From NCBI GenBank assembly GCA_009380005.1, contig WHSQ01000018.1, positions 1 through 50,037 of the forward strand: a stretch of 50,037 bases of DNA, given 5' to 3'. Position 1 is the first letter of the stretch. Each line of letters opens with the position of its first letter. Positions 1 to 50,037 of the stretch are shown here, one piece after another. The notes under the pieces are model-generated. The model searched no databases. It was not told the DNA's origin and saw only the letters and a list, made by a program, of their open reading frames with translations. Position numbers and translations under genes: made by a program. Source of the DNA: Actinomycetota bacterium. Its GTDB lineage: Bacteria; Actinomycetota; CADDZG01; WHSQ01.

Positions 1-210
1 GAAGAGGTCGACGAGTGGCGCAAGAAGGATCCGATCCCGCGGTTCGAGCGATACCTGAGATCGGTCGGCGTGCTCGAAGACGAGAAGATCGAAGAGACGA
101 GAGAGCAGATGAAGTCCGAAGTCATGGACCAGGCGAAAGAAGCCGAGGAGGCAGACGCCCCCGATCCGTCGACGGTTGCTAACCACGTCTACGCGGATCT
201 GGAGGTCTGA
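1..210 (+). CDS. 2-oxoacid dehydrogenase E1 component, alpha subunit (C-terminal end, partial)
   Basis: Frame 1 is open from the window edge to a TGA at 208-210, giving the last 69 residues of a protein whose N-terminus lies outside. The visible part (EEVDEWRKKDPIPRFERYL near its start, then a charged helical tail) has the WxxxDPIxRF pattern typical of the C-terminus of thiamine-dependent pyruvate or branched-chain 2-oxoacid dehydrogenase E1 alpha. The E1 beta gene starts 2 bases after the stop, as expected for the alpha/beta pair that decarboxylates the 2-oxoacid and passes the acyl group to lipoyl-E2. The active-site region is not visible, so substrate (pyruvate or branched-chain) cannot be decided. 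Confidence 0.85.
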   Translation, partial: EEVDEWRKKDPIPRFERYLRSVGVLEDEKIEETREQMKSEVMDQAKEAEEADAPDPSTVANHVYADLEV

Positions 211-212
211 CG

Positions 213-1196
213 ATGGCGGAGAAGACGCTGGTTCAGACGATCCACGACACCCTGTTCGACGAGATGAAGCGTGACGACCGCGTCCTCGTTCTCGGGGAAG
301 ATGTCGGTGCGCGCGGTGGTGTGTTCCGCGTGACGATGGGCTTCCTCGACGAGTTCGGGCCCGAGCGCGTCATCGATACGCCGCTGGACGAGTGCCTCAT
401 AGCGGGTGTTTCGATCGGGATGGCCGTCGATGGGCTGCGGCCCGTGGCCGAGATGCAATTCGCCGATTTCATCTTCCCGGCCTTCAACCAGATCGTGCAG
501 GAAGCGGCTCGCATCCGGTATCGCTCGAACGGCGACTTCGGTTGCCCGCTGGTGATCCGCACGCCGTACGGAGGTGGCGTGCACGGCGCGCTCTACCACT
601 CGCAGTCGATCGAGGCGTTCTTCGCACACGTTCCCGGTCTGAAGGTGGTCGCGCCGTCGGCCCCCGAGGACGCCAAGGGGATGCTGATCCAGGCGATCGA
701 GGACGAGGATCCCGTGATCTTCCTGGAGCACAAGAAGTGCTACCGCTCGATCAAGGGTGAAGTCCCCGACGATCGCTACAGGACGCCGTTCGGCAAGGCC
801 GTGGTGCGCCGCGAAGGCACAGACCTGACGGTCGTGTCGTACGGGCTGATGCATCATTACGCGGTCGAGGCTGCGGAGCGTCTGGCCGGCGATGGGATCG
901 ACACGGAGGTCATCGACCTCCGCAGCATCTACCCGCTGGACATGGAGACGGTGCTGGGATCGGTCGGCAAGACCAGCAAGGTCATGATCGTGTACGAGGA
1001 CAACAAGTTCCTCGGTGCGGGGGCCGAGGTGGCCGCCCAGATCGCCGAGAGAGCGCTGTTCGAGCTCGACGCACCCGTGGTCCGTATCGGAGGGGCGCAC
1101 ATCCCCGCGATGCCCTACGCGGGATCGCTCGAGAGCGCCTTCCTGCCCACGGCGGATACGTTGGAGCAAGAGATAAGGAAGCTCGCCGAGTACTAG
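213..1196 (+). CDS. 2-oxoacid dehydrogenase E1 component, beta subunit (pyruvate or branched-chain type)
   Basis: A 327-residue protein of normal length for E1 beta. The N-terminal half has the pyrimidine-binding pattern (LGEDVGARGGVFRVT around 27-41, IDTPLDE at 54-60) and the C-terminal half the transketolase C domain (TVVSYG, EVIDLRSIYPLD, VYEDN). With E1 alpha it forms the alpha2beta2 thiamine-diphosphate enzyme that decarboxylates a 2-oxoacid and reductively acylates the lipoyl arm of E2. It starts at ATG 213, two bases after E1 alpha, so translation is probably coupled; lipA follows after 20 bases. E2 and E3 are not in the window. Family assignment is secure, substrate is not. Confidence 0.93.
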   Translation: MAEKTLVQTIHDTLFDEMKRDDRVLVLGEDVGARGGVFRVTMGFLDEFGPERVIDTPLDECLIAGVSIGMAVDGLRPVAEMQFADFIFPAFNQIVQEAARIRYRSNGDFGCPLVIRTPYGGGVHGALYHSQSIEAFFAHVPGLKVVAPSAPEDAKGMLIQAIEDEDPVIFLEHKKCYRSIKGEVPDDRYRTPFGKAVVRREGTDLTVVSYGLMHHYAVEAAERLAGDGIDTEVIDLRSIYPLDMETVLGSVGKTSKVMIVYEDNKFLGAGAEVAAQIAERALFELDAPVVRIGGAHIPAMPYAGSLESAFLPTADTLEQEIRKLAEY

Positions 1197-1216
1197 GCCG
1201 TTATGGCTGGAGAGAC

Positions 1217-2209
1217 ATGAGCCAGACGCTCATCCCGACCATAAGGACCCGCCAGCAGGTCGAGAAGGACCTGCGGCGAGGGGTGCCGATCCGCGACGCG
1301 CCCGGCGATGGCGCCCCGCGACCGTCGTCCAGGCCGGAATGGCTGAAGGTTCGCGTGCAACAAGGCGAGAACTTCACCGAGCTGCGCAACATCATGCGAG
1401 AGCGGGGACTCCATACGGTGTGCGAGGAAGCAGCATGTCCCAACATCTACGAATGCTGGGAAGCGCGGGAGGCCACCTTCCTGTTATGCGGCGATCTTTG
1501 CACCAGGCGCTGCGCGTTCTGCGACATCATGACGGCGAAGCCTCAGCCCCTCGATCCCGAGGAGCCGGCGAAGATCGCCGAAGCCGTCCGCCTGATGGGC
1601 CTGCGCTTCGCGGTGATCACCGGGGTCGCCCGTGACGACAAGGACGACGCCGCCTCTGCGCACTGGGCCGCCACGATCCGAGCCGTCCGTGAAGCCATGC
1701 CCGGATGTGGGATCGAAGTCTTGATCCCCGACTTCAAGGGTCGCAAGGAAAGCCCGCGCGCATCGCTGGCGCGCGTGATCGAGGCCCGGCCCGACGTCCT
1801 GGCCCACAACCTGGAGACGGTCGCTCGGTTGCACCCCAAGATCCGGCCCGGTTTCGGTTACCGCGCCAGTCTGGATCTCCTCGCGTGGTCGAAGGAGCTG
1901 CGCGCCGACCAGGTAACGAAGTCAAACCTCATCGTTGGGATGGGGGAGCGCGAGGAAGAGGTCTACCAGGCCATGCGGGACCTTCGTGAGGTCGATTGCG
2001 ACGTCCTGACGATCGGTCAGTACCTCCAACCGAGCGTTGCGTGGCATCTACCGGTCGATCGGTGGGTCCATCCAGACGAGTTCTCTCGCTACAAGGCCTA
2101 CGGCGAGCAGGAGCTGGGCTTCGCGTGGGTCGAGTCGGGGCCCCTGGTCCGCTCCAGCTTTCACGCGGGCAAGCAGTACCGCAGCGCGGCCGCCCGGCTC
2201 GGCGCCTGA
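1217..2209 (+). CDS. lipA: Lipoyl synthase (radical SAM)
   Basis: This 330-residue protein inserts two sulfurs into protein-bound octanoyl groups to make lipoyl cofactors, needed by the 2-oxoacid dehydrogenase encoded just upstream. Both cluster motifs are present: the auxiliary cluster CX4CX5C at C69, C74 and C80, and the radical SAM CX3CX2C at C95, C99 and C102 (CTRRCAFC). The C-terminal RSSFHA sequence that supplies the serine ligand of the auxiliary cluster is also present. Length and spacing are normal. The start at ATG 1217 lies 20 bases after E1 beta, consistent with one operon. No lipB is visible nearby. Confidence 0.97.
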   Translation: MSQTLIPTIRTRQQVEKDLRRGVPIRDAPGDGAPRPSSRPEWLKVRVQQGENFTELRNIMRERGLHTVCEEAACPNIYECWEAREATFLLCGDLCTRRCAFCDIMTAKPQPLDPEEPAKIAEAVRLMGLRFAVITGVARDDKDDAASAHWAATIRAVREAMPGCGIEVLIPDFKGRKESPRASLARVIEARPDVLAHNLETVARLHPKIRPGFGYRASLDLLAWSKELRADQVTKSNLIVGMGEREEEVYQAMRDLREVDCDVLTIGQYLQPSVAWHLPVDRWVHPDEFSRYKAYGEQELGFAWVESGPLVRSSFHAGKQYRSAAARLGA

Positions 2210-2222
2210 GTCAAAAAGGATC

Positions 2223-2250
2223 GCCGGTGCGCGGGCTCCTCGCCACCGGC
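2223..2250 (+). terminator. Hairpin downstream of lipA, possible factor-dependent terminator
   Basis: A perfect 7-bp inverted repeat (GCCGGTG at 2223-2229, CACCGGC at 2244-2250) begins 14 bases after the lipA stop. There is no T run behind it, so intrinsic termination is uncertain. The rest of the gap to 2388 shows no recognisable gene. Confidence 0.35.
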
Positions 2251-2387
2251 AAATGGCGCCTCATCTGACCCGATCGCCGCCCATAGCGGTTACTGTTCGA
2301 GGAACCTGTCGCCGCGGCTCCTGGGGTAGGTCGGCTTGGGCGGTCGGCCTGGTGCAACGGCAGGTTCAGACGACGACGGAGCGATGC

Positions 2388-2765
2388 GTGCAGAGCAAGT
2401 GCCGTGTCCTGATCGTGGATGACATGCCGGACATCCGGCTCCTCTTGCGGCTCAACTTCGAGCAGGACGGACGATTCGAGGTGGTGGGCGAAGCGGACGA
2501 TGGCCTCGAGGCGATCGGATCGGTCGCGGCGATCCGTCCCGACGTCGTGGTTCTCGACCTTGCCCTTCCGCGGATGGACGGACTGCAGGTGATCCCCCTG
2601 ATCAAACAGCGCTCTCCCGATACCGAGGTCATCATCTATTCGGGTTTCGCGGCCTCACAACTCGAGGCGACCGCGCGGACGTTGGGCGCCGCTGCATATG
2701 TGGAGAAGGCGGCGTCGCTGACGAGCCTGAACGAAGCTCTGCTCGATGCCTGCAAGGTCGGCTAA
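2388..2765 (+). CDS. Single-domain response regulator (receiver)
   Basis: A stand-alone CheY-like receiver of 125 residues from GTG 2388. The open frame continues upstream to 2037 over the end of lipA, but that part is not protein-like; GTG 2388 is preceded by CGGAG at 2377-2381 and leads directly into RVLIVDDMPDI. The acidic pair D11/D12, phospho-acceptor D57 (VVVLDLALPRMDG), S85 and K107 are all in place, so it should be phosphorylated. There is no output domain and no adjacent kinase. Its TAA overlaps the stop of the convergent decarboxylase by 3 bases. Confidence 0.85.
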   Translation: MQSKCRVLIVDDMPDIRLLLRLNFEQDGRFEVVGEADDGLEAIGSVAAIRPDVVVLDLALPRMDGLQVIPLIKQRSPDTEVIIYSGFAASQLEATARTLGAAAYVEKAASLTSLNEALLDACKVG

Positions 2766-4135
2766 CCGCCGACCGCCCTTGCGGCACGGATGATCGCTTC
2801 CACCGATCGGTCTACGTCTTCTGCGGTGGTGCTCCAGTTCGAAAGCGAGATCCGCATCACGGCCTGGCCCTTCCACGTGCTCCCGCCCAGCCAACATGTG
2901 CCGTCGCGCTGGACGTTGTCGATCACGCGGCGCGTCCGCTCGTCATCGTCACCGAAACGTACGAGCACCTGATTGAGGACCACGTCGTTGAGGACGTCGA
3001 CGTCGGGCTGGGCCGAGAGCTGGTCGGCGAAGCGAAGGGCCAGGTCGCAGCACCTCTCGACCATCTCGACGATGCCCGCTCGACCCAGGGCTCGGACCGC
3101 GGCGTAGATCGGGAACGCCCGGGCCCGGCGCGACGACTCGGGGGTGTACTCCATCTCCTCACGGGCCGCGGACTTGAGCAGGTAAGAGGCGCTGATGCCC
3201 GTGGACGCGCGATGCGTCTTGGGGTGGGCGCAGAAGACGAGCCCCGAGTCGTACGGGACGTTCAGCCACTTGTGCGCGTCCGTAGCCCACGAATCGGCCT
3301 TGTCGTGGCCCTTCAACAGATGCATCAGACGAGGACTAACCGCGGCCCACAGCCCGAAGGCTGCGTCCACGTGGACCCAGCCCCCACGAGCATGCGTGAT
3401 GTCGCAGATCTCATCGAGGGGGTCGAAGGCCCCCGTGTTGACGTTGCCCGCCTGGGCGCACACGATCATCGGTCCGTCTATGCCGGCGACGGCGTCTCGG
3501 AGCGCGTCGGCTCGCATGCGTCCCTGGTCGTCGGCGGGCACCAGCACCTTGGGCGCACCCAACCCCGCGAACCGCAGTGCTCGATCCATGGTCGCGTGCC
3601 GCTCTTCACCCGCGACGACCGCGATGGTAGGTGAACCTTGCAGGCCGTCGGCTTCCACGTTCCATCCATGGTCGGTGAGCACCTGATGGCGAGCTGCGAG
3701 CATCCCCACGAAGTTCGCCATCTGGCACCCGGTCACCATCGCGAACGACGCGTCCTTGGGTAGAGCCAGCAGCTCCTTGAGCCATTCGCCGGCGATCTCT
3801 TCCACGACCGCGGCAGCGGGGCCGGCTGCGACGAGGCCGGCGTTCTGGTCCCACAGCGTGGTGAGCCAATCCGCCGCCAGCGACGCCGGCGTCGAGCCTC
3901 CGATCACGAATCCGAAGAATCGCGGTCCGGCGGTGGCGACCAGACCACTTTCGGCGGATTTCATAAGGTCGGTCACAACCGTGCGGTCGTCCAATCCTTC
4001 CATCGGGAGAGGGCCGTTCAGCGCGGTCCATAACTCGTCGACCGTCGCGGTGGACCCGACCGGTCGCTCCGGCAATCCGTCCAGGAAGCGCTCCGCGTGT
4101 GCAACAATCTCATGAAGAACGTCGTGATCGTCCAT
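2762..4135 (-). CDS. PLP-dependent group II decarboxylase / aspartate aminotransferase-fold protein
   Basis: A 457-residue fold-type I PLP enzyme related to aromatic L-amino acid and glutamate decarboxylases. Visible motifs are the cofactor-stacking histidine in EERHATMDR (H180), the pyridine-nitrogen aspartate in WVHVDAAFG (D257) and the Schiff-base lysine in TDAHKWLNVPYDSG (K289). The chosen ATG (complement of 4133-4135) has AAGGAGG five bases upstream; the frame stays open to 4324 but that extension is not conserved-looking and would run into the ferredoxin promoter area. The substrate cannot be read from sequence. It is convergent with the receiver gene and divergent from the ferredoxin gene. 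Confidence 0.88.
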   Translation of the reverse strand: MDDHDVLHEIVAHAERFLDGLPERPVGSTATVDELWTALNGPLPMEGLDDRTVVTDLMKSAESGLVATAGPRFFGFVIGGSTPASLAADWLTTLWDQNAGLVAAGPAAAVVEEIAGEWLKELLALPKDASFAMVTGCQMANFVGMLAARHQVLTDHGWNVEADGLQGSPTIAVVAGEERHATMDRALRFAGLGAPKVLVPADDQGRMRADALRDAVAGIDGPMIVCAQAGNVNTGAFDPLDEICDITHARGGWVHVDAAFGLWAAVSPRLMHLLKGHDKADSWATDAHKWLNVPYDSGLVFCAHPKTHRASTGISASYLLKSAAREEMEYTPESSRRARAFPIYAAVRALGRAGIVEMVERCCDLALRFADQLSAQPDVDVLNDVVLNQVLVRFGDDDERTRRVIDNVQRDGTCWLGGSTWKGQAVMRISLSNWSTTAEDVDRSVEAIIRAARAVGG

Positions 4136-4316
4136 CCGAGCCTCCTTGTTCGCTTCCAACATCCTCTTGGTTGGCCCCGATCCGGGCAAGGTGGTTCCAG
4201 GGGTTCGCTGCCGCGCCGTCTGGGCGCTACGGTCATCGAGGAGCGGATCGATGAGATGAGCAGATCGACGGCTCGTGAGGTTGTGAAAGGGGGAGCTCCG
4301 ATGGTCGAGGTTGCTG

Positions 4317-4344
4317 CTTGCCATCGGAGGTCGCCGGGTATCAT
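4317..4344 (+). promoter_or_regulatory. Probable sigma-70-type promoter of the ferredoxin gene
   Basis: TTGCCA at 4317-4322 and TATCAT at 4339-4344 are separated by 16 bases and lie about 45 bases before the ferredoxin ATG, which has AGGGAGGA upstream as ribosome binding site. Assigned by eye in the roughly 250-bp divergent region between the decarboxylase and ferredoxin genes; nothing else was recognised there. Confidence 0.4.
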
Positions 4345-4386
4345 TCGCACGATAGAGGATCGAACCGATAGGGAGGAACAGCCGGT

Positions 4387-4686
4387 ATGACGTACGTGAT
4401 CGCAGAGCCGTGTATCGGCGTGAAGGACCGTGCGTGCGTCGATGAGTGCCCGGTCGACTGCATCTACGAGGGTGAGGAGCAGCTCTTCATCCATCCCGAG
4501 GAGTGCGTCGACTGCGATGCATGCCTACCTGCGTGTCCCGTCGATGCCATCTTCCCAGCCGACTCCGTGCCGGCTGAGTGGACCAGCTTCACAGCGCTCA
4601 ACGCCACGTGGTTCGAAGAGAACCCCGAAGCTTCGGGCGGAGCGATGGAGAGTCCCTTCGCACCCGCCGAGGAGCGCGGCGAATAA
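4387..4686 (+). CDS. fdxA: 7Fe ([3Fe-4S][4Fe-4S]) ferredoxin
   Basis: A 99-residue bacterial ferredoxin of the actinobacterial FdxA/FdxC type. Cysteines at 9, 17, 21 and 25 (CX7CX3CPVDC) and at 40, 43, 46 and 50 (CX2CX2CX3CP) give the wide first-motif spacing typical of 7Fe ferredoxins, followed by the usual acidic tail ([15 protein letters not shown]). It is a soluble low-potential electron carrier. The 2-oxoacid:ferredoxin oxidoreductase genes korAB start about 380 bases downstream on the same strand, so this is the likely acceptor of their electrons. The start has a strong ribosome binding site. Confidence 0.95.
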
Positions 4687-4749
4687 CCTTCGGGTACTCA
4701 CAGCGGAGGGTCGCGATGCGGCCCTCCTGTCGCGTGCGGCTGCGCTCTG

Positions 4750-4983
4750 ATGGCCGAGCCACCTACCGACTGGCGACCCCTCCTCGGACGCAAGGTCTCG
4801 GTGCGATACGCGCTGAGAGGCGATCCCGAGCACCCCTTCTCGGAGGCGATCGGGATGCTTGGCTCGGTCGAGGGAGAGGGCAAGGATGCCGCGATCACGA
4901 TCTTCACCAAGCGAGGCGAGAGCGTCAGGATGCGCGCGGCAGACGTCCTCGCGGCGAAGGTCTTCCCGCCGGCACCCGGATAA
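4750..4983 (+). CDS. Small SH3-like beta-barrel domain protein (Rv0428c N-terminal domain type)
   Basis: A 77-residue protein of one apparent domain. The pattern GRKVSVRYAL, EAIGMLGSV, FTKRGESVRMRAADVLAAKVFPP resembles the SH3-like domain found at the N-terminus of Rv0428c-type GNAT acetyltransferases, where a basic strand ends in a VxAAKxxP motif. No acetyltransferase domain follows here; the gene stops before korA. Function is unknown; this domain type is usually an accessory to a catalytic domain. It sits 63 bases after fdxA and may be co-transcribed. The similarity is from memory and moderate. Confidence 0.65.
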   Translation: MAEPPTDWRPLLGRKVSVRYALRGDPEHPFSEAIGMLGSVEGEGKDAAITIFTKRGESVRMRAADVLAAKVFPPAPG

Positions 4984-4985
4984 CG

Positions 4986-5009
4986 GACATACCGTTCTAG
5001 AACGATGTC
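4986..5009. repeat. Palindrome/hairpin between the SH3-like gene and korA
   Basis: A perfect 12-bp palindrome CGTTCTAGAACG (4993-5004) is flanked by GACAT (4986-4990) and ATGTC (5005-5009), extending the symmetry with a 2-base offset. It starts 3 bases after the upstream stop and lies about 60 bases before the korA GTG. It could be an operator for a dimeric regulator or a weak terminator hairpin; there is no T run. Confidence 0.45.
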
Positions 5010-5066
5010 GGTTGGGCGTCCCGATGCGGCGTTATCATCGTCCTAACGAGTTGTAGAGGAGATGTA

Positions 5067-6923
5067 GTGACGCAAGCGCCCACCAAGCAGGGCGAGAGAC
5101 GCCGTCAGGAACTCGACCGAGTAGTCATCAGATTCGCCGGCGATTCGGGCGATGGCATGCAACTGACGGGAGAGCGCTTCACCTCCGCCACAGCCTTCTT
5201 CGGCAACGACCTGGCCACGCTTCCGGACTTCCCCGCCGAGATCCGCGCTCCGGCCGGAACGATCCCCGGGGTCAGCGCTTTCCAGATCCACTTCGCGGAC
5301 TACGACATCCTGACCCCCGGCGATCAGCCCAGCGTGTTGGTTGCCATGAACCCGGCCGCTCTGAAGGCCAACCTCGAGGACCTCCAGCACGGGGGCTTGC
5401 TCATCGTCAACAGCGACGCCTTCGAGAAGCGCAACCTCGAGAAGGCCGGCTACGAAGCGAACCCGCTGGACGATGGATCGCTCTCCGTCTTCCAGATCGT
5501 CCAGATCCCGATGACGAAACTGACGGTCGAGGCCGTCAAGGGCACGGGCCTCTCCAAGAAGGAAGCTCAACGGTCCAAGAACATGCTCGCCCTCGGGGTC
5601 ATCTCGTGGATGTACGGACGGCCGCTGGATCCCACGATCGAATGGCTCGAGAAGAAGTTCGCCAAGAAGCCAGGCATCGCCCAGGCGAACGTCTTGGCGT
5701 TACGGGCCGGCCACGCCTTCGGAGAGACCGCCGAGCTGACCGCGTACGAGGTGAAACCTGCGGTCCTGGCGCCGGGTACCTATCGGCGCGTCAACGGGAA
5801 CCAGGCCGTCGCCTACGGGCTGATCGCGGCCAGCGTGCAGGCGAAGTTGCCGCTGTTCCTCGGCTCGTACCCGATCACCCCCGCCTCGGACATCCTGCAC
5901 GAGCTCTCGCGTCACAAGAACTTCGGCGTGCGCACGGTGCAGGCTGAAGATGAGATCGCCGCGATAGGCATGGCGATCGGTGCATCGTTCGCGGGGCATA
6001 TCGGCATCACTACGACGTCGGGACCCGGGCTCGACCTGAAGTCGGAGTCCCTCGGCCTGGCCGTCGCGCTCGAGCTGCCGCTGATCCTCGTCGATATCCA
6101 GCGTGGAGGACCCTCTACCGGATTGCCCACCAAGACCGAACAGTCCGATCTGCTGCACGCGATGTACGGGCGGCACGGTGAGTCCCCCGTCCCGATCGTC
6201 GCGGCCTACTCGGCATCGTCGTGCTTCTGGGCCGCGGTCGAGGCGGTCCGGCTCTCGATCACGTACATGACGCCCGTGATCCTCCTGACCGACGGTTATC
6301 TCGCCACCGGAGCGGAGCCGTGGCGGTTGCCCACGATGGACAAGCTCCCGCAGATCCCCGTCAGGTTCGCCACCCAGCCGAACGTCGGGGATCAATTCTG
6401 GCCCTATCTGCGCGACGACGTGACATTGGCTCGACCATGGGCCATCCCGGGCACCCCGGGCCTCGAACATCGCATCGGGGGCCTGGAGAAGGCGGATGGC
6501 ACCGGCAACATCTCGTACGACCCGGAGAACCACCAGCTCATGACGGAGATGCGCGCGGCGAAGGTCAAAGCCATCGAGGAAGATATCGAGCCTCTCGAGT
6601 GGCGCGGTGACGAGGACGCTCGGGTCCTGGTGCTGGGATGGGGTTCGACCTATGGATCGATCGGCGCGGCCTGCCGCCGGCTACGGGCGCGGGACATCAA
6701 GATCGCTCAGGCCCATCTCAAGCATCTGAATCCCTTCCCGAAGAACACCGGGCAAGTCCTGCGCCGCTTCGACAAGGTCATCATCCCGGAGATGAACACG
6801 GGCCAGCTGGCGAAGCTGATCCGCGCCGAGTTCCTGATCGACGCGAAGTCCATCACGAAGGTGAAGGGCCTTCCGTTCCGGGCGGGAGAGCTGGAGGAAA
6901 AGATCGTGGAGCTCGCCTCATGA
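5067..6923 (+). CDS. korA: 2-oxoacid:acceptor (2-oxoglutarate:ferredoxin) oxidoreductase, alpha subunit
   Basis: A 618-residue fused gamma-alpha subunit. The gamma domain comes first (RFAGDSGDGMQLTG around 23-36, FPAEIRAP around 60), followed by the alpha (pyrimidine-binding) domain with GSYPITPASDIL and EDEIAAIGMAIGASFAG, then the C-terminal region with LGWGSTYG. With KorB it catalyses CoA-dependent oxidative decarboxylation of 2-oxoglutarate or a related 2-oxoacid with ferredoxin as acceptor, as in actinobacteria that run this enzyme in the TCA cycle. GTG 5067 has GAGGAG about 8 bases upstream. The stop overlaps the korB ATG (ATGA), indicating coupled translation. Confidence 0.94.
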   Translation: MTQAPTKQGERRRQELDRVVIRFAGDSGDGMQLTGERFTSATAFFGNDLATLPDFPAEIRAPAGTIPGVSAFQIHFADYDILTPGDQPSVLVAMNPAALKANLEDLQHGGLLIVNSDAFEKRNLEKAGYEANPLDDGSLSVFQIVQIPMTKLTVEAVKGTGLSKKEAQRSKNMLALGVISWMYGRPLDPTIEWLEKKFAKKPGIAQANVLALRAGHAFGETAELTAYEVKPAVLAPGTYRRVNGNQAVAYGLIAASVQAKLPLFLGSYPITPASDILHELSRHKNFGVRTVQAEDEIAAIGMAIGASFAGHIGITTTSGPGLDLKSESLGLAVALELPLILVDIQRGGPSTGLPTKTEQSDLLHAMYGRHGESPVPIVAAYSASSCFWAAVEAVRLSITYMTPVILLTDGYLATGAEPWRLPTMDKLPQIPVRFATQPNVGDQFWPYLRDDVTLARPWAIPGTPGLEHRIGGLEKADGTGNISYDPENHQLMTEMRAAKVKAIEEDIEPLEWRGDEDARVLVLGWGSTYGSIGAACRRLRARDIKIAQAHLKHLNPFPKNTGQVLRRFDKVIIPEMNTGQLAKLIRAEFLIDAKSITKVKGLPFRAGELEEKIVELAS

Positions 6924-7993
6924 CGCAGTCCAACGAGGGACCGAGCTTCCTGGAGGGCGTGGGCATCACCGAAGCTACCGGCGGTGTGACGACATTGACG
7001 CGCAAGGACTTCACCTCCGACCAGGAGGTCCGCTGGTGTCCGGGGTGCGGCGACTACGCGATCCTGGCCGCGGTACAGAGTCTGATGCCCGATCTCGGGA
7101 TCCCGCGCGAGAAGATCGTGTTCGTGTCCGGCATCGGATGCGCGGCTCGTTTCCCGTACTACCTGGACACCTACGGCGTGCACGGCATCCACGGGCGGGC
7201 CCCCGCGATCGCGACGGGGATTGCAACGGCGCGTCCCGACCTGCATGTCTGGGTCGTGATGGGCGACGGGGATGCGCTGTCGATAGGCGGTAACCACCTG
7301 ATCCACGCCTTGCGCCGCAACGTCAACCTCAAGCTGTTGATGTTCAACAACCAGATCTACGGCCTGACGAAGGGCCAGTACTCGCCCACGTCCGAGAAGG
7401 GCAAGATCACGAAGTCGACCCCGTTCGGCTCGCTCGAGACGCCTTTCAACCCGATCTCGGTCGCTCTGGGGGCCGAGGCGACCTTCGTGGCTCGCACCAT
7501 GGATGTCGAGCGCAAGCACCTTCCAAAGGTTCTGCGTCGTGCAGTTGCACACCGGGGAAGCGCTTTCGTAGAGATCTATCAGAACTGCAACATCTTCAAC
7601 GACGGCGCCTTCATGGCGCTGTCGTCGAAGGAAGGTGCGACGGGCAACCGCATCTACCTCGAGCATGGGAAGCCGATCCGCTTCGGCCCCGACGGCGCGC
7701 GGGGAGTCGTTATGCATCCCGACGGGCAGCTGGAGATCGTCGACGTGGCCTCCGTGGGCGAGGACAAGATCCTGCTGCACGACGAGTACCGCGACAACCC
7801 AAGTCTGGCCTTCGCTCTGTCCCGCCTCGCCGATGGCCCGACGCAACCGACCCCGATGGGGGTCTTCAGGGATGTCGACCGCCCGGTGTACGGCGACGCC
7901 ATGGAGCACCAGCTGCACGCCGCCGCGGAGCGTCAGGGACCGGGCGAGATCGAACGCTTGCTGCACGGCAGCGATACGTGGACGGTCGATTGA
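6920..7993 (+). CDS. korB: 2-oxoacid:ferredoxin oxidoreductase, beta subunit (TPP-binding)
   Basis: A 357-residue beta subunit. It has the CPGCGDYAIL motif with cluster-ligating cysteines, the Mg/TPP-binding GDGDALSIGGNH, and FNNQIYGLTKGQYSPTS typical of KorB. It carries the thiamine diphosphate and the [4Fe-4S] cluster that relays electrons to ferredoxin. The open frame extends upstream inside korA, but ATG 6920 overlaps the korA TGA by 4 bases and gives the family's normal N-terminus. The nearby fdxA is the probable electron acceptor. Confidence 0.95.
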   Translation: MTQSNEGPSFLEGVGITEATGGVTTLTRKDFTSDQEVRWCPGCGDYAILAAVQSLMPDLGIPREKIVFVSGIGCAARFPYYLDTYGVHGIHGRAPAIATGIATARPDLHVWVVMGDGDALSIGGNHLIHALRRNVNLKLLMFNNQIYGLTKGQYSPTSEKGKITKSTPFGSLETPFNPISVALGAEATFVARTMDVERKHLPKVLRRAVAHRGSAFVEIYQNCNIFNDGAFMALSSKEGATGNRIYLEHGKPIRFGPDGARGVVMHPDGQLEIVDVASVGEDKILLHDEYRDNPSLAFALSRLADGPTQPTPMGVFRDVDRPVYGDAMEHQLHAAAERQGPGEIERLLHGSDTWTVD

Positions 7994-8226
7994 GCGAGCA
8001 GCGCCCATCCGAGGAGCAGGTCGAGGAGCGGGCCCGGGAACTGGAACACGGCGGAGAGGGCGTCGAGGACATCGAAGGCGATGCCGCCAAGGCCGAACGC
8101 GCCGCGGAACGGATCCTCGAGGACTCGGAAGGCCGCACGTTCGACCCCGCTACCGTCGACCCGGAGGATGATTCGGTGATCCGGAGGAACTCCGAAGAGA
8201 CGGCGGCGAAGGGAGACGATGCCTGA
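7990..8226 (+). CDS. Small acidic protein of unknown function, coupled to korB
   Basis: A 78-residue, very acidic, helical protein (SEEQVEERARELEHGG, AAKAERAAERILEDSE) ending in DPEDDSVIRRNSEETA. It has no cysteines or membrane segment and I recognise no domain. TTG 7990 overlaps the korB TGA; an in-frame GTG at 7978 would add 4 residues. The coupling suggests a role tied to korAB or simply shared transcription; function is not inferred. Confidence 0.65.
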   Translation: MSEQRPSEEQVEERARELEHGGEGVEDIEGDAAKAERAAERILEDSEGRTFDPATVDPEDDSVIRRNSEETAAKGDDA

Positions 8227-8351
8227 AGACCTTTCCGCCTTCGAATGGCCCGCATCCCCCGTGACCGAATAGGGGCTACTGGCTGTAGGTCACGAGCGGA
8301 GGATCCCCCAACAGGTCGGCCGGCGGGAGCCTGAGGTTAGAGTCTCGGGCC

Positions 8352-9968
8352 ATGGCTGAACCCGTACACGGCGGACTCGTCGTCACTCGAACGCTCACGG
8401 CGCTCGGCGTGGATCATCTCTTCACGCTGACGGGCGGCCACATCTTCCCGATCCTGGACGGGGCCCATCAGGACGGACTCCGCATCGTCGATGTTCGGCA
8501 CGAGCAAACGGCGGCATTCGCTGCCGAGGGCTGGGCGCGCCTCACCCGCAAGCTCGGCGTCTGTGCCGTCACGGCGGGCCCGGGCGTCACGAATGCGCTG
8601 AGCGCCCTCGCCCAGGCCTCCTTCAACCGGGCCCCCGTTCTCGCGTTGGCCGGCAGGGCCCCCGCGTTCCGCTGGGGGCAGGGGTCGCTCCAGGAGATCG
8701 ACCATGTCCCGTTCGTGCAGCCCCTGGCGGAGGCCAGGAGCGTGCTCGATACGGGCTCGGTCGGCAAGGAGGTGGTCGAGGCTGCTTACCGCGCCCTGAC
8801 GCCGCCGCGGGGCCCCCAGTTCCTCGACGTGCCGCTGGACGTCCTGTTCAACGTGGCCGAGGCCGAGGTCGAGGTACCGACGTTCGATGCCGCGTCGTTA
8901 GATGCAACCGCCGAGACCGCGGCCGGATCGGTCGCCGAGCTCATCACGGTCTCCGAGCGGCCCGTCCTGATGGCGGGTTCGAACGTGTGGCTGGATGGGG
9001 GCGAGGACCCGCTGCGGGCGCTCGCGGAGAAGGCGGGTCTCGCGGTCTTCATGAACGGCCAGGGGAGGGGTTGCCTCCCGGCGGATCATCCGAACGCGTT
9101 CTCCCGTAGCCGTTCGCACGCTCTGAAGAACGCCGACCTGGTCGTGGTCGTGGGCACACCGCTGGACTTCCGTCTCGGCTTCGGAGACTTCGGCGACGCC
9201 AAGGTCGTGCACATCGATTCGGCCCCCACTGCCGAGCACGTCGAGCTGGCCACCGAAGGGATCTTCGGACTGACCGGCGCGGTCCTGGACGTGATCGCAG
9301 GCGCCATCTCGAAGGCTCCCGATACCTCGGCGTGGCTGGAAACGTTGCGACGGATCGAGATCGAAAAGAGCGAGGCCGCACGCGCGGAGCTGGCATCCGA
9401 CTCCAGCCCGATCCATCCCATGCGGATCTACGGCGACCTCGGGAAGCTCTTGGATCGCGACGCGATCGTGATCTGCGACGGCGGCGACTTCGCTTCCTAC
9501 GCGGGGCGCGAGATAGCGTCGTACGAGGGCGGATCGTGGCTCGACCCGGGACCCTATGGGTGTCTGGGCTGTGGATTCGGTTACGCGATGGCCGCACGGT
9601 CCGCGTACCCGGATCGTCAGATCGCGCTCTTGCTGGGAGATGGAGCGCTGGGCTTCGACGGGATGGAGATGGAGACGTTGGCTCGTCTCGGTCTGCCGGT
9701 CGTGTGCCTGGTCGGCAACAACGGCATCTGGGGCCTGGAGAAGCACCCGATGCGGGGTATCTACGGATACGACGTCGCCGCGGAACTGCAACCGGCCTTG
9801 CGCTACGACACCGTGATGGAGGCCCTCGGAGGGAAGGGCGAAACCATCACCGCTCCCAACGAGATAGGTCCCGCCCTGAAGCGTGCGTTCGCGTCGGGCG
9901 AGCCCTACCTCGTGAACGTCCTAACCGATCCCGAGATCGCCTACCCTCGCTCGGCGAACCTCGCGTAG
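8352..9968 (+). CDS. Thiamine diphosphate-dependent enzyme of the acetolactate synthase family
   Basis: A 538-residue three-domain enzyme of the POX/AHAS family: an N-terminal pyrimidine domain with catalytic glutamate in VRHEQTAAFAAEGWAR (about residue 50), a central Rossmann-like domain (AGSNVWLDGG), and a C-terminal PP domain with GDGALGFDGMEMET and VGNNGIWGLEKH. Acetolactate synthase large-subunit-like proteins and oxalyl-CoA decarboxylases share this layout. No ilvN or ilvC neighbours are present, so a role in valine synthesis is not supported; the substrate is open. Its TAG overlaps the GTG of tldD by one base. Confidence 0.85.
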   Translation: MAEPVHGGLVVTRTLTALGVDHLFTLTGGHIFPILDGAHQDGLRIVDVRHEQTAAFAAEGWARLTRKLGVCAVTAGPGVTNALSALAQASFNRAPVLALAGRAPAFRWGQGSLQEIDHVPFVQPLAEARSVLDTGSVGKEVVEAAYRALTPPRGPQFLDVPLDVLFNVAEAEVEVPTFDAASLDATAETAAGSVAELITVSERPVLMAGSNVWLDGGEDPLRALAEKAGLAVFMNGQGRGCLPADHPNAFSRSRSHALKNADLVVVVGTPLDFRLGFGDFGDAKVVHIDSAPTAEHVELATEGIFGLTGAVLDVIAGAISKAPDTSAWLETLRRIEIEKSEAARAELASDSSPIHPMRIYGDLGKLLDRDAIVICDGGDFASYAGREIASYEGGSWLDPGPYGCLGCGFGYAMAARSAYPDRQIALLLGDGALGFDGMEMETLARLGLPVVCLVGNNGIWGLEKHPMRGIYGYDVAAELQPALRYDTVMEALGGKGETITAPNEIGPALKRAFASGEPYLVNVLTDPEIAYPRSANLA

Positions 9969-11431
9969 TGCCCGACGTCGACATACGGGAATACCTCTTC
10001 ACGGCACTCGAGGCCGCCTCGGATTCGGGAGCGACGTACGTGGACGTGCGGGAGGTATCCACCGAGTCGCAGGCCCTGGCGACGAGGGGATCCGCCATCG
10101 AGGCCGTCGATCACAGCGAGAGCGTGGGGTATGGGGTGCGCGTAGTGGTCGGCGGAGCGTGGGGTTACGCGGCTTCGGCCCGTACCGGGGACGATCGAAC
10201 CGCCGTCGACGTAGCCCGACGGGCCGTCGCGGTGGCGAGAGCGAGTGCCACCGCCCTCAACCAGCCGGTCGAGCTCGTCCCCGAGCCGGGACACGTAGAC
10301 GAGTGGTCCACGCCCATCGAGCGAGACCCTTTCGATGTGTCGCTCGAAGACAAGCTTCAGCTCCTCCTAGCCCTCAGCGAGCCGCTCGAGAGCTCGCCGG
10401 ACATCCGGGCGGGCAAGGCGACGATGGACCTGATCCGTTCTCGTACGACGTTCGCCTCCACCGAGGGGGCCCGGATAGTTCAGACGATCTTGCACTCGGG
10501 GGCGGGTATGGAGGCGACGGCCATCGCGGACGGAGACGCTCAGAGCCGCTCCTTCCCCGGCTCGTTCCGAGGACATCTCGCTGCAGGCGGCTTCGAGGTC
10601 ATCGAGGCGATGCGTTTGGGCGACAACGTCGAACGCGTTGCGGCCGAGGCAGCAGCGCTCTTGACCGCGCCGGAGTGCCCGAGCGGCCGGTTCGACCTGG
10701 TCCTCGACGGACACCAGGTGATGCTCCAGGTGCACGAGTCGGTCGGTCATCCCACGGAGCTCGACCGCGTGCTGGGGATGGAGGCCGCGTACGCCGGCAC
10801 CTCGTGGGTGTCGGTTCCCGACCTCGGCAACGTCCGGTACGGATCGGAGCACGTAAACATCACGGCCGACGGCACTATCCCGGGTGGCCTCGGAACGATC
10901 CGCTACGACGACGAGGGCGTAGAGGTGCAGCGGCTGGATCTCATCCGTGACGGGATCCTCGTGGGCATGCAATCGTCGCGCGAGACGGCTGCTGCCTTAG
11001 GCGCCGACCGTTCCAACGGGACGATGCGCGCCGACGGCTGGGAGAACTTCCCGCTGATCCGCATGACCAACATCAACCTGCTGCCGGGCGAAGGTTCGCT
11101 CGAGGATCTGATAGCAGATGTCGACGACGGCATGTACATGGCGACGAACAAGTCGTGGTCCATCGATGACAAGCGGAAGAACTTCCAGTTCGGTTGCGAG
11201 ATCGCGTGGCAGATCAAGAACGGCAAGCTTGGTCGCATCTACAAGAACCCCCGCTACACGGGGATCACGCAAGACTTCTGGAACTCTTGTGACGGCGTTG
11301 CCGGCGAACGCGAGTGGTACCTGTGGGGAACGCCGAACTGTGGCAAGGGCCAGCCCGGCCAGGTGATGCGCGTGGGACACGGGACGTCACCCGCACGGTT
11401 CCGCGGAGCCTCTGTCGGGATCGGCGAGTGA
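9968..11431 (+). CDS. tldD: TldD family metalloprotease
   Basis: A 487-residue protein homologous to TldD, the catalytic half of the TldD/TldE heterodimer that degrades unfolded peptides and trims ribosomally made peptides. The zinc motif HExxxH is intact at H256-E257 and H261 (HESVGHPTE), followed by the typical DEGV region and GCEIAWQIKNGK near the C-terminus. The frame is open well upstream, but GTG 9968 overlaps the previous gene's TAG and gives the expected start. The partner gene tldE follows with a 4-base overlap. Confidence 0.93.
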   Translation: MPDVDIREYLFTALEAASDSGATYVDVREVSTESQALATRGSAIEAVDHSESVGYGVRVVVGGAWGYAASARTGDDRTAVDVARRAVAVARASATALNQPVELVPEPGHVDEWSTPIERDPFDVSLEDKLQLLLALSEPLESSPDIRAGKATMDLIRSRTTFASTEGARIVQTILHSGAGMEATAIADGDAQSRSFPGSFRGHLAAGGFEVIEAMRLGDNVERVAAEAAALLTAPECPSGRFDLVLDGHQVMLQVHESVGHPTELDRVLGMEAAYAGTSWVSVPDLGNVRYGSEHVNITADGTIPGGLGTIRYDDEGVEVQRLDLIRDGILVGMQSSRETAAALGADRSNGTMRADGWENFPLIRMTNINLLPGEGSLEDLIADVDDGMYMATNKSWSIDDKRKNFQFGCEIAWQIKNGKLGRIYKNPRYTGITQDFWNSCDGVAGEREWYLWGTPNCGKGQPGQVMRVGHGTSPARFRGASVGIGE

Positions 11432-12786
11432 CGGAGGGGCAGGTGACGGAGGGGCTCGAAGGCGAGGCCCGCCGCGCGATCCGATCCGTGTTGGAGAACG
11501 CGCCGGCCGACGGCGTCGAGATCGTCTCGGTCTCATCCGATACGGGCCTGACGCGGTTCGCTAACTCCCAGATCATCCAGAACACCGTCCGCCAGGAAGT
11601 ACGGGTTTACGTGCGAGTCGTCGTCGGAGACCGGTGGGCCACGGCCACCACGAACCAGCTCGACGAGTCGCACCTCCGCGCGGCCCTCGACGGCGCGATC
11701 GCCGCGGCCAAGGTGTCGCCGCCGGACCCCGAGTTCCCCGGCTTGGCCGTTCCCGACGACGTCGGCCGGCCGCGACCGTTGCGTCGTTTCGATCAGGCGG
11801 TGGCTGCGTGCGACCCGGAGGGACGGGCGTCACGCGTCCGAGAGATGTTGAAGGCCGTCGGCCACCACAACTGCGCGGGCTACATCGAGACCCTCGCCGG
11901 GGCCATGACGATCGTGTCGACGACCGGCGTCGACTGCAGCGACGCGTACACGCGCGGCGCCATCCAATGCTTGGTCGACACGGGGAACGGAACGGGGTGG
12001 GGCGAGAGCTACTCGCACGCGCTGGATGAGATCGACGGTGTGAAGGCGGCTCGTGCGGCAGCAGCCAAGGCGGAGGCCTCCAACGATCCGGGCGACGCCG
12101 ATCCGGGGATCTACGAGGTCGTTCTCGAGGCCTCGGCGGTCGCGACGATGCTGGAGTACCTATCGTGGGTCGGGTTCGGAGCCAAGTCCATGATCGAGGG
12201 GGAGAGCTTCTTCACGGAGCGCAAGGGTCGGCGAGTGGCGATCCCGGCCGTCACCGTCCTCGACGACGCGACCGACTCACGTTCGATCGGCGTCGGATTC
12301 GACCTCGAAGGAGTCCCCAAGCAGACGGTCGCGGTGATCGATGGCGGCTGGGCGAGCCAACCGGTGACCGATCTGCGCACGGCCCGGCAGCTAGGCACGA
12401 CTTCAACCGGACATTCGACCGGCTCGGTGGAGTTCGGACCGTACGCGGCGAACGTCGTGATGAGCGGCGGCGACCATTCGTTGGAGGATCTCGTCGCAGC
12501 GGTGCCCGACGGGATCCTCGTCACGCGCTTCCATTACGTGAACGTTCTCGACCGGCCGGAGACGCTGTTGACCGGTATGACACGGGATGGCACCTTCCGC
12601 ATCCGCAATGGTGAGGTAGCCGAGGCGGTGAATAACTTCCGGTTCGTCCAGAGCGCGCTGGGAGCGCTTTCCGCCGTGAGGGGGATCGGCGACGACGCCA
12701 GGGCTTTCTCGGAGGCCTACGGGTCCTTCGTGGCCCCCAGCCTCCACATCGGTGAGTTCCACTTCGCATCCCGGACCTCGCACTGA
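11428..12786 (+). CDS. tldE: TldE/PmbA family peptidase subunit
   Basis: A 452-residue TldE/PmbA homologue lacking the HExxxH motif, as expected for the non-catalytic partner of TldD. Features include TRFANSQIIQN near the N-terminus and GFDLEGVPKQ and TSTGHSTGS in the C-terminal half. GTG 11428 overlaps the tldD TGA; another in-frame GTG lies at 11443. Coupled expression with tldD supports the heterodimer. No candidate precursor peptide is evident next to it, so a role in peptide maturation is not claimed. Confidence 0.92.
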   Translation: MTEGQVTEGLEGEARRAIRSVLENAPADGVEIVSVSSDTGLTRFANSQIIQNTVRQEVRVYVRVVVGDRWATATTNQLDESHLRAALDGAIAAAKVSPPDPEFPGLAVPDDVGRPRPLRRFDQAVAACDPEGRASRVREMLKAVGHHNCAGYIETLAGAMTIVSTTGVDCSDAYTRGAIQCLVDTGNGTGWGESYSHALDEIDGVKAARAAAAKAEASNDPGDADPGIYEVVLEASAVATMLEYLSWVGFGAKSMIEGESFFTERKGRRVAIPAVTVLDDATDSRSIGVGFDLEGVPKQTVAVIDGGWASQPVTDLRTARQLGTTSTGHSTGSVEFGPYAANVVMSGGDHSLEDLVAAVPDGILVTRFHYVNVLDRPETLLTGMTRDGTFRIRNGEVAEAVNNFRFVQSALGALSAVRGIGDDARAFSEAYGSFVAPSLHIGEFHFASRTSH

Positions 12787-12983
12787 TGCAGGCCCATCAG
12801 CTCTGGCACCTGGTGGTGCTGGGAGTCACGCTGCTCGCGGCCGCCGCGCTCGCGATCCTCGTGCTCGCCCCGCTGGTATTCGACGGCACTCCTCCGGATC
12901 TCGCCCGCCGCCGGCCCCTCCTGCTCGGTTTGATAGCGCTGGCCGCCCTGCTGCTCGCCGCGGAGTGGCTCTTCGCCCATTGA
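12786..12983 (+). CDS. Small two-helix membrane protein, unknown function
   Basis: A 65-residue protein made almost entirely of two hydrophobic segments (about 9-32 and 43-62) joined by a short loop with ARRRP, which suggests a cytoplasmic loop and a hairpin topology. Its ATG shares the A of the tldE TGA (TGATG), so it is translationally coupled. I recognise no family. Confidence 0.7.
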   Translation: MQAHQLWHLVVLGVTLLAAAALAILVLAPLVFDGTPPDLARRRPLLLGLIALAALLLAAEWLFAH

Positions 12984-13077
12984 CGTGGTCGGACGGGAAT
13001 GCTCGCCATGGCGCCCCCGTTCCCTATACTTAGGCGTACCAGGAGGCGTCTTCGCCCCATGAAGGAGGAAAGCTGTA

Positions 13078-13467
13078 GTGACCACACCCACAGAGGCAAC
13101 CACCACCGCTCCGCCTGAGACGATCTCGATCACGGCCTCGGCTGCTGCCAAGGTCACCGAGCTCCTCGATCGAGAGATCTCCGCCGCTCCCGAGGAGCAC
13201 GAGGGCAAGGACTACTCGCTCCGCGTCGCGGTCCAGCCCGGCGGCTGTGCCGGACTCCGCTACGCCCTGTACTTCGACGACCGGCAGCTGGACGACGACT
13301 TCGTCGAGCGCTTCAACGGCGTCGAGGTACGCATGGACAAGATGAGCGCTCCGTACCTACGGGGAGCCGAGATCGACTACGTGGACGGCCTGCAGCAGTC
13401 CGGTTTCACCATCAACAATCCCAACGCCAAGGGCTCGTGTGCCTGCGGCGATTCGGCTCACTTCTAG
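13078..13467 (+). CDS. erpA: A-type iron-sulfur cluster carrier (ErpA/IscA family)
   Basis: A 129-residue HesB/IscA-fold protein that receives and delivers Fe-S clusters to client enzymes. The three conserved cysteines are C57 (GGCAGLRY) and C121/C123 (GSCACGDS). The N-terminus has about 15 extra Thr/Pro-rich residues before the domain. GTG 13078 follows GAAGGAGG; a TATACT at 13025-13030 about 50 bases upstream could be its -10 element, so it may have its own promoter. Client proteins in this window would include lipA, korB and the ferredoxin. Confidence 0.93.
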   Translation: MTTPTEATTTAPPETISITASAAAKVTELLDREISAAPEEHEGKDYSLRVAVQPGGCAGLRYALYFDDRQLDDDFVERFNGVEVRMDKMSAPYLRGAEIDYVDGLQQSGFTINNPNAKGSCACGDSAHF

Positions 13468-13512
13468 GCCGACGGCCTAGACCATCGGGACCCGCCTGAA
13501 GGGCGGGTCCTT
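13464..13512 (+). terminator. Tandem hairpins ending the erpA transcript
   Basis: Two hairpins in series: CTAGGCC (13464-13470)/GGCCTAG (13474-13480) overlapping the erpA stop, then GGACCCGCC (13488-13496)/GGCGGGTCC (13502-13510) with loop TGAAG followed by TT. The second is a strong 9-bp GC stem and a likely terminator separating erpA from the SAM-regulated operon. Confidence 0.65.
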
Positions 13513-13565
13513 ATGCGTGTACCCCCTTTCCGCACGCGTGGCTCGGCAGCGGCTAGGATTGGGCT

Positions 13566-13656
13566 GCTCATCGAGAGCGGAGGAGGGTCCGGCCCGTCGA
13601 TCCCGCCGCAACCACCGGATCACCACCCGGCAGGTGCGAACCCCGGACGGATGAGC
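13566..13656 (+). promoter_or_regulatory. SAM-I (S-box) riboswitch aptamer
   Basis: The conserved S-box core is readable: P1 GCTCATC (13566-13572) pairs perfectly with GATGAGC (13650-13656); GAGAGC with GGAGG and GGG follows, then GGCCCG, a CCGCCGCAACCA segment, and the diagnostic GGTGC-GAA-CCCC. It lies just upstream of two MetE-half genes, the classic S-box target class. High S-adenosylmethionine should stabilise P1 and release the downstream terminator. Identification is from consensus memory; the downstream terminator/antiterminator pair supports it strongly. Confidence 0.92.
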
Positions 13657-13671
13657 GGCTTCGAGCTCCGA

Positions 13672-13700
13672 GCCTCCGCCGTCCGGGCGTGAGGCTTTTT
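13672..13700 (+). terminator. Riboswitch-controlled intrinsic terminator with antiterminator partner
   Basis: GCCTC-CGCC (13672-13680) pairs with GGCG-T-GAGGC (13686-13695), one bulged T, followed by TTTTT (13696-13700): an intrinsic terminator. CCGTCCGGG at 13679-13687, inside this hairpin, is exactly complementary over 9 bases to CCCGGACGG at 13642-13650 in the 3' part of the aptamer. The two foldings exclude one another, giving a transcriptional OFF switch at high SAM. Confidence 0.88.
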
Positions 13701-13731
13701 CATATGCAGCGTCGTGAGGAGGAGGTAGCGA

Positions 13732-14706
13732 GTGGCGATCCGAACTACGTCCGCAGGGGCGTACCCCAAGCCCCCGGACGAGGGCCAGACGTTCGTGCTG
13801 CGCAAGACCTTGCAGGCGATGGACCGCGGCGAGGCGACTGCAGAAGACGTTCAAAGGGCGGTCGAGGACCTCGGCCGGCAGATGATCGAGGAGCAGGAGA
13901 AGACGGGCGTCGATCTCGTGACCCACGGTCATCCCGGTTGGGAAGACATCCTCACCCCGTTCGCTCGCCACATCGGCGGTTTCGAGATCGGTGGCCTGCT
14001 GCGTTGGTTCGACAACAACGTCTATTACCGGCGGCCCGTATCGGTTGGACGCATCGAGTGGCGCGGGCCTTCGTCCGTGGATGCGTTCAAGTCCGCCGAC
14101 TCGGTCGCTACGAAGCCGGTCAAGGCGGTCATCCCGGGCCCGATCACGTTCGCCCGGCTCTCCATCGACGAGTACTACAGCGACCACGACAAGTTCGTCG
14201 GGGCGATCGCCAAGGTGCTCGCCCAGGAGGCGTTCGAGCTGGAGGCGTCGGGCGCGGAGGTGATCCAGATCGACGAACCGGCCCTGCTCGACGCGCCGGA
14301 GGATCTCGCCCTGGCGCGTGAGGCTGTCGGGACCGTTACCGGCGAGCTGAATTCGGCTACGACGATCCTCGCCACCTACTTCGGGGACGCGAAGCGGCTG
14401 GGGGCCGAGCTGTTCGATCTCCCGGTCGATGGGTTCGCCCTGGACTTCGTCGCCGGCCCCGACAACTTCGAGCTCGTCAAGCAGTTCCCGAAGGACAAGA
14501 TCCTTCAGGCCGGCATCGTCGATGCTCGCAACACCAAGCTCGAGCCCGTGGAGGACATCGTCGACCTGGCGCAGAGGCTGTTGGAGAGCGTGGACGCCGA
14601 TCGGCTGTGGCTCGCGCCCTCCGCTTCGCTGGAGTTCCTTCCCCGCGAGAAGGCTCGTGCGAAGCTCGAGAGATTGACCGAAGCAGCCGGGGAGGTGGGA
14701 GCGTGA
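13732..14706 (+). CDS. MetE N-terminal-domain-like protein (stand-alone)
   Basis: A 324-residue (beta-alpha)8 protein of the methionine synthase/uroporphyrinogen decarboxylase superfamily. It resembles the N-terminal half of cobalamin-independent MetE: LATYFGDA, DGFALDFVAGPDN, AGIVDARNTKLEP and WLAPSASLEFLP fit that domain, and the catalytic zinc ligands are absent, as in the MetE N-half. In MetE this half contributes to binding the folate substrate. Starts at GTG 13732 after GAGGAGGAGGT. The zinc-containing half is encoded next with a one-base overlap, and both are under the SAM-I switch, so together they look like a split methionine synthase. Confidence 0.8.
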   Translation: MAIRTTSAGAYPKPPDEGQTFVLRKTLQAMDRGEATAEDVQRAVEDLGRQMIEEQEKTGVDLVTHGHPGWEDILTPFARHIGGFEIGGLLRWFDNNVYYRRPVSVGRIEWRGPSSVDAFKSADSVATKPVKAVIPGPITFARLSIDEYYSDHDKFVGAIAKVLAQEAFELEASGAEVIQIDEPALLDAPEDLALAREAVGTVTGELNSATTILATYFGDAKRLGAELFDLPVDGFALDFVAGPDNFELVKQFPKDKILQAGIVDARNTKLEPVEDIVDLAQRLLESVDADRLWLAPSASLEFLPREKARAKLERLTEAAGEVGA

Positions 14707-15698
14707 TGGCGGAACTTCACAAGCCGGATCTTCCGGGAGCGGGCCTCTGGACGACCTCGGTCGGCAGCTTCCCGAAGCCCGACTACATCATCAAGGCGCG
14801 TAGCCGGTTCGCGCGCAAGGAGATCAGCCGCGAAGAGCTGCGGGAACTCGAGAAGAAGGCCACGAAGGACTGGATCGACTTCCAGGAGTCGATCGGTACC
14901 GATCTGTTGGTCGACGGCGAGATGTACCGCGGCGACATGGTCGCCTACTTCGCCGAGGAGATGCCCGGGCTCGAGATGGGCGGTCTGGTTCGATCGTACG
15001 GCAACCGGTACTACCGGAAGCCCATAGCGACGGGGCCAGTCGGACGTGACGAACCGATCACCGTCGAATGGTGGAAGTACGCGCAGTCGCTGACGGACCG
15101 CCCCGTCAAGGGCATGCTTACCGGGCCCTACACGATCTGTGACTGGTCCTTCAACGAGCACTACGAGTCACGTCGCGACTTCGTGCTGGACCTTGCGAAG
15201 GCGATCCGCGACGAAGCGCTCGATCTGGAGCGTGCCGGCTGCAAGTACATCCAGATCGACGAGCCGGCAGCCTCCACCCGGATGGACGAGCTCGACCTCG
15301 TGACGGAGGCGATGGACATCGTTACCGAGCCGCTCACGGTGCACACGCTGACACACATCTGCTACGGCGACTTCCACCACGCCTACCCGAAGATGCTGGA
15401 CATACCGGTCGATCAGATCGACCTTGAGTTCGCCAACTCGGAGTACACGCTTCTGGAGGAGTTCGGTGAGCATCCCTTCACCAAGTACATCGGTCTCGGC
15501 GTCACCGACGTCCATTCACACCTGCTCGAGCTCGTCGACGACATCGCCGACGGGATCCGCAAGGTGATGAAGTACATCCCGCCCGAGAGGATCTTCGTCG
15601 ATCCCGACTGCGGCCTCAAGACCCGCTCGATCGACGAGGCCAAGGCCAAGCTCACCAACATCGCCAAGGCGGTAGAGATAGTCAGATCCGAGCTCTAG
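14706..15698 (+). CDS. Methionine synthase, MetE C-terminal catalytic-domain type
   Basis: A 330-residue zinc methyltransferase related to the catalytic C-half of MetE and to core-MetE/Mes enzymes. All zinc ligands are visible: H217 and C219 (THICYGDF), E241 (DLEFANS) and C302 (DPDCGLKTR). IDEPA around 184-188 is also family-typical. It should methylate homocysteine to methionine; the methyl donor (folate or a corrinoid protein) cannot be read. ATG 14706 uses the A of the preceding TGA; GTG 14703 is an alternative. A small hairpin TTCTTC (15743-15748)/GAAGAA (15753-15758) lies downstream without a T run. Confidence 0.88.
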   Translation: MAELHKPDLPGAGLWTTSVGSFPKPDYIIKARSRFARKEISREELRELEKKATKDWIDFQESIGTDLLVDGEMYRGDMVAYFAEEMPGLEMGGLVRSYGNRYYRKPIATGPVGRDEPITVEWWKYAQSLTDRPVKGMLTGPYTICDWSFNEHYESRRDFVLDLAKAIRDEALDLERAGCKYIQIDEPAASTRMDELDLVTEAMDIVTEPLTVHTLTHICYGDFHHAYPKMLDIPVDQIDLEFANSEYTLLEEFGEHPFTKYIGLGVTDVHSHLLELVDDIADGIRKVMKYIPPERIFVDPDCGLKTRSIDEAKAKLTNIAKAVEIVRSEL

Positions 15699-15824
15699 GA
15701 GCCACGGAGGCGCCCTGTTGCGGTCGGAACCATGTCTGATCTTTCTTCTCTAGAAGAACCGCATCCACAGCACGTGGGGCGACTCGGCGCCGTCGTCTGA
15801 TAATCGGTAGGCTGCAGCCACAAG

Positions 15825-15908
15825 ACAGGGGAGCCCGGTTGGGCTGAGAGGGCGACGGAGGTCGCCGACCCTTTGAACCTGATCCGGTTAACACCGGCGG
15901 AGGGAGGA
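15825..15908 (+). promoter_or_regulatory. TPP (THI-box) riboswitch
   Basis: The THI-box core is clear: GGGGAGCCC near 15828-15836, GGGCTGAGAGGG at 15841-15852, then ACCCTTTGAACCTGAT, CCGGTTAACACCGG and GCGGAGGGA ending near 15905. The 3' strand of the aptamer contains AGGGAGGA (15901-15908), which is also the ribosome binding site of the GTG at 15913, so thiamine diphosphate would hide it and block translation directly. Confidence 0.95.
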
Positions 15909-15912
15909 CCAC

Positions 15913-17319
15913 GTGAGCTCCGTGCAAGAGCGCCTCGAAGCCCTGCCCGCGTGGGGCATAGAGCCGGTTCCGGAAGAGCATCGCCATCTGTCCGGCGTCG
16001 ACCTGGCGATCCTCTGGGGAGACCTCGGTATCGGTCTGCTCGTGATGGTGACCGGCGCGCTCCTGGTGCCGGCGCTGGGCTTCTTCCAGGCCTTGGTCGT
16101 GATCGTCATCGGGACCGCCGTGGGCGTGGGGCTCCTCGCGCTTGCGGGCGTGGCCGGTGCCGACCATGGCGTACCGACGATGGTTCTGTTCCGTCCCGTC
16201 CTCGGCATCCGGGGGTCGTGGCTGCCCAGCGGGTTGAACGTCGTCCAGTTGATCGGATGGACCGCGGTCGAGCTGTGGGCGATGGCGGAGGTCGCGAACA
16301 TCGTGGCCCGCCGCTACTTCGACTTCTCGGCGCGCTGGTTCTGGTTGGCTCTGATCGCCGCGATCTGCGCTGCCCTGGCGATATGGGGGCCGGTCGGAGT
16401 CGCCCGCGTGTGGATGAAGAGGTTCGGTGCATGGATCATCGCCGGGATCTCTGCCGTGGTGACCGTGATGGTGCTCGCATCGGGCGAGACTCGATCGGCG
16501 CTGGGCGCCGCGGGGACGGGGGGGTGGCCCACCTTTGGCAGCGCGCTGGACCTCGTGATCGCAATGCCCATCTCGTGGCTTCCTCTGGTGGCCGATTACA
16601 ACCGGTTCGCGCGTGGTTCGCGCGGAGCATTCGGCGGTACGTTCATCGGCTACTTCATCGCGAACGTATGGCTGTTCGCCTTGGGGGCGATGCTCATCTT
16701 GGCCGGCGACGCATCGGCATCTCCCGCCGGCATCGCGGCTGGGATCCTCGCCGTGGGAGGCGGATCGCTGGCGGGTGTTTTGCTGCTCACCGGCCTGCTC
16801 TTCGGAGAAACGGACGAAGCCTTCGCGGATATCTACTCGGGGGCGGTGAGCATCCAGAACATCGTCCCGAAGGCATCCCAGAGGGTCCTGATCGCCGGCA
16901 TCACCGTGATCTCCGCCGCGCTCGCCGCGCTATTGACCATGACGGCGTACGAAGTGTTTCTGTTCCTCATCGGATCGGTCTTCGTTCCTCTCTTCGGCGT
17001 TCTGGCGTGCGATTACTTCCTCGCGCGCCACCGGCAGCTCGATCTTCGGGCGCTCTATGATCGCTCGGGCCCCTACTGGTACCAGAGCGGGATCCGGCTG
17101 ACTGCGCTGTTGCCCTGGTTCGCGGGCTTCACCGTCTATCACTGGATCGCCCCGACCGGCCCCGACTGGTGGATAGACCTGTGGAGCGGGACGTTCGGCC
17201 CGGGACTATCGACGAACGCGCCGTGGCTGGCGGCTTCGCTGCCTTCGTTTGCGGCGGCGTTCTTGCTGGCGTGGTTGGGCACTCGACTATCATCACGATC
17301 ACCCAAGAAAGAGGTGTAA
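15913..17319 (+). CDS. cytX: NCS1-family transporter, probable thiamine-precursor (hydroxymethylpyrimidine) permease
   Basis: A 468-residue integral membrane protein with about 12 hydrophobic segments of the purine-cytosine permease (NCS1) family. Recognisable elements are WGDLGIGLLVMVTGALLVP at the N-terminus, a Rossmann-free all-helical body, and PLVADYNRFARGSRG in the middle. The TPP riboswitch immediately upstream, with its 3' strand forming the ribosome binding site, indicates the cargo is a thiamine precursor such as hydroxymethylpyrimidine, as for CytX. Other NCS1 cargoes (cytosine, allantoin) are less likely given this control. No thi biosynthesis gene is adjacent. Confidence 0.88.
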   Translation: MSSVQERLEALPAWGIEPVPEEHRHLSGVDLAILWGDLGIGLLVMVTGALLVPALGFFQALVVIVIGTAVGVGLLALAGVAGADHGVPTMVLFRPVLGIRGSWLPSGLNVVQLIGWTAVELWAMAEVANIVARRYFDFSARWFWLALIAAICAALAIWGPVGVARVWMKRFGAWIIAGISAVVTVMVLASGETRSALGAAGTGGWPTFGSALDLVIAMPISWLPLVADYNRFARGSRGAFGGTFIGYFIANVWLFALGAMLILAGDASASPAGIAAGILAVGGGSLAGVLLLTGLLFGETDEAFADIYSGAVSIQNIVPKASQRVLIAGITVISAALAALLTMTAYEVFLFLIGSVFVPLFGVLACDYFLARHRQLDLRALYDRSGPYWYQSGIRLTALLPWFAGFTVYHWIAPTGPDWWIDLWSGTFGPGLSTNAPWLAASLPSFAAAFLLAWLGTRLSSRSPKKEV

Positions 17320-17322
17320 CGG

Positions 17323-17613
17323 ATGAAGATCCAGGCGACGTGTCGAACGTGCGGGCGGAAGTTCCTTCTCTCTCAGATCGGGGAGGACTCCGACGCCCCG
17401 GGACGGTGTCCGTTCTGTGGCGCTCACTTCGCCAAGCAATACTCGACGGTTCTGGTCGATGCCGTCCGGGACGCCGAGAACGCGGCGACCTACTTCGCCC
17501 ACGCCCTGAGCGGGCTCGATTCGTTGGAAACGGGCTTCGAGATCGATTACGACGCCCTTCTCGCCGAGATCTCGGCACGGGTCGGGCACTCGGCCTCCGG
17601 TAACGTCGCCTAG
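17323..17613 (+). CDS. Small zinc-ribbon protein, unknown function
   Basis: A 96-residue protein with an N-terminal zinc ribbon: CRTCGRKF (first CxxC, about residues 7-10) and CPFCGAHF (second CxxC, about 29-32). The C-terminal 60 residues are helical and acidic (DAVRDAENAATYFAHALSGL). It starts 3 bases after the transporter stop, so it is probably co-transcribed and may come under the TPP switch. A degenerate receiver gene follows after 5 bases. Zinc binding is likely; function unknown. Confidence 0.75.
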   Translation: MKIQATCRTCGRKFLLSQIGEDSDAPGRCPFCGAHFAKQYSTVLVDAVRDAENAATYFAHALSGLDSLETGFEIDYDALLAEISARVGHSASGNVA

Positions 17614-17618
17614 CCGGC

Positions 17619-17999
17619 ATGGCCGAAGCTACAGCCGCCCAGCCCGGTCGCGTGCTTCTCTGCGCCAGCCGGGACCAGAGCATCCTGGATGATGCTCGGT
17701 ACGCTTTTCCGGCCGACGTCGAGGTGCGCTGCGTGTCGGATGCCCGGGAGGCTTGGCGAGAGCTCGAGCTGCTCATCCCCCACGCGGTGATCGTCGACAT
17801 CCAATCGGGAAGCGCGGGCGGGTTCGACCTGGCGCGCGATATGTCGCAGTCCGACCGCCTCAAGGACGTTCCCGTCCTGATGCTGTTACAGCGTACGGAG
17901 GATGCCTGGCTTGCTCGGCAGGGGGGCGCGGATGCCATCCTTGTAAAACCCGTGCTCGGCGATGAGCTCGTCCGCGAAACGCTCGCACTGATCTCCTAG
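17619..17999 (+). CDS. Degenerate receiver-domain protein
   Basis: A 126-residue CheY-fold protein. The phospho-acceptor position is kept as D60 (AVIVDIQSG) and the lysine as K110 (ILVKPV), but the Mg-binding acidic pair is replaced by A16/S17 (RVLLCASRDQ) and the Thr/Ser switch residue by L90. It is therefore probably not phosphorylated in the usual way and may work as a protein-interaction module. It lies 5 bases after the zinc-ribbon gene. No kinase is adjacent. Confidence 0.75.
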   Translation: MAEATAAQPGRVLLCASRDQSILDDARYAFPADVEVRCVSDAREAWRELELLIPHAVIVDIQSGSAGGFDLARDMSQSDRLKDVPVLMLLQRTEDAWLARQGGADAILVKPVLGDELVRETLALIS

Positions 18000-18073
18000 T
18001 ACGCCGCACCGCGAGGTGCTCTCTTCCAATTCTTCGCGCTCCCGCCCACTCGCGAAGTCGCAGGTCAACCTGG

Positions 18074-18102
18074 TTGCATGCTTGTAATTACAAGCCTAGA
18101 AT
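18074..18102 (+). promoter_or_regulatory. whiB promoter with a 16-bp palindrome filling the spacer
   Basis: TTGCAT (18074-18079) and TAGAAT (18097-18102) form a good sigma-70-type promoter with a 17-base spacer. The spacer is almost wholly occupied by a perfect palindrome GCTTGTAATTACAAGC (18080-18095); a further half-site ATTACAAA follows at 18101-18108. This is the expected geometry for a dimeric repressor, or a MerR-like activator, acting on whiB. The start codon is about 75 bases downstream. Seen by eye, not tested. Confidence 0.6.
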
Positions 18103-18177
18103 TACAAACATGTCATGGCTGGCGACGGGGCGGTCGTTGGCCGATCGGTAGACGGGAGCCGAAAGGAAGGCCGGGGG

Positions 18178-18450
18178 ATGCAGCGGATCACCACCAAATT
18201 GCTTCAGCCCGTCGAATGGCAAGCGAAAGCGCGATGCGCGGAGGTCGATCCCGAGATCTTCTTTCCCGAACGCGGCGGTTCGTCGAAAGCCGCGCGCGCG
18301 GTGTGTTCGCAGTGCGAAGTGCGTTCGCAATGTCTCGAATACGCGTTGAACAACAAAGAACAGTTCGGTATCTGGGGTGGAACTTCCGAGCGCGAACGTC
18401 GTCGTCTGCGCAAAGAACGCACGATGCGTCGTCTGCGCGCGGTGTCCTGA
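18178..18450 (+). CDS. WhiB-family iron-sulfur transcription regulator
   Basis: A 90-residue WhiB-like protein, a class confined to Actinomycetota and their phages. The four cluster cysteines are C20, C43, C46 and C52 (CX2CX5C for the last three), followed by the GIWGG turn at 64-68 and a basic tail with RRRLRKERTMRRLR. These proteins bind a redox- or NO-sensitive [4Fe-4S] cluster and act with the housekeeping sigma factor. ATG 18178 has GAAAGGAAGG seven bases upstream; an in-frame ATG at 18115 is less likely. The promoter carries a palindrome in its spacer. I do not assign a paralog number. Confidence 0.95.
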   Translation: MQRITTKLLQPVEWQAKARCAEVDPEIFFPERGGSSKAARAVCSQCEVRSQCLEYALNNKEQFGIWGGTSERERRRLRKERTMRRLRAVS

Positions 18451-18644
18451 AACGCGCTCGCGCAAACAAAATCACGCCCGCAACGACCGATATTTCTCCA
18501 ACTTCTTCCTGTTTAACTCAGAAAATGCTTGAACCGCGCCAAGAAATGGTGCGTAATTACTCGTTGAGCGCGCGTTTGTGAAGCGCGTTCAAGTAGTTCG
18601 GTGATCGCGTCGATGCGTGACACCGCAAGAGCAGGAGGTGGATC

Positions 18645-19133
18645 ATGACGATCCACCGAGAGCGAATGGAGGTGCCGGGGTTGGCAGCAAAGAAGACAAC
18701 CGGTCGCAAGAGGTCTACTGGTCGTAAGACCACACGTAGATCTCCTGCGCGGAAGTCGACTGCGCGCAAGTCCACCGCACGACGGTCGACGGGTCGCAAG
18801 AAGTCCACGGCTCGCAAGAGCACGGGACGGAAGAAGTCGACCGCGCGTAAGTCGACGGGTCGCAAGAAGGCTACGGCTCGTAAGAGCCCTGCCCGCAGGA
18901 AGAAGTCGACGGCGCGCAAGTCGACGGGTCGCAGGAAGTCCACCGGCCGGAAGAAGTCGACCGGTCGCAAGAAGTCCACGGCTCGTCGCAAGAGCACGGG
19001 ACGAAAGAAGTCCACGGCTCGTCGCAAGAGCACGGGACGAAAGAAGTCCACGGCTCGTCGCAAGAGCCCGGCTCGCAAGAAGTCCACGGCTCGTCGCAAG
19101 AGCGCGGGACGTAAGAAGTCCACGCGTCGTTAG
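18645..19133 (+). CDS. Lysine/arginine-rich repetitive histone H1-like DNA-binding protein
   Basis: A 162-residue protein almost entirely of short repeats of the type KKSTARRKSTGR, KSTARK and SPAR, consisting mainly of K, R, S, T, A and G. It resembles the tail of actinobacterial HU (HupB/HupS-type) and chlamydial Hc-type histone H1-like proteins, but the HU fold itself is absent, so it is a free-standing tail. ATG 18645 has AGGAGGT upstream; a TTG at 18681 with GGAGGT before it would give a protein starting AAKKTTGRKRSTGRK. It should bind DNA or RNA non-specifically. Its stop overlaps the convergent ftcD gene by 4 bases. Confidence 0.8.
   Translation: MTIHRERMEVPGLAAKKTTGRKRSTGRKTTRRSPARKSTARKSTARRSTGRKKSTARKSTGRKKSTARKSTGRKKATARKSPARRKKSTARKSTGRRKSTGRKKSTGRKKSTARRKSTGRKKSTARRKSTGRKKSTARRKSPARKKSTARRKSAGRKKSTRR
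18969..19130 (+). repeat. 36-bp in-frame tandem repeat within the histone-like gene
   Basis: Units begin AAGAAGTCCACGG at 18969, 19005, 19041, 19077 and 19113, an exact 36-base period (12 codons, KKSTARRKS-x-GR) with only a few substitutions; the last unit is cut by the stop. Shorter, less regular 15- to 18-base repeats precede it from about 18740. Copy number is likely to vary between strains. Confidence 0.9.
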
Positions 19134-20023
19134 GCGTTCCCGACCAGCGCGGCTTCAAGCGAGCGGCCCGGTTCCGTAAGGAGCCGGGCCGCCGCCGCGT
19201 TCGGATCTGGCTGATATCGTTCGGGCACAAGTCCCACTAATTCCGTGTGGACGATCGGGATCTTCCGGAGCTCTGCGTTCAGCGCGACCGCCTGGAACGC
19301 TTGGTCAATCGATGTCAGCTCCGGGTCCACGATGTTCATCGACACCTGAGAGACTCCCGGTGAGATCGCCAGTCCGAGGGCCCTCAAGCCGGGAAGGCCG
19401 GCGCCTCGATCCCCCCCGCCCTTCCGTACGGCGGCGGCGATCTCCTCGGCCGCCCGGCGCTCGCATCTCAGCCATACGTTGAAGGCGATCAGCACGCCGC
19501 GGGCTCCCACGCACACCACTCCACGGCGGAAGTCGATCTCCGAGGTGGTCCCGTGGTCGGGCGCCAGACCGCCGTTGGCGCGCTGCTTCAGAGTCCCGAG
19601 CCCACCCCGTCGCAACTGTGGAAGCTCGCGAGTATCCGCACGAAGCGCTGCTTCGCCGTACAAGTAGACTGGTAACGCGGCGCGTTCGTAGATGGACCTT
19701 CCTGCTGCCCGTGCCGCGGCGATCGCTTCGTCCATCGAGCCGGTATGCGGCACGTAGGGACATACGTCCAAGCCGCCCAATCGCGGGTGAATGCCGACAT
19801 GGGTGGAGAGGTCGATCTTCGAACAAGCAACGGCCAGGCGGATGGTCCCTTCGATCAGAGCGTCGGTGGGCCCCGCGACGGTGTACACGCTGCGGTTATG
19901 GGTCGGGTCGGCGTGGACGTCAAGGACACTCGCTCCCGCCGACGAGATCTCTTCGGCGTAACGAGAGATGGCCGCTTCATCCCTGCCCTCGGAGACGTTG
20001 GGCACGGCGATCAGCCTGCTCAT
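19130..20023 (-). CDS. ftcD: Glutamate formiminotransferase
   Basis: A 297-residue formiminotransferase with N- and C-terminal subdomains (VPNVSEGRD at the start, HADPTHNRSVYT near 37-48, HPRLGGLDVCPYVP and the central IAFNVWL). The enzyme moves the formimino group between formiminoglutamate and tetrahydrofolate in histidine degradation. The cyclodeaminase domain found in the fused animal enzyme is absent, as usual in bacteria. No hut genes are adjacent, so it may serve one-carbon metabolism more generally. Its start is only 20 bases from the divergent DUF302 gene. Confidence 0.9.
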   Translation of the reverse strand: MSRLIAVPNVSEGRDEAAISRYAEEISSAGASVLDVHADPTHNRSVYTVAGPTDALIEGTIRLAVACSKIDLSTHVGIHPRLGGLDVCPYVPHTGSMDEAIAAARAAGRSIYERAALPVYLYGEAALRADTRELPQLRRGGLGTLKQRANGGLAPDHGTTSEIDFRRGVVCVGARGVLIAFNVWLRCERRAAEEIAAAVRKGGGDRGAGLPGLRALGLAISPGVSQVSMNIVDPELTSIDQAFQAVALNAELRKIPIVHTELVGLVPERYQPDPNAAAARLLTEPGRSLEAALVGNA

Positions 20024-20042
20024 ACGGGTTACCGTAAGAGAG

Positions 20043-20432
20043 ATGACCGAGTATGGCTACACGGTAGAGATCCCGGAGGGCTACGACGAAGCGGTCATCC
20101 GGACGAGGCTCGCTCTGCGAGGTGAGGGTTTCTCGATCCTGACCGAGGCTCATATCGGAGGCATACTGGGACCGGAGGCCGGCACCGAACGCCAGTACCT
20201 CATCTACGGCGTATGGAACTCCGTGATGGCCACGCAGGAGCTCGGACCGGGCGCGAACGTCTCGGTCCATCTTCCCTGCAATATCGTTATCCAAGAGACC
20301 GGCGGATCTGCGGTGGTGGCAGCTCTCGATCCGGAGGATGCGGTGGAACCTGGTGGAGCCGATCCCGTCCTGGCGCGCGAGGCGCGTGACGCGCTCGGTC
20401 GCGTGTTCCAGAAGGTATCGAGCGCTTTATGA
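20043..20432 (+). CDS. DUF302 family protein
   Basis: A 129-residue DUF302 protein: YTVEIPEGYDEAVIRTRLALRGEGFSILTE at the start is hallmark (split here by position 6-35), followed by LPCNIVIQE around 79-87 and AALDPEDAV. DUF302 proteins are small alpha/beta proteins of unknown biochemical role. The frame is open to 19968 but ATG 20043 gives the family's natural N-terminus. Its stop overlaps the next ATG (ATGA), linking it to the PucR-type regulator. Confidence 0.88.
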   Translation: MTEYGYTVEIPEGYDEAVIRTRLALRGEGFSILTEAHIGGILGPEAGTERQYLIYGVWNSVMATQELGPGANVSVHLPCNIVIQETGGSAVVAALDPEDAVEPGGADPVLAREARDALGRVFQKVSSAL

Positions 20433-21664
20433 CGGATCTCGTGGGGATGCGCGAGATTATCGATCGCTTCATCGGGCGACTGGACGAGGTCGTCGAACGT
20501 TGCACGACGGCGATCTGGGAAGCCGTTCCCGCCTATGCCCGCGTCGGTGACGACCTGATGCAAGATGTGCGCGACGCGGTGAGGGAGAACGTCGCCATCC
20601 TGTCGAGGGTGTTGAGCCAGGGTCGCGATGTCGGCCGGGATGACCTCGAGGCGTTCGAGAGGACCGGAGCCCGACGGGCCGAGTCGGGTATCCCCCTGGA
20701 AGATGTCCTGCACGCCTACCGGACCGTGTCCAGGGTGTGCTGGGACATCCTCGCCGAGGAGTGCCGGAAGCAACCGGGGGACGTGGTGGAGCCGACGATC
20801 GCACTGGCCGAGGCGGTCATGCGCTACACGGACCAGCTCTCAACGACGGTGGCGGACGCCTACGCCCGGGCCCAGCGTGCGATCGTTCGGGAGCAGGAGG
20901 GGGCCCGCAGGGAGTTCCTGGCGGATCTCCTCCACAAGACCGATGCCTCGCCGGAGGACATCTTGCGGCGAGCCCACACCTTCGGCTACGACCTCTCCTT
21001 GGAGTACGTGGCGATGGTGGGCGGCGCTCCCGAGTCGGAGCGGAAGGAGGCAGCCGTCTCGGCGGCGTTCTCGTCCATAGCTGCGAGCGTCGCCCGGGAG
21101 CCGATCGTGCTGCAGCGTGGCGAGCACACCATCGCTCTCTTCCCGTTGGATCCCAACGTCGACATCGTGACGTTACCGGACAAGCTCATCGCCGAGCTCG
21201 GCGGGGAATGGCGGTTCGGCGTGGGATCGCCGCAGCTCGGCCTGGAGGGGATCCGACGCTCCTATCTCGAGGGTCGGGAGGCCCTGGAGGTCGGGACGGC
21301 CCTCAACTTCGCAGGTGGCGTCTACCGGTTCTCGGACATCCTCATGTACCACTTCCTTCGGATCGAGCCGGCGATGGTAGATCAATTCGTCGGGCAGACG
21401 CTCGGCCCCCTCATCGAGTACGACGAACGCCGCAAGGGTGAACTGATAAAGACACTCGAGGCGTATTTCGACGCGGACGGCAGCGTGAAGCTCGCGGGCG
21501 AGGCGCTGTTCGCTCATCCGCATACCGTGAGTTACCGCCTCAAGCAGATTGAGCGACTCACGGCCTGGTCGCTGAGGGACCCAGAGGACAAGTTGCGTCT
21601 GCAGCTAGCCCTGCGCGCCTACCGCTTGCAGCTCGCACGTCCGGCATCGCCGGCGCCAGAATAA
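20429..21664 (+). CDS. PucR/CdaR-type helix-turn-helix transcription regulator
   Basis: A 411-residue regulator. The N-terminal about 170 residues are a helical RsbRD/PucR-like sensory region (PLEDVLHAYRTVSRVCWDIL), the middle is a GGDEF-like PucR domain, and the C-terminus has the PucR HTH_30 domain (LAGEALFAHPHTVSYRLKQI). This family usually controls catabolic genes in response to small ligands. The ATG overlaps the DUF302 stop by 4 bases, so the two are co-expressed; the target is unknown. There is no sign of truncation. Confidence 0.88.
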   Translation: MTDLVGMREIIDRFIGRLDEVVERCTTAIWEAVPAYARVGDDLMQDVRDAVRENVAILSRVLSQGRDVGRDDLEAFERTGARRAESGIPLEDVLHAYRTVSRVCWDILAEECRKQPGDVVEPTIALAEAVMRYTDQLSTTVADAYARAQRAIVREQEGARREFLADLLHKTDASPEDILRRAHTFGYDLSLEYVAMVGGAPESERKEAAVSAAFSSIAASVAREPIVLQRGEHTIALFPLDPNVDIVTLPDKLIAELGGEWRFGVGSPQLGLEGIRRSYLEGREALEVGTALNFAGGVYRFSDILMYHFLRIEPAMVDQFVGQTLGPLIEYDERRKGELIKTLEAYFDADGSVKLAGEALFAHPHTVSYRLKQIERLTAWSLRDPEDKLRLQLALRAYRLQLARPASPAPE

Positions 21665-21778
21665 CGGGTTACCAGGCTCCGCCGCCACCTCCACCACCGC
21701 CTCTACCGCACCCTCGAGCACGCGGTCGGCGATGCCGAAGGCGATGCCGCGACCAGGGGAGCATCACCCAGATGACGC

Positions 21779-21793
21779 CGCGCCGAAGGCGCG
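21779..21793. terminator. Small GC hairpin between the PucR gene and the phosphodiesterase gene
   Basis: CGCGCC (21779-21784) and GGCGCG (21788-21793) pair with a GAA loop; no T run. The rest of this 168-bp gap shows no gene. Confidence 0.3.
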
Positions 21794-21832
21794 TCGCTGC
21801 GCTTGTTGCCACGCTGCTAACCTCCCCTAACC

Positions 21833-23413
21833 GTGGCTGACAGAGTCTTGATCATTGGTTGGGATGGCGCCGATTGGAAGGTGCTACGCCCGATGCTCGA
21901 TTCCGGTGAGCTCCCGAACCTTCAGGGGCTGATCGATCGCGGCGCACATGGTGACTGCTTATCGACCGTCCCGTCTCACTCCTGGTGCGCATGGCCTTCA
22001 TTCATGACGGGTCTGAACCCGGCCGGCCACGCCGTCTTCGACATCCTCGAACACAAGCCCGGCGTGACGCGTCGTCTGCCCGTCACATACAACTCCATCA
22101 GGGCGCGAACGATCTTCGCCGACCTCACCGCCGCGGGCAAGACCACGTTGGCGTTGAACATCCCCTTGACCTTCCCGGCCCCCGAGCTGAAGGGCAAGGT
22201 GATCGCGGGAGGCGTGTTACCGGCGGAACGCTCCTACACCTATCCTCGTGCGCTGGCCGACGAGCTCGATGCCAATGCTCCTTTCCCGATCAATGGGATG
22301 AGCTGGACGACCTTCCGCAACCGGCCCGAGGCGTTCCTCGACGAGGCCGCCGCGATCACAGCCAAGCGCCAGAAGGCGTTCGAGTACTTGCTCGATACGA
22401 CGGAGTGGGACTTCGCCACGCTCGTGTACGTCTCGACGGACCGGATCCAGCATTGCCTGATGGAATACGTGTCGCCGGATCATCCCGAGTATCAGAGGTT
22501 GAAGGACGGCCCTGTCGCGAAGCAGACCCGCGGTGTCTACCAACAGCTGGACGAGGGCCTGGGCGAGCTCTTGAAGCGCCTCGACGACGGCGATCTGGTC
22601 ATCTTCATGTCCGACCACGGTCACCAGGCCTGTACACGCTGCTGCACCATGGATCGGATCCTCGCTCACCTCGGGTGGCTGAGGTTCGGGAAGGGCTCGG
22701 CCGCTTTCAACCTCGTTCGATGGGGGCCGGGTCGCCGCATCGCTCGGGCCGTCTACGACAAGCTGAAGTTGCACGGGAAGGTGAGACTGCCGGCCAGCCC
22801 GGTCGACTGGACGAAGAGCCGGGCCTATACCTCGGTCGTTTCCACCGGAGAGGGCGTCTCCGTGAACCTCAAGGGCCGCGAGCCACAGGGCATCGTCGAT
22901 CCGAAGGATTTCGAAGCGGTGCGTGAGGAGCTCGCCCGGGCGCTCGCCGAGTTCAAGGATCCCGAGACGGGTCGCTCGCCGATCGGCAAGATCTATCGCA
23001 AAGAAGAGGTGCTGTCGGGTGCCTTCCTAGACACGGCCCCCGACCTGCTGCTGGTGCCGGCCGAGCAGTACTCGCTGACTCACGCGAAGGCGATGGTCGA
23101 AGAGGCCGACTGGCTGTCGGGCGATCATCGCCTCGAGGGGGTCGTCGTTGCCGTGGGGCCGAAGGTGAAGCCCGGACCTCTGGAGGAGACGGCACGGCTC
23201 ATCGACCTGGGCCCCACGGCCCTGGCGACCTTGGGCGTGCCCAGCGCCGTCGAGCGCGACGGGAACGTCCTGTCGGCGCTGGCGGGCGACGACGCGGAGC
23301 TCGAGGTCTTGACGGGCGACGCCGCCGCGGCAGCGCAGGCCGGCGGCGGACTAACCTCTCAGGAAGAGGACGAGATAGAGGACCATCTCCGCGGCCTCGG
23401 TTACGTCGAATAA
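21833..23413 (+). CDS. Alkaline phosphatase-superfamily phosphodiesterase/nucleotide pyrophosphatase
   Basis: A 526-residue type I phosphodiesterase/nucleotide pyrophosphatase-like enzyme. Metal-site elements are visible: GWDGADW near residues 9-15, the nucleophile region with TVPSHSWCAWPSFMTG at about 48-63, and FMSDHGHQ at about 257-264. There is no signal peptide, so it should be cytoplasmic. Proteins like this act on nucleotide or sugar phosphates, and the substrate is not evident. It starts at GTG 21833, with a weak ribosome binding site. The spacing to the next gene is 42 bases. Confidence 0.85.
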   Translation: MADRVLIIGWDGADWKVLRPMLDSGELPNLQGLIDRGAHGDCLSTVPSHSWCAWPSFMTGLNPAGHAVFDILEHKPGVTRRLPVTYNSIRARTIFADLTAAGKTTLALNIPLTFPAPELKGKVIAGGVLPAERSYTYPRALADELDANAPFPINGMSWTTFRNRPEAFLDEAAAITAKRQKAFEYLLDTTEWDFATLVYVSTDRIQHCLMEYVSPDHPEYQRLKDGPVAKQTRGVYQQLDEGLGELLKRLDDGDLVIFMSDHGHQACTRCCTMDRILAHLGWLRFGKGSAAFNLVRWGPGRRIARAVYDKLKLHGKVRLPASPVDWTKSRAYTSVVSTGEGVSVNLKGREPQGIVDPKDFEAVREELARALAEFKDPETGRSPIGKIYRKEEVLSGAFLDTAPDLLLVPAEQYSLTHAKAMVEEADWLSGDHRLEGVVVAVGPKVKPGPLEETARLIDLGPTALATLGVPSAVERDGNVLSALAGDDAELEVLTGDAAAAAQAGGGLTSQEEDEIEDHLRGLGYVE

Positions 23414-23455
23414 CTCCGCCGATACGAAGGACCCATAGCTCCAAGGAGGACGAAG

Positions 23456-24415
23456 TTGGCTACGCGTGCACGTAGGTCGTGCCTGTCGGTTCCCGGTTCC
23501 TCGCCCAAGATGCTCGCCAAGGCTCCCGGGCTCCCCGCCGACCAGGTCTTCATGGATCTCGAAGACTCCGTCGCTCCTCTCGCCAAAGAGGATGCCCGCG
23601 GCAACGTGATCGATGCGCTCAAGAACAACGAGTGGGGTGAGAAGACGGTCGTCGTTCGCATCAATTCCATCGATAGCCAGTGGGCGGCCGACGACCTCAA
23701 GACCGTCGTCGAGAACGCCGGCCCGTACCTCGACTGCGTGATGATCCCGAAGGTCCAGCACGCCCACGAGGTTCAGTTCGTCGATCACATGCTGCGGATG
23801 ATCGAGACCAACACCGGACTCGACCGTCGCATCGGTATCGAGATCCAGATCGAGACCGCCACGGGACTTCGCAACATCCACGAGATCGCTCACGCGTCGG
23901 ACCGCGCCGAGACGCTGATCTTCGGTCCCGCCGATATGAGCGCGTCTCTGGGTCTCCCAACCGTCACGGCCGGACTTCCGATGCCGGGCTATCCCGGCGA
24001 CCACTGGCATTGGGTGCTCGAGACGATCCTGGTCGCGGCACGCGATGCCGGTCTGCAGGCGATCGACGGCCCCTTCCTGCTGATCAAGGACCTGGACCTG
24101 TTCCGCGAGATGGCGTTGCGGGCACGGGCGCTCGGCTACGACGGCAAGTGGGCGCTTCATCCGGGCCAGATCGACGTCCTCAACGATGTCTTCACGCCGA
24201 CCCAGGACGAGTACGACAAGGCCGAGGCGCTACTCGAGGCCTACAAGCACGCAACGGACGTCGAGCGCACCGGCGCGGTGATGTTCGGTACAGAGATGAT
24301 CGACGAGGCGTCGCGCAAGATGGCGATCCAGTTCGCCGAGCGCGGTCGCGCCGCCGGTCGCACGGTGTCGAAGAAGCTCGAGGACTTCCAGAAGGAATGG
24401 GAGGCGAAGGCATAG
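23456..24415 (+). CDS. HpcH/HpaI aldolase/citrate lyase (CitE-like acyl-CoA lyase)
   Basis: A 319-residue CitE-family TIM-barrel lyase (SVPGSSPKMLAKAPGLPAD, VFMDLEDSVAP, RINSIDSQW, IFGPADMSASLG, WALHPGQIDVLND). Members cleave or form L-malyl-CoA, beta-methylmalyl-CoA or citramalyl-CoA with Mg. It starts at TTG 23456, preceded by AAGGAGG six bases upstream, which makes this rare start convincing. An acyl-CoA dehydrogenase gene follows after 2 bases, suggesting a joint acyl-CoA degradation step. The exact substrate cannot be read. Confidence 0.88.
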   Translation: MATRARRSCLSVPGSSPKMLAKAPGLPADQVFMDLEDSVAPLAKEDARGNVIDALKNNEWGEKTVVVRINSIDSQWAADDLKTVVENAGPYLDCVMIPKVQHAHEVQFVDHMLRMIETNTGLDRRIGIEIQIETATGLRNIHEIAHASDRAETLIFGPADMSASLGLPTVTAGLPMPGYPGDHWHWVLETILVAARDAGLQAIDGPFLLIKDLDLFREMALRARALGYDGKWALHPGQIDVLNDVFTPTQDEYDKAEALLEAYKHATDVERTGAVMFGTEMIDEASRKMAIQFAERGRAAGRTVSKKLEDFQKEWEAKA

Positions 24416-24417
24416 AC

Positions 24418-25593
24418 ATGCTCGAGCTCAGCGACGTCCAGAAGAGCATCATCGAGACGGTCCGTGACCTCGTCGAGAAAGAGGTCATCCCGATCGCCGA
24501 GGAGCTCGAACACAAGGACGAGTTCCCGGAGAAGATCGTCGAACAGATGAAGGAGATCGGGCTCTTCGGACTGACCGTGCCCGAGGACTACGGCGGCATC
24601 GGCGAGGACCTCGTCACCTATGCCCTGACGGTCGTCGAGCTGGCTCGGGGATGGATGAGTCTGTCCGGCGTGCTGAACACGCACTTCATGGGCTGCTACC
24701 TGATCAATAAGTTCGGGACCGACGAACAGCGTCGGCGTTACCTGCCGATCATGGCGACGGGGGAATGGCGTGCCGCGCTGGCCATGTCGGAGCCGGAGGC
24801 CGGTTCGGACGTCCAGGGAATCAAGACGAAGGCGATCAAGGATGGCGACGACTACGTCGTCAACGGCCAGAAGATGTGGTTGACGAACGGGCTGCGGTCG
24901 TCACTGGTGATGACCCTGGTGAAGACCGATCCCGACGCCGACCCGCCCCACAAGGGCATGAGCATGCTCATCGTCGAGAAGGAGGGCGGCAACCCGAAGC
25001 CCGCTCCCGGCCTCGACGTCGGCAAGAACATCGAGAAGATGGGCTACAAGGGCGTCGAGACGACCGAGATGACGTTCAGCGACTACCGCATCCCGCAAGA
25101 TCGGTTGCTCGGCACCGAGGAGGGGGAAGGCTTCCGCCAGGTGCTCGACGGCATCGAGATCGGCCGGGTCAACGTCGCGGCCCGTGCCGTGGGCGTGGCC
25201 ACCCGGGCCTTCGAGGAAGCGATCAAGTACGCGCAGCAGCGCAAGGCGTTCGGCAAGGCGATCGCCGAGCACCAGGCGATCCAGATCCACCTCGCCGAGA
25301 TGGGCACGACACTGGAGGCGGCGAAGCTGATGCTGTACTCCGCGGCTCAGAAGAAGGTCGCGGGGGAGCGCTCCGATCTGGAAGCGTCGATGGCCAAGCT
25401 GTTCGCCTCCGAGGCCTGCCACGAGATCGTGACCAAGTCGCTCCGCGTGCACGGGGGGTACGGGTACTCCAAGGAGTTCACGATCGAGCGTCTCTACCGC
25501 GACGCGCCGTTCCTGCTGATAGGCGAGGGCACCAGCGAGATCCAGAAGACCGTGATCGCCCGGCGCCTGCTGGAGAACTACAAGCTCAAGTAG
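24418..25593 (+). CDS. Acyl-CoA dehydrogenase
   Basis: A 391-residue FAD-dependent acyl-CoA dehydrogenase. Typical motifs are FGLTVPEDYGG near 50-60, MSEPEAGSDVQG, KMWLTNG, RKAFGKAIAEHQAIQ and the C-terminal YRDAPFLLIGEGTSEIQK, where the glutamate of GEGTSEIQ is the likely catalytic base. It oxidises an acyl-CoA to the 2-enoyl-CoA and passes electrons to ETF. The frame is open far upstream inside the lyase gene, but ATG 24418, just after that gene's TAG, gives the normal start. Confidence 0.94.
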   Translation: MLELSDVQKSIIETVRDLVEKEVIPIAEELEHKDEFPEKIVEQMKEIGLFGLTVPEDYGGIGEDLVTYALTVVELARGWMSLSGVLNTHFMGCYLINKFGTDEQRRRYLPIMATGEWRAALAMSEPEAGSDVQGIKTKAIKDGDDYVVNGQKMWLTNGLRSSLVMTLVKTDPDADPPHKGMSMLIVEKEGGNPKPAPGLDVGKNIEKMGYKGVETTEMTFSDYRIPQDRLLGTEEGEGFRQVLDGIEIGRVNVAARAVGVATRAFEEAIKYAQQRKAFGKAIAEHQAIQIHLAEMGTTLEAAKLMLYSAAQKKVAGERSDLEASMAKLFASEACHEIVTKSLRVHGGYGYSKEFTIERLYRDAPFLLIGEGTSEIQKTVIARRLLENYKLK

Positions 25594-25771
25594 CTGCCAC
25601 GCGGGACCGGCTACCGCTCCGCTCGTACCGGTCGAAGCTTTGGCGCCTCCGTGCCGCTATCCGCAACCCACGCACCAAGGCTTGGCTTCGTCTCACATCG
25701 GCTACCGCTCCGCGGTCGTGCGGTTCGCGTTCGGCATCTGACGCACCCACACGGTGGGGCAGGTGCCAAAC

Positions 25772-25846
25772 GCTAACAGCGACTAAAAGAATGCACTCTT
25801 TCGGGCTCCAAGCACCGCATAGGTGCACCGTTGCGGCTGTTAGTCG
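25772..25846. repeat. Nested inverted repeats with a three-stem RNA-like layout
   Basis: An outer stem CTAACAGC (25773-25780)/GCTGTTAG (25836-25843) encloses two small hairpins: AAAGA/TCTTT (25786-25790 with 25797-25801) and GCACC/GGTGC (25812-25816 with 25822-25826). A second, mutually exclusive pairing CGACTAA (25780-25786)/TTAGTCG (25840-25846) overlaps the outer stem. It lies between convergent genes and overlaps the CBS gene stop, so it could be a bidirectional terminator. The 14-base sequence CGGCTACCGCTCCG also occurs twice nearby (25608-25621, 25699-25712). No gene is seen from 25594 to 25839. Confidence 0.5.
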
Positions 25847-26313
25847 AGGTCGCCGGCTTCTATGCGTTGTAGGCGGTCGCTGCGCGCGTCTCGGACTAGT
25901 TGGTGGCCCAGGAGAGGTTGCAGGGTGTCGGGTTCCTTCATGCCCTCGGCCACGATGGTGAGGAGGTCGCGCAGCGAGATGATGCCCACGACCTTGCCGT
26001 CCGCAGCCGCGACGGGAAGGTGGCGGAACCACTTCTGGAACATGATCTCGGCGGCTTCCTTGAGGCTGGTTTCCGCAGGGATCGTCACGACGTCGTTGGT
26101 CATGACATCGCCGAGGCTGATGTTCTTGGGGTCGCGCCCGAGGCCGATCTCGCGCAGGACATCGCGTTCGGTGACGATGCCGCGCAGCTGATCACCCTCC
26201 ATCACCAAGAGGGAGCCGGTCTGCGCCTTCCACATCTTCGAGGCCGCTTCAGCGAGCGTGTCGCCCGGGGAATCGGTGACGGCGGCGGCCGTCATGATGT
26301 CTGACACCTTCAC
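25840..26313 (-). CDS. CBS-domain pair protein
   Basis: A 157-residue protein of two CBS motifs: the first at about 1-60 (MKVSDIMTAAAVT, LRGIVTERDVLREI), the second at about 65-125 (VMTNDVVTIPAETSL, RHLPVAAADGKVVGIISLRDL). Such Bateman modules bind adenosyl ligands (AMP, ATP, SAM) and act as energy or ligand sensors. The last 30 residues are a non-domain tail. No enzyme domain is fused. It is transcribed against the acyl-CoA dehydrogenase operon and is divergent from the LLM oxidoreductase gene. Confidence 0.92.
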   Translation of the reverse strand: MKVSDIMTAAAVTDSPGDTLAEAASKMWKAQTGSLLVMEGDQLRGIVTERDVLREIGLGRDPKNISLGDVMTNDVVTIPAETSLKEAAEIMFQKWFRHLPVAAADGKVVGIISLRDLLTIVAEGMKEPDTLQPLLGHQLVRDARSDRLQRIEAGDLD

Positions 26314-26365
26314 GGCAGAGAGTCTAGCCCACCGCGCCGGGCTCTCCGGGGCCTAGACTTCGCGT

Positions 26366-27373
26366 ATGAAGGTCGGTCTGGCGCTTCCGCACTACGACAC
26401 GAGCCTCGCGGGGCGAGACGTCTCGTACGAGGCGAACGAGCGTATCGCCCTGCAGGCAGAGCAGTCCGGGTACGACTCGATCTGGGTGTCCGATCATCTC
26501 TTCATCGATTGGGGGAAGTACGGGGGGCCGTCCGATCCGCAGGGTTCCCTGGAGTGTTGGACCACGATGTCGGCTCTCGCGGCCCGCACGAAGAGGGTTC
26601 GGGTCGGCTCGCTCGCTTTGTGCAACGACTTCCGTAACCCCGCTCTGCTGGCGAAGATGGCGGCCACGCTTCAGCTGTTGTCCGGAGGTCGTCTGGAGCT
26701 CGGTGTGGGAGCCGGATGGTACGAGCCGGAGTACCGGGCCAGCGGCATCACCTTCGACAGAGCGGGCCGGAGGATAGAGCGCCTCGGCGAGAGCCTCGAG
26801 ATCGTCCGGCATCTCCTCGACGGTGAGGAGCTGGTGTTCAAGGGCGACCACTACACGATCGACGGCGCCATATGTCGCCCGCTGCCCGAGACTCCTCCGC
26901 GTTTGTGGATAGGAGGCAAGGGGAACCGCTTGCTCCGGACGGTGGCACGCGTCGCCGACGGCTGGAACTTCTCCTGGTTGGGCACGGTCGAGACCTACGA
27001 GGAGCGGCTCCGGGCCTTCGCGCGCGCCTGTGAGGACGAGGGCCGGGAGCCGGATTCGGTCGCCCGGTCCGTGGGGGTCAAGGCGCTCGTGGGCTCGGAC
27101 GACGCCGACGTGCGCAGACGGTTCCAACGGTTGGTCGAGCGCACCCCGTCCGGCCTGATGGAAGCCTTTACCGAGGGGGGCGAAGTATCCTGGGAGTCGT
27201 TCCGACGGAGCCATTTCGTCGGATCGGTCGATGAGGTCGTCGATCGCCTGGGCGGGCTCAAGGAGCTTGGCGTCGAAGAGGTGATCCTCTCGCTCGGCAC
27301 CCTTCCGTTCCAGGTCTCGGACGAGGAGGACGTCGGCATCGTCGGCACCGAGGTAGCACCGCAACTCAGATGA
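26366..27373 (+). CDS. LLM-class flavin/F420-dependent oxidoreductase
   Basis: A 335-residue luciferase-like (beta-alpha)8 oxidoreductase (SIWVSDHLFIDWG, RVGSLALCNDFRNPALLAKM, LELGVGAGWYEPEY, PRLWIGGKG). In Actinomycetota most proteins of this type use coenzyme F420 and some FMN; I cannot decide here. The substrate is unknown. The next gene, a TatA-like protein, begins about 15 bases after its stop on the same strand. Confidence 0.9.
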   Translation: MKVGLALPHYDTSLAGRDVSYEANERIALQAEQSGYDSIWVSDHLFIDWGKYGGPSDPQGSLECWTTMSALAARTKRVRVGSLALCNDFRNPALLAKMAATLQLLSGGRLELGVGAGWYEPEYRASGITFDRAGRRIERLGESLEIVRHLLDGEELVFKGDHYTIDGAICRPLPETPPRLWIGGKGNRLLRTVARVADGWNFSWLGTVETYEERLRAFARACEDEGREPDSVARSVGVKALVGSDDADVRRRFQRLVERTPSGLMEAFTEGGEVSWESFRRSHFVGSVDEVVDRLGGLKELGVEEVILSLGTLPFQVSDEEDVGIVGTEVAPQLR

Positions 27374-27387
27374 CGAGGAGGCAACGA

Positions 27388-27660
27388 GTGGGCAACATCG
27401 GACCAACGGAAATGCTGATCTTCCTGGCGATACTGTTGCTGATCTTCGGCGCCGCGAAGCTCCCGAAGCTGGCGCGTTCGATGGGCCAGGCCGGTAAGGA
27501 GTTCAAGGCCGGGCTCAAGGAGGGCTACCAGGCCGAGGACGTCGAGGGCCCGTGTCCCTTCTGCGGGAACGAGATCGGAGCGGACGCCAAGTTCTGCCCC
27601 GGTTGCGGCAAGCCTGCGAACGAGGTCGTCGCCGAGAAAGAGAAGAAGAAGACCGCTTAG
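27388..27660 (+). CDS. tatA: TatA-type twin-arginine translocase component fused to a zinc ribbon
   Basis: A 90-residue protein. Residues 1-50 are a normal TatA: IGPTEMLIFLAILLLIFGAAKLPKLARSMG, with the transmembrane helix at about 7-21, the FG hinge at 20-21 and an amphipathic helix. Residues 55-75 are a zinc ribbon with C56, C59, C70 and C73 (CPFCG and CPGCG), followed by a lysine-rich tail. GTG 27388 follows GAGGAGG; the frame opens at 27370 overlapping the previous stop. TatA forms the protein-conducting pore of the Tat pathway. The zinc ribbon is unusual and may regulate or recognise substrates; no tatB/C gene is nearby. Confidence 0.85.
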   Translation: MGNIGPTEMLIFLAILLLIFGAAKLPKLARSMGQAGKEFKAGLKEGYQAEDVEGPCPFCGNEIGADAKFCPGCGKPANEVVAEKEKKKTA

Positions 27661-27667
27661 CCGATCT

Positions 27668-28726
27668 CTACGGGCTGAGCAGCACCTTCATCGCTTCGCG
27701 CGACGCGAACGCCTCGTAACCCGCGGGAGCGTCGTCCAGCTCCAAACGATGGGTCACGATCTTCTGAGGTTCGAGATCGCCCTTCGCCACCGCGAACAGA
27801 GCATCGTCCCAATATGCTTGCACGTTGGTCATGCCCGTGAACTGGATCCTTAGACCCGAGATCCACGCCCGACCCATCGCCAACTCGTAGCGTTCCGCTC
27901 CGTAGACGCCGACGATGGTTGCGCGGCCGCCGGCCGGAGTCAACGTCCTGATCGCGGTCTTGAACGCGGGAACGGCTCCGACCGCGTCCATCGCTACGGT
28001 CGCCATCTTCCCACCGGTCGCGCCGGAGACCGCTGCCCCCACATCGTCGTCACCGACGACGATGCCGTCGAACCCCAATTGCTCGGCCCCGAAGCGTACG
28101 CGTCGCTCATCCGTGTCGAGTATCAGCACGCTTTGGGCCCCCATCCGCTGCGCGGCTCCCGCACACATCAGACCGACGGGGCCAGCACCGACGATCACCA
28201 CGACGTCATCGGCATCGATGTCGGAAGCGGCGGCAGCGTGGAACCCGGTCGCCAAGATGTCGCCGCCGAAGATGGCTTCCTCGTCGGAGAGTCCCGAGAG
28301 GGCACCGGATAGGGTCTTGAGGTTCGTATCCGCGTTCGGGACGCGCACGTATTCGGCCTGGGCGCCGTCGAGGTCCCCTTGGAGCTCGCCCAGACCGAGG
28401 GCGCGACGGTCATCGCAGAAGTTGAACCGTTTCGCGAGGCACGCGGTGCACTCTCCGCATGCGATGAGGAACGAGCCCAGGACGCGAGTGTCCTCCCAGT
28501 GCTTGGCGACGCCTTCGCCCAACTCGGCGATGCGGCCCACGAACTCGTGGCCGATCACGCCGCCCTTGCGCATGCCGGGCGTCTTGCCGTCGAGGACGTG
28601 GAGGTCGGAGCCGCAGATCGCGGATAGCTTCACCTCGACGATGGCATCCTTGGGGTCCTGGATCTGCGGTTCTTGCACGTCTTCGACGGCTACCTTGCCC
28701 TCACCCGCGAACACCACCGCTTTCAA
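27668..28726 (-). CDS. Zinc-dependent alcohol dehydrogenase (MDR family)
   Basis: A 352-residue medium-chain dehydrogenase. The catalytic zinc ligand C38 in ICGSDLH and H60/E61 in IGHEFVG are present, as are the structural-zinc cysteines (CGECTACLAKRFNFC region) and the Rossmann motif VIVGAGPVGLMCAG. This looks like an intact alcohol/polyol dehydrogenase using NAD(P); the substrate is not evident. It is convergent with the TatA-zinc ribbon gene (7 bases apart) and divergent from the mycoredoxin gene. Confidence 0.92.
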   Translation of the reverse strand: MKAVVFAGEGKVAVEDVQEPQIQDPKDAIVEVKLSAICGSDLHVLDGKTPGMRKGGVIGHEFVGRIAELGEGVAKHWEDTRVLGSFLIACGECTACLAKRFNFCDDRRALGLGELQGDLDGAQAEYVRVPNADTNLKTLSGALSGLSDEEAIFGGDILATGFHAAAASDIDADDVVVIVGAGPVGLMCAGAAQRMGAQSVLILDTDERRVRFGAEQLGFDGIVVGDDDVGAAVSGATGGKMATVAMDAVGAVPAFKTAIRTLTPAGGRATIVGVYGAERYELAMGRAWISGLRIQFTGMTNVQAYWDDALFAVAKGDLEPQKIVTHRLELDDAPAGYEAFASREAMKVLLSP

Positions 28727-28817
28727 CCGGCACCTCCAGGTGTAACGTTTCGACCCCCGTGGGGGCCGGGAATCCCTACCAGAAGCATCTCGTTATCTCC
28801 AGTTGGAGGCCACTATC

Positions 28818-29066
28818 TTGGCGACGGTGACGATGTATTCAACCGTTTGGTGCGGTCATTGCCGGCGTCTGAAGCGGCAGCTCGACGAAGCCGGCGTCCC
28901 CTTCGTCGAGATCGACATCGAACGGCCGGAGCACCGCCATCTCGGCGACCGGATCGAGGCTCACACCGGCGGGTACCGGACCGTTCCTACGCTGGAGATC
29001 GGCGGAGAGCTGTACGTCAATCCGGCGCTCACCGAGGTCCTGCACGTGGTGCGGCGGGCGGGGTAG
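28818..29066 (+). CDS. Mycoredoxin-like glutaredoxin
   Basis: An 82-residue thioredoxin-fold protein with active site CGHC (TVWCGHCRRLK) and the cis-proline TVPTLEIGG. Mycoredoxins are actinobacterial glutaredoxins that reduce mycothiol mixed disulfides; the usual active site is CGYC or similar. TTG 28818 has GGAGG eight bases upstream; TTG 28803, GTG 28827 and ATG 28833 are alternatives. It is followed after 48 bases by the rhodanese-MoeB gene, fitting a sulfur/thiol-chemistry neighbourhood. Confidence 0.85.
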   Translation: MATVTMYSTVWCGHCRRLKRQLDEAGVPFVEIDIERPEHRHLGDRIEAHTGGYRTVPTLEIGGELYVNPALTEVLHVVRRAG

Positions 29067-29114
29067 CGTCGTCCCGGCCGTACGGGCATTTAACACTTAT
29101 TGTAAGGTAGATAT

Positions 29115-30275
29115 ATGACGAATTTCAGGGACCTCCTCAAGCAGGTGCGGGAGCAGATCGCGGAGACCACGCCCGAAGAGCTCCGATCCCGCCTCGAGCA
29201 AGGCGACCGTCCCGAGTTGCTCGATGTGCGGGAGCTCGACGAGGTCCGCAACGGCGTCGTCCCGGGGGCCAAGAACCTCTCCCGGGCCCACTTCGAGAGC
29301 AGGGTCGAGGACCTCCTGCCCGACAAGGGCTCCGAGGTCGTCATCTACTGCGCCAGCGGGGTTCGTAGCGCCTTCGCCGCCCGGACCCTGGAGGAGCTCG
29401 GCTACGAGAACGTCGTCCACCTGAAGGGTGGGTTCAACCGCTGGAAGGACCTCGGGTTCCAGATCGACGTCCCGCGCATCCTCGATGCATCGCAACGTGA
29501 CCGTTACTCCCGGCACCTGATCCTTCCCGAGGTCGGCGAGGCGGGGCAGATGAAGTTCATGAACGCCAAGGTGCTGTCGATCGGAGCCGGCGGACTGGGT
29601 TCGCCGGCGCTGCTCTATCTTGCCGCCGCCGGCGTCGGAACGATCGGGATCGTCGACTCCGATCGTGTGGAAGAGAGCAATCTGCAGCGTCAGGTCGTAC
29701 ACAACACGGAACGCATCGGCATGCTCAAGGCGGAATCGGCTAAAGAGGCCCTGACCTCACTGAACCCCGACGTCCAGGTGAACGTGCATGCCTATCGAAT
29801 CGACGAGTCGAACGCGCAGGAGCTCATCTCGCAGTACGACCTGGTGGTCGACGGTTGCGACAACTTCGAAACGCGATACGTCGTGAACGACGCGTCGGTG
29901 GCGCTACGCACACCGGTCGTTCATGGATCGATATTCCGGTTCGAGGGCATGGCATCGACGTTCCTCCCGTTCGAGGGACCCTGCTACCGGTGCCTGTATC
30001 CGGAAGCGCCGCCCCCCGAACTGGCCCCTACCTGAAGCGAGGCAGGTGTCCTGGGCGTGCTCCCCGGGATAGTGGGTTCGATACAGGCCAACGAAGCACT
30101 CAAGCTCATCGCGGGCTATGGCGACCCACTGGTCGGCCGTCTCCTGACGTTCGATGCGCAGACGACGAGCTTCGGCGAGGTCAAGGTGCGGCGCGATCCG
30201 GCCTGCCCGGTCTGCGGCGAACAGGCGAAGCGGCCGGTGACGGGCGAGGAGCCACGTCTCCGTTCCGTCGGGTAG
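29115..30275 (+). CDS. moeB: Rhodanese-MoeB/ThiF adenylyltransferase with in-frame TGA (candidate selenoprotein)
   Basis: The 386-codon frame is interrupted by a single TGA at 30033-30035 (codon 307). Residues 1-120 are a rhodanese with active cysteine C79 (YCASGVRS); 127-386 are a ThiF/MoeB E1-like domain (GAGGLGS at 158-163, NLQRQVVH). The enzyme would adenylate a sulfur-carrier C-terminus and sulfurate it. TGA falls where relatives have a conserved cysteine in (S)CAEAGVLGVLPG; here it reads PT-TGA-SEAGVLGVLPG. The zinc cysteines C290/C293 lie before it and C364/C367 after it, so read-through is needed for a complete fold. A stem-loop follows at 30047-30071. Alternatives are a recent nonsense mutation or a base error. 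Confidence 0.8.
30047..30071 (+). promoter_or_regulatory. SECIS-like stem-loop downstream of the in-frame TGA
   Basis: A continuous 9-bp stem (30047-30055 with 30063-30071, two G-U pairs: T47-A71, G48-T70, T49-A69, C50-G68, C51-G67, T52-G66, G53/54/55-C65/64/63) closes a 7-base loop CGTGCTC (30056-30062). The loop begins 20 bases after the TGA and has G as its second base, which matches the published bacterial SECIS pattern as I remember it. GC-rich coding DNA forms such hairpins by chance at some rate, so it is only supportive. Confidence 0.5.
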
Positions 30276-30371
30276 TCCCCCGCCGCTGCGCCCCCTCCGC
30301 CGAGTGCGAATCCTGGCCTGCTTGTAGCCCGCCCCGCTTCATTTCGCACTCGGCCCGGTAGCGTGGGGGCC

Positions 30372-30857
30372 GTGAAGGTTCTCGTGATCTCGGACACCCA
30401 TACGCACGGTACGACTCGGGCGTTGCCGGAGGGGGCGTGGCCCTTCATCGAGACGGCCGACCACATCCTGCATTCGGGCGACGTCGTGGATCCGGCGCTG
30501 CTCGATGAGTTGAAGACCTTCGCCCCGGTCGATGTCGTCATGGGCAACTGCGATGGATGGGACGTTCGGGATTGGGGCGCGACCGAGACGAAGGTCGTCG
30601 ATCTCGCGGGGATCGAGATCGGCATGATCCACGATTCCGGCACCACTATCGGGCGCCGGGAACGCATGCGCAAGCGCTTCCCAACCGCGCGCGTCGTCGT
30701 GTTCGGCCACTCCCACATGCCGGTGAACGAGGACGACGGTGACCTGTTGCTGCTCAACCCGGGCAGCCCGACCTGGAAGCGACGCGCGGCGTACAACTCC
30801 ATGGCGTTGCTGTGGATAGAGGACGGCGAGGTGGCCGCCGAGGTCTTCGCCGTCTAG
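30372..30857 (+). CDS. YfcE/MJ0936-type metallophosphoesterase
   Basis: A 161-residue calcineurin-like phosphodiesterase with the metal-binding series D-x-H (ISDTHTHG), GD (HSGDVVDP), GNCD (MGNCDG), and GHSH (FGHSHMP). These are small cytoplasmic phosphoesterases of broad specificity. It starts at GTG 30372, preceded by GGGGG; an in-frame GTG at 30363 would add 3 residues. It is on the same strand as the MoeB gene and convergent with the LarA-like gene, whose stop overlaps its stop. Confidence 0.9.
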   Translation: MKVLVISDTHTHGTTRALPEGAWPFIETADHILHSGDVVDPALLDELKTFAPVDVVMGNCDGWDVRDWGATETKVVDLAGIEIGMIHDSGTTIGRRERMRKRFPTARVVVFGHSHMPVNEDDGDLLLLNPGSPTWKRRAAYNSMALLWIEDGEVAAEVFAV

Positions 30858-32236
30858 CTCCGGTTGAACGCCGGTGGGTACTCGGTCAGGGCGATGGAGC
30901 AGTCCTTGTCATGCGACTCTTCCGCCATCGCGACGGCCGTAGCGACGTCGGGGGCCGAGTCGAACCCACAATGCGCGGGGATCGCCGGATCGTCCGGTCC
31001 GGCAACGATCACCCTGCCCGCGTGGCGTAAACGCTTCAATGGGTACAGGGCCATGATGGCGTGAACGGGATGGAAGCCGAACCCGTTGCGGTACGCATCG
31101 ATGTAATCGGGTCGCCGAGCGAAGCGTGGCTCGAACTCCCTCCGAGCCTCGTCCGGATCCCTCGTCTCGGGCAGCACCGCGTCCCACGCTTCTCTGTACG
31201 ACGGATGGTGCCGCTCGTCCCACCGATCCCGGCACGGCGTGGCGAGGATCACGGTGCAACCGGGCTTGCCCAGCGCCTGGATGACGCCTCCCAGATATCC
31301 CAGCCCCGTCGAGATGAGATCCAGGATCGGATTGCCGTGCGCGAACGCCGCGTACGGGCTCCAGTCGGGTACTCCGTAGATCACTACATCGGCCTTCTCC
31401 GCCACCAGGTCGCGACGTGCGGGTTGAGCGACCCGCAACGTCTCGAGGACCTTGGCGCGCGTCGCACGCACGCTGCCGCCATAAACGTCGTGCACGGTGA
31501 GCGGATCGGCCAATACGGTCTCGAGCTTGAAGATGCGATCGGCGCCCAGCGTCCCCTCGACGTGCGCGCCCATCTCGTCCAGCATGTCGTGCATCCGGTT
31601 GCGAGCCAGCGACATGCTCATGATGTCGGGGGTGTGGTGATGGCGGATAGATCCGTAGGTCGCCAGGCCGACACACACCGACTTCCAGCCGCCGGAGAAC
31701 GCCCTCATGGTCGAGCAGTTGAGATAGATCAGCAGATCGCTGTCCGTGACGCAGCGGTTCAGCTCGACCCTGTAGCCCGAGGCCGTGGAACCCAGGTCCG
31801 ACAGAGCATCGGGGTCCTCTGCGTCGTGACAGCGCAGCCGATCCTTGAACTCGCGAACCAGCTCGGGCCCGATCAAGCTCGCGAGCTCGTCATGCGTGAA
31901 CTTCCGGTGCAAGGCATTCGCACACACGAGGTCGATGAGGCTTCGGTCGACGCCGGCCTTCTCCAACTCACGGATGATGGCGGGGAGGGCGATCTCCCAG
32001 ACGGGCGCGTAACAGGGGACCGTGGCGTCGTCGAAAGCGATCGTGACCCTCTTGGCACCGCGCGCCGATTCACGCAGAGGATCGCGGTCCAGGGGATGTT
32101 CCAGCGCACGCATCACGGTCGCGCTGAGATCGTCGGCGGGCTCCAGCGAGACGCTCACGCCGGAAGGCGCGACCCGCGTCCTGTCGGGCAACACGGCCGT
32201 TACGAAGGAGTCGCCGGAGACGATCCTGCGCTCCAT
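30854..32236 (-). CDS. LarA-like nickel-pincer racemase family protein (DUF2088)
   Basis: A 460-residue LarA-family protein. The N-terminal domain has CANALHRKFTHDEL (about residues 104-117), equivalent to the GxHRPxT-type loop that binds the nickel-pincer cofactor in lactate racemase, and the C-terminal domain has a long conserved region with RDRWDERHHPSYREAWD. The family comprises 2-hydroxyacid racemases and epimerases; no larB/C/E cofactor genes are visible here, so the substrate is unknown. Its ATG (complement of 32234-32236) overlaps the TGA of the DUF2342 gene, so the two are one operon. Longer upstream reading is not protein-like. Confidence 0.82.
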   Translation of the reverse strand: MERRIVSGDSFVTAVLPDRTRVAPSGVSVSLEPADDLSATVMRALEHPLDRDPLRESARGAKRVTIAFDDATVPCYAPVWEIALPAIIRELEKAGVDRSLIDLVCANALHRKFTHDELASLIGPELVREFKDRLRCHDAEDPDALSDLGSTASGYRVELNRCVTDSDLLIYLNCSTMRAFSGGWKSVCVGLATYGSIRHHHTPDIMSMSLARNRMHDMLDEMGAHVEGTLGADRIFKLETVLADPLTVHDVYGGSVRATRAKVLETLRVAQPARRDLVAEKADVVIYGVPDWSPYAAFAHGNPILDLISTGLGYLGGVIQALGKPGCTVILATPCRDRWDERHHPSYREAWDAVLPETRDPDEARREFEPRFARRPDYIDAYRNGFGFHPVHAIMALYPLKRLRHAGRVIVAGPDDPAIPAHCGFDSAPDVATAVAMAEESHDKDCSIALTEYPPAFNRS

Positions 32237-33381
32237 CACGATCCGTCGATCACCCGTTCGATCCAGACGAACGGATCCCTGATCTCTGCGAGGCTCGGGA
32301 GTGAGTCCGGTGCCTCCCATACGCGATTCAACGCTGCGATGCCGTGCAACTTCACCACCGCGGCGCAGAAGGTCCCGGCCCCCGTCTCGAGCGACCGATC
32401 CGTGGAGATCCCGAGCAGGTTCGTAAGGACCTGCTTCCCTTCGCTGGGCGAGGCGCGGTGCCGCCACATCCCCTCGGAGATCTTCACGGCATCGTCGATC
32501 ATGCGCGGAGCGACCTCGCCGCATGCGTGGTTGGCGTATCCCTCGAAGATCGCAAGTGCGGCCTTCAGACGTGACAGGGCGGCCGTGTGCCGGTCGTTCT
32601 GGACCAGGGGGATCATGTTCTGCATCCCGCTTTCGAGACTAGACATCTCACCCGACTGCAATTCGACCATCCGCCGTTCCAGATCCCCGACGTCCAGCTC
32701 GATCGAGTCCACCACGTCGGTGAACAGGCTCCTCGTGTACTTGTCGAGCCACGGCACCGACCGGAACAGGATCTGGCGCGCGGCACTGTGCAGCGATAGC
32801 CAGTGCCTGAACGGCTTGCTCTCGAATCCGTAGTCGACGGCGACGGCGTCGATGTTGGTCGGCAGGAAGAAGAGCTGACCATCGTCCTCACGCGGGATGG
32901 CGATGTCGAAACGCGTTAGGAATTCTCGGGAGAGGTGACCGATGAGGGTGCCGGCCTGCATGCCCATCAACAGCGGGGTCATCTGCGACATCGGGCCAAG
33001 CGCGCTGCCCGAAGCTTCCTCCTGGGCTTCCATGCCACCGAGACGGCCGAGCTCAGCCGAGAATCGATCCGCCAGACCTTCGAGCAGCCACCGCCATCCC
33101 TGCAACGTCTGGGTGACGAACTCGGCTCTCGTGATCAGCTCGCTCCGCAGCGGTTCGTCGATGCTGAGGCGTGTGTAGCCGGAGATGAGCTGTTCGGATC
33201 CGCGCACGGCATCGTCGAACGTTCGAACCTCTTCCGCGGTCGCCTTCGGCTCGTAGCCGGACTGTCCCGCGACGGCAACGCCCACCTGCCGCGCCAGCTC
33301 GAGGTTGACCGGGCCCCCGCTGCCCGACTGCAGCAGTTTCTGGATCTCTCTGAACAAGGGGATGTCGAAAGGGTCACTCAT
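32236..33381 (-). CDS. DUF2342 (zincin-like, F420-associated) protein with a degenerate HExxH motif
   Basis: A 381-residue protein of the actinobacterial DUF2342/zinc-dependent metalloprotease family: MSDPFDIPLFREI at the start, long helical body, and PWLDKY in the second half. At the position where family members carry HExxH before PWL, this protein has LHSAARQILFRSVPWL, i.e. HSAAR, so the zinc peptidase site is broken. It probably works as a non-catalytic member. The start is ATG 33381; GTG 33384 and TTG 33387 are possible. It is first in the minus-strand operon with the LarA-like gene, 32 bases from the divergent epimerase gene. Confidence 0.85.
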   Translation of the reverse strand: MSDPFDIPLFREIQKLLQSGSGGPVNLELARQVGVAVAGQSGYEPKATAEEVRTFDDAVRGSEQLISGYTRLSIDEPLRSELITRAEFVTQTLQGWRWLLEGLADRFSAELGRLGGMEAQEEASGSALGPMSQMTPLLMGMQAGTLIGHLSREFLTRFDIAIPREDDGQLFFLPTNIDAVAVDYGFESKPFRHWLSLHSAARQILFRSVPWLDKYTRSLFTDVVDSIELDVGDLERRMVELQSGEMSSLESGMQNMIPLVQNDRHTAALSRLKAALAIFEGYANHACGEVAPRMIDDAVKISEGMWRHRASPSEGKQVLTNLLGISTDRSLETGAGTFCAAVVKLHGIAALNRVWEAPDSLPSLAEIRDPFVWIERVIDGS

Positions 33382-33413
33382 CACCAACCATCGTCGCGCA
33401 GTACGCTCGCTGT

Positions 33414-34502
33414 GTGATCAGCGAAAGGAACGGTGGCCCCGGGAACCCAGGCGGGGTCACCGTAGCCATCACGGGGACGGCCGGATACGTGGCCGGCAGG
33501 CTAATCCGCAACCTGCTGGCCGACGATCGCGTGGCCCGTGTCCTGGGCTTCGATCTCCGGGACCCCCAGGTAGGGGCCGCCAAGTTCGTGTTCGATGCCG
33601 TCGACGTCCGGCACCCCGAGCTTCGCAGACGGCTGGAAGGCGTCGACGTCCTGGTGCATCTGGCGTTCATCATGGATCCGATCCAGGACGAGACGCTGAT
33701 GAGGGACGTCAACGTCAATGGGTCGCAAAATGCCTTCGAGGCAGCGGCTGCCGCCGGAGTGAGGAAGATCGTCTACACATCCTCCGCCGCCGTATACGGC
33801 GCGCATCCAGACAACGCGGTCCCCCTGGTGGAGGAGTCACCATTGCGGGCGAACCTCGACTTCTCCTATCCGGCGCACAAGCTGGAGGTCGAGTACATGG
33901 TGCAGGACTTCCGCGATCAGCATCCTGAGATCGTGTTCACGGTGTTCCGTCCCGCTACCGTGTTCGGCGCCAACGTGGATAACGCATGGTCGCACCTCAT
34001 GGAGATGCCCTTCCTGCCTGTGGCGGAGGGTTATCAGCCTCCGATGCAGTTCGTTCACGAAGACGACGTCGCCGATGCCCTGGCCTTCGCCGTACACAAG
34101 GACCTCGATGGTGACTACAACCTCGCCGCCGACGGGTGGATGGAAGGAGACGAGGTGCTCGCCGCGGTGGGTCGTCGTCGGTTCCACCTGTCCGAGCCGA
34201 AGCTCTATCGCCTCGCCGACCGCCTGTGGCGCCTCGGTCTCGCGGAGGCGCCACCCGGGATGGTGCACTACGTCACTTATCCCTGGGTCGTTTCGTCTGC
34301 GAAGCTCGCCGGGGAAGGATTTTCCGCAACCAGGTCGAACTCTGAGGCGCTGGGAGAGACCGTCGAAACGGCTCGTGGAAAGGTGCGGATCGGGCGAAAG
34401 CGGTACGAGAAGGCGCACCTGGCACGGGGAGCGGCCGGAGTCGGAGCCGCAGCCGCGCTCGGGGTGCTGGCCGCCAGGAAGAGATCGCCGGAGCGCGCCT
34501 GA
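33414..34502 (+). CDS. NAD-dependent epimerase/dehydratase (extended SDR)
   Basis: A 362-residue extended short-chain dehydrogenase. The Rossmann motif is VAITGTAGYVAGRL (about 15-28), the catalytic serine lies in VYTSSAAVYG (about 119-128) and the tyrosine/lysine pair in SYPAHKLE (about 152-159). These enzymes act on nucleotide sugars or sterols; the C-terminal 50 residues are a basic tail. The role is not clear from neighbours. GTG 33414 is the start; the gene is divergent from the DUF2342 gene. Confidence 0.88.
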   Translation: MISERNGGPGNPGGVTVAITGTAGYVAGRLIRNLLADDRVARVLGFDLRDPQVGAAKFVFDAVDVRHPELRRRLEGVDVLVHLAFIMDPIQDETLMRDVNVNGSQNAFEAAAAAGVRKIVYTSSAAVYGAHPDNAVPLVEESPLRANLDFSYPAHKLEVEYMVQDFRDQHPEIVFTVFRPATVFGANVDNAWSHLMEMPFLPVAEGYQPPMQFVHEDDVADALAFAVHKDLDGDYNLAADGWMEGDEVLAAVGRRRFHLSEPKLYRLADRLWRLGLAEAPPGMVHYVTYPWVVSSAKLAGEGFSATRSNSEALGETVETARGKVRIGRKRYEKAHLARGAAGVGAAAALGVLAARKRSPERA

Positions 34503-34654
34503 GCGAGGGTGCTTGGGGAACCAGCCCGCGAGCGGGAAGGCCCAGGTATTGGTACCCTCCCTTGCGGGCTTCCGGCAGGGCATCAGGGCCCAGCCGTCGT
34601 AGGCGGACTCCTGAGATCGAAAGGGCGTTAACTAGTTAGGGGAGAGCAGAGAAC
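34503..34654 (+). promoter_or_regulatory. Non-coding leader of the Arg-rich/mreB cluster
   Basis: This 152-bp gap contains a stem AGCCCGC (34523-34529)/GCGGGCT (34564-34570) that competes with a local CCCG/CGGG hairpin, and an AT palindrome TAACTAGTTA (34629-34638) just before the ribosome binding site AGGGGAG. I checked it against SAM, TPP, c-di-AMP, glycine and cobalamin switches and found no fit. It may be a promoter/leader region for the downstream genes. Confidence 0.35.
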
Positions 34655-35401
34655 TTGGTGTATCTGGCCATCATGGTCTTGGTCGCGGCGGCCGGCATCA
34701 CGCGGCTCTATCTCCAGCAGCGACGCGAGCGGCTCTCGGTTGAGAAGGCGGACGGCTTCTGGGCCGGCCTCGAGCGGATCGCGGTGCACCCGGATCCGCG
34801 CGCCACGGCCCCGATCAAGCGTCGGGAGCGCACCGCCAGGCCCAAGATGTTCGGCGGCCGAGCCCGCGCCACGGGGATCGACCCTGCCCGCCGCGCGGCC
34901 GCGAAGCGTCGGATCGAGCAACGCCGCCGTATCGTCGCCCAGCGGGCGGCCGCCCGTCGTGTAGCGGAGGCCCGGCGCCAAGCCGCCGCTCGCGCTCGGT
35001 CTTCCCGGCGCGCCAAAGGTCGACAGGTCGCTCGCCAGACTCCTGCTGCTCGCAGATCGGCGGCCCGCAGCGGCGCTCCCAGACAGCGGCAGCCTCAGGC
35101 CCGGGTGCCCGAGGCGTACGAGGTCCCTCCCGCGCGGCGAGACCTCCAACCCGGCCGGCTCGTCAAGCAGCGGGCCGCGCAGTCCGGCGGTTCGCCGCGA
35201 TCCGCTCGGCGTCGCGTTGCGACTCCTCCGCCCCGCAAGAAACACCTGGAACCCATCCCGCGACCCGTGCTCATCCCAGACGCGTCCGACCTTCCCCGCA
35301 TCATGGTTAGGAACGTGGAACCCAGGCGGATCGACATCGACGACCGCCACGCCGATTGGATCGATCTCCGCGAAGCCACTTTCGGTCGCTACGTACGGTA
35401 G
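34655..35401 (+). CDS. Membrane-anchored arginine-rich protein, unknown function
   Basis: A 248-residue protein with one N-terminal transmembrane segment (VYLAIMVLVAAAGITRLYL, residues 2-20) followed by about 190 residues very rich in R, A and Q (RRIVAQRAAARRVAEARRQ) and a more ordered acidic end (DASDLPRIM, IDLREATFGRYVR). The basic region should lie in the cytoplasm if the N-terminus is outside, where it could bind nucleic acid or acidic lipids. It starts at TTG 34655 or GTG 34658, after AGGGGAG. mreB begins 10 bases after its stop, suggesting a link to cell shape or division. I recognise no family. Confidence 0.7.
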   Translation: MVYLAIMVLVAAAGITRLYLQQRRERLSVEKADGFWAGLERIAVHPDPRATAPIKRRERTARPKMFGGRARATGIDPARRAAAKRRIEQRRRIVAQRAAARRVAEARRQAAARARSSRRAKGRQVARQTPAARRSAARSGAPRQRQPQARVPEAYEVPPARRDLQPGRLVKQRAAQSGGSPRSARRRVATPPPRKKHLEPIPRPVLIPDASDLPRIMVRNVEPRRIDIDDRHADWIDLREATFGRYVR

Positions 35402-35411
35402 ATAGCCCACC

Positions 35412-36404
35412 GTGGCACGTGACATCGCTATAGACCTCGGAACGGCCAACACTCTCGTCTACCAGAAGCAACGCGGCATCCTCTTCTCCGAGCCGACCGT
35501 GATCGCGTTGAACAAGGAAACGGGAGTGGTCCTCGCCATGGGTGAGGAAGCGTGGCACATGATCGGACGTACGCCCGGCTACATCGTCGCCGTGAGACCG
35601 CTGCGCGCCGGGGCTATCTCCGACTTCGAGATCACCGAGAAGCTCATCCGCCTCATCCTGCAGAAGTCTGGGGTGACGCGTTTCTCGCGCCCTCGCGTCC
35701 TCGTATGCGTGCCCAGCGCGCTGACCGAGGTCGAGCGTAGGGCCGTTGAAGAGGCGACCCTCTCGGCCGGAGCCCGTACCTGCTACCTGATCGAAGAGCC
35801 CATGGCGGCAGCGATCGGCGCCGGTCTTCCGATCCACGAGCCTATGGGCAACCTCGTGGTGGACGTGGGTGGTGGAACGACGGAGGTCGCGCTGATATCG
35901 CTGGGTGGGGTCGTGACCAACGCGGCCGTTCGAATGGGCGGATTCGACCTGGACGCCGCGATCCAGAGCTACGTTCGCCGCGAGTACGCGATGGCGATCG
36001 GTGAACGAACCGCAGAGAAGATCAAGATCGCGATCGGATCGGCTTTCCCGCGCATGCAGGAGGAGAAGGCCGAGATCCGCGGGCGAGATATGTCCTCGGG
36101 CCTCCCCAAGAACATCATCATCACCTCGGAAGAGCTGCGAGAGGCGATAAACGAGCAGCTGCGGCTGGTCGTGGGAGCTGTGATCGACTGCATCGGTTCC
36201 TCGCCGCCGGACCTCGTCCAGGACGTCCTGATGACGGGGATAACCCTCACGGGTGGGGGAGGCATGCTCTCTGGGCTCGACATGCTTCTGTCGCAGGAGG
36301 CAGAGGTGCCGGTCCACGTGACCGAACAACCGCTGGAGTCGGTCGTGTTGGGGGCCGGTAAGTGCCTCGAGTCCTTCCAGGATCTCAAACAGATCTTCCT
36401 GTAG
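35412..36404 (+). CDS. mreB: MreB rod-shape actin homologue
   Basis: A 330-residue MreB/Mbl. Nucleotide-binding motifs are intact: phosphate-1 DLGTANTLVY (8-17), phosphate-2 VVDVGGGTTEVALISLG (about 151-167) and adenosine LTGGGGMLSGL (about 278-288). MreB forms filaments beneath the membrane that direct peptidoglycan synthesis. It starts at GTG 35412, directly after the Arg-rich gene. mreC and mreD, which usually follow mreB, are not present here; the next gene is a PDZ-Lon protease. Confidence 0.96.
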   Translation: MARDIAIDLGTANTLVYQKQRGILFSEPTVIALNKETGVVLAMGEEAWHMIGRTPGYIVAVRPLRAGAISDFEITEKLIRLILQKSGVTRFSRPRVLVCVPSALTEVERRAVEEATLSAGARTCYLIEEPMAAAIGAGLPIHEPMGNLVVDVGGGTTEVALISLGGVVTNAAVRMGGFDLDAAIQSYVRREYAMAIGERTAEKIKIAIGSAFPRMQEEKAEIRGRDMSSGLPKNIIITSEELREAINEQLRLVVGAVIDCIGSSPPDLVQDVLMTGITLTGGGGMLSGLDMLLSQEAEVPVHVTEQPLESVVLGAGKCLESFQDLKQIFL

Positions 36405-36438
36405 GCCTGTAGGCCCCGTACCTGCCCATACTTGGAGC

Positions 36439-37491
36439 ATGCAACGGAACGAGTGGGACCTGCCTCAGCCTCCCGGCGTTCGCCCGGTCAAGGGTCCGCG
36501 CGTCTGGCTGTGGGTCGGGTCGACGATCGCGGCCGTCGTCTTGATCGCGGTCGCCCTCTACGTCCCCGTCCCCCTCTTCTACGAGTTCGTGCCCGGTCCG
36601 GTGAGTGACGTGCAGGAACTGGTCGAGGTGGAGAACATCGAGACCTATTCGTCAGAGGGCAAGCTGTTCCTGACGACGGTCAACGTCGATACGAAGGTCA
36701 CCGTCGCGAAGATGATCGCGGCCCTGTTCGATGATTCCGAACAGGTCGTGTTCAAGGAGCAGGTGACCGGAGGCTCCACGCTCGAAGAGCTCGAGGAACA
36801 GCAGCGGCTCGAGATGCGGACCTCGAAGCAACAGGCGAAGGTTCTCGCGCTCGGTGCGCTCGGCGTGGCCGCGCCGCCGAGGGGCTCCGGAGCGCGCGTC
36901 GCACAGACCGTTCCCAGTTATCCCGCTCACGATGTCCTCGAAGAAGGCGATGTGATCTTGGAGATGAGCGGTCGTCCGGTCTCGAGCACGTGCGATGCCA
37001 TGGAGGGGATCCGCAGGATCGAGCCCGGTCAGGAGCTCACGATGACCATCGAGCGTGGCTCCGAGCGAGAATCGATCACCGTTGAAACCGTAGAGAACCC
37101 CAACGAGCCGGGGACGGCCTTCCTAGGGGTAGCGATGGAAGACGTCGAGCCCGAGTTGGACTCGGACATCGAGGTGCGGTTCAAGACGGGCGAGATCGCC
37201 GGTCCGTCGGCCGGGCTGATGTTCAGCCTCGCTCTCTACGACCAACTCACACCCGAGGACCTCACGGGCGGACGCAAGATCGCAGGCACGGGGACCATCG
37301 GATGCAAGGGAGTGGTGGGACCGATCGGTGGCATCGAACAGAAGATCGCCGCTGCCGAAGACGCGGGGGCCGAGCTCTTCCTCTCGCCGGACGGGAACTT
37401 CGAGGCTGCCCGAAGCGTCGCCGATGAGATCAAGGTCGTAGCCATAAGTGACTTCGACGAAGCACTCAGTTATCTCGAGGGCAACGGCTAA
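36439..37491 (+). CDS. YlbL-type membrane-anchored PDZ-Lon (S16) protease
   Basis: A 350-residue protein with one N-terminal transmembrane helix (22-48), a PDZ domain at about 155-220 (DVLEEGDVILEMSGRPV) and a C-terminal Lon (S16) protease domain. The catalytic pair is S257 (GPSAGLMF) and K302 (EQKIAAAED). Such proteins face the cell envelope in Gram-positive bacteria. It is 34 bases after mreB and 39 before the histidine kinase gene, so it may belong to either unit. Confidence 0.93.
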   Translation: MQRNEWDLPQPPGVRPVKGPRVWLWVGSTIAAVVLIAVALYVPVPLFYEFVPGPVSDVQELVEVENIETYSSEGKLFLTTVNVDTKVTVAKMIAALFDDSEQVVFKEQVTGGSTLEELEEQQRLEMRTSKQQAKVLALGALGVAAPPRGSGARVAQTVPSYPAHDVLEEGDVILEMSGRPVSSTCDAMEGIRRIEPGQELTMTIERGSERESITVETVENPNEPGTAFLGVAMEDVEPELDSDIEVRFKTGEIAGPSAGLMFSLALYDQLTPEDLTGGRKIAGTGTIGCKGVVGPIGGIEQKIAAAEDAGAELFLSPDGNFEAARSVADEIKVVAISDFDEALSYLEGNG

Positions 37492-37530
37492 GCCTGTCAT
37501 CGGGGGCGCCTGCGTGGGACACTGGCTCCG

Positions 37531-40353
37531 ATGCTGGAAGGCTTCCTTGGAGTTCCCCTCCATTTCACGATCGAGTTCTTCGGTTTCCTGGCAGCGTCCG
37601 GAGCGACCCTGCTCGCGGTCTCCAATCGGGAACTGATCCCAGGCAGTTCGCTCGAGCGCTCCACGGCCGCCGCCGGATTCCTGAGCCTGGCCATCGCTCA
37701 GGTTGTCCACGGGGGTGCCTTCCTGCGGGGCGGTGATGGCTCGACGTTGATAACCGCTCTGCACCTCTTGGCTCTGTCCCTCGTGATGTTGGGGGTGGTT
37801 GGTGGTCTGCGCCACAATGTTTCCACCGCGGCCGTTCTCGGTTTCGAACGACCACTGACACTCGGTCCGGCTGCGGCGGGGCTGATCGTCGGTCTCATGG
37901 CGTTCGCGGCCTCGGCCAGGGGAGGGCCCCGATCACACCGTCGGTTGGCGGTGTGGGCTCTGTTGCTCGGCGCCAGCGATCTGGTGCTGGGGCTGGATCC
38001 CGTCGCTCGTTTCAACGCCGGGGTCGTGTCCGTCGAGGCGTACGCGGCGCATGGTCTCAAATTCCTCGCCTTCATAGCCCTCGCGTGGTGGCTGTGGACC
38101 GGGACCCGTTCGAGCATCCGGCTGCGTTTCGTCGCCTCGTTCGCGGTATTGCTGGTGCTGGTCGTATTGACGCTTGCAACGGCGCTCACGGGGGTCATCT
38201 CGAACAGCGTCGCGAGCGAGGAGCTGAAAAGGATGCAACGGGAAGGCGATGCTCGTGTCGAGGAGTTGAGTGGGCTCGCCGTCGAGATGAAACTGGACGT
38301 AGATCAGCTCGCCGGTACCGACTTCATAAGGCGAGCGTTGGCGGCACGAGACAGGAACGGTCTGAGGTCGATCGCGGAAGGGTTCAACCGCGGGCGCGGT
38401 GAGGATCTCTTCGAAGACGTCGACTTCGTGCTCTTCCTCGATCCTCGTGGCCGGCTGCTGGCGTACGACGCGCAGGGTCCTTATCGCCCGGTTCGGGCCG
38501 GCACGGGTGCCATCCGAACGAGGCCGGCGAGGCTCGGGCAGACGGACATCCTCACGATCGCGGGGTCGCGGGTCGTTGCGGAGGCCACCGGGCGGGGATC
38601 GGGCGTCGTCGCCAGCATGGAGACGCTGGGGGGCCGGATGGTCGGGGTGGTAGCGGCGGTGAAGGTGACCGCCCCCGGCGACCAGCGTAAGCAAGCGGGT
38701 CTGATGGTGATTGGGGGATTCGTCGATTACCTCGATCTCCAGAAGCTGATCCAGACCGAGGCCGGGGGCGCCGCGGCGCTCGCGAGCCCCGACGGCAAGA
38801 TCATCGCCTCTACGTTCATCGATGTGGAGGTCGAGGCGGGTTCCGAGGCCCTGTTCCCACCCGATGTTCGCAGGCAGCTCGCCCGATCCGGCGCGGCGAG
38901 TCGCACCCATGTGATCCAGTCTCGATCGTTCTTCATGTCCTATCGCCACCTCACGACGCCCACGAACGTTCCCGTCGCGACCCTCGTCATCGCCAGCGGC
39001 AGCGAGCTCGTCAGGACGACCCGTGATGACGTGACCCGCACGTTGTTCCTGGTGGCCATGGCGATCGGCGGGATCGTGCTTCTGCTCGCGTGGTTGTCCG
39101 GCCGCCGCATCACGCGACCCATCCAGATGCTCACGGACACGGCCGAGGCCGTAAGGGAAGGTGACCTCAGCGCGCAGACGGCGATCCGCGGTGAGGACGA
39201 GGTCGGTCGGCTGGGCGAGACCTTCAATGAGATGACTGGATCACTTTTGCGCATGACACGCGACCTGCGCGAGGCGGCGCGCGAGGAACACGAATTGCGA
39301 GCTCGGATCGAGGCCATCATCGAGTCGATGGCCGACGGCTTGATCGCTCTCGACTCCGAACGCCGTGTCCTGGCCTTCAACCGTGAGGCCGAGCACCTCA
39401 CCGGCGTGCGCGCCGTGAAGGCTATCGGCATGTTGGCGGAAGACGTTCTCGATGTGCGCGATCCACAAGGCGAGAAGGTTCGGCTGCCCGTTTACGACCT
39501 GGCGGAGGGCTCGGTAGGAAACGTCTTCCTGTTCAATCGTGCCGGCAGGAAGGTGTCCGTGGCCATCACGAGCGCGGTGCTCCACGACGAGGATGAATCT
39601 GCAATCGGTGGCGTCGCCGTGTTCCGTGACATGTCACGCGAGTTCGAGGTCGAACGTCTGAAGTCGGAGTTCCTCTCGAACATCTCACACGAACTCCGGA
39701 CACCTCTGACCCCGATCAAAGGCTACGCCGAGATCCTCTCCCGCAAGGAGGTTCCGCGCGAGAAGGCCCGCCAGTTCGTGGGGGGCATCTTGGATTCGAC
39801 GATAAGGCTCGAGCGGATAGTGGAGTTGTTGGTCGACTTCGCGGCTTTGGAAGCGGGCCGTTTATCGCCGCGCGCGAAGCCCGTGAACCTCGGCGCGATC
39901 CTGGAGGAACTGGCGGATACCTGGAAGGATAGGGCTGGCGATCATCACTTGGTGCTCGACGTCGGTACGAGCCTTCCGCCTGTGCTCGGAGACGAGCGGC
40001 TATTGCGCCGATCGCTCGAAGAGGTTCTGGACAACGCCATCAAGTTCTCACCGAGGGGCGGCATCATCCGTCTCGAGGCGCGGGCTGTTGCGATCTCGGA
40101 GGAGGGAAGGCCGTCTCGGAAGGCGGTCGAGGTCGCGATCGCGGATGAAGGCATCGGGATCCCCGAGGACCAGGTCGGCAGCATCTTCTCGTACTTCCGT
40201 CAGCTCGATGGATCCGAGACCCGCACGTACGGGGGCCTGGGATTGGGCTTGTCCTTCGTGCAGAGGATCGTCGAGGAGCACGGTGGGGACATCGATGTGG
40301 CGAGCCGGGTGGAGGAGGGGACCCGATTCACGATCACCATCCCGGCGCACTAG
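37531..40353 (+). CDS. Large membrane histidine kinase (multi-TM, sensor domain, HAMP, PAS)
   Basis: A 940-residue sensor kinase. The first about 190 residues are a multi-pass membrane domain (about 6 helices), then a transmembrane segment near 200-225, an extracytoplasmic sensor domain to about 500, a second TM (LFLVAMAIGGIVLLLAWL), HAMP at about 525-580, PAS at about 595-700, HisKA with phospho-acceptor H720 (SHELRTPLTPIKGY) and a HATPase at about 770-935 (DNAIKFSPRGG, GLGLGLSFVQRI). All catalytic motifs are intact. The receiver gene at 41633 is a plausible partner. The signal is unknown. Confidence 0.93.
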   Translation: MLEGFLGVPLHFTIEFFGFLAASGATLLAVSNRELIPGSSLERSTAAAGFLSLAIAQVVHGGAFLRGGDGSTLITALHLLALSLVMLGVVGGLRHNVSTAAVLGFERPLTLGPAAAGLIVGLMAFAASARGGPRSHRRLAVWALLLGASDLVLGLDPVARFNAGVVSVEAYAAHGLKFLAFIALAWWLWTGTRSSIRLRFVASFAVLLVLVVLTLATALTGVISNSVASEELKRMQREGDARVEELSGLAVEMKLDVDQLAGTDFIRRALAARDRNGLRSIAEGFNRGRGEDLFEDVDFVLFLDPRGRLLAYDAQGPYRPVRAGTGAIRTRPARLGQTDILTIAGSRVVAEATGRGSGVVASMETLGGRMVGVVAAVKVTAPGDQRKQAGLMVIGGFVDYLDLQKLIQTEAGGAAALASPDGKIIASTFIDVEVEAGSEALFPPDVRRQLARSGAASRTHVIQSRSFFMSYRHLTTPTNVPVATLVIASGSELVRTTRDDVTRTLFLVAMAIGGIVLLLAWLSGRRITRPIQMLTDTAEAVREGDLSAQTAIRGEDEVGRLGETFNEMTGSLLRMTRDLREAAREEHELRARIEAIIESMADGLIALDSERRVLAFNREAEHLTGVRAVKAIGMLAEDVLDVRDPQGEKVRLPVYDLAEGSVGNVFLFNRAGRKVSVAITSAVLHDEDESAIGGVAVFRDMSREFEVERLKSEFLSNISHELRTPLTPIKGYAEILSRKEVPREKARQFVGGILDSTIRLERIVELLVDFAALEAGRLSPRAKPVNLGAILEELADTWKDRAGDHHLVLDVGTSLPPVLGDERLLRRSLEEVLDNAIKFSPRGGIIRLEARAVAISEEGRPSRKAVEVAIADEGIGIPEDQVGSIFSYFRQLDGSETRTYGGLGLGLSFVQRIVEEHGGDIDVASRVEEGTRFTITIPAH

Positions 40354-40430
40354 GGCTGGGTAAGCTGGGAAGATAGTCCAGAAGGGCTATTCCGACCCCC
40401 CTCCATCTGAAGGAACCTAGCTGGGACGAT

Positions 40431-41633
40431 GTGGGCAAATCACTCCCTAGGCATGCCGTGAGGCGCGGTTCGGCGGTGCTCGTTCTGCTGGTGTTGCTCT
40501 CCGGCACCGGCTGTGGGTTCTTCGACGACGACGCCCTTCCCCCCATGACCCTCGAACGGATCGAGGGCGGGGTTCGGGTCATGCGCGGCTCCGAAGAGTT
40601 CGTGGTCAAGGGTCAATTCTCGATCGAACCCCGCGACGTCATCCAGACGATGCGTAATGGCCTGGCGGATTTCTCGCTCGAGGGCGATCGGCGCGTCAAG
40701 CTCGGCCACCAGACCCGGGTGCGGGTGACCAGTACCTCCGCGTTGGAGAGTCTCGAAGGGAGTCTGTTGGCTGAAGCCGGAGAGCCTACGCGCGTGCGCT
40801 TCGGGACCATCGAGGCACGGTCACCCGACGGTACGTTTCGCATCGACACGGGTTTCGCGTCCGTCCGCGCTGCCAGCTTCGACGGAGATCTCGGATTGAC
40901 CGTTGCCGGTGAGCCACCGTTGACGGTGAAGCCATATTTCGAAGCGCGGGTGGCGGCGAACGATCTCCCCGGCACGACCGCCCCTTACCGACTCGAGCCG
41001 AGCGATGTATTCGACCGCGATCACCTCAGCAAGTGGATCGAGCTCGACCGCACCTTGAACCAACTGGGTGATGGGTTGGCGAATCAACTCGGACGCTCGC
41101 GGCCCCAGCTCGGGTATTTCTCCGATCTGGCGGAGGGCGCGAACGTGCGTTTCATGCGGCCGTACCTGCGGCGACCGCCGGTTGACTTGCTGATCGGTCT
41201 GTCCATCGCGATGAATTCAGAGACCGGCTTGCGTCCTGCGTTTCAGGATGCCTTCGACTACCTGGACCAGGGGGCCGTCTGGGGCATCGTCGCAGCGATC
41301 CTGCGCGCGGACAACACGCGGTCGGTCGTCGCGCAGGTGCGGGGGGCGATCGAAGCGACCGGGGCGGTCGCGCAGGGCGAGGGTAGTGCTCCGGACTTCG
41401 TCGCAACCTCCGGGGGGTCGAGCTCGGGCACTTCGGGCGGCGCATCTGGCGATTCCGGTGGCGGTGGCAGCGGAGGTGATGGAGGATCCACGGGTGGTGG
41501 CACGGAGCAAGGAGGAGGCGATGAGCCCTCGCCCCCGCCGGACGACGGTTGCCAGACGACGATCGACTGCACCCTCCAGGGCCTAGGGATCCAACCAAGT
41601 CCGGAGCCAACTGGGATCCTCTCCGATACATAG
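40431..41633 (+). CDS. FecR-like secreted lipoprotein
   Basis: A 400-residue exported protein. A signal peptide (AVLVLLVLLSGTGCGFF) ends in C28, with GTGC as an atypical lipobox. Residues 35-180 resemble a FecR domain (EGGVRVMRGSEEFVVKGQ, VKLGHQTRVRVTS, PDGTFRIDTGFASVRA), and a Gly/Ser-rich low-complexity tail follows (GGSSSGTSGGASGDSGGGG). It lies between the histidine kinase and a receiver gene, so it may sense the envelope for that pathway. GTG 40431 is the start; its TAG overlaps the next GTG by one base. Confidence 0.8.
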   Translation: MGKSLPRHAVRRGSAVLVLLVLLSGTGCGFFDDDALPPMTLERIEGGVRVMRGSEEFVVKGQFSIEPRDVIQTMRNGLADFSLEGDRRVKLGHQTRVRVTSTSALESLEGSLLAEAGEPTRVRFGTIEARSPDGTFRIDTGFASVRAASFDGDLGLTVAGEPPLTVKPYFEARVAANDLPGTTAPYRLEPSDVFDRDHLSKWIELDRTLNQLGDGLANQLGRSRPQLGYFSDLAEGANVRFMRPYLRRPPVDLLIGLSIAMNSETGLRPAFQDAFDYLDQGAVWGIVAAILRADNTRSVVAQVRGAIEATGAVAQGEGSAPDFVATSGGSSSGTSGGASGDSGGGGSGGDGGSTGGGTEQGGGDEPSPPPDDGCQTTIDCTLQGLGIQPSPEPTGILSDT

Positions 41634-42022
41634 TGGGCGGTGACATCACGGATCAGCTCATCGATGAACCGATAGTTCTCGTTGCCGAGGATGACGCGAG
41701 CGTCCGCATGACGATCGAGTTCGTCCTCCGAGACGAAGGCTTCGAGGTCGTCCTCGCGGCGGATGGTGAGCAGGCTCTCAAGCTGGCCAAGTCGATACGC
41801 CCCCACGTGATCCTGCTCGATCAGATCATGCCGAAGCTCGACGGCAAGGAGGTCTTGGCGGCGCTACGTGACGATGCATCGACACGGGACATCCCCGTCT
41901 TCGTGCTGAGCGGCATGTCCCGCTCCCACGGGGACTGGCCGGGGGCCCATTTCGTGGGAAAGCCCTTCAGCCCCGATGACCTCGTGGACCGCATCCGCCG
42001 GGCGATAGACACCATTAGCTGA
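41633..42022 (+). CDS. Single-domain response regulator
   Basis: A 129-residue receiver. The acidic pair D20/D21 (LVAEDDASVRMT), phospho-acceptor D63 (VILLDQIMPKLDG), S93 and K110 (VGKPF) are intact. There is no output domain. GTG 41633 shares a G with the TAG stop of the FecR gene; the frame is open further upstream but out of a plausible start context. It is the likely recipient of phosphate from the kinase 1.3 kb upstream. Confidence 0.9.
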   Translation: MGGDITDQLIDEPIVLVAEDDASVRMTIEFVLRDEGFEVVLAADGEQALKLAKSIRPHVILLDQIMPKLDGKEVLAALRDDASTRDIPVFVLSGMSRSHGDWPGAHFVGKPFSPDDLVDRIRRAIDTIS

Positions 42023-42045
42023 CCGCACCCTTTACTCTGCGTTCG

Positions 42046-44904
42046 ATGGTTATCCCAGCCCGGCCCCGAGCTCGACCCAACCTCAGGGCACTGACGATCG
42101 TGGTCGTCCTCGCGATCCTCGCCCTGCTGTTCGGCTCGGCTCGCTTCTACACGGACGTCTTGTGGTTCAACGAGGTGGGTTTCTCGTCGGTCCTCTGGAC
42201 CTCGATCCGGGTCCAGTTCCTCGTGGGCTTCGTGGCGTTCCTGGTCACGGCGTTGTTCGTCATCGCGAACCTCATGATCGCCCGGCGGTTCGCGCCTCCG
42301 TACCTCCCCGGTCTGCAGCGCGATCCCCTGGAGCAGGTGCGTGCCGTGATCGGGAACCGGCTACGGCTGGCGCACATGGCCATCGGGGCTTTCTTCGGCG
42401 TTCTCGTGGCCGGGACCGCGGCGGGCGCCTGGCAGTCCGTCCTGCTGTACGGGAATCGAGTGGACTTCGGGGAAGTGGATCCGCAATTCAGCAGGGACAT
42501 CGGTTTCTACGTGTTCGAGCTTCCCCTCTACGACACGGTGCTGGGCATCGCCTGGTTCGTCGTGATGGCCACGCTCTTCGCATCGGCGGCTGCGCATTTC
42601 TTCCACGGGACCGTACGTCCGGAGGCTCGCTTCTCCGGGGTGCATCCCGTGGCTCTCGCGCACCTGTCCGTGCTGCTGGGACTCTTGGCCCTCATCAAGG
42701 CGGCCCAGTACCGAGTGGGGATCTACCAGCTGAACTTCTCCGATCGAGGGGTCGTCACGGGGGCCAGTTACACGGATGTGAACGCGCAACTGAACGCTCT
42801 TCAGCTGCTGACGATCATCTCCATCATCAGCGCGTTGCTGTTCATCGCCAACATCTGGTTCCGTCGTTTGTCGCTCCCGCTGGCGGCGGTCGCCATCTGG
42901 ATACTCACGGCGGTCCTGGCCGGCGGCGTGTGGCCGTGGGCCACCCAGCGTTTCTCGGTCGACCCGCAGGAGCCACAGCGTGAAGCGCCATACATAGCCC
43001 GCAACATCGAGGCCACGCGCGACGCGTTCGGGTTGACCGACGTCGAGTCGCGCTCGTTCGCGGCCGATCCGGACCTCACCGGCGATCAAGTGGAGTCGAA
43101 CCGGGCTCTGATCAGGAACGTGCGTCTCTGGGACCCGCCGGTGCTCCAGCGCGCGTATCAACAGCTCCAGGCGTTGCGCACCTACTACCAGTTCCCCGAT
43201 GTCGATGTGGATCGGTACGAGGTCGACGGCGAGATGCGTCAGGTCCTGCTCTCGGCTCGGGAGCTGCACCTCGATGATCTGCCCGACCGATCCAAGACGT
43301 GGGCGAACCTGCACCTCCAGTACACGCACGGTTTCGGACTGGTGGCGAGCCTGGCGAACGCGAGCACCTCGCAGGGCCAGCCTCAGTTCCTGATCAAGGA
43401 CGTTCCGGGCTCCGCCGTCGCGGGGGCCGAGGCGTTCGACGTCGGCCAACCTCGCCTCTACTACGGCGAGGGCTTCAATTCGAGAGAGTTCTCGGTCGTC
43501 GATACGGGTCAATCCGAGCTCGACTATTCGGTTGAGGAGGGCACGGAGCGGACCCGCTACGACGGCGCCGGCGGCATCCCGGTCGGAGGCCTCTTCAAGC
43601 GCCTCGCATTCGCGGTGCGTGAAACCGATCCGAACCTCGTGCTTTCCGGCCTCATCGAGCGGAAGTCCCGCATCCTGCTCTATCGCAACGTCCGCGACCG
43701 GGTGCACCGGGTCGCGCCCTTCCTGGGGTTCGATTCGGATCCCTATGTCGCGGCGGTGGACGACCGGCTCGTATGGGTGCTGGATGCGTTCACATTCACG
43801 CGGCATTATCCTTATTCGCAACAGTTCGACGTGGGCGAGATCATCACGCGCGACCGTGAGGCGCCACCCGGATCCTTCGAGGGGGAGCTTTCGGGCAACC
43901 AGAACTACATCCGTAACTCGGTGAAGGTCGCGGTCGATGCCTACGACGGTTCGATGATCTTCTACATCGTCGACGACGAGGATCCGCTGGTGCGAGCGTG
44001 GGCGAAGGCCTTCCCTGCGCTGTTCACGAACGAGGAGCCCCCCGAGGAGCTGGTCGCTCACTTCAGGTACCCCGAGGATCTCTTCAAGGTCCAGTCGGAG
44101 GCGTACCTGACCTATCACATGACTGAGGCGGAACAGTTCTACGCGCGCGAGGACGAATGGAACATCGCTCAGCAGAGCAGTGTCGACTCCGCGAGCGGCG
44201 TCGACGTTTCCGCATCCGTGCAGCCGACCTACCTCCTGGTCACCCTGCCGGGTGAGGATGAACAGGAGTTCCTGTTGACGCGCCCCTTCACCCCGCACAA
44301 CCGGCCGAACATGATCGCGCTCATGGCGGCGCGAGCGGATCCCGGCGTCTACGGCGAATTGATCACGATCCGGTTCCCGCGCGAGCGCATCGTCGTCGGC
44401 CCGTCGCAAGTGTCGAACCTGATCGAACAGGATCCGGTGATCTCTTCGCAGCTCTCCCTGTTGCGTAACTCCGGCTCGGACACGATCGAAGGCGCGCTGG
44501 TGATCCTGCCGATCGAGGATTCGTTGCTCTACATCCAGCCGCTGTTCCTCGTCGCGGAGAACCAAGGGATCCCGGAGCTCAAGAAGGTCATCATGCTGCG
44601 GGGCGAGCAGGCGGTGATGGGCGACAGTTTCGAGCACGCGCTGGGGCTGCTGTTCGGGCTCGAAGGTCCCGCCGAGCCGGAACCCGGGGAGCCCGCCGAG
44701 CCGGGTGAGCCGGGCGAGCCCTCGTCCGACCTCGCGGCCCTGATCGCCGAGGCGGGCGAGCTGTACGAGCAGGCTCAGCAGGCGCTGCAGGCCGGGGACT
44801 TCGAGGAGTACGGACGCCTGATCGAGGAGCTGGGACAACTCCTGGCCGAGGCCGAGGACCTCAGCGGAGCGACGCCGGCCCCGAGCCCGTCCCCGACCTC
44901 CTGA
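42046..44904 (+). CDS. UPF0182 (COG1615) membrane protein
   Basis: A 952-residue protein of the UPF0182 family, widespread in Actinomycetota and of unknown function. About seven transmembrane segments lie in the first 310 residues (starting LTIVVVLAILALLFGSARFY), followed by a large outside-facing domain with conserved WANLHLQYTHGFGLVASL and RYPEDLFKVQSEAYLTYH. The C-terminus ends in a low-complexity Pro/Glu stretch and a helical tail. The gene is full-length, starting at ATG 42046. Confidence 0.95.
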   Translation: MVIPARPRARPNLRALTIVVVLAILALLFGSARFYTDVLWFNEVGFSSVLWTSIRVQFLVGFVAFLVTALFVIANLMIARRFAPPYLPGLQRDPLEQVRAVIGNRLRLAHMAIGAFFGVLVAGTAAGAWQSVLLYGNRVDFGEVDPQFSRDIGFYVFELPLYDTVLGIAWFVVMATLFASAAAHFFHGTVRPEARFSGVHPVALAHLSVLLGLLALIKAAQYRVGIYQLNFSDRGVVTGASYTDVNAQLNALQLLTIISIISALLFIANIWFRRLSLPLAAVAIWILTAVLAGGVWPWATQRFSVDPQEPQREAPYIARNIEATRDAFGLTDVESRSFAADPDLTGDQVESNRALIRNVRLWDPPVLQRAYQQLQALRTYYQFPDVDVDRYEVDGEMRQVLLSARELHLDDLPDRSKTWANLHLQYTHGFGLVASLANASTSQGQPQFLIKDVPGSAVAGAEAFDVGQPRLYYGEGFNSREFSVVDTGQSELDYSVEEGTERTRYDGAGGIPVGGLFKRLAFAVRETDPNLVLSGLIERKSRILLYRNVRDRVHRVAPFLGFDSDPYVAAVDDRLVWVLDAFTFTRHYPYSQQFDVGEIITRDREAPPGSFEGELSGNQNYIRNSVKVAVDAYDGSMIFYIVDDEDPLVRAWAKAFPALFTNEEPPEELVAHFRYPEDLFKVQSEAYLTYHMTEAEQFYAREDEWNIAQQSSVDSASGVDVSASVQPTYLLVTLPGEDEQEFLLTRPFTPHNRPNMIALMAARADPGVYGELITIRFPRERIVVGPSQVSNLIEQDPVISSQLSLLRNSGSDTIEGALVILPIEDSLLYIQPLFLVAENQGIPELKKVIMLRGEQAVMGDSFEHALGLLFGLEGPAEPEPGEPAEPGEPGEPSSDLAALIAEAGELYEQAQQALQAGDFEEYGRLIEELGQLLAEAEDLSGATPAPSPSPTS

Positions 44905-44920
44905 CCCGGCCGCCGGGGAC

Positions 44921-44942
44921 CTCTGCGCCGCCGGCTGCAGAG
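44921..44942 (+). terminator. Hairpin after the UPF0182 gene
   Basis: CTCTGC (44921-44926) and GCAGAG (44937-44942) form a 6-bp stem 16 bases after the stop, with further GC pairing possible inside the loop but no T run. Confidence 0.35.
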
Positions 44943-45010
44943 CACACGCCAGGAGACCTGAGCCTGGGCCCAAGTGAGTCGGGGGTCACCCGCTCTTGGT
45001 AACCTGCTCG

Positions 45011-45084
45011 GGCAGGGTGGAGCAGTCTGGTAGCTCGCCGGGCTCATAACCCGGAGGTCGCGGGTTCAAATCCCGCCCCTGCAA
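45011..45084 (+). tRNA. Initiator tRNA-fMet (CAT)
   Basis: A complete cloverleaf: acceptor GGCAGGG (45011-45017) with CCCTGCA, D-stem GAGC/GCTC, anticodon stem CCGGG/CCCGG with loop CTCATAA (anticodon CAT), T-stem GCGGG/CCCGC. The three G-C pairs at the base of the anticodon stem and a mismatched first acceptor pair (G1 against A72) are initiator hallmarks. The 3' end reads A-CTA, so CCA is not encoded; the duplicate of its 3' half at 49896 does have CCA. This mismatch shows that the 3' end was replaced by an integrating element. Confidence 0.95.
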
Positions 45085-45085
45085 C
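45043..45085 (+). repeat. Attachment site copy 1 (43 bp, within tRNA-fMet)
   Basis: The 43 bases from the anticodon loop (CTCATAACCC...) to the tRNA 3' end (...CTGCAAC) recur exactly at 49896-49938. Here they form part of the working tRNA gene. Confidence 0.85.
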
Positions 45086-45091
45086 TACAAA

Positions 45092-45114
45092 GGCCCTGGT
45101 GACAGGGTCTTTTT
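45092..45114 (+). terminator. Intrinsic terminator of the tRNA-fMet gene
   Basis: GGCCCTG (45092-45098) and CAGGGTC (45103-45109) pair (one G-U) around a GTGA tetraloop, followed by TTTTT (45110-45114). It lies just inside the island boundary, so the element supplied a terminator for the tRNA it disrupted. Confidence 0.8.
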
Positions 45115-45209
45115 CTACGGTTGAGGGTCGCTCGGCTCCCGTTAACCCCCGGCTGAGTCCCGGCGGGGTCAATGGATATTTGACACAGGCTGTTGTTACG
45201 GTCCGGCGG

Positions 45210-45557
45210 ATGGAGTCAGAAGTCCCAGAAGCCATCAATCCGGACGACCAAGCTTCGGACGGCGCCAGGCCCCGGATACGGCTTTCAGATATCCAGATCG
45301 AGCAGATCACGGCCGCGCTTCGAGCGGGGCGGCCCCTCCCACCGCACCTTTTCCCTCACGTGTTCGAAGCTCCCAAGGAGTACCAGCTTTCGTATCGGAC
45401 GAAGGCGCGACGAGCTGATGTCCTGGCCGAGACGATGGCCATGCCCTTCCAGCATGCCAGGCAGTACGGCGAGTTTTCCGCCGACTGGAACAACCTCCGG
45501 GGGCCGGAAGCTTGGCGTCCCGGTCCAGAGATAGGGCTGTCGGAGAAGCATAGATAG
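45210..45557 (+). pseudogene. Truncated adenine-specific DNA methyltransferase (N-terminal fragment)
   Basis: The 115-codon frame from ATG 45210 encodes LPPHLFPHVFEAPKEYQLSY, ARRADVLAETMAMPFQ and SADWNNL, which matches the N-terminal region of type III/type II-like adenine DNA methyltransferases (xKxEYxLxYxxKxRxxDxxAxTMAxPxQ, then WxNMLIFGDN). Here the sequence leaves the family right at W-N-N-L and ends 20 residues later; the GDN and catalytic DPPY region is missing. It is a remnant of a restriction-modification gene cut by a deletion. The recognition is from memory and fairly strong. Confidence 0.65.
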
Positions 45558-45650
45558 GGCACCCGCCAGATGTGCGCCCCCACCCCTTATCCCTAGCGTG
45601 TCCTTCAGGAGGCCGGAGGTTGGATCCGGCGGAAACGGAAGGACGGGATC

Positions 45651-45869
45651 ATGAACAAGCCGATGTTGAAGGGGCGACGGGCGCTGCTGGCGGCGATCGC
45701 CGCGGGGATGATCGGGGTCGCCGCGGCTCCCGTTCAGGCCCTGCCGCTGGACTCGGGCGGCGGCGGCGGCGTTGCCGTTGCCACCTCGGACGTCCACAAG
45801 GTTCGGACCGTGGATTGCTCCTCCATCCCCGCGCAGGTTCGGGGGCTCGACGAGACCTCGTGCCGCTGA
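45651..45869 (+). CDS. Small secreted protein, unknown
   Basis: A 72-residue protein with a clear signal peptide: MNKPMLKGRRALLAAIAAG, then a hydrophobic core ending in VQA-L (cleavage near A29-L31), followed by a short mature part with GGGGG and two cysteines (VDCSSIP, TSCR). It has a moderate ribosome binding site (GGAAGGAC) and a strong 15-bp hairpin after the stop. No family is recognised. It could be an exported peptide. Confidence 0.65.
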   Translation: MNKPMLKGRRALLAAIAAGMIGVAAAPVQALPLDSGGGGGVAVATSDVHKVRTVDCSSIPAQVRGLDETSCR

Positions 45870-45925
45870 AGGGTTGGGGACACGCTCTCTGGCTTCGGCC
45901 CGGTAGCACTCAAGGTAGTCATCCG

Positions 45926-45962
45926 GCCGGAGCTTCCGCCTCTCCACGGCGGAAGCTCCGGC
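45926..45962 (+). terminator. Strong 15-bp hairpin, probable terminator
   Basis: GCCGGAGCTTCCGCC (45926-45940) and GGCGGAAGCTCCGGC (45948-45962) pair perfectly around a 7-base loop TCTCCAC. No T run follows, but such long stems often stop transcription. It lies between the small secreted protein and the LuxR-type regulator. Confidence 0.6.
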
Positions 45963-46070
45963 ATCGGCTGGTGAGGATGCTTTATCGAGACGCTCTGCGG
46001 GTGAGCAGCCTCCCCTGCCGGTGCAGGAAATAGGGACAATAGGGAGAGCCCCCTGGCAGCGACCGGAGCC

Positions 46071-49000
46071 GTGAGCCACGATGAAGGCGCCATGATCTCC
46101 CACCGCGCCACCAGCCCACGATTCGTGGGCAGGCGCGACCAGCTCGACGTCCTCCGTGCAGCCTTCGAGCGAGCTTCGGAGGGCGAAGCTTCGACGGTGC
46201 TGGCCGCCGGAGAGGCGGGCATCGGCAAGACCCGCCTGATCCGCGAATTCGTCGGAACGCTTGGGTCCTCGGCCCACGTCATGTACGGCGCCTGTGTGCC
46301 CCTCGCCGACGTCGGTCTCCCCTACGGGCCGGTGCGTGACGCCCTGCGATCCTTCGTCCGTACGTGCGACGCCACGACTCTCGAGCAGATGAAGACATTC
46401 GCCACGTCGGAGCTCTCGATCATCGTCCCCGAGCTCGCCGGCCCCGACGTTGGGTCCGCCATCGTGCCGGAAACCGGCTTCGCCCAGCTCCGCATGTTCG
46501 AGCTCGTCCTCAACCTCTTGGAGCATCTGGCGGACGAACGAACCGTCGTGCTGGTTCTCGAGGACCTGCATTGGGCCGACAGCTCGACCTTTGCGCTGGT
46601 CGCGTTCCTGATCCACAACCTTCGGGAGGCGCCGATCCTTCTGTGCCTCACGTACCGGGACGACGAGCTGCACCGGAGGCACCCCATGCGACCGTGGCTG
46701 GCCGAGCAGCTTCGCCAGCAGACCGTCGTCAAGCTGGAGCTGCCCCGATTCGACCGCCACGAGACGGCCGAGCAACTCGAAGGCATCAGGGGCGAGGAGG
46801 TTGCATCCGAGGTGATCGAGAACCTGATGGCCGGCTCGGAGGGGAACCCGTTCCTCACCGAGGAGCTCGCGGCCGCTCTCACCGGCTCGGAGCATCCCAA
46901 GATGCCGGGGTCGCTACGCGAGTTGCTGATCGACAGATTCCTCCGGCTGTCGGATGGATCCCAAGCCCTGCTTCGCACCGCGGCGGTCAGCAACCACGCG
47001 GTCCAACCGTGGCTGGTCGCCCGGGTCGCCGGCGTTCCAGAGAACGACGTCTATCCGGCGCTGCGCGACGCCCGAGATCACCACATCCTCGTCGACGATC
47101 CGGATACCGATCGCTTCATGTTCCGCCACGCGCTGCTGCAAGAGGCCGTCTATTCGGAGGTCCTGCCGGGCGAACGGCAAGGTCTGCACCGTCGTTACGC
47201 CGAGGAGCTCACTGCAGCTCGGAGCGCCGGCCACCGTGAGGCCTCCGAAGCGCTACCGGAGATCGCCTACCACTGGGACGCCGCCCACGAGGTTCAACAG
47301 GCATTGCCGGCAACGCTCGACGCGGCCGCGTGGGCATCGTCGACGTTCGCGTTCGGAAGCGCCCGCAGATACTTCGAACGGGCCCTCGAGCTCTGGAGCG
47401 CGGTACCCCAGGCCGAAGAGCTGACTGGGACCGATCATGCAGATGTGCTATTCCGTGCCGGTCACGCGGCCCATCTCGAGGGTGACTTCGATCGCGCCGG
47501 CACCCTCCTGGCCGCGGCCATCGCCGCTATCGACGAAGACTCCGACCGGCTGCGCGCGGCGTCATGGCACCGACAGCTCGCGTGGTGCTTCTTCCAGGCG
47601 TCGTCCCTCGAGAAGGCCGACGCCGAGATCGAGCAGGCGCTGCGTCTGTCGTCGGACCTGTCCGAGGGTCCCGAGCGAGCCGGGATACTCGGGCTGGCGG
47701 CACGCCTGCACGTGCTCTCGTCACGGCACAAGGAGTCATGGCCCCTCTGCCAGGAGGCTCTCGAGATGGCCCGGAGGGCAGGAGCCCGACGAGAGGAAGG
47801 CGTCGCTCTGAACTCCTCGGGAGTGGTCCTCTTGTACTCCGGGAGATTCGACGAGGCCATCGCCGCTCTGCGCGAATCCCTGAGGATCGCCGAAGAACTC
47901 CGCGATCCAGAGGCGTTGGGGCCCGCCTACATCAACCTGGGGGAGGCGCTGGCAAGTTCCGGAAAGCTGCGGGAGGGGGCCGAGGTGTCCCGGCGCGGAT
48001 ACGAAGCAACGTGGCGGTTGGGGCTCGAGGGAACATATGGAGACTTCATCAAGCTCAATGAGGCCGAATTCCACTTCAAGCTCGGGGATTGGGATCGAAC
48101 GCGCGGACTGGTCGATAGCGTGCAACGGCGCCCTTCGAATGCGTTGGTCCAACAGTTCTTGTCCGGATTGACCGCCCATCTGGAAACGGTCGCGGGCTCG
48201 TTCGAAGCAGCCGAGGCCGAACTGGAACGCTGCGAGCGGATGATGGATTCGGGATCCATCCCCGAGCTCCGGCGCCCCTACTACGAGGCGGTCGCGGAAC
48301 TCAGGTTGTGGCAGGCGCGCCCCGACGATGCCCGTGCCAGCGTGGCCGCCGGGCTGGATGCCGTTTCCCACACCGCGGAGGCGAGCCGTCTGGGCCACCT
48401 GCTGACGCTGGGTCTTCGGGCCGAGGCGGATCGCGCCCAACTGGCGCGAGCGAGAGGCGCTGTGGATCAAGCGAGCGAGGCGATCGCCGCCGCTCGCGCG
48501 TTACTTGCCCGCGCGAAGACACTCGATCCTGATCCCTTCGATCCCGATCTCTCGCCGTGGCCCGAGGTCCGCGCTCGGTCGACGAATGCCGACGCCGAGA
48601 TGGCCCGTGCCGAGGGCAACGAAGACCCGGCTCTGTGGCACAGGACGGCCGTGCTGTGGCATGGATTCGATCGTCCTTACCGCGTCGCCTACGCCCGGTG
48701 GCGGGAAGCAGAGGCGGCCCTCGGGGGCGGTCATCCGAGGAATGTCGCCTCGGCCGCCCTTCGCGCAGGCCAGGAGATCGCGGTCCGGCTCGGCGCGAAA
48801 CCCCTGCGCGCCGAGATCGAAGCGCTGGCGCAGCGGGCTCGGATCGACCTCGAGGCGGCCGAGATCGACTCCGAGCCTGGGACCGCGCCCGCTGCTCCGG
48901 AGCCGACCGACCACCCCCTCGGCCTCACGGGGCGCGAGGTCGAGGTGCTCAGGCTCGTCGCCGAGGGCCTCACGAACCCTCAGATCGGGCGGACCCTGTT

Positions 49001-49169
49001 CATTAGCCCGAAGACGGCGAGCATCCACGTCTCCAACATCCTGCGCAAGCTCGGCGTCTCGAGCCGGGTCGAAGCTGCCGGCATCGCGCACCGCCTGGGC
49101 CTGGCGCGCTCCAAACCGACTGAAGTCCCGACGAGTAACCTGAAGGGACTTGCTCAGCACATCGTGTGA
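46071..49169 (+). CDS. Large ATP-binding LuxR-family (LAL) transcription regulator
   Basis: A 1032-residue regulator of the LAL class: an N-terminal AAA-like ATPase (Walker A GEAGIGKT at 47-54; Walker B VVLVLEDLHWAD near 157-168), a long TPR-like helical middle (about 400-900) and a C-terminal LuxR HTH at about 946-1005 (LTGREVEVLRLVAEGLTNPQ, SPKTASIHVSNILRKLGVSS). Such proteins control secondary metabolism or catabolism in actinobacteria. GTG 46071 is used; ATG 46092 is an alternative. It is the only complete large gene of the island. Confidence 0.92.
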   Translation: MSHDEGAMISHRATSPRFVGRRDQLDVLRAAFERASEGEASTVLAAGEAGIGKTRLIREFVGTLGSSAHVMYGACVPLADVGLPYGPVRDALRSFVRTCDATTLEQMKTFATSELSIIVPELAGPDVGSAIVPETGFAQLRMFELVLNLLEHLADERTVVLVLEDLHWADSSTFALVAFLIHNLREAPILLCLTYRDDELHRRHPMRPWLAEQLRQQTVVKLELPRFDRHETAEQLEGIRGEEVASEVIENLMAGSEGNPFLTEELAAALTGSEHPKMPGSLRELLIDRFLRLSDGSQALLRTAAVSNHAVQPWLVARVAGVPENDVYPALRDARDHHILVDDPDTDRFMFRHALLQEAVYSEVLPGERQGLHRRYAEELTAARSAGHREASEALPEIAYHWDAAHEVQQALPATLDAAAWASSTFAFGSARRYFERALELWSAVPQAEELTGTDHADVLFRAGHAAHLEGDFDRAGTLLAAAIAAIDEDSDRLRAASWHRQLAWCFFQASSLEKADAEIEQALRLSSDLSEGPERAGILGLAARLHVLSSRHKESWPLCQEALEMARRAGARREEGVALNSSGVVLLYSGRFDEAIAALRESLRIAEELRDPEALGPAYINLGEALASSGKLREGAEVSRRGYEATWRLGLEGTYGDFIKLNEAEFHFKLGDWDRTRGLVDSVQRRPSNALVQQFLSGLTAHLETVAGSFEAAEAELERCERMMDSGSIPELRRPYYEAVAELRLWQARPDDARASVAAGLDAVSHTAEASRLGHLLTLGLRAEADRAQLARARGAVDQASEAIAAARALLARAKTLDPDPFDPDLSPWPEVRARSTNADAEMARAEGNEDPALWHRTAVLWHGFDRPYRVAYARWREAEAALGGGHPRNVASAALRAGQEIAVRLGAKPLRAEIEALAQRARIDLEAAEIDSEPGTAPAAPEPTDHPLGLTGREVEVLRLVAEGLTNPQIGRTLFISPKTASIHVSNILRKLGVSSRVEAAGIAHRLGLARSKPTEVPTSNLKGLAQHIV

Positions 49170-49213
49170 TTGAGCTGCGCGGTCCCTGATGAACGATCCC
49201 TGATGGATGGCCA

Positions 49214-49751
49214 TTGAACGAACGGAAGATGCGAGCCGGCTCGACCTCACAGCCTTGGTCGCAGTTCCACAACGTGCTCGGGTTGACGAGCTTCACGCGT
49301 CGTCTCGACATACTGCGGCGGAATTACCTGAATCATCGGTTCGGTCGCGAAGCTTGCTCGCAAGCGCTCGTCGCCGTTGGTCCGAGGCGATCTCCGAATC
49401 TGGGCCGCGGGCACCATCTATGCAATCGGCAGGGTGAACTTCCTGTTCGATCCAAGCCATGGGCCGCACCTCACGGCGGATGCACTGGCGACGCGGATCG
49501 GCGTGGCCAAGTCCACGATGGCGAACAAGGCCAGAGTGATCCTGCAGGCGCTCGATGTGAGCGAATTCGACCTCGAGTTCTCTCGGCGTGAGATCCTCAT
49601 GAGTTCTCCAGTTCCGTGGCTCGTCGAGGTTGACGGCATCATCATGGACGCGAGGGACCTGCCCGACTCCCTGTACGATGAGGCTCGCCGCCGAGGCCTC
49701 ATACCCGATCTGCCTCGAGGTGAGGCCTATAACGGCACCACCCCCCACTAG
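49214..49751 (+). pseudogene. Broken DUF6398-like gene
   Basis: From about 49350 to 49751 one frame encodes LARKRSSPLVRGDLRIWAAG, TIYAIGRVNFLFDPSHGPHL and VAKSTMANKARVIL, which matches DUF6398 (IWAAGxxYAIGRVNFLFD, then SKSTMSNKA), ending at TAG 49751. The same frame is closed by TGA at 49329-49331; the upstream part of the domain is readable only in another frame starting near 49214 (LTSFTRRLDILRRNYLNHRFG). So at least one frameshift separates them. DUF6398 function is unknown. The frameshift position is approximate. Confidence 0.6.
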
Positions 49752-49754
49752 ATC

Positions 49755-49776
49755 GTTGGACGCGCGTTGGACGCGC
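49755..49776. repeat. Tandem 11-bp repeat, left of the second attachment copy
   Basis: GTTGGACGCGC occurs twice in direct tandem (49755-49765, 49766-49776) and is followed by GAGG. The nearly identical tandem GTTGGACACGC is at 49997-50018. The two flank the second 43-bp copy (about 120 and 60 bases away), like arm-type integrase binding sites. No coding role is seen. Confidence 0.55.
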
Positions 49777-49895
49777 GAGGACGAAAAACGACGACGGACC
49801 ACGACAAAGCCCGGCCTCCGAAACCGGCCGTCTACTAGGAAGAACGCCAAGTGCTGGGTAACGGTGCGAAACGACGAAAGGTCCCTCCCAGCGGA

Positions 49896-49938
49896 CTCAT
49901 AACCCGGAGGTCGCGGGTTCAAATCCCGCCCCTGCAAC
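49896..49938 (+). repeat. Attachment site copy 2 (43 bp, tRNA-fMet 3' half)
   Basis: Exact copy of 45043-45085, here followed by CA so that the sequence ends A-CCA, the encoded tRNA end missing from the first copy. No 5' half of a tRNA precedes it, so it is not a gene. The original chromosome end of the tRNA is therefore on the right side of the island. Confidence 0.85.
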
Positions 49939-49996
49939 CAAGAAAGCGCAGGTCAGAGGGCTGAACAGACGTTCGTACCTCTTTCTGTTTCGGCCG

Positions 49997-50018
49997 GTTG
50001 GACACGCGTTGGACACGC
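49997..50018. repeat. Tandem 11-bp repeat, right of the second attachment copy
   Basis: GTTGGACACGC twice in tandem (49997-50007, 50008-50018), followed by GAGC. It differs from the left pair by one base per unit. The last 100 bases of the window otherwise show no gene; a second element or an integrase gene may begin beyond the edge. Confidence 0.55.
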
Positions 50019-50037
50019 GAGCTCGCCACGAGGTCCG

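Follow-up and report, generated by a model that had tools for sequence, protein, structure and literature searches.

A probable methionine synthase encoded by two adjacent genes in Actinomycetota and other bacteria, likely to depend on folate and to be repressed by SAM

Introduction

Among enzymes with two barrels, MetE is the one usually cited as a product of gene duplication (PMC539065). A two-protein version, split MetE, was described by Price, Deutschbauer and Arkin in 2021, mainly from archaea and from the bacterium Sulfobacillus, and is defined by two separate proteins of at most 400 aa, one matching the N half of MetE and the other the C half (PMC7857596). Genomes that have it usually contain no other known methionine synthase, and the Pyrococcus furiosus proteins PF1268 and PF1269 are reported to form a complex (PMC7857596). 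The survey accepted catalytic halves at a phmmer score of at least 200 bits against P. furiosus PF1269, and N components only if Meth_synt_1 outscored Meth_synt_2, a rule that, as its authors note, loses true members such as AMET1_0515 (PMC7857596). Our literature search returned no further paper on split MetE and no biochemical data on the bacterial form.

Here, we describe two adjacent genes in a window of 50,037 nucleotides (the whole stretch of DNA analyzed, from contig WHSQ01000018.1 of an Actinomycetota bacterium). Their sequences indicate that they most likely encode a real, conserved two-gene methionine synthase, which would act as a folate-dependent complex and be repressed by SAM. 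A sequence-only reading of the window had drawn a comparison with core-MetE/Mes enzymes; the arrangement belongs instead to split MetE, a type already on record (PMC7857596) and separate from the core/Mes enzymes. What is new is its bacterial breadth, its regulation and its bearing on the origin of MetE.

Results

Locus layout and upstream RNA

The genes and the elements that precede them are arranged as follows.

13565..13657, + strand: SAM-I riboswitch aptamer (S box), Rfam RF00162, 63.3 bits
13670..13697, + strand: intrinsic terminator hairpin, likely expression platform (direct folding, -20 kcal/mol, z -4.22)
13732..14706, + strand: ORF1, metE N-half, GTG start, TGA at 14704-14706, 324 aa
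14706..15698, + strand: ORF2, metE C-half, catalytic zinc/homocysteine barrel, ATG start, 330 aa

The sequence-only reading had the two genes overlapping by one base and sharing one SAM-I switch, and both points hold: base 14706 is common to ORF1 and ORF2 (sequence TGATG), and the aptamer exceeds the RF00162 gathering score of 44.4 bits. With a methionine gene downstream and a terminator behind it, the aptamer qualifies as a member of this family, with predicted SAM binding. It is the sole SAM-I match in the 3.8-Mb genome, and each of the nine Actinomycetota relatives that were scanned likewise has a SAM-I switch ahead of its pair. The terminator hairpin is followed by a run of T (13696-13700), and its 5' arm can alternatively pair, in a longer fold, with the 3' part of the aptamer (CCGGACGG); as modeled, these two segments can form a putative antiterminator. 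A consensus terminator scan of the leader gave no match, though direct folding gave a strong bulged hairpin, and the bulge is probably the reason. Folded as a whole, the 191-nt leader, in whose fold the alternative pairing occurs, does not differ significantly from shuffled sequences (z -0.25), and we do not count this fold as evidence.

Downstream of the pair and unrelated to it, a TPP riboswitch (15817-15923) directly precedes a gene for a CytX-like (hydroxymethylpyrimidine) transporter (15913-17319). A TPP switch also lies 3' of the split MetE pair at L007, L008, L009, L010 and L013, and this neighbourhood is thus conserved. Elsewhere in the window, 18645-19133 encodes a highly repetitive Lys/Arg/Ser-rich protein of 162 aa that by eye resembles histone H1.

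The N-half

ORF1 scores about equally on Meth_synt_1 (PF08267; 111.3 bits, residues 89-285) and Meth_synt_2 (PF01717; 116.6 bits), because the two MetE barrels are homologous. On these scores it fails the published N-component rule, as do eight of nine relatives, so that most of the bacterial clade would escape the survey. We take the rule as a limit of the screen rather than as part of what defines split MetE, and we assign ORF1 by tree: in a joint tree of N and C halves, all N-halves form one clade (100/100) that includes ORF1. The AlphaFold model of ORF1 (pLDDT 93.1) has T. maritima MetE (1xpg) as its best PDB match; the closest solved structures are T. maritima, N. crassa and C. albicans MetE and the MesD-type enzyme 3RPD, with UROD folds far lower. 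A grouping with unrelated UROD-fold methyltransferases, which the sequence-only reading had named as a result that would count against it, is not what we find, as ORF1 falls inside the MetE N-halves.

At the zinc-site positions, ORF1 carries A214, Y216, D238 and A298, a dead zinc site, in agreement with the earlier description of the first gene as a MetE N-half without zinc ligands. Y216 and D238 correspond to Y243 and D265 of E. coli, and in T. maritima an overhaul of the N-barrel zinc site has been described that involves Tyr232 and Asp253 (PMC539065). Two folate contacts of the N-barrel are exchanged relative to T. maritima MetE, Lys104 for Arg91 and His111 for Tyr98. We propose that ORF1 is a beta/alpha barrel with a disabled zinc site that serves as the folate-side subunit.

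The C-half and its folate site

ORF2 scores 277 bits on Meth_synt_2 (PF01717) and has all four zinc ligands, H217, C219, E241 and C302, exactly those by which the second gene had been read as the catalytic half. The homocysteine residues S21, E72 and D185 are kept as well. Against NF003317, a model related to the PF1269 criterion, it reaches 392.5 bits, under the cut-off of 406, and in the joint tree it falls into a clade (100/99) with the C-halves of bacterial split pairs and of fused MetE.

Folate-site positions were taken from T. maritima MetE (PMC539065). ORF2 keeps W147 (the pterin-stacking Trp539), DMV77-79 and H270 (His672), along with R101 (Arg493) and R104 (Arg496) of the polyglutamate groove. 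The pterin Trp and His are present in every split (61/61) and fused (19/19) C-half and in none of seven stand-alone paralogues. R101 is invariant in the bacterial type 1 to which the pair belongs; the groove Arg and the DMV Asp are common to this type and fused MetE, and rare or absent in archaea and in a second, more divergent split type (type 2). The pterin-binding Glu583 of T. maritima MetE (Glu605 in E. coli) is Thr191 in ORF2, and this Glu occurs in 0/61 split versus 19/19 fused C-halves. Given this exchange and those at Arg91 and Tyr98 of ORF1, pterin recognition must differ in detail. To judge from its residues, the pocket is of MetE type, with pterin recognition altered in a way common to all split enzymes sampled.

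Other methionine and folate genes in the genome

The source genome is a 3.8-Mb draft in 639 contigs, listed as 100% complete. The sequence-only reading had singled out metH as a gene to look for and a full-length MetE elsewhere as an argument against a role for the pair; the genome yielded no full-length MetH, no MetH-type corrinoid modules and no fused MetE. For the last, we took as canonical a single polypeptide of at least about 680 aa above the curated TIGR01371 cut-off (929.95 bits); the best match reaches 301 bits and covers the C-half only. A short MTHFR homologue of 279 aa (51.8 bits) is present; it is divergent and not adjacent to the pair, and its alignment retains the Glu and Asp motifs of E. 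coli MetF.

Two further stand-alone Meth_synt_2 proteins are encoded at L003 1462-2550 (contig C55) and L004 733-1860 (C48). The C55 paralogue is related to MesD, with about one third identity to 3RPD as judged by eye from the alignment; it has intact zinc ligands, is without the folate-site Trp and stays under its NCBIfam cut-off (249 vs 392 bits). MesX (PF08908), the partner protein of MesD, gave no match in the source genome and likewise none in the control genomes. The pair agrees with split MetE as published in size (324 and 330 aa), half matches, adjacency and zinc and homocysteine residues, and it would be the sole known methionine synthase of a genome that has no MetH and no fused MetE and contains these two uncharacterised paralogues.

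Distribution and gene pairing

In 75/75 sampled pair loci, the N-half and C-half genes are adjacent, on the same strand and with the N-half first, the domain order of fused MetE; so constant an arrangement is not due to chance. In one scan of named genomes, nine Actinomycetota MAGs had the pair, which also turned up in Chloroflexota, Armatimonadota and Omnitrophota. Across 296 Actinomycetota genomes, the type seen in the window occurs chiefly in the family that the window comes from, and only isolated cases lie outside it. Of the 16 genomes of this family, 14 carry the pair or a piece of it, 13 have MTHFR homologues and none has fused MetE or full MetH. The near-complete G070 of the same family gave no match for pair, fused MetE, MetH or MTHFR; it may be auxotrophic for methionine or rely on an unknown route. 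In Chloroflexota, the pair is present in about 10 of 151 genomes, and full MetH was seen in only one, from Omnitrophota, of the 18 genomes reached through loci.

In five genomes, the pair has a neighbouring gene for MTHFR (L136) or for a bifunctional homocysteine methyltransferase/MTHFR (L017, behind a SAM-I switch, and L025; at L144 and L145 the fusion gene adjoins type-2 pairs). The type-2 form is found in other Actinomycetota families, one Chloroflexota genome and archaea. It was observed at L126, L127, L128, L109, L144 and L145 and is related to a type that occurs in archaea. What looked like a fused type-2 protein in G138 (L124) we interpret as a frameshift, because part of its N-half is in another frame.

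Trees of the two halves

Fused MetEs form one clade (100/100) in both the C-half and the N-half tree, and no split pair falls inside it. In the C-half tree, a further node (100/100) unites this clade with the bacterial split C-halves and leaves out archaeal pairs and type 2; a topology in which the fused C-halves lie outside every split C-half is rejected (p 0.0007). The N-half tree also groups bacterial split and fused N-halves, at weaker support (94/89, a branch not starred), and a single clade of all split N-halves is not rejected (p 0.24). Tests do not separate a fused clade nested in the bacterial split clade from one sister to it (p 0.41 for C-halves, 0.52 for N-halves). The archaeal C-halves are paraphyletic by themselves, which confounds a further topology test. 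Segments present in the fused enzyme towards the end of the N-barrel are missing from the split proteins, which carry no linker remnant.

Discussion

We consider it very probable, from sequence comparison, that ORF1 and ORF2 together are a two-subunit, B12-independent 5-methyl-tetrahydrofolate:homocysteine methyltransferase that serves as the methionine synthase of the cell. ORF2 would bind zinc and homocysteine, and ORF1 would dock on it face to face, like the N-barrel in MetE, and close the folate site. The short MTHFR of the genome would supply 5-methyl-tetrahydrofolate, whose methyl group would pass directly to the zinc-bound homocysteine, and SAM would shut off transcription via the SAM-I riboswitch and its terminator. 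The sequence-only reading had left the choice between a two-subunit folate enzyme and a repurposed partner. We favour the former because of the orthology of the N-half, the conserved pairing, the kept Trp, DMV and His, the neighbouring MTHFR genes, and the lack of MetH and fused MetE.

Could the methyl donor nevertheless be something other than folate? ORF2 might be a core (Mes-type) methionine synthase with a corrinoid or other non-folate donor, for which ORF1 would be an accessory docking protein. In vitro, stand-alone MetE-like barrels take the methyl group from methylcobalamin (PMC7857596, PMC7005905), and the missing pterin-binding Glu of all split C-halves fits such a donor. However, ORF2 keeps the pterin Trp and the His of the DIHS motif, which all seven stand-alone paralogues lack, and it groups with fused MetE apart from them. 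The MTHFR genes beside the pair in five genomes and the failure to find MetH-type corrinoid modules in the source genome likewise speak against this alternative, which we regard as unlikely.

Is the pair the product of a fission, as the word "split" suggests? The sequence-only reading was right about the two-gene structure; the word should not be taken to mean a fission, as the trees of the catalytic half favour a two-gene ancestor. The reading that an ordinary fused MetE came apart recently, without special evolutionary meaning, could draw on the unstarred N-half branch and on the all-split N-half clade that is not rejected. Yet a fission product is expected inside the fused clade, where neither tree places a split pair; the rejected topology of the C-halves and the absence of a linker remnant and of the segments near the N-barrel end also argue against it, and we hold it to be very unlikely. 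By these sequence comparisons, the two-gene state is more likely ancestral, since the fused catalytic half joins the bacterial split clade to the exclusion of archaeal split MetE, and it is probably a remnant from the origin of one-piece MetE. All outer lineages have two genes, so the most economical history has a single fusion, with the caveat of the long stem of the fused clade. A fuller scenario, to which we give about even chances, is that the bacterial two-gene enzyme descends from a pre-fusion MetE, in which the duplicated N-barrel was a separate subunit and was kept so in archaea and in this clade. It would have been fused once in bacteria, giving rise to the MetE of bacteria, fungi and plants, and the fused enzyme would then have exchanged Thr for Glu, Arg for Lys and Tyr for His and acquired the linker. 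Should the two-gene state indeed be the older one, the second barrel was at first a subunit of its own and only later became part of one chain, a point that can be tested with living enzymes such as the present one.

For uncultured bacterial lineages that have neither MetH nor fused MetE, the two-subunit enzyme is a likely methionine synthase, and the two-gene form explains how annotation pipelines and surveys can overlook or mislabel it. That the ORF1-ORF2 complex would methylate another thiol, with methionine made by a different enzyme, has in its favour the two additional Meth_synt_2 proteins of the genome, one of them MesD-related. It is the least probable reading, given that the homocysteine and zinc residues are all conserved, that the only SAM-I switch of the genome precedes the operon, that the MesD-like paralogue stays below its cut-off and that no MesX was found, in a search whose control was also without match.

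Four aspects go beyond split MetE as described. The pair belongs to a wide bacterial clade, in Actinomycetota, Chloroflexota, Armatimonadota and Omnitrophota, that the published filter mostly misses. In the window's family it is under SAM-I control. Its folate pocket has the Trp, DMV and His but never the pterin-binding Glu, and the trees join the catalytic half of fused MetE to this bacterial clade without archaeal split MetE.

Compared with known systems, the pair shares with the core enzymes MesA-D one catalytic barrel, about 330 aa long and with zinc ligands of the HCEC type (PMC7857596, PMC7005905). Those enzymes, however, have no N-half partner and use non-folate donors, whereas ORF2 has an always adjacent N-half partner and the folate-site Trp and His. 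With fused MetE of E. coli and T. maritima (PMC539065), the pair has in common both barrels, the zinc/homocysteine site, the folate-site Trp, DMV and His, and an N-barrel zinc site disabled alike, with Tyr and Asp at two ligand positions. It differs in being two polypeptides with no linker, in a shorter loop after the QIDEPA motif and in the exchanges of Glu583 for Thr, Lys104 for Arg and His111 for Tyr. Closest is archaeal split MetE, likewise two adjacent genes for proteins of about 320-380 aa, N-half before C-half, with an HCEC zinc site and, in the pairs sampled, mostly Thr for the pterin Glu and Arg for Lys104. In contrast to these, the window pair is bacterial and in its family SAM-I-controlled, it resembles fused MetE, and not most archaeal pairs, in R101 and the DMV Asp, and in the tree its catalytic half joins fused MetE instead of the archaeal pairs.
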